Shown here piece by piece: positions 1 through 64,000 of a stretch of DNA of 64,000 nucleotides. Origin of the DNA: Agelas oroides. Its lineage: Eukaryota; Porifera; Demospongiae; Agelasida; Agelasidae. The stretch lies in assembly GCA_949130485.1 (NCBI GenBank), contig OX422194.1, forward strand, positions 1,176,243-1,240,242, written 5' to 3'. The notes beneath the pieces are model-generated. The model had not been told where the DNA came from. It searched no databases and worked only from the letters and a program-made list of their open reading frames with translations. The position numbers and the translations under genes were made by a program. Positions within the stretch are counted from its first letter, which is position 1. Every line of letters starts with the position of its first letter.

Positions 1-120
1 TACAAGAAGCTTCTACTGCTGCCTCTTGATCGCAGGGGCGGCTCTCCGGAAGTGGTTGGCCCCGCTCGTTTGGAGCCTATCTATCTACCTGGTATGCTGT
101 CAAACTTATCTTGTTCCATA

Positions 121-385
121 TGTGTGGCAGTCCCGTGTAGAAATCGAAGGTTATTCCGTCGCGTATTTCGATTGCCGCTGCGTTCAAAGCGCCTTATCGC
201 TGAACTTCCGTCCAGGGCGGCGCTCATACGCGCTTTGTAGACTCATTAGATATTCATGCATCTACAAAGTACGTATGAGCCCCGCCCTTAACGGAAGTTC
301 AGCGATACGGCGCTTTAAACGCAGCGATGCGATCGAAATACGCGACGGAATAACCTTCGATTTCTACACGGGACTGCCACATGTG
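121..385. repeat. Long inverted repeat (foldback/MITE-like)
   Basis: Two arms of about 120 bp (about 121-238 and 262-385) are reverse complements with scattered mismatches, separated by a short AT-rich loop. The arms are CpG-rich, unlike the flanks. The reading frame that crosses it encodes no recognisable domain and is a by-product of the palindrome. Confidence 0.8.
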
Positions 386-454
386 CTTATTATGCAGCCT
401 CAAAACAGGGGAGTTTCAATCACATTTGTGAATTACAGAATTGAATCAGATTAG

Positions 455-990
455 CACAAAAAAAAATCTATTTTAGGCTCAGGCGTACACTAACCATACC
501 TTAATGAATTTGTGGGGAGCGCAGCCAATCACAATCAAGCACACAGAAGCCTCCTAAATGCAGGAAGATAAGGAAGCTGGCTCAAATTTCATTGGAGGGA
601 GATAAGGTTTTACACTTGAAATGGAGAGCTTTAGAGAGAGAGAGTGTGTGTGACGTTTCCATGGAAATGTATTTAAACTTTATCCCTTATTGTGTTACTG
701 CTTGCAAATTGCAACAACAATTTATAGAGTTCGGAAGTAGCCCTTATTAGTGAAAAAGGAACACGGTTAAGGAAATATAGTAAATTGTGTGCATGTCGTT
801 AACACAAGAAGGGCAGTAAATAAATTGTGTTATGGTAGTGAAGATATACGAGTTGTATATGGAGTTGTGTGCGATTAAATTAGTAATCAAATTAGCACAA
901 ACTTGTTTATTTGAAAAGAGAGACATGTTGGTCTAAACAGGGGTGCTCGGAGCTTGTTCTAGCTCCGTCCTCGGATTCTCTCTCTTGTGA
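455..990. other. Intergenic, nothing recognised
   Basis: AT-rich sequence with a short GA/GT run near 630-650. I see no reading frame, RNA gene or repeat structure that I can name. Confidence 0.5.
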
Positions 991-1002
991 ACTGAATGAA
1001 CA

Positions 1003-1627
1003 GGCAGAGAGGAGGGAAATAGAGAGGAGAGAGGCTGAGAGGAGGGAGATAGAGAGGAGAGAGGCTGAGGCTGAGAGGAGAGACAGAGAAGAGAGACAGA
1101 GGAGGGAGACAGAGGAGGGAGATAGAGAGGAGAGAGGCTGAGGCTGAGAGGAGAGAGGAGGGAGACAGAGAAGAGAGACAGAGGAGGGAGACAGAGGAGG
1201 GAGACAGAGAAGGGAGACAGAGGAGGGAGATAGAGAAGGGAGACAGAGGAGGGAGACAGAGGAGGGAGACAGAGAAGGGAGATGAGACAGAGAAGGGAGA
1301 CAGAGAAGGGAGACAGAGAAGGGAGACAGAGGAGGGAGACAGATGAGACAGAGAAGGGAGACAGAGGAAGGAGACAGAGAGAAGGGAGACAGAGAAGGGA
1401 GACAGAGGAGGGAGACAGAGGAGGGAGACAGATGAGGGAGACAGAGAAGGGTGACAGAGAAGGGAGACAGAGAAGGGAGACAGAGAAGGGAGACAGAGAA
1501 GGGAGACAGAGAAGGGAGACAGAGAAGGGAGACAGAGGAGGGAGACAGAGGAGGGAGACAGAGGAGGGAGACAGAGGAGGGAGACAGAGGAGGGAGACAG
1601 AGGAGGGAGACAGAAGGGAGACAGAAA
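1003..1627. repeat. Purine-rich 13-bp minisatellite
   Basis: About 48 copies of a 13-bp unit of the form GGAGGGAGACAGA, with GAAGGGAGACAGA and GGAGAGAGGCTGA variants at the left. The plus strand is almost pure purine with a periodic C. The Arg/Glu-rich (+) and Leu/Ser/Pro-rich (-) frames across it repeat every 13 codons, as a 13-bp period predicts, so they are not genes. Confidence 0.95.
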
Positions 1628-1635
1628 ACCCCTAG

Positions 1636-2425
1636 TATGCTTATTTAATTTAGATAGTAAAACCAGGCGCCAAAGAGTGTGGCATTTCATGAGCTCATGG
1701 TGGAACTAATGAGTACAAATTAGAGCTACCACCTCAAAATGATTGGCATGTAACCATAGTGTTCTGTGAAGGGATGTAGGGCTGCAAACTACCCACTGTT
1801 ATTGGCCAGGCTTGACTAAAGGTAGCTTTATAAATAGCAACCTTTATCCTTCTTGCACTTTACCCTGTTGGCAGTTGCGTCAATAGATGGAATGTGCATG
1901 TAGTAAACATACGTACAGGTTGTGTATATTCATATTGTGTTGTTTATGATGAAGCTGTGGATTATTTATGGGGAAACTAGTCTATCAAGCCAGACCACCT
2001 TTCTCCCTGGTCTGGCTTGATAGACTAGAGGTAAACCGAGCGAACCCCACACAATGTGTAGTCTATGAAAATTTGTAGTATGTAAATATGTCTGTCTGCA
2101 ATTCCGTGCCATTATGTTAGACCGTACATGTGCATGACTTTCATTTCAAGTTCTGTTCTTTGTAAAACAAGTGCCTGCAGACACCGATTGCTTGGGCTGT
2201 CCTGTAGCTCCTAGCTTAGTACGAGGACATAAAGCTGGGACTGTGTTCGATATGTTGGGGAGGTTATAAATAAGCATGCTTAGGTGTACACTTGATAGCG
2301 TGTATTTAGCTGCAAGCACACCCAGATAAACATTGTAATTAGTCTCATTCCCAGACCCTCAGTATGGTATTCTGGGAACAAGACTACATTGTAATGTACT
2401 CTTGACAGCCACACACTCGGACGAG
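1636..2425. other. Intergenic with one short palindrome
   Basis: No gene is supported. The stretch holds the 52-bp palindrome at 1978-2029 and otherwise unremarkable AT-rich sequence. Confidence 0.5.
1978..2029. repeat. Short palindromic element
   Basis: Two 21-bp arms beginning CTAGTCTATCAAGCCAGACC are perfect inverted copies around a 10-bp loop. It resembles the short palindromic MITEs elsewhere in the window but has a different terminal sequence. Confidence 0.8.
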
Positions 2426-2427
2426 AA

Positions 2428-3232
2428 TTGATGACAGTAATCTTATAATGTTGTATGCACACTTCCCCCAGACAGGTCACAGCTCGTTTTAAGTGTAAAT
2501 GTTGCAAGCTTCAGAGCGCCCCTCATTTCAACCGTGACTACGCAATACAATATGACTACACTGTGAAACAGTACCTGTAGGGATGCATGCTGGTGTATGT
2601 GAAATTTGACCTCTATTGTGACATTATCGGACGACATATAGGGGATTGTGGGTGTAGGCGACTGTCCTATGGTTGTAGCTAAGTGGTCAGAACACTGGAA
2701 GCTCAAGCCAGGAGCCCTGGATTCAATTCCCAGCAAGTGCCAGCTTTTTTGTTTTTCTTGCTCAAACATTGGTCTTTACAGCCAAGTATTATACTCGATC
2801 ACTTATTCATACTGCAAGCAACAAACATGCAAATATTTCCGACAGAAATTTGCTAAAATGGAATGACAAGAATCCACTCAACAATTGTTAAATCCAATCA
2901 AAACCGACATCACAATGACACAGATAACTTAGAAATGTCAATGAAACTACCCAACACCATCCCATTCTTGCGTCACCGACAGCATGTTAGCACCTGATAA
3001 TTTTATAGTAGGGAAGGTCAAATTTCACATACACCAGCACGCATCCCTAAAAACTTTCCAGGTACTGTTTCGTAATGTAGTCATATTGCATTGCACAGTC
3101 ACGGTTGAAAGGAGGGGCGCTTTGATCCCGTCTGAAGCTTCTAACATCCCATCACCTTACACCAAACGTAATTAAAATGATCTGTGACCTGTCTGGGGGA
3201 AGTGTGCATACAACATTATAGGATTACTGTTG
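2428..3232. repeat. Large foldback element (about 0.8 kb)
   Basis: The left arm (about 2428-2637) and right arm (about 2990-3232) are diverged inverted copies. Both carry the same blocks in mirror order: a CAGACAGGTCACAG-type block, a block around GCGCCCCTC, and a block around ATGCATCCCTA. The centre contains a tRNA-derived SINE head at 2671-2750. Confidence 0.75.
2671..2750 (+). mobile_element. tRNA-derived SINE head
   Basis: The sequence GGTTGTAGCTAAGTGGTCAG resembles a tRNA A box. About 40 bp later GGATTCAATTCCC resembles a B box. Related heads occur on the minus strand near 14268-14359 and 44048-44128. The block does not fold as a full tRNA, so it is not called a tRNA gene. Confidence 0.65.
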
Positions 3233-3720
3233 CCTGAGGGCGTTGACAAAGGCGCCATAATGGATTATAACATTCTTATATTACTGGTATTGCAACCAAT
3301 TAGTGGATTCGTACCTCCAGATAGGCTCGCGGAATCTTGGCTAGGTCTGATGCAAAGGGAGAAAAAAATAAAAATAAAAAAGCTGATTTTATCAACAAAA
3401 AGTATATGTGCATGTAACCTCATTTCCAGGCCTCCATTTTTGATTTTTTTTTTTTTCTATGAAACTTTATGCATAATGCAAAGACACAAGAATAGTGAAA
3501 GTTCCCTAATATGTGCCCATAAAAATAAACTATGAGGAGTGAATATAATTCTTAAAAACAGAGTGCAGAAGAACTTTTTCGAGGGTCTTGTTCCGAGACT
3601 AAAGAGACACTAATGTTCGAGGAGCTTCTACCTATCATATGGATAAGGCCAGCCACCTGACTGAATTTGTGCATGAGATAGCGTCCCCATCTCCCGGTCA
3701 CCCCAATGCAGGTGATGAGG
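3233..3720. other. Intergenic, nothing recognised
   Basis: Short open frames only, with no splice-site or domain support. Poly-T and poly-A runs occur near 3361-3380 and 3444-3455. Confidence 0.4.
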
Positions 3721-3968
3721 CCAGTGTTGTTTCTAAAGCCAAAACTAAAATACATTGTAGTAAGGCATAAAACCTTTTAGTAATTAAAACTAAAACTAAA
3801 ATTGATGCTGCCTTAGTCCATTAATTAAAAACTACAACTTAACTACTTAAAAATCACCAAAAAACAGTAGTTAACTACTAGATTTAGTAATTAAAACTAC
3901 AACTAAACTAACAATTTGAACCTCCGGCCAAAACTACAAGTCCAAACACTGAACTAAAACAACACTGG
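3721..3968. mobile_element. AT-rich TIR element (ACTAAAA family), copy 1
   Basis: It starts CCAGTGTTGTTT and ends with the complement AAACAACACTGG. The interior is dominated by ACTAAAA-type words. Two related copies lie at 12716-12993 (opposite orientation) and 30358-30606, so this is a dispersed non-autonomous family. Confidence 0.8.
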
Positions 3969-4645
3969 ATGAGGCCTGGTATTGGCCAAAACACGTCCTG
4001 TGCAGTGGGTGACTTTGCATAACATGCATATATGTATAGGGGCATCCGTTTGACATCATGTATACTATATTTTCACCAATTTCTGCATATGTGCTGTCAT
4101 GTTAGCCTTGTTCCCAGGCCACTCCCAGATTTTATCTCACAGTTGTGGAGAAGCTGCGAGATAAAATCTGGGAGTGGCCTGGGAATGAGGTTACTGTCAT
4201 GTTGAGGGGTAAATAAATTATATGGTGAGCCTAATCTACAACTTGCTTCAAGGTACGGAGCATGCATTTCAGCTTCAACTTCAGAGAGCTACTACAGAGG
4301 CTTCACATCACATATTTATACAAGATACTGCAGTGAAGTAGTTTGATGTGCTAGTACAAATTAATGTTGCCTACATAAACAATGTGATGACATAAATGAA
4401 ATGCATGCCTTCTATTGTCTGGAACATCTAGTTTTACTGCATGAAGAAGGACCAACCTTTGGCTGAGTCCTAGTAGCTAGTTGTGTCAGGATCGTTCATA
4501 GCAAATTTCTCCTTAATTAATGAACAGATTATATACTTGCAAATGAAGATCCAGAAATGAGGCAAGGTGTGTATACAAGCTAGCAACGTGTGTGTGTGTG
4601 TGCAGAAGCTACCAACAACACTAATTCCTACAGTATAAATCTGAC
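3969..4645. other. Presumed intron or intergenic region downstream of PRXL2C-like exon 2
   Basis: This interval contains the palindromic MITE at 4102-4192 and a short GT run near 4590. I searched its minus strand for the remaining PRXL2C exons (central strand/helix motifs and C-terminal segment) and found nothing convincing. Confidence 0.4.
4102..4192. mobile_element. Palindromic MITE (GCCTYRTTCCCAGGCC family)
   Basis: The inverted arms read TTAGCCTTGTTCCCAGGCC inward from the left and GGCCTGGGAATGAGGTTA at the right. CTGTCATG occurs directly on both sides, an 8-bp target duplication. The core matches the element at 21133-21261. Confidence 0.85.
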
Positions 4646-5061
4646 CTTGGACATACTCCTGACACACATATCAAAGAAAGTGCTGCAGAAAGGTCAAGAA
4701 ATAGCCTTTGATGCATGTAGGTGTTAATTAGTGTAGACCCCCAGACCTATTTTACTGGTTAAAGGGGTCAGAAATCCACATTAGGTGTAACTGCAGAGTC
4801 TATGGGAGTGCAACCCCCCCCCCCCCCCCCCCCCCCCTTGTCCCCTTCCCTTATTCCTAGAATACACGCTTTAGGAGCATTATTCTATTTAATGCCTACC
4901 CGGACGAAGATTATAACGGTCTTCTGGTCCCTGTACAGTCCCCCAAACTCCAACTCGCTGCCCTCCCCGTCGAACACCTTCAGTTTTTCGGCTGCGGTGA
5001 ACCTCGCGGTTATATCGTCGCTGGATGGGGAAGAAACAGGGTCTTCGGGAGCAGTTGCCAT
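4646..5061 (-). CDS. PRXL2C/AAED1-like (SelU family) redox protein, first two exons, probable selenoprotein
   Basis: Exon 1 (5061-4900) encodes 54 residues ending in the family motif TVIIFVR. It is followed by donor GTAGGC and a 217-bp intron. Exon 2 (4682-4646, 37 nt) follows a TTTCTGCAG acceptor in phase 0 and reads HFL-TGA-YVCQEYVQ, then donor GTCAGA. Animal PRXL2C proteins have FVRHFLCYxCKEYV here, so the TGA (4673-4671) sits exactly at the first Cys of the CxxC redox motif, giving U-x-x-C. The family has a thioredoxin/peroxiredoxin-like fold, and SelU relatives use selenocysteine in some lineages (established). Sec decoding here is inference: later exons and a SECIS were not found, so a broken pseudogene remains possible. 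It diverges from the RhoGAP gene 126 bp away. Confidence 0.72.
4808..4837. repeat. Poly-C run in intron 1 of the PRXL2C-like gene
   Basis: An uninterrupted C run of about 28 bp on the plus strand (poly-G on the sense strand of the gene). Confidence 0.9.
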
Positions 5062-5187
5062 ATCTAACGAATAATTGGAACAAAATATTGAACTCCAAAA
5101 GGGGGGTGGGGCTCAAGCCGTGCAAAAAGTGAACAGTTTTCTTCTAACAAACTTCATGAAATTTCCTTCTTCTTGCTGCAGGTCGCA

Positions 5188-7242
5188 ATGGCTGCAGTAG
5201 CTTCAAACGAGATTGTGTTGGCGCCTGTTTCAAAACAAAAAAAGAAGCGGATCCTCCCTCCTCTAGTATCAGGAACACAAACGGGAAGCTACTCGCAAAA
5301 CCAGCAGCTGCAGAGAAAGAGATCGGACGTACAGCCTGACATGAACCGCCTTTCAAAGCTATCTCCCAATATCCTTGCCCAGTTGAAGGCAGTTGAGGTT
5401 GAAAACACTTTGACCCCTGCGCATATTTTTAAAGATCTCAAGGACACGGAGATTCCAAAGGGGAAAAAGATGAGCCAACTCACTTTGAAATCTGGCAAAA
5501 AGCTTGATATCTGTCTGGAGGAAGGAACGTTTAGAAGAATAGCAGGCATGAAGGAAACGACAGACGCTTCTGGTTCGTTCAAGATCCGAGTTGTTGAACT
5601 GGAGAGGGAGCCCGGAAGGAGTCTGGGGTTTTACATCAGGCAGGGAGATGGCTGGACCAGAGATGACGGGATATTTATCTCAAGGGTCAACCTTGGGAGT
5701 TTGGTGGAAACAAATGGCCTTCTCAGTATGGGTGATGAAATCTTGAAAGTAAACAACGTCAATGTTACAAGAATGCCGTTTGATGATGTTGTAGTGATTA
5801 TGCAGTACGTGAAGAAATTAGTTCTCACAATAAAAATCCTGACATCGGTTTCACTGACACGTACCCGACACCAAACCAGTTTCATCAGACAAAGACAGTC
5901 CCACACCGATTCAAAACTGACTGATTTTGAAGAAGATGCTAAGCAGAGCAGAAACACTCACAATAAAGAGGAAACATCTTCTCAACTTGCCAACACATCT
6001 GAATCAGAGTACGAAAGGCCTGACCATCCATATGAACGCATAGACTTTATACAAGAAAAGCCACCAGAAACCATCGCTAAAGATTTGAGCAGTCCTCCGG
6101 AACACAAACCGCCATTACCACCACTGACAAGCAATTCCATCTCAGAGGAATCTCTCCAGGCGGCTAGAGACGCTCAGAAGTCACGTAAGAGTACGGCGGA
6201 GGTTGAGGAGTCTTCGACTTTCAGCGAGTTCTCCACAGGGACACTAGTAACATCCATGGCTTCCCATGAGGTTCAATACTCTGGGATGCTTTCGGTCACC
6301 CTACATGGCTTACATAATACTGTGACTGTAGCAGATAAAACTACCAACATTGCTTGCACTATATCTGTTGGAGCTGTCCCCAAGGCAGAAGCACAGGTAG
6401 GTTTTGAAGATAAATCAGAAATGTTTCTTATTGATTTGGTAAATAATACTCACTTCACAATTTCGCTGACAAGTGGAGAGTTGACAGCATCCAAAAGTGT
6501 CCACTTAGTACAGCTCTTCTCCTCTCCAAATGACAGGGAATCTCGAAACATACTTCTGAATATCGAGCCTATTGGGAGACTTAAGGTTTCCCTAGAGTAT
6601 CAGCCTATGAGGGTAGCAGTTTCACGCATGATCCCACACGGTACCAGCCCCTCTGCGACCTCATTCAAAGAGTTCATTGATTCAAACCCAAGTCAATCTG
6701 GACTCCCACTTGTGGTGCAAAAGTCCATCCAAATTATAGAGCAGTACGGTTTGGAAACATCTGGATTATACAGCATGTGTGCTTCTGAAGACGCCAAAGC
6801 GGAAGCGTTTAATGCCACCCTTAGCCAAACGAAGAACCAGGCTGAGATTAAAGAGATAGTCTCTCGAGTTTCAGTGCATGCTTTCACTGGGGTACTCAAG
6901 GATTTCTTCCGCACCCTCCCTGAGCCTTTTTTCACAAACGATACCTGTTTGACTCTGACGGAAGCTGCAACCATGGAAAATGCGCAGAGTGTGATGGGGA
7001 AGTTTGTAGAATGCCTACCCGAAGAAGTACTCACAACACTACATTTCTTGCTCACTCATTTCAAAGACGTTTTTAAGCACTCGTCTGCTAATGGTGTCAC
7101 GGTGGATAGCCTGGCCAAAATGTTTGGTCCTTTGTTGCTGACTCCAACCTTAGATCCCACTGCTAAAGCCGATCCTCTCGCAGAAGATTTTGAGGCACAG
7201 GCAAACGTTCTGAAAATAATACTTTCTATGCAAACTGTATAA
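5188..7242 (+). CDS. SYD-1/RhoGAP100F-like PDZ-C2-RhoGAP protein, single coding exon
   Basis: An intact 684-residue frame from ATG 5188. Domains in order: a PDZ of the LGFYIR carboxylate-loop type (residues about 131-219), a C2-like domain (about 364-475) and a RhoGAP domain (about 491-668). This architecture is that of SYD-1 (nematode) and RhoGAP100F (Drosophila), presynaptic scaffold/Rho regulators at the cell cortex. The helix with the catalytic arginine reads ETSGLYSMCAS, with Ser (residue 529) where active RhoGAPs have Arg. The LKDFFRTLPEPF helix is present. GAP activity is therefore doubtful. The coding region lacks introns, unlike neighbouring genes. A CTGCAG directly before the ATG looks like a splice acceptor, so a 5'-UTR exon may exist. 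It converges with BTBD19. Confidence 0.9.
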   Translation: MAAVASNEIVLAPVSKQKKKRILPPLVSGTQTGSYSQNQQLQRKRSDVQPDMNRLSKLSPNILAQLKAVEVENTLTPAHIFKDLKDTEIPKGKKMSQLTLKSGKKLDICLEEGTFRRIAGMKETTDASGSFKIRVVELEREPGRSLGFYIRQGDGWTRDDGIFISRVNLGSLVETNGLLSMGDEILKVNNVNVTRMPFDDVVVIMQYVKKLVLTIKILTSVSLTRTRHQTSFIRQRQSHTDSKLTDFEEDAKQSRNTHNKEETSSQLANTSESEYERPDHPYERIDFIQEKPPETIAKDLSSPPEHKPPLPPLTSNSISEESLQAARDAQKSRKSTAEVEESSTFSEFSTGTLVTSMASHEVQYSGMLSVTLHGLHNTVTVADKTTNIACTISVGAVPKAEAQVGFEDKSEMFLIDLVNNTHFTISLTSGELTASKSVHLVQLFSSPNDRESRNILLNIEPIGRLKVSLEYQPMRVAVSRMIPHGTSPSATSFKEFIDSNPSQSGLPLVVQKSIQIIEQYGLETSGLYSMCASEDAKAEAFNATLSQTKNQAEIKEIVSRVSVHAFTGVLKDFFRTLPEPFFTNDTCLTLTEAATMENAQSVMGKFVECLPEEVLTTLHFLLTHFKDVFKHSSANGVTVDSLAKMFGPLLLTPTLDPTAKADPLAEDFEAQANVLKIILSMQTV

Positions 7243-7725
7243 GTCGCAACAGCAAGAGTATTTCCACCCTCAATATGTTTTGTATTTATCTTGTCTGATC
7301 GATGTGCATCTATTTGTTTGCAGAAAAGTTAGAGTATGTGTCTACCTGGTGGAAATTATATTGACATTGTGCACTTTAGCATACACACAATTGATCATCT
7401 GCCCCAATCGGTTGGTGGCTCTGCATTTTGTGAAGGTTTCTACATGCATGCACCCAAGTGTATTAGAGTATAAGTCTACGTAGCCTCGTACCCAGGAGTC
7501 TGGGTACGAGGCTATGTCTACAGTGGAAAACTCCATTACAATGACTTTAGCATACACTTGCACAATTATATTATATATCTCTGACTTGATGCAGTATACC
7601 ATGGAGATGTATAAGCTATGTAGTACTGTGATGAACAGGTAAGTGAGTTAGTGCCAGTTGTTTTTATGAAATGAACCCTCCTTGCCATAGTATGGTGATG
7701 TCATTGTTAATGTAGGAGCAGTATG
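7243..7725. other. Convergent intergenic gap (RhoGAP / BTBD19 3' ends)
   Basis: Presumed 3' UTRs of both genes. It contains one short palindromic MITE (7481-7514). No further gene seen. Confidence 0.6.
7481..7514. mobile_element. Minimal palindromic MITE
   Basis: A nearly perfect 34-bp palindrome, TAGCCTCGTACCCAG to CTGGGTACGAGGCTA with almost no loop. The flanks share GTCTAC, a partial 8-bp target duplication. Confidence 0.85.
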
Positions 7726-8275
7726 TCATTGTGGTGCCAGTCCCAGCACTTTGAGGGATGGTCTCGGCTGGGTGCCTGCTCGGGGGCGTGTCTGGGCATT
7801 GGTGGGATCCACCTCCCTTAGAGCGTGGAACTTCCATGCTCCTGAGATCAGACTCACCTTGTATGTGTGTGTTGAGAGGAGTGTGAGTTGGGGGGGAGAG
7901 AAAGAAAATTCTTTTTAAGAAGGAGGCTGTGAAGAGATCATGGATAGCCCCTTTTCCCAGGCTCTTTTAAAGTTGGGAGAACCTGGAAATGAGGCTATCA
8001 TCAATGGGTGTGAAGGGTCCTTACGATGAGTGAAACTTACTTACATGACATTATGCACATACAGTAGTGGAACAAGACCACAAACACGAGTGGTCTGAAT
8101 AGAACATGCAGACTAACGTACTGGGATGTACTCTTTCTTTTGGTTCTCTTTCTCGACCTGGCTGAGTTTTGCTGGGTCCAGTAAGGGGAAGCGAACGTTG
8201 CAGATCACCTCCCTTGCTACCTCACCCAATGTGGCACCCGTCACCACCTGGGGAGTGTGTGTGTGTGTGTGTATG

Positions 8276-8330
<55 letters not shown>

Positions 8331-11220
8331 GGAGGATTTGTAATGATGAACTGAAGAAACTTGACATGCAAACAATATTTTGTGTATTTATTCATCCAGC
8401 CAAAGTAATGGACCCGTTCCCCTGCCTCTCCTTGAACTCACAGAGTTGACAGTGGCCCACTCGGTGACCTTCTCCAGAATGTCTGCCTCGTCCATCCTCA
8501 GCTGGTCTGACTGTAGCACAAAGGCCACTGCCTCCTCTGACATCTCATTGAACCCTCGGCTCTTAAACACCTCCTGAGGTGACAGACAATCAAAGCCTTG
8601 TAACTTAGCATCGTTCCCGAGCCTTCCTAGTCTTATTCCCAAAAGAAAAACCTTCCCTGTGTCCAGTTTTTGATTCCCTTACACCATGCAAAAATTGGAA
8701 GAAGGACCAGTCGGAGCCAAGTATCTTCAACTCTAGTCTCATTCCCATTCCCAGGCCTTTCCAGTCCTGCTCACAAAAGAAAGGCTTTCCCTCCCTCCAG
8801 TCCTGCTCACAAAAGAAAGGCTTTCCCTCCCTCCAGTCCTGCTCACAAAAGAAAGGCTTTCCCTCCCTCCAGTCCTGCTCACAAAAGAAAGGCTTTCCCT
8901 CCCTCCAGTCCTGCTCACAAAAGAAAGGCTTTCCCTCCCTCCAGTCCTGCTCACAAAAGAAAAGGCTTTCCCTCCCTCCAGTCCTGCTCACAAAAGAAAG
9001 GCTTTCCCTCCCTCCAGTCCTGCTCACAAAAGAAAAGCTTTCCCTCCCTTCAGTCCTGCTCACAAAAGAAAGGCTTTCCCTCCCTCCAGTCCTGCTCACA
9101 AAAGAAAGGCTTTCCCTCCCTCCAGTCTTGCTCACAAAAGAAAGGCTTTCCCTCCCTCCAGTCCTGCTCACAGGCTTTCCCTCCCTCCAGTTATTGATCA
9201 CTTGACAGTATACAAACACAGAGGGAGGAGGAGAAGGGGAAGTGGCCTTTGTATACCGCAAGCAATCAAAACTGGAGATGGCCAACAATGAGGGGCCTCC
9301 AGTCACGTGAAATACCTCAGTGTTCTGCTCCACAAAGGCCAAGCACTCCTCCTGGAGGGTGGTTTGCTGGTAGGTCAGAGCAGCCTGCAAGATTGAGGAG
9401 AGGGAAGAGTGAGCTAGATGCTCTTCCTGGCTGGGCACCAGAAGTTGTAGCTAGCTCATTCCCTCACACAGCATAATTGCTGCATGAAGCCAGAGAACAA
9501 GGTAGGTAGAATAACACTTAGCTGTATGGATTCTAGTCCTGTTCCCAGGCCAAATTTATATAAACGTAGACCTCTCCCTTACTTTATTCTCAGGCCATAT
9601 ATGGAAAATTCAAAAAGAACACTTTTCAGTTGGTACACAATTATTAGCCTCGCACCAAGGTCTTTGATTACCCCAGTGTTTGTCACTACCGTTGCTAATG
9701 AGGGAGATAAGTTACTTCAAGTAACAAATCCTGGGGTCAGCGGGTCTGGGTTCAAGGCACAGCGGCTGCACTATAATGGCTCAAAGTGTAGTAGGAAACA
9801 CTGCACTTTTGATGTAACATTCTTTTATTCTGTGACATGCTATTAGCGATAACCCAAATTCACAGCTACTATCTACTGTAATTTCAGTGCACTTACACAC
9901 AACACTATTACATACATACACGTAATTGTTTCACGATAAAAACAATTTTCATGTACCAGGCTCGAGTGCTCAACACTATTAATAACACACCTGAACAAAT
10001 TCACAGACTGTGTCCACTGCAATGGTGTCTCGCATGAACCGAACGCACAACTGTACGATAATAAGAAACCGAGTCATGGTTTATTAGTATTCAGATATTG
10101 TCTGAAAATAAGGGGAAGGAGGGGAGGAGGGAAAAGAAGCAGGGTGAAGGGAAAGGGGAGGGGGGAGTGGGAGGAGAAGAGGATGGGGGAAGGGTGGTGG
10201 GGTGGAGGAGAGGGAGTTTGTACACACTATCACCATGCACAATCACTATTAGTACTTTATGCTAAGTATATCCTCATTCCCAGGCTCTTGCCCCCCGCAC
10301 AAGAGCCTGGGAATGAGGCTGTGCAAAGTATAACTTATACCTTAGTCAGTCCCTCCAGACCGTACTCTATTGAAGCAGCCAGAGTTTCAATAACCTGTGG
10401 TACAGAACAACACACAAACTTCATCCCTCAGGTACCACTGATATGGAGTGGCTTGACTGACCATATCTGTGGAGAGACTACCGCAGTTTGTATAGATGAA
10501 CTCCAGCACGGCAAGAAAGATGGACGGTTTGATGTCAGAGAGAACGATCGGCGTTGGAGCCTCCTCCCCCTGTGGTACTGCAAACATGGCCCGGAAGACC
10601 TCGCATCGGGCAGCCAGGAGACACTTGTGGGCGTAAATTGTCTGACGCTCCTCACCAATCACAAACCGAATATCACTAGGAGAGTGCATGCAATGAGAGT
10701 GTATTGGATTCAGGATACCTGCCAGAATACAACTGTATACAGGTTCTTCACTAGAGTTTTTGGTTCGATGGCCACTAAGATAATTTTGCATACTAACTTC
10801 AGCAGTAGAAGACTATGTATGTAGGTATTGATGATGAAACAAAGCTGCGCTGCAAAACTGCACAAGCAGATGGGCGAGGGAAAGACGTACAAACCAAAGG
10901 AGCTACTCTGTGAAAATAACCTTGTAATTACAGACACCATTTAGAAATACCATGTATTTAATTCTCTGTGCTAGTTTAATTCTCTCTCCATTAAGTCATA
11001 TTGAGGTATGCCGTACCATTTTTTCTTTTGTTTCATGGCCAGTTACAAAGGGAAGCTTATTTATCATGTTAAGGAACTTCTTGTCTAGTTATGGAGGGGT
11101 AGCTACCCTTTCTTGTAACCTGAATTCTTTGTCGTTGATCATCTTTATCATTTCAGATGCAAAGGCGTCTGGGTCACCGATGCAGAGCGCACTTCGGGAC
11201 GGCTGCGCTGGGACCGCCAT
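7726..11220 (-). CDS. BTBD19: BTBD19-like BTB/BACK protein, 8 exons
   Basis: Exons (coding order): 11220-11120, 10675-10462, 10394-10341, 10050-9991, 9384-9316, 8573-8442, 8247-8118, 7841-7726. All joins keep phase and total 291 residues, about the length of vertebrate BTBD19. The start MAVPAQPSRS leads into DPDAFAS, then the BTB domain (SDIRFVIGEE, AHKCLLAARC, LEFIYTN), an EYGLEGL segment, a BACK-like region (EVFKSRGFNEMSEEA, EADILEKVTEWA) and a final exon opening AWKFHALRE, all in family order. BTB proteins dimerise and often serve as Cullin-3 adaptors, but BTBD19 itself has no established function. Intron 5 (8574-9315) carries a 36-bp tandem array, and the intron before exon 7 ends in a sense (CA)n run at the acceptor. 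It shares a divergent promoter with XRRA1. Confidence 0.92.
8254..8330. repeat. (GT)n microsatellite abutting a BTBD19 acceptor
   Basis: On the sense (minus) strand of BTBD19 this is (CA)n leading into ACTCCCCAG, the acceptor of exon 7. Confidence 0.95.
8764..9193. repeat. 36-bp tandem array in BTBD19 intron 5
   Basis: About 12 copies of a 36-bp unit built from CCAGTCCTGCTCACAAAAGA plus AAGGCTTTCCCTCCCT. Because 36 is divisible by 3, long frames exist on both strands, but they lie wholly inside an intron and have no domain. Confidence 0.95.
9385..9990. other. BTBD19 intron 4
   Basis: Intron between the exons at 10050-9991 and 9384-9316. It contains a GGGTTCAAGGC word near 9748 that resembles a tRNA B box, but I could not find a convincing A box. 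Otherwise unremarkable. Confidence 0.5.
10271..10320. mobile_element. Palindromic MITE
   Basis: Arms CCTCATTCCCAGGCTCTTG and CAAGAGCCTGGGAATGAGG surround a C-rich loop. It lies in BTBD19 intron 3. Confidence 0.85.
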
Positions 11221-11379
11221 CTCTACTCCTTCCTGCGAGAGAGAAGCAATCTCAGCGTCCTTTGAAAACCTCGCAGAGTGCTTCAGACACAGGCAGTTCC
11301 ACCCTCCTTCTCAAGCTCTGCATGCAAAGAGGAGAACCCAGCAATCAAACCGCACAGTTTCCATAGAAACGCAAACAAA
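11221..11379. promoter_or_regulatory. Shared divergent promoter, BTBD19 / XRRA1
   Basis: Only 159 bp separate the two start codons, which point away from each other. There is no obvious TATA box. Bidirectional promoter activity is inferred from geometry alone. Confidence 0.6.
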
Positions 11380-14300
11380 ATGGCCGCCTCCAGCGTGGAG
11401 AGACGAGTGCGCCTGGGACCCGTGGCGCCCTCTGGATTCCCGGTGCGTTCACTGACGAGACAGCTGGATGGAACGAGTAAGTTGGGGAGTGGAGGATGTC
11501 GCATATGTTTTGTCCATGCAGCAGCAGTATGAGACAACTTGCATGGGTTGACTCACAGACAGTAGACAGTGACAAACTTTAACTTGCTAGCTACATACAT
11601 CGTTTCTCTGCTGTGATAAAATTTGGCAAGGCTAGCTATCTAAGCAACTAGTCCAATGCAGCTCTGCAAACACTGCTCGTTCAGACCACTATTAGAGATG
11701 GGCAAATTACGAGCTATGTCACGAGATCATCTTTGGTCTGTTTGACCATACCAATGTTGGTCTAAATGGTCAACTTCTAGTGCCAAATTTGGTTGATTTG
11801 GTTGTAATTTTTTAAAACCAAATTTGGTTGAATTGGTCAAACGTAATTTGGTGCCTCTGTCCCTGTCCCTGTCCCTCTGTCTCTGTCCCTCTGTCCCCGT
11901 CCCCGTCCCCGTCCCCGTCCCCGTCCCTCTCCCTGTCCCTCTGTTCCTGTCCCTGTCCCTACGTCCCTGTCCCTGTCCCTGTAACTCTGTCCCTGTCCGT
12001 CTTTCCCTGTCAAATTACCGATACCACTGCTACTGATATTGATACTTGTTTTCCCTGATTTTGCTTAACTCATGTGGCACATTTGGCAGCCGTGGAGTGG
12101 GAGATAGCATGAACTATGCACTATTTAATGAAAACAGTGACGCAAGCAACCGCGGCAAAAAGGAATTATTTTAGTTGGGTATCTTATTGTGCAAATACGC
12201 AATATCATATTGAATGCCCTCTAGCTGGTATTGCCCATTTCAAGAGCACATGACGACACCATTTTTAAAAATATCATCTCAGCACTCTTGCCCATTTCTG
12301 ACGACTATGTTCTAGAATGTACTGTTGTATGACCTTTTGTAAAGTCTGGCTAGAGTACACAGTTCTGTCACCGCACTGTGTACATGCAGATGGTGAGTGG
12401 ATCACTGCCTACCAGGCAGACCAAAGAAGGAGGCTGAGAGCTGTTCTCTCCACATCTGTACGGGGTGGCATTGAGAGTGGGAAGGCTCTCCGTCCCCCAA
12501 CCAACACAAGAGAGGCCAGTGGCACCCCGAGAAGAAAGACACTGGATGGGCCCTTCCTGCTGACACACTGCTATGTGGAGAAGCCCAGTGACCTCTGTGT
12601 CTGCAACATCAGTGGGGAGGGTCTACAGGAAGTAAGTTGTAATGGCTGCAAAAATCTGTTTAATGTGCAGCCTGGGTATGAGGCTAAATGGTACATGAAT
12701 GAAGCAAGCTGTATGCTAGTGTTGTTTTAGTATAGGGTTTGTGCTATTAGTGGTTTCCCGATTTTACAATTTTGTAAGTTAGTATAGTTTCAATTACTAA
12801 AACCCCTTACTAAAAGATATTTAGTTATAGTTATCAGTGAAAAAAGGTTGTTTTCTGTTTCAGTATAGTTATGGTTTCTTCTTGGATGTTCTTAGTTATA
12901 CTTTTCAATTTAGCAAAAAAAAAAAATTGACTAAAATTTTAAACAGGCCATACTAAAAGGTATTTAGTTAACTAAAACAACGTTTAACACTAGTGTATAC
13001 AATAAGTTTCTGTGTTTTTAACAAAAAGTTTCTTACTGCAGTACAAGCTGGAGGAGTTTGCTTTGTTTGACAATGTGGTACACATCAACGCTGCTGACAA
13101 CCAACTGCCTCTAGGTGAGGTTACTTCTACTTAGGAACCCTAGCTACTCTCTCGCAGGGACAGTCTTAGCCTCATTCCCAGGCCTCCCTTCCTCCAGTTT
13201 TAGATCGCTTGCAGTATGCAAAAACTGCTGCAAACGATCAACAACTGGAGGCGGGGAAGGCCTGGGAACGAGGCTAGGCAGTCCTGTGCTGAGGGATGAA
13301 AGCACGAGACAATCTTGGATATTGTTTTTAATTCCACTTTTTGTTCTTTTCAGAGGCCTTCACGACATTTCCACTTCTGCAAGAATTGGAGTTGATGCTA
13401 AACAGTATAGTGGATGTCAGTATCAACCAGGGAGACTTTATTCAACTGCAGGTAGGGATAGCTTGCAGCTCTCTTAGAAGGAACTTTCCGAAGCGTAGTA
13501 GCTAACTAGCCTGCCTGTGCCATACAGTGTTCCAAACAAAGACATATTACATGTGGAATGCACCTCCGTGTTCTTCCTCCCTCCCTCCCTCCCTCCCTCC
13601 CTCCCTCCCTCCCTCCCTCCCTTCCTCCCCCTTTCCTGTAGAGCTTGGATCTCTCCTACAACTCTCTCAGCGGAATGGCCTTGCTTGCTCTGGGAACTCT
13701 GCCCTCACTGAAGGAGCTCCACCTCACAGGTTAGTACAACCCTCACCAATGCACTATGCACACATCCATGAACCAAACAGTGCCTTTAATCTGTGCTGCA
13801 CGAGTCCTTATATCCTACATACCTGTGTGCATGTACATGAAACCCACAGGCAACAACATTGTGGCACTACCAGCAGAAATGTCCAGACCGTTCCCCTCCT
13901 CCCAACAACCCCAGACTGACTCTGATGAAGGGTAAGTGACAATTCCTCAGTCCCAGGTGCACACCTTTCCCTCACCTTGCTCCCAGAATTAGCAGTGGTT
14001 TCATGTGAATCCTTCAAAACTTGTTTCTAATAACAGATGCCAGGTTCAAGATAGCAATTTTTAAACCAATTTGCAGGACTTTGTTTCGGATACGCTTTCC
14101 TGTGCTGGAGTGCCTGTGGCTGGATGACAACAAACTCACAGACCAGACCACCTTTGCCACCCTCGCAGGACTCAGGAGGTAGGCCAAGTTTCCTGGCAAC
14201 TCAGATCTCTACCGTACACTAGTGTATATACAATTAGATAAACATACGTTTGATCCTGTAAAGTGAAAGTTTGAGTCAAACCCAGTGCCTCTGGTTTGAG

Positions 14301-17300
14301 TTGCCAGTGTTCTCATCACTGAGCTACAACCATCAGACAACCACCAGCCCTCACAATCTTTCTTCCCTCTCTTGTTTGCCTTGTATCATTGAACGTGAGA
14401 TGTCAGAACTTGCACGTTGCTTGTCCTGTCTTCACAGGCTCAGGTACCTCAACTTGGACAACAACGAGGTGTATGCAGTCCCCCAGCTCAAGCTGATCGG
14501 AACAAGCCCCCTGAAAGGCTCAACAGTGGTACACACCTCCACCCAATATGCATCTCCTGCTCACACAACAATCAAAGACAGTGATCACGATGAATCAGTC
14601 ACAGTGTCTGATTCAAGATCTCTGTCTAGTAACTCACAGGCACTCGGACAGACAGTGGTGTCTGATTCAACGAAACTGCCCACTGTGGATCCAGTTCAAG
14701 ATGCCGTTAGTACCCCAGACTCCACCCTACCCACTTCAGTCCCTCCAAACACAGCTCACCAGGAGCCAGTGTCTGGACGCCTCTCTGAACCAAGACTACA
14801 GGAGCCACAGACGTATGGAGAACCCACTCCCACCGTGATAACAGTAGACCACCTGTCTGGCTCCCTAGGCAGAGTAACCCCTACCAACTCCATGGCCCCC
14901 TTTCCTAAACTGGAGACGCTGAGCCTTGCAAATAACCTGGTGAGACTTACATGTACTTAGTCCTTAGCCTTGTTCCCAGTCCTCTTGGTGCTTGCAGTAT
15001 GAAAAGTGGTGAAAGCTGCGGTAGATTGGAATGAAAAAGAGGCCAATAACCATGTGCTAGCAATCATCATTTCACAGACCATTTCTACACTGTGAGGAGT
15101 ATGGGAAGTGCGGGAATTTTTTGAGGAAAGTATGGGAAAGTATGGAAAAGTACGGGAAGTATGGGGAACGATTGGTAAATATGAAGAAGTGTACCTATAT
15201 AGGGAAGTCCTGGGAAGGTTGGTGTCTTACTTGATTACCTGATGGACTATGTTGACCTTTCTTCTCCCACAGATACTCACGGCAGAAGGACTGCTGGCCT
15301 GTGGCTCCTGGGGTGCCCTCAGGGAGCTCATAATCCATGGCAATCCTCTCACCAGGACCGCAAGAGGTAACCATCATCCACCTTATCCTACTCTTGGACC
15401 CATCCTTCTTCTCTTCTTCCCTCCCTCCTTCCCCTTTCTATCTCTTCTCCCCTCCTTCCCTTCTCTTTCTCTTCTTTCTTCCTCCCCCTTCTCCTCCTCC
15501 TTCCCCTCTCTTTCTTCCTCCCCCTCCTTTCCCTCTCTTTCTTCCTCCCCCTTCACCTCCTCCTTGTTCTCTCCTCCTACTCCTCCTCCTCCTTTCTCTC
15601 TCAACAACACACAGGTATGCCACCATTGTTGCAGACCCACTTAGTACATCAGAATGGAATATCAGTTGTGAGGTACATATATTTACAATTAATTTTCTTT
15701 TCTATGGTACAATAATTATTCTCTGCCCCGGACCAGACACACTTCCAGCATGGTATTGTACACCTTTACTAAAAGTGATATATGTGTTAGTAGCCTCATT
15801 CCCAGGCTTCCATGCATGAGAGCCTGGGAATGAGGCTAATGTGCTGGATGGAAGGGTCTGGAACATGCTTCTATGTCCAATGTATTGGCTGTGTTTGATG
15901 GGTTGACATGTAACTTGCGTACACATGCAGACATAAACCAAGCTCACGGAAAAGACACCACATTGGAAAATCTGCCAAAGAATTTAAGAAGGTATGTAAA
16001 TATATAATATTGCCATTTGGATAGTTAGAGTGACTACAATATGTATCTCTCTACAGGTCTCTTCTGCACCTCCTCCCACCATCCCCAAGCAGCCTCTCTT
16101 GCCAGCTATAGAAGCATCACCAATGGCTAACGTCCCAATGCTGGAATATCCCTCTCCCTCCTCCTCCCCTTCAAACTCCTTTGCCTCAGAGTCTCAGTGC
16201 AGTGGGAGGATAGAGGAGGAGGAGGAGGAGGAAGAGGAGGGAAGGGGAGAGGGGAAGGAGGAGAGATGCAAGGCAGTTGATGACCAAGAAGGGGTGTTCA
16301 TGACACAGGTATGCACCGACACAGTGTCAGCTTTAGCCTTGAACGCTGGCCTGGGCAGAAAACAGTTGTATCGTGTAGCCTTGTTCCCGGGCCCATCAGA
16401 TTGGAGTGAGAACAAGACTACTGTATCATGCTTCCCACTTATCAATGTCCCCTCCCCCTCCCCCCCACCCCCTCTTCATCTCCTGTCTCTTTCAGGGTGC
16501 AGGGGAGGAGATGCAGGAGGACTCTCCCCCCAGACAAAGAGGAGGAGAGACATCCGGCTCCACTAATGAGGGGGAGAAGCGCTGGTCAGTGAGGGAGGAC
16601 TTTAGAAGAAGGATGAAGGAGCTCAAGCAGAAGTACAGGCATGCACCTGATTGCTACAAGGGCTACGAGGCTTTGTTAGACAGCTACGAGGATCCCACTA
16701 TGCCAATACCCACGGGTATGAAAGCAACAGTAAATGTATGTGTACACTCCTGTGTGATATTCAGGGAACTATAGACTGTAAGCAGAAGGTGGGCAGTCTA
16801 CAGTGTTCATAGCCCACGGTCCAGGATAGTCTCGCGTGGCCACACCCCATTCCGCAGGAGAGGAAAGGGCCACACCCCTTCCCGCTCTTGCGGAATGGGG
16901 TGTGGCCACGTGAGACTAGGTCCAGGATACTTAAAAAAACAATTTCCTTGGAGATTATGCAATGACCTGGTTTATTGCACAAGGTGCCTTAAGGTGGTCT
17001 GGAATGAATTGTAGGGAGTGTGTGGGGCCAATGGCATTACATCTCTACCATAGGATTTCTGCCGGAGTAGATATTTGTTGAACTTACAGGGATATAAACC
17101 TTGAGACTGCAGGTGAACTTTTCACTGCAGTACTACAATATTGGGAAGGCTGGAGCATGTGCGTGTGTTTTGCTACATGTGGGAACATTGTGACAATTTG
17201 CTGACCACATTAATATTGTTCTTGCAGACCTCACTAGCTGCTCACGTGCACTCCAGTATGCTCTGAAGCACCCTCTGGTGGTGCCTGACACTGGAGCACC

Positions 17301-19289
17301 GTCACACTCCGCTGGATACACCAGGGACTACCTGACGAGAAAGGTCAGTATAGTACCACTAAATCCAGCTGCTATCATGACCTAGCCTTGTTCCCAGGCC
17401 TTCCCATGTTTGCACTGCAAGCAATGAACGTGCAATGGCCTGTGAGTGAGGCTAATCACGGCCCATTCTGTAAATGAGGCTAGGGGAGGCCTGGGAATGA
17501 GGCTAGGAGTAGCCTGGGAATGAGGCTTGGGTGAGCCTGGGAATGAGGTTAGGAGTAGCCTGGGAATGAGGCTAGGAGTAGCCTGGGAATGAGGTTAGGA
17601 GTAGCCTGGGAATGAGGTTAGGAGTAGCCTGAGAATGAGGTTAGGAGTAGCCTGGGAATGAGGTTAGGAGTAGCCTGAGAATGAGGTTAGGAGTAGCCTG
17701 AGAATGAGGCTTGGAGTAGCCTGGGAATGAGGTTAGGAGTAGCCTGGGAATGAGGTTTGGAGTAGCCTGGGAATGAGGCTTGGAGTAGCCTGGGAATGAG
17801 GTTAGGAGTAGCCTGGGAATGAGGCTTGGAGTAGCCTGGGAATGAGGTTAGGAGTAGCCTGGGAATGAGGCTTGGAGTAGCCTGGGAATGAGGTTAGGAG
17901 TAGCCTGGGAATGAGGCTTGGAGTAGCCTGGGAATGAGGTTTGGAGTAGCCTGGGAATGAGGCTTGGAGTAGCCTGGGAATGAGGCTGGAAAAGCAATAG
18001 GGATGAACATGGGTGACTCAGAAATGCAAACCATCAACAGTTCACCAAGTTCTGGTTCTTCCACATGCAGCCACCTCCTACCATCTCTCCTCGCCAGTCC
18101 AGCATGACCTTCAATGTTCGGGACTTACAGCACGTTCTTGACGATATCAGGACTCGTTGCATCGCACTGGAGGCTAACCTAGGTAACAGTAACATATAAC
18201 GTTGCCTGATGGAGTTGTGGGAGTTCATATCTTACATTTGTGCAGAGAGAGTGCATCCAGAAGCCTTTGTTCAATTCACACACATGCAACTTTTAACAAT
18301 GTAATGTGATGTCTAAAATTACGTACATCTGCCAGGAGCATTTTATGTATGATAGTTTAGTTAGTACATGCGCTGGTTATAATTCCTAAGTCTCTCGTCT
18401 CCTTCATCTTGTCTACTCAGGTGAGGTGTTACAACCACAGACTCCACCAGGGAAGAAGAAGAGTAGAAACCTTCAGAAGGAGAGCCAGCAACTGTTAGCT
18501 GAGGTATGCACAAGAAGAAGGCTGGGGTAACATGCACCCATATGTGTGTGTGTGTGTTTCACTACCTTTGCGTGCATGTTACTAAACTTTATCCCAGCCA
18601 TCTTTTTTTTTGTGTGTGTTTCACTACCTTTGGGTGCATGTTACTAAACTTTACCCCAGCCTTGTGTGTGTGTGTGTGTGTGCATGCATGTTTCACTACA
18701 TGTTGGTGTCTGATTCACCACATCAAATGTTGGAATAGGTGGTGTGTGTGTGTGTGTAAGTGATTTTTTTTTGGTTAGCCCACTCAGGTTCTGAGCCCCT
18801 CACATAATATTTTATGAGTAGGCATAAAGTAGGCAAAATGGGAGTAGGCTAAACGGGAGTAAGCGAACAGGTACCAATTCTACAAAAATACTCCTATGAT
18901 ACTAGCGAAAAGTCTTCAACATGTGGGGACATTTAGGGTGTGTAGCCTCATTCCCAGTCCTCATACCACAGCTATCGTTGCCTGCAGTACGTGCTACTAC
19001 AAGTGATGATAGCTGTGGTATGAGGACTGGGAACGAGGCTAGGGTGTGCAGTGTCTGCACCAATTCAACAGTGTCACTCTATCTCTGCTACATACAGATG
19101 CAGGCAAGATACAATGAGGTGAGGGCTTCTTCCCTGAGGATGCTGAAGTCTGTCTCCGAGTTTGGCAACTCCTCTCCCTCCTCCACCACCAGCTCCTTGA
19201 CAGCAAGGCAACACAGCCCCCGTCTTTCCGTTGTCAGAGCCAGCAGAGAGAAAACCAGAAGCGCATCACCCAAACTCAACTTGTTTTGA
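11380..19289 (+). CDS. XRRA1: XRRA1-like leucine-rich-repeat protein, 17 exons
   Basis: Exons: 11380-11476, 12390-12631, 13042-13114, 13354-13451, 13642-13729, 13850-13931, 14077-14178, 14438-14939, 15273-15366, 15615-15672, 15931-15991, 16057-16308, 16496-16715, 17228-17343, 18071-18182, 18421-18503, 19098-19289; 823 residues. LRRs begin near residue 120 (SLDLSYNSLSGMALLALGTL, LKELHLTGNNI, LRYLNLDNNEVYAVPQL) and end with LRELIIHGNPL and GMPPLLQTHLV, in the order of X-ray radiation resistance-associated protein 1. Acidic and Pro/Ser-rich linkers follow, then a predicted helical C-terminal region. XRRA1 function is poorly known. Intron 1 carries a hAT-type element, and intron 14 a 23-bp minisatellite. 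I chose the ATG as the first in exon 1; family identity rests on motif order, not a computed alignment. Confidence 0.86.
11693..12300. mobile_element. Non-autonomous hAT-type element with internal hexamer array
   Basis: The left end TAGAGATGGGCAA and the right end, complement CAGAAATGGGCAA, match the TIR style of hAT transposons. ACCACTAT on the left and ACGACTAT on the right are an 8-bp target duplication with one mismatch. Inside is a (CCCTGT)n/(CCCCGT)n array at about 11852-12010. No transposase. It lies in XRRA1 intron 1. Confidence 0.75.
12716..12993. mobile_element. AT-rich TIR element (ACTAAAA family), copy 2
   Basis: Termini CTAGTGTTGTTTTAG and the near-complement ending AACACTAG. 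The interior is the reverse complement of copies 1 and 3. In XRRA1 intron 2. Confidence 0.75.
13167..13276. mobile_element. Palindromic MITE
   Basis: Terminal TAGCCTCATTCCCAGGCC and GGCCTGGGAACGAGGCTA with internal arms around TCCAGTTTTAGATCG. Flanks GACAGTCT / GGCAGTCC agree at 6 of 8 positions. In XRRA1 intron 3. Confidence 0.85.
13577..13622. repeat. (CCCT)n run just before an XRRA1 acceptor
   Basis: About eleven CCCT repeats, followed within 20 bp by TTTCCTGTAG, the acceptor of exon 5. It extends the polypyrimidine tract. Confidence 0.95.
14268..14359 (-). mobile_element. tRNA-derived SINE head, antisense
   Basis: Read on the minus strand it contains GGTTGTAGCTCAGTGATGAG (A-box-like) and a TTTGACTC-containing distal block, like the copies at 2671 and 44128. 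In XRRA1 intron 7. Confidence 0.6.
15415..15600. repeat. Polypyrimidine (CT-rich) tract before XRRA1 exon 10
   Basis: About 185 bp of CCTCC/CTTTCTTCC repeats that lead to the ACACACAG acceptor at 15614. Confidence 0.85.
15791..15838. mobile_element. Palindromic MITE
   Basis: TAGCCTCATTCCCAGGCT and AGCCTGGGAATGAGGCTA arms with a CCATGCATG loop, in XRRA1 intron 10. Confidence 0.85.
16827..16918. mobile_element. Palindromic MITE (TAGTCTCGCGTGGCC subtype)
   Basis: The ends read TAGTCTCGCGTGGCCACACC and GGTGTGGCCACGTGAGACTA. GGTCCAGGA occurs directly on both sides, giving a clear 8-9 bp target duplication. In XRRA1 intron 13. Same subtype as 21365-21439. Confidence 0.88.
17470..17985. repeat. 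23-bp minisatellite derived from a MITE end
   Basis: About 22 copies of a 23-bp unit, GGAGTAGCCTGGGAATGAGG plus YTT or TTA. The unit equals the right terminal sequence of the palindromic MITEs (CCTGGGAATGAGGCTA) plus a short spacer. In XRRA1 intron 14. Confidence 0.93.
18943..19041. mobile_element. Palindromic MITE with exact 8-bp target duplication
   Basis: Ends TAGCCTCATTCCCAGTCCTC and GAGGACTGGGAACGAGGCT. AGGGTGTG lies directly on both sides. In XRRA1 intron 16. Confidence 0.9.
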
Positions 19290-19839
19290 AATTTGAGTCA
19301 GTCCATTGTCAGTATCTGTATTTCTATCTCATTCCAGTCTCTCCATTCTGGTTACTCACATGGGGGAAAAAATAGGGTTACAACCACCATAAAAGGCAGC
19401 ATGCTCCACAAACCCTCTCATGCACAAGACAAGGTACTGTATGACATAACACTTAGGCTTGCCTTCCTCTTCTCAGGGAACTGTGGTTCATTCTACCTAG
19501 TTAGGTATGAGATGAGGGTGGCGACAGTTTAACTCATGTGCAAGCATATACTAGCCTCGTTCCCAGGCCCCGCCCAGCTTTCCGTCGCTAAGCATATACC
19601 AAGGTAACATTTAATTTTTTTCAGCAAAAGTGAAACCAAAGAGGCTTACAAGTATAGCATCGTACAATCATACATAGACACAGCAATTGTGACCATTAGG
19701 GTACACGCAGTACAGATGTACAAATGTATGTAAACAAGTGGTGTATAGGGTCTCATGCCCAGACCCCATACAGCAGGATCAGTGGTCTGGGAATGAGACT
19801 AAAGTGTCCTATAACAATATTAAAAGGGAATATTCTACT
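19290..19839. other. Convergent intergenic gap (XRRA1 / SREK1 3' ends)
   Basis: Presumed 3' UTRs. It contains half of a palindromic MITE near 19553-19580 and a complete short one at 19748-19801. No gene seen. Confidence 0.6.
19748..19801. mobile_element. Palindromic MITE (short)
   Basis: Arms TCTCATGCCCAGACC and GGTCTGGGAATGAGACTA, lightly mismatched, around a 20-bp loop. Confidence 0.75.
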
Positions 19840-22800
19840 TCAATAGTCAGATTCTGAATTAGGTTCCTTGCGTGGCGGGCTCCCACTTCTACCTCCAACC
19901 TCCATATCAGAGCTGTCGCCACCGGCAACCGAACTACTCCTCCTACTTCCACTGTCGGCCTGAACTGGGGAGGGAGAGGGGGAAGGGGACGGTTTCTTGC
20001 GATATTTCTTCTCCTTTTTGGATTTTTTGGATTTCCGGCTAGTTGTAGTGCTGGCGACGGTGGTGGGTTCAGTTCTATCGGGGCCATACTCCTCAAATGG
20101 GCTGGGACTACGACTTGGGGTTCTATCCTTGCGCTTTGAGCTCCTGTGTATGTGTGTGTGTGTGTTGGTGGGGTGGGGGATAGGGATGGCACAGTTAGGT
20201 ACAAGTAGTACCATATCTAGCTCTTAATTTAACCCTATAGTGCACTTTTGGTTACATCATACTGTGCACTGTGCAGAAAAGATAGTCTCTGCGCTCCTGC
20301 GCGCAGATTCTACGTCAACAGAAAGGGTTGGACAGGGGGGGGTGGGTGGGGTGACATGCACATGGTGGCAGCTAGGCTTGGCTGTAAAAGCGCCATGGTT
20401 GGGACCTGGTGGGCCAATTCTTGCCCTGGCTGCATGGACAGGCTTAGAAAACGCTATTCTCATTTCTGGCAGGGAAGGCAGCTTGGGCTCTGAGCGGGTG
20501 TTTGACAACTGGGAGTGCTGACTATTGCATGCTCGTTAATGAGTGGGCGTGGTTAAGGTCACGAGTCTGCTTGTAAAGGCTAGAAGTGGACTTGGGTTCA
20601 GTTTTGGAGTCAGAGCTTGGACAGAAATGGAGATATGGTGCGTTAAAGGCATGTATAGGTTAAAACTAGTCTCAAGTGAAAAAAAATTCAGGGTTTAAAG
20701 GGATTATTAATTAAGGGATGAGATGAACAGTTTCAAGAGCCTGGGTATACGAGGCTATGCTGTATCATGCTGCAATCCACCTTGGTTTTCTTGGGGGCGG
20801 GCTGGGTGAGGGTGACCTTCTGGAGTATCTTCCCGGGGGAGACCTGAAAGAAAATATATCCAATTAATGCCCACTGTCAGCATTTGAACCCATAGCAACT
20901 AGTCCCGTACCCAGACACAAAGTACAACAGTCTTGTATCTCTGTGTGAAATTTTAGTGGTATGATCTGATTGGTTCACTTAAATGCCAGTTAGTATCTCA
21001 CATATCCGTTTAGATATAAAGAAAGATACGATATATAGTGCTATGCTGCTTTACCTGTAGTTGTACTACAAGAACGAAAAGAACCGACAAAAGGTACTTC
21101 ATTGCTCAGAACAGCAGCTAGCCCATGGTGTGGTGATTCACTAGCCTCGTTCCCAGGCCACTCCCAGATTTTATCTCGCGGCCGTGGAGAAAAACCCGAT
21201 TTTTCTCCACAGCTGTGAGATAAAATCTGGGAGTGGCCTGGGAACGAGGCTAGTGAATCACTAGAACTGCATTTCTCTTTGGGTAGCCAGAAGTCTATGG
21301 TCCCCTCCCCCTTTCTGCAACAAAAGCTGTGGTCCTTCTGTGGAACATACATGTATGTCCATACCTAGTCTCGCGTGGCCACACCCCTTTCCGCAAGAGA
21401 GGGGTGTGGCCACGGAAGGGGTGTGGCCACGCGAGACTAGTCCATACCTTGATCTCCTTCGTGCACGTCTGTCCCTCCTCCGTGGTGGAGAGTAGGATCG
21501 TGAGCGTGACCTCCCTCGATAGTAGTTCCTTCCACTACCATAGCGACGCACAGGGGAACGGGAGCGAGATCGACGCCGTCGACGGGAAGGAGGTGATCTG
21601 TGGAAGTGTAAACACATTTAAATGTCCAGGAAGGCATGGCGACTTGTACTAAATGTCATTCCACAATGTTCAGAATATAGCCTCCTTCCCAGGCCTTGTC
21701 ACCGTCACAGTTATGTAAATAATGTACACGCACCTCAATGCCCTTCTTTGTAATATCTTGTCCAAGGACTAGAGCCCGGAATGTTTGAAAGGCAGCGTCA
21801 ATACAGCTTGCTATTTGGTACACTAAAGGCCGATCAATGCAAAGTTATGAGAGTTACAACGGTCAGGCACCATCCTGTCTGTCTACCCTCTGTCTACCTG
21901 ACACCATCACACATGATGAAATCTCCCAGGCCTTCCTTCTCTGTTATATTGCATACTGCAAGCGATCAAAAACTGGAGCCGGGAAGGCCTGGGAATGAGG
22001 CTAGATCATACTATATACAAACCTCATTCCCAGGTCCCAACCAGGTTTGCAGTATGGGGTATGGGAATGAGGTTACTCACACACAGTGGTTATTCTTACC
22101 TGGAATAGGATCTCCTCCTGCGTGGGGATCGAGAATGGGACCTTCTGTAACGGTACCTGTCTCGGGAGCGTGAACGACGACGCCTCCTATCTCGAGACCT
22201 GAAGATAAAGTCACAAAAAAGTTTTCTGATGAAAACAAGCGCATGTAGGGATGGAACCCTCACAAACCAACCAAACAAGACACCACAATACTTTCACACC
22301 GTCCCTACATCTTGTGCCATTTTGCTAACTATGCCTTGGGTTTGATCGTCACTTGTGTTCATAGGATTGTCTTGCATGTGGAAGGCAGTGGAGCGGGTAG
22401 TGCTGGGTGTGTAGTGAATATTGTGCATGAAGAGCTGGTTACATTGTGGGTGGCTGCGCCTTTATTGTTACTGAACATGGCAGATATGCAGAAGGGTGTG
22501 GAGTGAGCAGTGCTGAGTGCCATGTTGATGTGTGTGTAAAGGATGAGTAATGCGTTAGGGTAATGTGCATGGAGAGGGTTTTGTGGTGCGCATAGTTGGC
22601 AAAATGGTACAAGATGTAGGGATGGTGTGAAGGTATTGTGGCATCATTTCCATCTTGTTTGGCTGGTTTTTGAGGGTTCCATCCCCACAGGAGGACACCT
22701 GGGAAGCCACCCTCACTTAGTCAGGATCCTCCCAATAATCTCTACGGGAGGACTCCCTGGAAGCTGCCCTCTGTTTGTCAGGAGAGAGGATGGGAGAAAA

Positions 22801-24809
22801 GGGGTGGAGGGGAGGGAGCAAGGAGGAGGAAGGAGAGGAAAGAAAAGGGGAGAGGGGAGAGAAGGAAGGATGAGGGGGAAGGAAAGGGGGAAGAGAGTTG
22901 GGAAGGGGTGGGCGGTTACTGATGGTCAAGGTTGATGATGTACATGTGTAAGTCTTGCATTATTGGCAGGTGGCACCAAGAGTGTGCTGATGACTCAATT
23001 TCTTTTTCTATTTGTAGACAACATTCACCAGAGCGTTTTGGTCTGTTTGAGTCTTGGACTGGTTGCAGTAGCCTTGTTCCCAGGCCTCCTCCGTTTTTGT
23101 TTTTTGTTTTGCATTCAGTATATATAACACACGGAAGCGGAAGAGTGGCGAAAAACGGGGAAGGCCTGGGAACACTTATCACGTGAATGATGTCAGGTGG
23201 ATGCAAGGTGGATGTAGGGGGGTGGTGCCCAACTATAAGTATGTGTGCAATAAAACTGAGAGCAAGTTTCTTACCAGTCAAGCGGAGTACTCGCGATCTT
23301 TTGAACGTCTAGGGTCTTGTCTAGCGATGGAGCACTCGATGATGAAGTTTAGTAAGTTAATTTGAATGTGGACCCTCCCCCCATGTCCACCTCGCGTCTA
23401 CCTGATGTCATTCACGTGATAAGTGTTCCCAGGCCTTCCCCGTTTTTCACCACTCTTCCGCTTCCGTGTATTATACTGAATGCAAACCGAAGAACAAAAA
23501 TGGGGGAGGCCTGGGAACGAGGCTATGGTTGCAGCACAACTAGCTGTGAGTGTGTGTGTTCCCAGAACAAACTCTCACATGGTGCTGTAGCTACCTTAGC
23601 TCCGTATCATGGTGCCGTGTTTCATCACCAAACAGTTTTTATATTTACAACAGGTTTAAAATTAGCTTCTTTTTCTTGAAAGCAATTGAGTTTTTGCGGG
23701 CTTCTCATCAGATCAGCACAACGCAACCTTCCTAAGTGCTATACAAACACACGGTTTTTAAAGCTTCCAGTGACGTAATTTCTAGCAAATATTGTTAAAA
23801 AAAATGCGAGTAGCAGTGAGTACTTGCCTGGGAGTGATCGAGAGTACATTGAAAAGTTTCTAGCTTTTAAAAACTGGGCTCTCACTACATATGGAGTACC
23901 ACCACTATGTCACTGTGTAATGGTGGGACTGTTGACCTCTGACCTTTGACCTACCCACCTTGACCTTGAGCGCGACCTGCTCCTGGATTTACTACGTCTC
24001 TTCTTCTCTGGTTGTACATAAACATCTGGAAAGGAGGGATGGAGGGAGAGAGGAATGTGAGATTGGGATGGATGGGAAGGTGAAGAGGAAGGAGGGGTGC
24101 AAGGAAAGAGGTAGGCAGAATGATTAGAGAGGACGGAGGATACATGTAGATGAAAGATGAAAGAGAGCGGGGGGGGGGATGGAGGAGGAGGAGAAGGAGG
24201 TAGGTAAGGAAGGAGAGGTAGGAAGGGAGGGAAAGAGAGAGGAAAGGAAGAGTGGAGGGAGGAGGAGAGCAGGTGGGGAGGTAGAAGAGAGAAGGGAAGG
24301 GAGGAGGGAACCAAACTTCATCCATACCTTGCGCCGGTGGTTCAATGGCAGATGCAATGGCTTGCTGCGCTTCTCTCACTTTCTTCATGGCCTCCTCCAC
24401 CTCTCTCTTCTGTTCCTGGGCCGTTGGGCCCTGTGGCTTCACAATCGCATTCTTGCTGTGGTTCACCCTAAGTGTGTGAGCATGTGTGTTGAGCAGGGTG
24501 GGAGAGAAAGGCAAAAAGTCTAAAAGAACAGCACCAGATGCGAGGACAAAGAATTAATTTGCTGCGGTAAATCAGTTTTTCAATCCTGAGAGCCAGATGA
24601 AGTGTAGCCTTGTACCCAGGCTCTTGGTGGGCGGGGCACAAGGCTAATGGAGTGAAGCTGAATGTAAGCTGTCTTAGAGTACCCCCTCCCCCCTCCTCCC
24701 CCCAACCCTGTGAGATTATTGCATGTTCAGTGGGTTGAGAACTGTGTAGGTCCCTGCATTAACGAAGATTGATGGAAAGTGAGTCCACATCTTTAGCACT
24801 CCAGATGGA

Positions 24810-24845
<36 letters not shown>

Positions 24846-27800
24846 ACGTGTGTATGTGTGTGTGTGTGTGTGCATGTGTGTCAGAGAATAGCAAGTATGT
24901 GTATCCTAAGTGTGTGTGCATATGTGACTGTGTGCGAGTTTGTATGTGATTTGTGTGTGCATGAGTGAGTGTGAGTGTGCATGCAAATGTGGCTGTGTGC
25001 ATGTGACTGTGTGTGGGTATGTGTATGTGACTGTGTGTGGGTATGCATATGTGAGTGTGTGTGGGTATGCATATGTGAGAGTGTGTGAGTGTGCATATGT
25101 GAGTGTGTGTGGCTGTGCATATGTGAGAGTGTGTGGGTGTGCATATGTGAGGGTGTATGTGAGGGTGTATGTGAGAGTACAGAGAGACGTATCCCAAGTG
25201 TGCAACAACAACAACAGTCTGTGTGTGCCAGAGCATTTGGAAAATGCACGCACAGGACATCACAAAGTCATAAACACAAAGAGAAGTGAAGTCGGGCAAC
25301 CTTCAGGCGGCCAGATAAGGAATGTGTCTCGTAATTGTGTAGTTGAAATTCGCAGACAACTCAAGTTGTCTTAAACATCCCATTAGTATCTACGGCACAT
25401 GATAGGACGGTAGAAGAAAGAGAGGAAAAAAAGTGCAGAGAATGGCTGAATTGACAGTAAGAGGCACATGGTAACAAGCAACAGAGGAAGTATAGTGGCG
25501 GGATTTATCCTGCCTGCACACACACACACATGCACGTATACATACACACATACACCATGCACACATACACATACACACATGCCACAAACACATACCATGC
25601 ACGCACATGCGCACACACATTTACACACATGTACATACACTCACAGACACACACACCAATCCCCCCACCCACACACATTGAAAGTGAATCCTCTTACTTG
25701 ATTGGTCGATCTCCAAACATGGCTCCGTTGTACTGCAGAGCAATGGGCACAGAGTCTGGTGTGGAAAACTCCACAAACGCAAATCTAAAGAAGAACAGAA
25801 ACCATCGAACCATGAAGCAAAGTTGGACGCGCTCAACAAAGCTCTTGATCACATCAAAATGGCTGAGAAATGTCGATCGTCATTTCAGTAGAACCCCTCT
25901 TAAATGAGAACCAGTCTCATTCCCAGGTCTGTGATGTACAGCTGGGGGTCTGGGAATGAGACTAAGGGCATCCCTGCTACGCAATGGTGAACTGAACAAG
26001 ACACTCAACCAAGTGCCATGCAACACAATCCACACATGACAGCTGGAAAACTTGCTCACATTTCAATCAGCTGTCATCAGAGTCAAGGTGAAGAAAGTGT
26101 GAATACTCTATCTACGTGCTATTCTCCCTCTGAAATGGTATACCTTGTTAAGTAGGATATTTTGTTAAGTAGGATATTTTGTTAAGTAGGATATTTTGTT
26201 AAGTAGGATATTTTGTTAAGCAGGATATTTTGTTAAGTAGGATATTTTGTTAAGCAGGATATTTTGTTAAGTAGGATATTTTGTTAAGTAGGATATTTTG
26301 TTAAGCAGGATATTTTGTTAAGCAGGACAAACTTGTTTAAGTAAGACATCTCTTTGGTCTCCCATTAGAGGAGGATTCTGGGAGTGTATGTAACAAACCT
26401 CGTGGGTTGTGTCTCGTCGCCAGCCATTCTGACATACTTAATCTCACCACAGGGCTGGAAGAAGGTCAGTACTTGTTCAGCTGTCAGCTAAAGAGAGTGT
26501 GTGTGCATGTGTGTGTAAAGAGAGAGAGAGTGTGTGTGTGTGTGTGTGTATGCACGTTTGTGCATGTGCATTATAGAACAATCTGACCATGATGTTCATC
26601 ATCCATAGCAGTATGTGAATTCAACTAAAAGGAGCATGCACTGTACTCCAAGTTGAAATACCAAAATGGACAATTTAGTCACTTCACAGCTTATACTGTG
26701 TGTTGGGGTGATAGTCCAATTAGAGCACACCAACATCCTCATGGATGTAGTGCCCAAACTACAGTCTTGCTTTCATGCCAGCCTATCCCAACCTTTCGCA
26801 GAACTGACAGTCTTGCTCTCATGCCAGCCTATCCCAACCTTTCGCAGAACTGAAAAGTAGTAGGAGTAAGGGATGAGGCTAGGTATACTCTACTGCGAGT
26901 GAAGAAGTATACCTGGTCCCAATTCACCCACCTTATTCTCCCCTCCCTTGTCAACCAAAGTAGTCATGACATCATTCATGTGATAAGATCTCCCAGGCCT
27001 TCCCCCCTCTGCAAATAAACAAAAACTGGAGCTTGGGAAGGCCTGGGAACGAGGTCAAATACTACGCCCGTTGGTCAGGGTCCACCTAGAACACTGTATT
27101 TCAGTCACTCACGTTACTGTTGAGGTTGCCGACATAAACAGTCCTTCGGATCTCTTCTATCTTGGTTGGGTCCACGTTACCCGTGAGAGGAGGTGGCTGG
27201 GGAATGATGGTGCCCATGAGAGAAATCAGAGGCTGCATGCCGGGTGGTTTCTGTTGCGCTTGGAGGGCTGCCGGGGCGGGTGGTGTGCTAATGGGCATTG
27301 GAATTCCTGGGGTGGCGTTCTGGGAGAAGGGGGGAAGAGGAAGAGAGGGAAGGAAGGAAGAGGGGGAAAAGGGGGGGGGGGGGGAGGAGGAAGAGGGGAA
27401 AGAAGGGATGGAAAAAGAGGAAGAAGAGGAAGGAGGGAGAAGGAAAGGAGGAGAGGAATAAAGGGAAAGAGACACAGGCATACAAAATAGGTATCAAACT
27501 TGAAACACTCCGATCAGGCAAGAATCTTTCAAGCTGTAGTGTTCAGTGTTATGCAAGTGTAATGGTGGCGAGGCAGAGGGGGCAGGACACGACGTCACAT
27601 CATAGCAAAAATCAGCGAGCTCTGATGACATTCCAGCAGGCCATAAGGTAGAGGTTACCAAAAAGCTCTGTGGACAAAGTCACGATTGGCACATAGGGTT
27701 TTCAACAAAGCTGAAACCATCTGGTTAATAGCTTCTTGTGTTTCATCTCGCCTTCTAATCTTGACAGCTGCAAGTTCAACACAAGGTGGTAAGCCATGAG

Positions 27801-29476
27801 AGGTAAGCTTCTCCCTCCCCTCCTCCCCTCCCCTCTTTCCCTCCTCCTCCCCTCCCCTCCTTTCCTCCTCCCGGCTTCAGCTTTGTTGAAAACTCTACAT
27901 GCCCATCGTGACTCCGTCCACAGTGCTCCATGCAGCTTGTATCAGGTTCTTGTACCAGGAATGGCATTTAGAGCATACTAATTGTCGCTGTCATGTGACC
28001 GTGTTCCTGCCTCCTCTGATGGTGAGGTGCAATGAGGTGTACCAGGTTAATTCTGGGTTCCTGCGCAAAGGCATCCCCGAGAACAGTCGTAGGCAGGGAA
28101 ATCTGAGGGTCGGTGGATTCAAGGCAGCAATAAGCACATATCACAAATATTTATACTTCTCCGTTCATCGCTAGATGGATTGGGCTTAAAAGAGACAGAT
28201 GCAGGCCAGCTAGGCCTAGCTGGAGAGCAGTACAATTTCCTTCTTCCAAGAGAAGGATGGACAGCCTTGGACCGAGACATAAAGGCAACAGAGCAGCGTG
28301 GGTGCGCTATGCTCTTCAACTTATGGCTTTCATAGGAGGCTAGTTGGAGAGATGGGTACACAGAGACTGGGAAAGGAATTCTCCATCCGCTACACTACAT
28401 GGTGTCGTTATGCAGGAAAGGGTTAAACAGTTTGCCCAGGCTCGCCCTATGATGATGAAGCATCCGTCTAGTAAATTAATCTATAATCACATACTTACCA
28501 GTGCCGACTGTACTGATGCCGCTGCGGCCGCCAGTCCAGGGGGGAAGCCCAGGACAGAGGGGGGAGTGGGGAGGAGGGGGGCCGTGTGGCCCATAGTGGG
28601 AGGCTGGTTGGCCACAGCCACAGATGGTGCGGCTAGTGACATTGCAGTCTCTTTGCCCGGAATGGAATCTGCACAAAAGAAGTGATGTAATAATGACATC
28701 ATGTCGGGATGTCAAATCAGTTCTGAACACAGGTGTGCTTTCAATGTACCCACCATACGAGTCATTCAGTTAATAACTCATAACAAGAGTGCACAAAATA
28801 AAATGACGTCATCATGCGCTCTTGCCCATAAACAAGCTTACTGTTTTCACGAAGATGACTGAAGACATACATATTGTGTATCAAATTAAGATCAGTTCAT
28901 TTCATGACAATACGAACAGGCAATTTTTCAACACTAACAAAAAAGGTGTGCTTTAATTGGAATCATTTCTCACCGTATCTTGATCGAGCCACAATGAGAG
29001 CTCTATCAATAAAGATGGTGTTGGTGAGATGGAGGGCAGTGTCACAGCTGGAGGCCTCTCTGAAACTGACAAAACACACCTTTGAAGGAATCTGATCAAC
29101 TTCATCACTAAAAGGAGAGAGATAAAAACACAAGTAACTTAACACAACCCTAGCACCACCTCAACAAACCAGATCCACCCGAGATTTTAACTACAATACT
29201 TAACCGCAGTACAACTGTATACTTGCCAGCTGGGTAACTGATTGGGCACTGCACACAGTGGTCTTTAAACACTGTGTGTGCAAGATCACCATGCTACGTA
29301 CCGGTAGATTGTTTTTCAGGGGCGCGAAACAAGACAAGCATCACTTACGTTTCGTTGTCGTCTGGATATACCCTTATCTCCACAATATCTCCCATGTAGC
29401 TGAAGAGCTCCTTCATCTGCTGCGTCGTGGCAGTCGGTGACACATTCGTCACCTGGACCATCGTAAGGCACACCAT
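19840..29476 (-). CDS. SREK1: SREK1-like SR splicing regulator, 12 exons
   Basis: Exons (coding order): 29476-29349, 29107-28974, 28668-28499, 27319-27113, 26487-26399, 25784-25698, 24467-24328, 24025-23959, 22198-22100, 21597-21448, 20843-20781, 20143-19840; 545 residues, all phases agree. RRM1 is at about 6-85 (MVQVTNVSP, KVCFVSFREA, HLTNTIFIDRALIV). A Pro/Ala-rich linker follows. RRM2 starts near 203 (RRTVYVGNLNSN, KYVRMAGDETQPTRFAFVEF, GAMFGDRPIKVNHSKNAIVK). Then comes a KREVEEAMKKVREAQQAIAS helix and an RS-rich tail to the end. This order is specific to SREK1 (SFRS12), a nuclear regulator of alternative splicing that works through SR-protein contacts. An in-frame ATG at 29461 is an alternative start. 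A MITE inserted at the donor of exon 10 duplicates that splice site. Confidence 0.93.
21133..21261. mobile_element. Palindromic MITE, extended symmetry
   Basis: A 129-bp near-perfect palindrome. The CTAGCCTCGTTCCCAGGCC arms match 4102-4192, and the symmetry runs 8 bp further out on each side (GTGATTCA / TGAATCAC). The outer flank is therefore an inverted, not a direct, repeat. In SREK1 intron 10. Confidence 0.88.
21365..21439. mobile_element. Palindromic MITE inserted at the SREK1 exon 10 splice donor
   Basis: Arms CTAGTCTCGCGTGGCCACAC and GTGTGGCCACGCGAGACTA. GTCCATAC lies directly on both sides (21357-21364 and 21440-21447). On the gene's strand the right copy is GTATGGAC, the first eight bases of intron 10. 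Confidence 0.92.
22248..22686. repeat. Foldback element, about 90-bp arms
   Basis: The left arm 22248-22333 and right arm 22591-22686 are inverted copies with a few mismatches (both contain ACAAGATGTAGGGA and its complement). In the SREK1 intron 8 interval. Confidence 0.82.
23069..23526. mobile_element. Long-form palindromic MITE / composite foldback
   Basis: Two inverted arms (about 23069-23215 and 23385-23526), each carrying the TAGCC...CCCAGGCCT terminus plus a conserved TGATGTCAGGTGGA-type block. GGTTGCAG occurs directly on both sides as an 8-bp duplication. Related long forms occur at 21880-22005, 26960-27055 and 31374-31736. Confidence 0.85.
24030..24310. repeat. Purine-rich tract (sense polypyrimidine) before SREK1 exon 8
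   Basis: GGAGG/GAAGG-rich on the plus strand, so CT-rich on the SREK1 strand. It runs toward the CCAG acceptor of the exon at 24025-23959. Confidence 0.8.
24811..25190. repeat. GT-rich microsatellite cluster
   Basis: A pure (GT)n stretch followed by degenerate GTGTGTGNGTATGCATATGTGA-type units. It is CA-rich on the sense strand of SREK1 intron 6. The Thr/His-rich open frames crossing it are repeat artefacts. Confidence 0.92.
25911..25964. mobile_element. Palindromic MITE (short)
   Basis: CCAGTCTCATTCCCAGGTCT and AGACTAAG-side arm GGTCTGGGAATGAGACT around a short loop, in SREK1 intron 5. Confidence 0.8.
26153..26328. repeat. 17-bp minisatellite, GTTAAGTAGGATATTTT
   Basis: About ten tandem copies of a 17-bp unit, with only T/C variation at one position (GTAGGA or GCAGGA). 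It lies in SREK1 intron 5, just 3' on the map of exon 5. Confidence 0.95.
27320..27460. repeat. Purine-rich tract before SREK1 exon 4
   Basis: GGAAGAGG-type sequence with a G15-like run. On the gene strand it is a long CT tract that ends in CTTCTCCCAG, the acceptor of exon 4. Confidence 0.88.
27663..27932. repeat. Inverted repeat, about 55-bp arms
   Basis: The arm at 27663-27717 (AAAAGCTCTGTGG ... CAACAAAGCTGAA) is repeated in inverted form at 27874-27932. It lies within SREK1 intron 3. A purine/pyrimidine tract occupies the centre. Confidence 0.75.
27933..28498. other. Rest of SREK1 intron 3
   Basis: No additional exon is needed for phase or for the family sequence. Short frames here show no domain. 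Confidence 0.5.
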
Positions 29477-29807
29477 CTTGACGGACTCACACGTGGCTAG
29501 TGCCGTGAAGAATGCGCGGGTGTATGGTCACATGCTGATACGGAGCGGAATGAAGACAGTAGCTATAGGCCACGTTCCAAGACTATCCTCAAACAGATCA
29601 GAATGGATTCCGGAGCAACCACGGTGTATAACCATACCCAAATACGAAACTGTGTCTTTATATAATCGAGACCTATGCTACTGTTTGCATTGGGAGTGAT
29701 TTAACTTAACGTATTCCTGGTGATTCTGGCTTTGGTTGGAAGAAACAACAAGCAAGCAAACACACGCACAAGACCGGGAGGTATCAACCTGGTACATTTG
29801 CCATAAA

Positions 29808-32397
<2,590 letters not shown>

Positions 32398-32597
32398 GCA
32401 TTCCGCTTACGCAACAAAACAGTCTCATTCCCAGACCCGAAACGGATCAAATTTTGATTATGGAATGGATATTCACAAATTAAAATTTATTAAAGCAAAT
32501 TAACCTCGGGGCACAAACGCGCAAAGTGCCATGTTTGCGCTTGCGGGGAGTGATCGTTTTTGCAGTACCGTGCAAGTTATGATGCTAGTTCTCCGGG
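32398..32597. promoter_or_regulatory. Shared divergent promoter, FDX2 / CACHD1
   Basis: 200 bp lie between opposed start codons. The right half is locally GC-richer (around GTTTGCGCTTGCGGGG). No TATA box is seen. Inferred from geometry. Confidence 0.55.
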
Positions 32598-51327
<18,730 letters not shown>

Positions 51328-51348
51328 ATCCTCCACTAACCTCAAACT

Positions 51349-51364
51349 GGCTCTTCTAAGAGCC
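51349..51364 (+). terminator. Histone mRNA 3' stem-loop
   Basis: GGCTCTTCTAAGAGCC is a perfect 6-bp stem with a 4-base loop, the SLBP-binding element of metazoan replication-dependent histone mRNAs. A purine-containing CAAAAGA, a candidate U7 target, follows about 12 bp downstream. It starts 21 bp after the H4 stop. Confidence 0.95.
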
Positions 51365-51389
51365 ACCACACTTGCAAAAGATTTTATCA

Positions 51390-51982
51390 TGACTGCTTAC
51401 ACGTGAAGTTCCCCACACCTGAACATGCTTGATTTTTTATCTTCAGGACATCAATTATCACCATAGTACAACATCATCAATAATGGTATTCCACAATGTG
51501 TTTCATAGCTGTTATTTTCTGAACATGGAGAAGTGGATTCTTTTCACCTGAAAAGCTTCCATACAGGAGGACTCTGTCTGACAACAGAGAGCGGCACGAC
51601 AAGGACTAAGATCTCCCTGGAACACAATACTACATCACACTGCAGCTAGACAGCATGCTTGAAACCTAAATCTGCACCCATCCGTGGCATCAGTGTTCCC
51701 AGACTTAGGGAAATATCCCTAGATCTAGGGGATTTGATACAACTAGGGAAAGATTTTTCTAAAATGGCAAAATCGAATTGTACAGAGACTTTGTGATAAA
51801 ATGCCAGTATCTAGGGAATTACAGTATGGATGGGGCTTTGCCAATATCAAAATATCAGACATGCAATCCCTACCGAGATACAATTGTTTTTCCGCCTTCA
51901 TACGGGCCTGGTTACAGTAAACTAATATGAAAATCTACAAAATTACAAGAATGTATATACATATCGAAAGACGTCAGTGACA
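51390..51982. other. Intergenic, nothing recognised
   Basis: AT-rich. A phrase around CCCTAGATCTAGGGGA (51707-51722) is a small palindrome. No gene supported. Confidence 0.4.
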
Positions 51983-53046
51983 TACTCAGTGTAGTTAAGG
52001 ACTGGGTCCAGTAAATTTTCAGTCCACAGATCAGTGATTTTCCATGCAGATTTCTTGGACAGTAATGTAATTATACCAGTCACTGGTGCATGGAATGAAA
52101 TAATCATTCATCACCTTCAATTTAATGTTGTTAATTTAATTAGCACACGTCACATGATGGACCAAGGGCCACCCAATACCACGCCCTCCAAGATACATTT
52201 TGCAAATTCCAACATTTTTCCCAGTGGCTAAAGGAGTTCATTGTATGTTAGAAATAATTTAGTCGATACCATCTAACTTTTCACCGAGGTGCTTCTCGAA
52301 AGCTCATTCCTATCTATTTTTAGCCGCAATTCTTTGATTTTTGGCCTCTGACAACACTCACATTTTTTGCCGTTTCTCAAAAACGAATGGGAGTATCAAA
52401 AAGCACCTCGGTAGATTCTAATAATTTATGAAGACACTGCGAAAAGTTGAACTTGATGGTAGATACGGCCCTGGGAAGAATGTTGGACAGTCACATCGTG
52501 ACGAGCGAGCTAAGTTGTGCGGCCATTACTGCCGTAAGTGTCGAAGTCACGTGGAAATCATGCACTCCGATGTGGCGCTGAGTTCCCGGTAAACTTTAGA
52601 GGAACTGTTCTAAGTGTTATCTAGTGTTTGTTGGCAATGAAAAACCATTTCGTGGATGCAAGATCGGTATATGAACTATTCTAGATTAATGCAAGCGCAT
52701 TGAGACGTTCTGAACTTGACTTACTGTCCATATCAAGGGATCCGAGGTTCCAGACTCTAAAATTGTCCACCCTTATGACGTGCCTTGCCAGTTCACGCCA
52801 TCACAATCGTATATACGAAGGTGTCTAGTCCAAATCGCGGATATAAACTAGCATCACGGTGCTTTTCAGAACGGTAGAATCTCGAAACTGCTAGGTCAAT
52901 AATAACGAAGCCACAAAGTGTAACCACAAATTGGAAACCTATCACATGACAGCGTAGTGCTAATTTAATATTCTATCTGCACTTCTATATGGTGCGACTA
53001 CGGCGCGCGTAAACAAAAAGGAACCAGTCCTTAACTGCACTGAGTA
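51983..53046. mobile_element. 1.06-kb TIR element, non-autonomous
   Basis: The left terminus TACTCAGTGTAGTTAAGGACTGG is matched by CCAGTCCTTAACTGCACTGAGTA at the right, 23 bp with one mismatch. No coding region was found inside. A smaller palindromic element is nested at 52283-52412. The 90-bp satellite begins about 25 bp beyond the right terminus. Confidence 0.8.
52283..52412. mobile_element. Nested MITE with ACCGAGGTGCTT termini
   Basis: Perfect 12-bp terminal inverted repeats (ACCGAGGTGCTT / AAGCACCTCGGT). Weaker outer symmetry continues for about 30 bp on each side (ATCTAACTTTTC / GAAAAGTTGAACTTGAT). Confidence 0.8.
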
Positions 53047-53075
53047 CAGTGGTTCGGTGGCGAGTGTAGAGAATT

Positions 53076-54374
53076 CCACGACAGCAGATGTATCGACTCA
53101 CGTCGTAGGCCTGTGTGCCGCAACATGCGGTAGTCCCATACCGATTAGGTGTTGTTCGCAGCGTCCCACCGCAGCAGATGTGTCGACTTGCGTCGTAGGC
53201 CCGTGTGCCGCAACATGCGGTAGTCCCGTACCGATTAGGTCTTGTTCGCAGCGTCCCACCGCAGCAGATGTGTCGACCTGCGTCGTAGGCCCGTGTGCCG
53301 CAACATGCGGTAGTCCCGTACCGATTAGGTCTTGTTCGCAGCGTCCCACCGCAGCAGATGTGTCGACCTGCGTCGTAGGCCCGTGTGCCGCAACATGCGG
53401 TAGTCCCGTACCGATTAGGTCTTGTTCGCAGCGTCCCACCGCAGCAGATGTATCGACCTGCGTCGTAGGCCCGTGTGCCGCAACATGCGGTAGTCCCGTA
53501 CCGATTAGGTCTTGTTCGCAGCGTCCCACCGCAGCAGATGTATCGACCTGCGTCGTAGGCCCGTGTGCCGCAACATGCGGTAGTCCCGTACCGATTAGGT
53601 CTTGTTCGCAGCGTCCCACCGCAGCAGATGTATCGACCTGCGTCGTAGGCCCGTGTGCCGCAACATGCGGTAGTCCCGTACCGATTAGGTCTTGTTCGCA
53701 GCGTCCCACCGCAGCAGATGTGTCGACCTGCGTCGTAGGCCCGTGTGCCGCAACATGCGGTAGTCCCGTACCGATTAGGTCTTGTTCGCAGCGTCCCACC
53801 GCAGCAGATGTATCGACCTGCGTCGTAGGCCCGTGTGCCGCAACATGCGGTAGTCCCGTACCGATTAGGTCTTGTTCGCAGCGTCCCACCGCAGCAGATG
53901 TATCGACCTGCGTCGTAGGCCCGTGTGCCGCAACATGCGGTAGTCCCGTACCGATTAGGTCTTGTTCGCAGCGTCCCACCGCAGCAGATGTATCGACCTG
54001 CGTCGTAGGCCCGTGTGCCGCAACATGCGGTAGTCCCGTACCGATTAGGTCTTGTTCGCAGCGTCCCACCGCAGCAGATGTATCGACCTGCGTCGTAGGC
54101 CCGTGTGCCGCAACATGCGGTAGTCCCGTACCGATTAGGTCTTGTTCGCAGCGTCCCACCGCAGCAGATGTGTCGACCTGCGTCGTAGGCCCGTGTGCCG
54201 CAACATGCGGTAGTCCCGTAACGATTAGGTCTTGTTCACAGCGTCCCACCGCAGCAGATGTGTCGACTTGCGTCGTAGGCCCGTGTGCCGCAACATGCGG
54301 TAGTCCCGTACCGATTAGGTCTTGTTCGCAGCGTCCCATTGCAGCAGATGTGCAGACTTGCGTCGTAGGCTCCA
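53076..54374. repeat. 90-bp satellite array, about 14 copies, open on both strands
   Basis: Units of 90 bp (start phrase GCGTCCCACCGCAGCAGATG) repeat from about 53161 to 54331, with degenerate edge copies. Because 90 is divisible by 3, one plus frame (30-residue unit, 4 Cys: CVVGPCAATC ... RSC) and one minus frame (GRCEQDLIGTGLPHVAAHG) stay open for about 430 codons. The plus frame lacks an ATG. There is no signal peptide and no splice support. Inner copies differ at two sites, GTG/GTA and ACT/ACC, silent in both frames. I regard it as a satellite rather than a gene. Confidence 0.9.
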
Positions 54375-54640
54375 CATGAAGCGCCACTACTGACTACTGC
54401 TGCTGCGGCAGATAGCAGAACAAGTGTATGCATCCACATAGTAGCAAGAAACTTATAAATGTCTGCATGGCTTTAGTTGATTGATCTCATTTATATAGAG
54501 AATTTGCATGCATGCGTATTGAAAGTACTTGTATGACCACAGCCATTCAGTGGCTTGCTATCAACGCATCCATCGATATTGTGCACCCTAAGCTACGTTA
54601 CAGTGTACTTTCGCTATACTCTGACCTCGCACACACGACA
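54375..54640. other. Flank of satellite array
   Basis: A short CTGCTGCTGCGG stretch, then AT-rich sequence leading into the reverse-transcriptase fragment. Nothing else recognised. Confidence 0.4.
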
Positions 54641-54650
54641 CTAAATATGG

Positions 54651-55130
54651 TTGGATGACCTCCACAAACAACCTACAGACTCAGAAAGTGGAGGTAGACT
54701 CACTCTTTACAAAATGTACAAAACCTGCCCCAAACCAGAGGAATACATTCTGAAAACCATTTCTCTGAACAGGAGGAGAACAATTGCTCAAATCAGATGC
54801 GGATGTCTCCCTTTAGAGCTGGAAACAGGTCGATATAGAAACCCCAAAACCCCCCTCAGTCAAAGGATTTGTCAATTGTGCAACTCAGATGTGGAGGACG
54901 AAACCCACTTTCTTATACGTTGTGCCCCATGCTAAACCATATCAGAATTCATCTTTTAAAAGATATGCAGAACATTATACCAGGCTTCTTATCCCTTCAA
55001 CCCATTGAAAAATGTCTGTTTATACTGATAAGCTGTGCCTCACATCCTGAAATAGGAAAATATATACACCAGATGGTCTGTTTCAGGAATAATCATATGA
55101 CTATATCACAGTCCATACTTAAGCTCCATT
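54651..55130 (+). pseudogene. C-terminal tail of a LINE-type reverse transcriptase, frameshifted
   Basis: The frame 54651-54935 reads SLNRRRTIAQIRCGCLPLE, LETGRYRN and RICQLCNSDVEDETHFLIRC, the thumb and Cys/His region at the end of many non-LTR retrotransposon ORF2 proteins. A frameshift near 54930 moves the continuation (IRIHLLKDMQNIIPGF, IEKCLFIL, IGKYIHQ) into another frame. The polymerase core is absent, so this is a 5'-truncated dead copy. It ends at the TIR of the next element. Confidence 0.75.
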
Positions 55131-55471
55131 ACACAGCAAAATCGTACGTTTTGAATCAGACCCGGTTAGGTTCCGATACAGATATGTTTACATTCCGATA
55201 CAGGTGCGCAGTAATAAGATGCAACACAACTTTTTGGCAATTGGTCTGATTCAAAATGTAAGTGCTTGTCTGATTCAAAACGTAATCGGTTGTGTAACAG
55301 TTCAGTATACTGATCTGAATCATTGGTTGTGTTTACAGGTCTGTTTCATCTCTGATTATATTCGTGCGATACTGGTGCGCAGTGCTTGTCTGATTCAAAA
55401 TGTAATCGGATGTGTAACAGTTCAGTAGACTGATCTGGTGGTATCAACTTCCATCATTGTCTCCAAACCTT

Positions 55472-56015
55472 TCATGGAAGATACATATTTTCATAACATG
55501 TTGCATGTGTACCTGAAAATTTATGTATCTGTATTAGTGATATACCACATTCTTCATCAGATGAACTTTCAACCTCTTCTTCATCATCATCGTAATCGCT
55601 ACAATGTACATCATCACCACCATCATCATCATGAATGCTTTCAGTATCCTCAATTCCTCCATTGTCTTCACCATGGATGTTCTGTATATTAATTTAATTG
55701 CATGCGGTTACTTTTGCAAATTTACATAAATTTTTATTGCAAAAACTGTACCTGTAAATCCACATCAACATTTTCCATCAAGTGGGAACTGACGGGTGGG
55801 AGTTCAATCTGAGAAGTTATTCCAGCAATTGCAGTGTGCTTCTTGCTTGTCCTCAAGTGCCTTTCCAGCCTTGATTTATATGGAAAGGCCATTTCACATA
55901 TGGAGCACCACCACAAACCATCTGAAATAACGGACGAACGCAATGGTGAATTAATCATGCAAATTTTATAAATGCGTTTAATTCCGCAGTTCAACTAACC
56001 CTTTGCGACGTCCAT
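55472..56015 (-). CDS. Small C2H2 zinc-finger / acidic protein, 3 exons (transposon cargo)
   Basis: Exons 56015-56000, 55921-55752 and 55681-55472 join in phase to 131 residues: MDVAKDG, a single C2H2 finger (WWCSICEMAFPYKSRLERHL then RTSKKH), a linker, and a highly acidic stretch (IHDDDGGDD, YDDDEEEVESSSDEE). The last exon could instead splice out at a GTACAC donor (exon end 55513), in which case a further exon is missing. A lone finger plus an acidic tail suggests a nuclear DNA-binding or adaptor protein. I do not recognise the family. It lies inside the TTACACAGC element. Confidence 0.6.
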
Positions 56016-58162
56016 GGCTAACCGAAAAAACGGCACCACTGTTTCAAATGTTGTTGGCGTGTCACTGATTCAAATGTTGTTGTCATGCAAACAACAAGGT
56101 GAAATTGCAAATATTTTAACAAAATTTTGCGTGAATCCATATGGTTTGTCCGTACATTTTTAACAATTTTACTTTCAATATAGCCGGCTAACCCAAAGGG
56201 GCGCCCGGCGTACATGCAAGACGGCCAACGGGCGGGCGCCCGGCGTAAATAATTTGGCGGCGGCAAATACAAAAACAGCTGCAAAGACAATATCATCTGC
56301 GAACATCAAAAAACACAGCTGCAAAGACAATGTCATCTCCGAACCTCAGAATGAATGCTACTCCATTGCCCGGGACGTCGACAAACGTACGCCCCATGCA
56401 GAGTCAGACAAACCAACCACGTTTAGGAGTTGGAGTGCAGAGACAGCAACAATCTCGTTGTAAGGCATTATTAATCGTTCATTGATAGTTAATTTTCGAG
56501 TAGCTGCCCATACTCATTTGTGATCTTGCGCGTTAATAGCTCATCACAACACACAAGGCCAAGGATTACATCCAAGAAATCCTAACATCCTAAGGGCAGG
56601 GACTCAGCAACGTGGTAATGCCACAAGTATAATCTAACCTATAGTGTAGCAATCTATAATAAAGCTTCATTTCACAAAGGTATCATACAATGAAACTGTG
56701 TTATGCACTTTGTAAAGTGTCAACATTTCCTCAGCACCACTACAACCAAGCACTTCTGCAACCGTCAGAATGAATGAAACAACAACAAACAGATCTGGTA
56801 ATCCTATAAGTTGATTGGTAACTTCTCATGCATTTATGTAAACATTTATGAACATTGAGATATTACCTATTAGTATATACCTGGTATATTAGTATTACCT
56901 GGACTATCCATGGATGGTCACAGTTACTCTGGCATCCGGGAATACTCTGACATGGAGCTGACATGGAGCGGGATGGGGGGGGGGGGGGTGGAGTTATTAA
57001 GTTGTGTCTGTTGTTGACATCACTAATGTATCTTCAAATTCTGCAGGATGTGTGTAGATTGTGCTGGTATTTTGAGCAAGTTTTGGCGGGATTTTCTGAG
57101 GTTTATGGAAATTACTCAGGTCCATCAATTCATTCCCATGAGGCTGCGCAAATGCAGAATTGCAAATGCATGCGCTGGGATTGAGGTGGGCGTGGGGCTA
57201 AACAGTAGGGAGGTTGGGCTATGATTGAAAGATTCTAAAGTGCTTGTGCAGGGCATACACAGCATTACCAAGAGGACCAGCCTGAATTGACTGTTAGTTT
57301 TCTTCTATATAGCAATTACATGCTGGGGCCAAGGGATCTACGCTATTTAGAAACCCTAAGGCCTGAGGCTGTGGCGACCCGAGCATGTATGAGATTTAGA
57401 AACCTGTTAATGACTACTTGATTTATTACAGCTATACTCTGAATGGTGTTGATCCAATTGATCCAATCCACTACCAGTCTAACCTCTCCCTGTAGCACTA
57501 GCTCGCAGCATGATGAATCCTTATATGGTTCCCCGAACTATTAAGCCCCACCACCACAAGTAGCACAATGCAGTACAAATGGGCATCACCCCTCCCCTCC
57601 CTCAACCATCCACACGCAATAGGAGAAGGTACAAGTTACACAACTATACCACTATCAACTCAACCACTATGATGTGTGTAGCAATGTTGGCACTCCCCCG
57701 CCCAACATCCAAACTCCCTCCCTTCATACTGTTTCATCCTCTACCATTCTCCACTATGCTTCTATCCCCCTTCACCAACTTCCTATCATATTGTTCCCTC
57801 CTCACTCTCCTCCCATTTTTTTCTATTCCCCTTGCTCTATCAGTAGCAATAGTTCTTCTGCATGAGTGATATTAATAATTCAATGATAATGGAATTACTG
57901 CCAGTGTCATGCAGTGTTTGTGGCATATGTTACTGAAGGTGCATAACCTGGAAACTGTTGATTGATTGGAATATTGTAAGTTTATGTGTTGTGTTTGTGG
58001 TTGTGTAACCAATCAAAAAATAAATGATGAGGAGGTAAATACATAAATGAAGGTTATCACATAATATGTATGGCACTACAATGCGTTATGTTATTACTTG
58101 TTTTAAAGTTGTATATGGTACATGATACATAAAATATAGTGTAAATACAAGAGTAACAATAT
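56016..58162. other. Interior of the TTACACAGC element without recognised genes
   Basis: 56190-56250 is a local GC/CpG-rich palindrome (GGCGCCCGGCG both ways), perhaps a promoter for the divergent minus gene at 56015. A 69-codon plus frame (56254-56463) with an internal duplication follows, of doubtful coding status. A G-run occurs at 56977-56989. The rest is AT-rich. Confidence 0.4.
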
Positions 58163-58978
58163 TTAAAATCCAAAAAGAACATCATCTAAGTCTATAGTTT
58201 GAGGTGGTGTGTCTTTGCTTATTTTCCTTCTCTTCACCCTCCTCCGCACATAGCCAGGAGGGGTGTAAGATACCCCTCGCTTGCAGAAGAAAGGCTGGCT
58301 GTGATACGTAGGCCCCTGATAGTTTGGGTCATTATCATATTCGTCAGTCCAAGAGGAGTCAGATTCTGTGTCTTCCTGGTGTTCATGCTGTAAAAAAATA
58401 TCAACCATGTCAAAGCTAGGTTAAACGTTATGTACATTAAACTTATTCTTGGTGTTGGTGTAGAAATTTTGAGTGGAGACTGCATGGGTGTGGCAAGGAA
58501 AAAGTCATTGTAAAACTTTTATGTACACAATAAGCATATTATCCATTACATACCTCACTCGATGCACTTTCAACTGTATCCCTGTGGAGGAAACCAACCC
58601 TGCAAATCTAGTGTTAACAGTTTATGTATGTATACTTCAGTGGTCTCACTCACCCACTTTCAGCGTCCTTGGACGATTCCTCTACAAATATCCTCAGTTT
58701 CGATTCCATGCTATTAGAATTTTGTAACTATTATCGTATTGCATTCAATATACTTAGTCTATTTGCTGCACTTACGATGTTAACCGCGTAAGAATCCTGG
58801 TCACATCACTCTTTAATTCTGCATTGTATATAAAATAGACTTTGTATTGATTTTTTGGCAATGTATATGACATTAAATATCTAACTGTACCGTCTATTTC
58901 TGCCAAAATGGTTTGCAAAGCCAAGCTTTCTGATGCCGGAGACTTGGACGCCATGACTGTCGGAGACTTGGATGCCAT
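58163..58978 (-). CDS. Unknown 4-exon protein (transposon cargo)
   Basis: Exons 58978-58776, 58710-58654, 58599-58554 and 58387-58163 join in phase to 176 residues. The N-terminus has a duplicated MASKSP(T/A) phrase. The middle (LALQTILAEIDGTVRYLMSY, DVTRILTRLTSMESKLRIFV) looks helical. A Ser/Glu-rich linker (DTESDSSWTDEYDNDPNYQG) follows, then a basic stretch (GYVRRRVKRRKISK), a possible nuclear localisation signal, and a DLDDVLFGF tail. No family recognised. Four clean splice junctions and frame conservation argue that it is or was functional. Confidence 0.6.
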
Positions 58979-59334
58979 GGTAATAACAAACTGCGTATCT
59001 TTCATTTTGTATCTGATCTGTTGATTCATATTATCTGTATCGTTACTTTTATAACACGTCTGATACAGGCATGAAGTTTTACACATAAGATACATAAACG
59101 TACTGCAGTTCTGATACAGATTGTACTGCTGCAACGCTCGGCATTATATACTGATGCGATACGGTTCCGTGCGTAAGGATCTGATACTGTTCTGATTCCG
59201 CTGCAGAACTGATCCACTTCCGTAAACTTATCCGTATCGTTTACGAAAGGCAACGGAACCGTATCATGTCATAATATTTTTGGCTGTGTAACAACAGTGC
59301 AATAAATGCCAAATAGTGTTTTTCTTGTACATGT

Positions 59335-59545
59335 AAAGTGTAATAGCTCACTGATTGGCTAAGCAACAGTGCAGAAAGTGTAATAGCTCTCTGATTGGCT
59401 AAGCAACAGTGCAGAAAGTGTAATAGCTCTCTGATTGGCTGAAGAACAGACTGTCAACAGTGCAAAAGTGTAATAGCTCTCTGATTGGTTGAAAAACAAA
59501 CTGTCAACAGTGCATGAGTGTAGTAGCTCACTGATTGGTCAGTGA
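59335..59545. repeat. Degenerate 38-49 bp tandem repeat
   Basis: Five copies of a unit containing GTGTAATAGCTCTCTGATTGG and AACAGTGCA. Each carries ATTGG, the complement of a CCAAT box. It lies between the TTACACAGC element and the Crypton element. Confidence 0.85.
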
Positions 59546-59997
59546 CTTGCAATTTGTTGTAAACTATCTAATGTACTATAAACTTGTAAACTTGTAAGTA
59601 TCAACAATTTGCTGTAAACTATACAGTGTACTGTAAACTTGTATACAATAAACTTGGCTATCTCATACATGCTCATACTTATTGTAGTGTACTGTCAACT
59701 TGGCAAAGTTTATGATTAGCAATCAATAGCATGTTTTCTCGTGCAATTTGGGATTAATTGCACTTGTACCATGGCTGTAACCATTGGACCAATCAGATTG
59801 GTTTATTGGAGGTTTCTAAATTTCATAGACACCTCCTAGGAGGTTTCTAAATATTTAGACACTCTTCTCTGAGGGCACTGTCTTCAAAGGAAATTTTATT
59901 TACTGTTCTTAAATATACAGTAAACTAAGATTGTATACAGAAGCTAATAAAAGTATACAGTAAACAATGTGAAGAATGCAGGTGTACAACAGTGACA

Positions 59998-61431
59998 CTA
60001 GGATATGTTGTAGTTGATAGTTACAGATGAACAGCCAGCAAAGTTAAAAGTAGGCTTGAATGATGATGCATTCATGGTTTCTTGTGACAAAGCAGCGTGA
60101 TGACAACTTGTAACAGGGAGTTCATTGAGTCTCATCTTCTTGGGACTTTCTGGCTTTTCTTGCACACAGTAGGCTTCTGAATGTCCATTACTTGCGGAGT
60201 TTAGGACGTCAGACACAGATTTTTTCTGGTCTTCACAAACTCGCTTGTAGGAGCGAACACCATCAACACTCCTGTGTCCAGTGTGGGACATAATCAGTTG
60301 CTCGTCAACTCCACTCTGGAAGAGGCGAGTAGCACTAGTCACTCGAAGTGAATGGTTAGTTTTGAAGCCAGGAATGCCTGCTTGTTTGCATACACGAGCA
60401 ACAGTTCCTGACAGTGTGTTATGACCAACAGGCATTTTGCTGTACCATATGTCACCTTTGATCTTTCTCAGTGGAGTCAAGTAGAAGGTAGAACAATCTG
60501 CTGGACGGTGCTTCAGATAGTTTTGAAAATAGTGAACGAGACACCGATTGGGATTTGACTCATTTGCATAACAAGTCACAGCTTTAGGTTTGACCTTGCG
60601 ATGTAGCAAGCCTCCCTGGTTGTTTTTGGAGTAGTTTTCGGTGTAAATGAGGTGAGCACGTCCATCTTTTGGGCACACCAACTCAAACTGTGACAGCTGG
60701 AGACTGCGATGCTCTTCACCACTCCGAAGAGCAAAGTGGACTCCACAGAGGAAAAGCATTGTGTCTAGGAGTTGTTGAGGGTTTGCATCTCCCAAGAAGC
60801 CCTTCTCCCAAAGCAGGTCTTCTTCTTCAATAGTAATTGGTTCTGCCTGCTTCTTTTTGACTCCAAGACCAAGTGCACGTAACCGTTTCATTTCACTGTC
60901 CAAGGTTCTCTGGAATCCGGCAAATACAGGATCTTTAAAAATATTCATCTGTGGCCTTGTCTCTCGGATGTACCTCAGCAATCCACTGCAAATGCTGTAC
61001 AGAGTGTCAGGTGGATAATGGTTACCATTGCCCTTCCTGGTCTCCAGCACAAACTTGCTGAGCCAGTAGTCCAGCTGTGATGGTTCCGTTATCAGGAGAT
61101 GAGTCGGCCACTCGGTGAAAGAAGTGCACACTTTGCGGCGGTGAGCACTCCATTCTTTCCAAATGTTCACAGCCCAGCTGGTGTTCTTGTCGGTATTCTT
61201 AGGAACAGCTTTCTTCCTGGCTTCTTCGACCTCGCTGTCTGTCTTCAGCGTATGAAAACGGTTGCCGCTTGTGCACGGAGAGGGGAGGGGCTCGTTAGTG
61301 GATGATGACGGCCCGAGACCGAGGCGTGGCTGTGATTCACGTGAGTGGGTGGGGTCATTGTACATGTCGAAGTGCGATGACAGTTCTTGAGGGTCGAGTT
61401 GCGAGAGAAGGGAGTCTAGTTCGTCTTCCAT
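59998..61431 (-). CDS. Crypton-type tyrosine recombinase
   Basis: An intact 477-residue frame from the ATG at 61431 (MEDELDSLLSQLDPQEL). In-frame sequence continues upstream but runs through a 42-bp tandem duplication, so I prefer this start. The N-terminal part includes a core-binding-like region (SQLDYWLSKFVLETRKGNG). The catalytic domain has the tyrosine-recombinase residues in order: Arg in FALRSGEEHRSL, a Lys-rich beta-hairpin (NQGGLLHRKVKP), His-x-x-Arg in NHSLRVTSATRLF, His in SHTGHRS, and Tyr in VRSYKRV. This matches the DUF3504/Crypton family related to ZMYM2, QRICH1 and KCTD1 tails. It breaks and rejoins DNA through a 3'-phosphotyrosine. All catalytic residues are present, so it may be active. 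Intronless. Confidence 0.87.
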   Translation of the reverse strand: MEDELDSLLSQLDPQELSSHFDMYNDPTHSRESQPRLGLGPSSSTNEPLPSPCTSGNRFHTLKTDSEVEEARKKAVPKNTDKNTSWAVNIWKEWSAHRRKVCTSFTEWPTHLLITEPSQLDYWLSKFVLETRKGNGNHYPPDTLYSICSGLLRYIRETRPQMNIFKDPVFAGFQRTLDSEMKRLRALGLGVKKKQAEPITIEEEDLLWEKGFLGDANPQQLLDTMLFLCGVHFALRSGEEHRSLQLSQFELVCPKDGRAHLIYTENYSKNNQGGLLHRKVKPKAVTCYANESNPNRCLVHYFQNYLKHRPADCSTFYLTPLRKIKGDIWYSKMPVGHNTLSGTVARVCKQAGIPGFKTNHSLRVTSATRLFQSGVDEQLIMSHTGHRSVDGVRSYKRVCEDQKKSVSDVLNSASNGHSEAYCVQEKPESPKKMRLNELPVTSCHHAALSQETMNASSFKPTFNFAGCSSVTINYNIS

Positions 61432-61502
61432 TGCTTTGTTCTTTCTTTCGGCGATGTGAAAATCAACCGAACAGTGCCGGCTATTTAAACGGACCGTTGG
61501 CA

Positions 61503-61586
61503 GTGCAGGTGTTCGGTACGCGTGTTTACTAAAAGCTCGAGGCCGTGCAGGTGTTCGGTACGCGTGTTTACTAAAAGCTCGAGGCC
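61503..61586. repeat. Perfect 42-bp tandem duplication
   Basis: Two identical copies of GTGCAGGTGTTCGGTACGCG plus 22 bp, just upstream of the recombinase start codon. It could be a promoter duplication. Confidence 0.95.
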
Positions 61587-61591
61587 ATGGT

Positions 61592-61706
61592 ACAAGTTGG
61601 TTATACAACTCGGTTCGGTCTCTACGGTATACACAACCTCGGGCCTGCGGCCCTCGGTAGTGTATATCCCGTAGAGACCTCCACCTCGTTGTATAACCTA
61701 TACTTG
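61592..61706. repeat. CpG-rich inverted repeat
   Basis: Nested arms: ACAAGTTGGTTATACAAC with GTTGTATAACCTATACTTG, and GGTCTCTACGGTATACAC with GTGTATATCCCGTAGAGACC, around CCTCGGGCCTGCGGCCCTCGG. Confidence 0.8.
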
Positions 61707-61803
61707 TGATTGGCATAATTGCACTCGGCTTCGCCTCGTGCAATTAATAGCCATTCACTCATGCTATTAATCCCAAATTGCACTCGAAACCATGCTATTA
61801 ATT

Positions 61804-63307
61804 ATACAAACACTATTTTTGCTACTTAGTTTGTATTTTTTAAAAATTTTTATTATTTTTTTTGTTGTTGTTGTTGTTGTGTTTGTCTTTTTTTATTTTT
61901 TGTTTGTTGTTGTTTTCTTTTTCCTTCATTTCTTTGAGCTCCTGTGTCTCTCCCTGTAAAAGCAACCCCCCACCTATTGTCCTGTAAATTATTCTGTCCT
62001 TACCTTCATTAATTTTGTAGAGTTATATCATAACTCTTTTTCTCTTTTCCAACCTCATTCCCTAAACTGTGTCTATCTTACCATAGTTCTATGCTACTCC
62101 TTTCCTTTCTGTCTATTCACATTTCTATCCCCATTCATACTTCACATTGTACTTTGTCCTTGCAAGTGCTTTCTCCCCTCCCCCCATCCACATCCACACT
62201 ACACATGCTCTATTAGATATGCTCCAAAATGACAGCACCCTTGTCCAGCCACAAAGAACTACTTCCCTTTCTATAAAAATAACGTTCACATCCATATCCA
62301 GTATGTACTTTGAAGACAATGCAACCTTTCTGCCCCTACCCTTCCTTCCCCCCTACCTATCTTTGACCCTCAATTCAAAATATATACACTACATAAAAGA
62401 GCCAAAAGGCCAGCTCAGCCTGTACTACCCTAGGACCCACACCTTTTGTTCTGCTTTCTCATCTCTTCATCCCCTCCTTAGCTCCCCCCCCAACCAAACT
62501 TCAAAATTTTTGTACCCCATTACCAGTTTGTCTGTTTGTTCTTGTCTTTATATATACCCACACTTCGTTTTTGCTCTCCCTACTGACACATGCTTACAGC
62601 TTGTGCTGCATCGCTACACACCCCTCCGCAACTCTACCGTCCCCCATCCTTCTGAATTTCCACTACCTTTTGCTGTCTGCTACACTTCTTTACTTTGCAG
62701 CCACAAAACAACCTTTCTATACATTTGCCCACCTTCCGCTACACCATTCTTCGCTCACTTTCTACTATGCTATCCTTCTAACTTCTACTATACTTGTCTA
62801 TATGCTACACTTTTCAACTTGGCAACCGCAAACCTTCCTTCTACAAATACCAAGCTACACTCACTCTCTACACTATGCTATATGCTACATCCCACAACCC
62901 CAGTCTTTCCATCTATCAGCAATCACCAACCTCTTTACTTTGACCTGTTGCTATGCGATTTGCTACAATGCACAATTCTGCCTTCCAGAAACACTACACT
63001 TTCCCTTTTCTGCTTAGTCCCCGATTTTTTGGTTTTGTTGTGTATATATGTCTTTTGTGCTCTGATACCTAGGCTCTTGTACTTGCTGCAGCTAAAATCA
63101 AACAAACAAACAAAAAAAAAGGGTCTTTTCACTCTCTATCTTTCACTCTCCCCTCCTGCTTTACCTCTTATATACAAGTACTGAAATACCCATTCCCCAG
63201 AAATTTTGTTTAACAAGTATTGCGTGTTTTTGTACTCTGTCTCATAGGCCAGAATTGGCCTGTTGCCTTGTGGCGTGACAATAAAATTTCATTCATTCAT
63301 TCATTTA
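61804..63307 (+). mobile_element. G-poor retroposon ending in (ATTC)n
   Basis: The right end reads GTGACAATAAAATTTCATTC followed by ATTCATTCATT, the 3' end style of many invertebrate LINEs. The preceding 1.3 kb is strikingly G-poor and C/T/A-rich. It leaves open a 345-codon frame (62147-63184) and a 148-codon frame with no domain. The left limit is uncertain and may be the Crypton TIR. Confidence 0.5.
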
Positions 63308-63310
63308 TAA

Positions 63311-63560
63311 ATTGCAAGCTAGTGGCATTGTTGCCAACTGTCCCGGAAATGTCCGGGACATCCCGGATTTTTTCACTTTGTCCCGGTGTCAGGTCCCCAA
63401 TTTATTTTGGGGACCCCTTTGTGAAATTAGGGACCCCCCCTTAGGTGATGAGAAAACACCTTGCTGGATGTCTGGAAGATTTATAAAGTCTTCCGTCATT
63501 TTCCAGCTAGCAAGAGAAGTGTTAAACAGGAAACAAATTCTACGATGAGTATGATTCCAG
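63311..63560. other. Unassigned sequence with GTCCCGG repeats
   Basis: GTCCCGGAAATGTCCGGGAC (63342-63361) is a short palindrome, and variants of TGTCCCGG and GGGGACCCC recur up to 63440. Possibly another element end. No gene. Confidence 0.4.
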
Positions 63561-63885
63561 CTAGTCTCGTGCCCAGATCCCGCCCTCTCACGAGGAAAAA
63601 AGGGTCTGGTGACCTTCAGCCGATTCCTCGGGCTTCATTAAGTTGATTGCTTTTCGGCGAGGATTTTGCTCACGCCAATCAAGTTGCAGAAAACACAATC
63701 TGTGGTTGCAACACCGGAAATTCTTGACTACTTCAACACGATGACACAGCACTTTTTTGGCGTGTAAATTAGTTATCAGTTCGCAACTATGCATACAGTA
63801 AGCTTTGAATTTTTTATGAAGCCCGAGGTATCAGCCGGATGTCACCAGATCCTCTCCTCGCGAGTGGGGTCTGGGCACGAGACTA
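63561..63885. mobile_element. Long foldback of the TAGTCTCGTGCCCAGA subtype
   Basis: The left arm 63561-63640 and right arm about 63805-63885 are inverted copies (CTAGTCTCGTGCCCAGATCC / GGGTCTGGGCACGAGACTA). It shares arm sequence with 34708-34830 and 40248-40330. No clear target duplication. Confidence 0.85.
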
Positions 63886-64000
63886 TACTCACCTGCATAA
63901 ATAGTCTCGTCTGAGTCAGCAATCTTGGTTTTTGAATAAGTGAACGATAACTTCTTTATGACGTAGTGGTATTTCATTGGCTAGTTTGAACGCATGTATG

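Follow-up and report, generated by a model that had tools for sequence, protein, structure and literature searches.

The PRXL2 (SelU) family of peroxiredoxin-like proteins relies on a CxxC motif, whose first cysteine makes the attack on the substrate, leaving an intermediate for the second to resolve. Selenocysteine (Sec, U) in the first place is a stronger nucleophile. In the genome of the sponge Agelas oroides, a PRXL2-type gene carries an in-frame TGA at the codon for that first cysteine, and the locus therefore raises the question of whether the TGA ends translation, marks a decaying gene, or encodes Sec.

The SelU family is divided into SelU1, SelU2 (C9orf21-like) and SelU3 (prostamide/PGF synthase); in the portions of PMC3473315 cited here, the sole Sec-containing SelU2 reported is that of Trichoplax adhaerens, an AhpC-like selenoprotein family is restricted to sponges, four SelU genes, some named SelU3, are tabulated for the sponge Amphimedon, and SelU2 is viewed as a selenoprotein in early animals. 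In the portions of PMC3316567 cited here, all Sec-containing SelU sequences examined belong to SelU1, and no evidence is found that SelU2 and SelU3 switched from Sec to Cys early on. Among more distant relatives, the cited parts of two further papers describe a prokaryotic PF13911 selenoprotein with UxxS (PMC9312934) and an algal AhpC_b with UxxC (PMC7539508).

In this study, we examine the gene structure, redox motif, selenocysteine insertion sequence (SECIS), tRNA-Sec genes and Sec-position relatives that bear on this TGA. All five lines of evidence come from sequence, and from them we infer that the gene is transcribed, that Sec is inserted and how the product reacts. The data lead to the conclusion that the locus is very probably a working selenoprotein gene, probably a Sec form of SelU2 (PRXL2C, also AAED1/C9orf21). 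An annotation that treats TGA solely as a stop would probably truncate this gene at residue 57.

An eight-exon gene with a single in-frame TGA

The window, that is, the whole stretch of 64,000 nucleotides that was analysed, corresponds to C12:1176243-1240242 in a 259 Mb assembly of 141 contigs. The 10 kb of C12 before the window are designated L002, whose coordinates convert to those of C12 on addition of 1166242. The region first annotated, window 4646-5061, covers only exons 1 and 2 of an eight-exon gene that runs out of the window on the minus strand; exons 5-8, the stop codon and the SECIS candidate lie outside it, between C12 positions 1175367 and 1168991. The coding features are as follows.

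Window 5061-4900, minus strand: exon 1, start codon at 5061-5059, phase 0 at its end, donor following
Window 4682-4646, minus strand: exon 2, 37 nt, HFL-TGA-YVCQEYVQ plus one base
Window 4673-4671, minus strand: in-frame TGA (codon 58), probably read as Sec, opening the UxxC redox motif
Window 4664-4662, minus strand: TGT, second (resolving) Cys of UxxC, intact
Window 3346-3315, minus strand: exon 3, (G)AC-LAKIPRAYLE, phase 1 to 0
Window 553-500, minus strand: exon 4, EASVCLIVIGCAPHKFIK
L002 9125-9107, minus strand: exon 5, 19 nt, outside the window
L002 6928-6842, minus strand: exon 6, outside the window
L002 4995-4873, minus strand: exon 7, outside the window
L002 3040-2931, minus strand: exon 8, containing TAA, outside the window

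Exon 1 translates as MATAPEDPVSS...KTVIIFVR (MATAPEDPVSSPSSDDITARFTAAEKLKVFDGEGSELEFGGLYRDQKTVIIFVR). The sequence, phase and splice sites given for exon 2 in the first-pass annotation were confirmed: its acceptor is TTTCTGCAG, its donor is GTCAGA, and its phases match those of exon 1 (0) and exon 3 (1). That annotation had left the remaining exons to be sought; exons 3 and 4 were found within the window and exons 5-8 in its flank, with GT-AG borders on all introns and consistent phases throughout. The spliced total is 624 nt, or 207 codons plus the TAA stop, and the TGA at codon 58 is the sole internal stop. Skipping of exon 2 would bring in a stop at the second codon past exon 1.

Exon 5 is the least certain exon. 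It was chosen among 91 candidates as one that has the required length and phase and that comes third (tied with a fourth) when ranked by resemblance to a human fragment; its pyrimidine tract is the best among the 25 candidates listed. Two other microexon candidates with slightly better similarity had weak pyrimidine tracts and were dropped.

The introns are rich in repeats. A 55-bp minisatellite of about 26 copies (L002:5429-6860) extends into exon 6 by 19 nt, so intron 6 contains repeated copies of the exon end together with its GT donor. Long (CA)n tracts (L002:6930-6998 and 4997-5116) immediately precede the acceptors of both exon 6 and exon 7.

Exons 1 and 2 as a joint query matched the genome once at E<=0.001, and the gene thus looks single copy; exon 2 alone, at 12 residues, is too short for a genome search. 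No Cys version of exon 2 was found with one motif pattern on the minus strand of window positions 1-5100.

The first-pass annotation considered a random stop unlikely to fall on this codon. The TGA is the sole internal stop in 207 codons. With four Cys codons elsewhere in the protein, a random Cys-to-TGA change would strike the redox Cys about 1 time in 5, and the position by itself is therefore suggestive. What makes the case strong is the presence of a SECIS element, described below.

Family assignment

The protein was searched against Pfam with Cys written at the TGA position. It matched PF13911 (AhpC-TSA_2; E 4.7e-16) over residues 76-181, with weaker matches to PF00578, PF05988 and PF08534. 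In the PDB, the only matches at E<=1 were to PRXL2B (prostamide/PGF synthase), namely 9us9 (E 3.4e-8) and 9usa (E 2.1e-5). FLUYVCQ of the sponge protein aligns with FGCVVCR of 9us9, which places the TGA in the column of the first Cys of CVVC, as the first-pass annotation had proposed; in 9usa, both motif cysteines read Ser. An AhpC-TSA_2 domain with a (C/U)xxC motif is what defines the PRXL2 (SelU) family, and membership in it, proposed from the outset, is supported by PF13911 and the PRXL2B matches.

Homology thus continues past an in-frame UGA at a functional site, as in eukaryotic selenoproteins. The same observation bears on the reading of UGA as a real stop, or as a codon passed by selenium-free readthrough, which would yield either a fragment of 57 residues or a product of regulated readthrough. 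The indirect nature of the evidence for Sec insertion, read from sequence, speaks for such a product; the PF13911 match, however, lies wholly past the TGA, and a SECIS element is unnecessary for plain readthrough. We regard it as extremely unlikely.

Assignment to a subfamily is less direct. The stretch HFLxYxCxEYVxDLAKIP agrees with what we take to be the human PRXL2C (AAED1, C9orf21) sequence, and the genome has its own SelU3 gene (below), which makes PRXL2B identity unlikely. On these two grounds we infer the label PRXL2C/SelU2. A selenoprotein of another branch, whether SelL-like, of the sponge AhpC-like family or SelU1, is improbable, though one observation speaks for it: the only NCBIfam match is the SelL-related redox protein NF040769, at 81.4 bits. 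This score is below the 120-bit cut-off, and SelL presumably has a UxxU diselenide motif, whereas the motif here is UxxC. SelL identity was accordingly rejected, the second position being TGT. The flanking residues that fit PRXL2C weigh against the other branches as well, as do the identities of this protein to its relatives in the same genome: 17-21% to the AhpC-like proteins and 23% to the partial SelU3, against 51% between that SelU3 and PRXL2B.

A candidate SECIS element and Sec decoding

The first-pass annotation had called for a SECIS search of the 3' UTR. A candidate was found in the 3' flank both by the Rfam model and by a custom scanner.

L002 2820-2749, minus strand: SECIS candidate, RF00031 (SECIS_1), 22.3 bits, model positions 1-64

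In the RF00031 alignment the core elements AUGA, AAA and CUGAU are all in place. The match begins 110 nt past the TAA, in a stretch presumed to be 3' UTR, and its score is below the Rfam gathering score of 35. When L002 (10 kb) was searched against Rfam at a relaxed threshold, 34 matches were listed, with SECIS_1 once at E<=10 (E 1.5); the same site in the 501-base 3' flank alone had an E-value of 0.074, and both values already include a factor of 4227 families.

The custom scanner requires the quartet, the bulge and two helices, with the quartet bases forced open. Over 8 kb downstream of the stop, its top-ranked hit was this site, at -21.0 kcal/mol. The settings were then tightened and the 500-nt flank was dinucleotide-shuffled 2000 times: 65 shuffles yielded a site at -17 or below and 15 one at -20.9 or below. 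Across 168 kb of real sequence, the -17 threshold was passed by 11 sites and the -20.9 threshold by two, namely this candidate and one in intron 5 (L002 about 7768). That intronic site, the score below gathering and the free fold all weigh against the candidate. Folded freely, the 84-nt element reaches -26.7 kcal/mol (z -2.23; 5 shuffles of 200 were equally stable), a moderate stability given its composition. The free fold retains the apical stem and leaves AAA unpaired, but it pairs the quartet bases that the scanner holds open. Five of six AhpC-like SECIS elements, folded alongside, had z-scores of -0.92 to -3.65.

At gathering thresholds Rfam had no match in the window, as follows from the position of the element outside it and from its score below gathering. 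A relaxed search of the 64 kb gave 88 matches with no SECIS_1 at E<=10. Also counting against the candidate is a genome-wide RF00031 search, in which 150 of 3834 candidates were scored and at least five matches were returned, the five listed all below 35. Neither the SECIS of this gene nor that of the AhpC-like gene L007 (26.6 bits) is among the five listed. At E<=10 Rfam listed one of six plus-strand AhpC-like SECIS elements, and the model thus seems to give SECIS elements in this genome scores that are too low. The 501-nt 3' flank had no match among phage records.

The genome also encodes the means to use such an element, as judged by its tRNA-Sec genes. A genome search found two, at 78 bits each, and ARAGORN called both tRNA-SeC with anticodon tca. 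Three weaker matches were below the cut-off, and the one checked was a tRNA-Ser.

Sec-position relatives in the same genome

A genome search with PF13911 returned at least 13 matches. One is exon 6 of the present gene (L016). AhpC-like genes account for at least eight more (L005-L012), and these have TGA at the redox column of this gene. These eight have longer, apparently intronless frames, and six of them lie within about 40 kb on C3. Two matches were left out of the alignment: L014, in which no redox exon was located, and L017, by eye a different peroxiredoxin. The redox column is U in all ten aligned sequences of the genome, namely the present gene, SelU3 and the eight AhpC-like genes. Three residues on, four of the AhpC-like sequences are UxxC and the other four again have U, in the motifs UGPU, UGKU, UPPU and USPU, in the order listed.

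L005 (C3:4808871): AhpC-like, TGA at both redox positions, possible diselenide
L007 (C1:7259426): AhpC-like, TGA at both redox positions, possible diselenide
L010 (C3:4837419): AhpC-like, TGA at both redox positions, possible diselenide
L012 (C7:399924): AhpC-like, TGA at both redox positions, possible diselenide
C8:1066731-1067538, minus strand: SelU3 (PRXL2B-like) gene, matches L013/L015, reads RRFGUQLCR

In L010, the stretch preceding the redox domain seems to be in a different frame from the domain itself, and this copy may be damaged. The C8 gene is taken for SelU3 because its partial protein is 51% identical to 9us9 (59 of 116 columns).

SECIS-like hairpins accompany these genes. At all six plus-strand AhpC-like loci, the best hairpin found under looser settings starts 38-64 nt past the end of the open frame. 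That of L008 is just past the stop (-21.8), that of L012 is weaker (-16.3) and is not the lowest-energy site there, and the SelU3 locus has one some hundreds of bases downstream (-20.5). The first-pass annotation noted that SelU relatives use Sec in some lineages; the TGA in the redox column of SelU3 agrees with this, as does Trichoplax SelU2 as reported in the cited portion of PMC3473315.

These relatives also bear on the possibility that a Cys-type gene is decaying or polymorphic here and that the TGA arose in it by nonsense mutation. In favour of this, a single base change turns a Cys codon into TGA, repeats abound in the introns, and a minisatellite extends into the end of exon 6. Against it stand 207 codons with no frameshift or further stop and splice sites kept in all eight exons, which likewise settles the pseudogene check named in the first-pass annotation, together with a SECIS located where it is needed and the use of Sec at this column elsewhere in the genome. 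A nonsense mutation is thus very unlikely, and the first-pass interpretation of a Sec-form PRXL2C/SelU-type gene largely holds.

Predicted mechanism and evolutionary implications

As a selenoprotein gene, the locus would be expressed as follows. The eight-exon mRNA would retain UGA at the redox position, and the SECIS hairpin 110 nt past the TAA would recruit the selenocysteine machinery and tRNA-Sec(UCA), so that the UGA would be read as Sec. Full-length enzyme would be produced only when the SECIS machinery decodes the UGA. The predicted product is a 207-residue peroxiredoxin-like protein of the thioredoxin fold with a U-Y-V-C redox pair, and its most likely role, with both chemistry and substrate predicted, would be that of a thiol/selenol peroxidase or reductase. 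Sec would attack a peroxide or disulfide, and the Cys three residues on would resolve the selenyl-sulfide.

Several known systems resemble this gene in part. Trichoplax SelU2 is of the same subfamily by the naming of PMC3473315, in its cited portion, and is also a Sec form in an early-branching animal, but of a different phylum. SelU3/PRXL2B is of the same family with its redox motif in the same column (CVVC in 9us9, UQLC in the C8 copy), yet 9us9 is 26% identical to the present protein and SelU3 is a separate gene in this genome. The AhpC-like genes, which we take to be the sponge AhpC-like family described in the cited part of PMC3473315, share PF13911, the column in which Sec occurs and, shortly past the frame, a SECIS-like hairpin, but differ in their longer, apparently intronless frames, their low identity to this protein (17-21%) and UxxU in four of eight. 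The vertebrate Sec form of SelU1/PRXL2A likewise reflects Sec/Cys exchange within SelU (PMC3316567, cited portion), but in a different branch. No Sec-containing sponge SelU2 was among the matches listed in a literature search of titles, abstract openings and open-licence PMC texts. Prokaryotic and viral relatives were represented by pattern matches, none of them confirmed in a genome or viral contig.

A Sec-form SelU2 outside Trichoplax bears on the view of SelU2 as an early-animal selenoprotein in the cited portion of PMC3473315, and the present gene fits that view. It bears also on the view, in the cited portion of PMC3316567, that there is no support for Cys having replaced Sec early in SelU2 and SelU3. 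We see an even chance that Sec is ancestral at the redox column for all animal PRXL2-type proteins, the Cys forms of vertebrate SelU2 then being losses and not original. If so, this genome retains Sec in SelU2, in SelU3 and in an enlarged AhpC-like set, some members of which are UxxU. Should Sec be retained at this position in sponges as well as placozoans, existing genomes would suffice to test when other animals lost it.

Locus neighbourhood

The start codon of the selenoprotein gene faces that of a PDZ-RhoGAP gene across 126 nt (window 5061-5188).

Window 5188-7242, plus strand: PDZ-RhoGAP gene, single open frame, 684 aa, head-to-head neighbour

With this arrangement and spacing, the two genes may share a promoter. 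Elsewhere in the window, at 51344-51390 on the plus strand, a histone 3' UTR stem-loop scores 32.7 bits (gathering score 34; E 1.4e-5), which suggests a histone gene just upstream.
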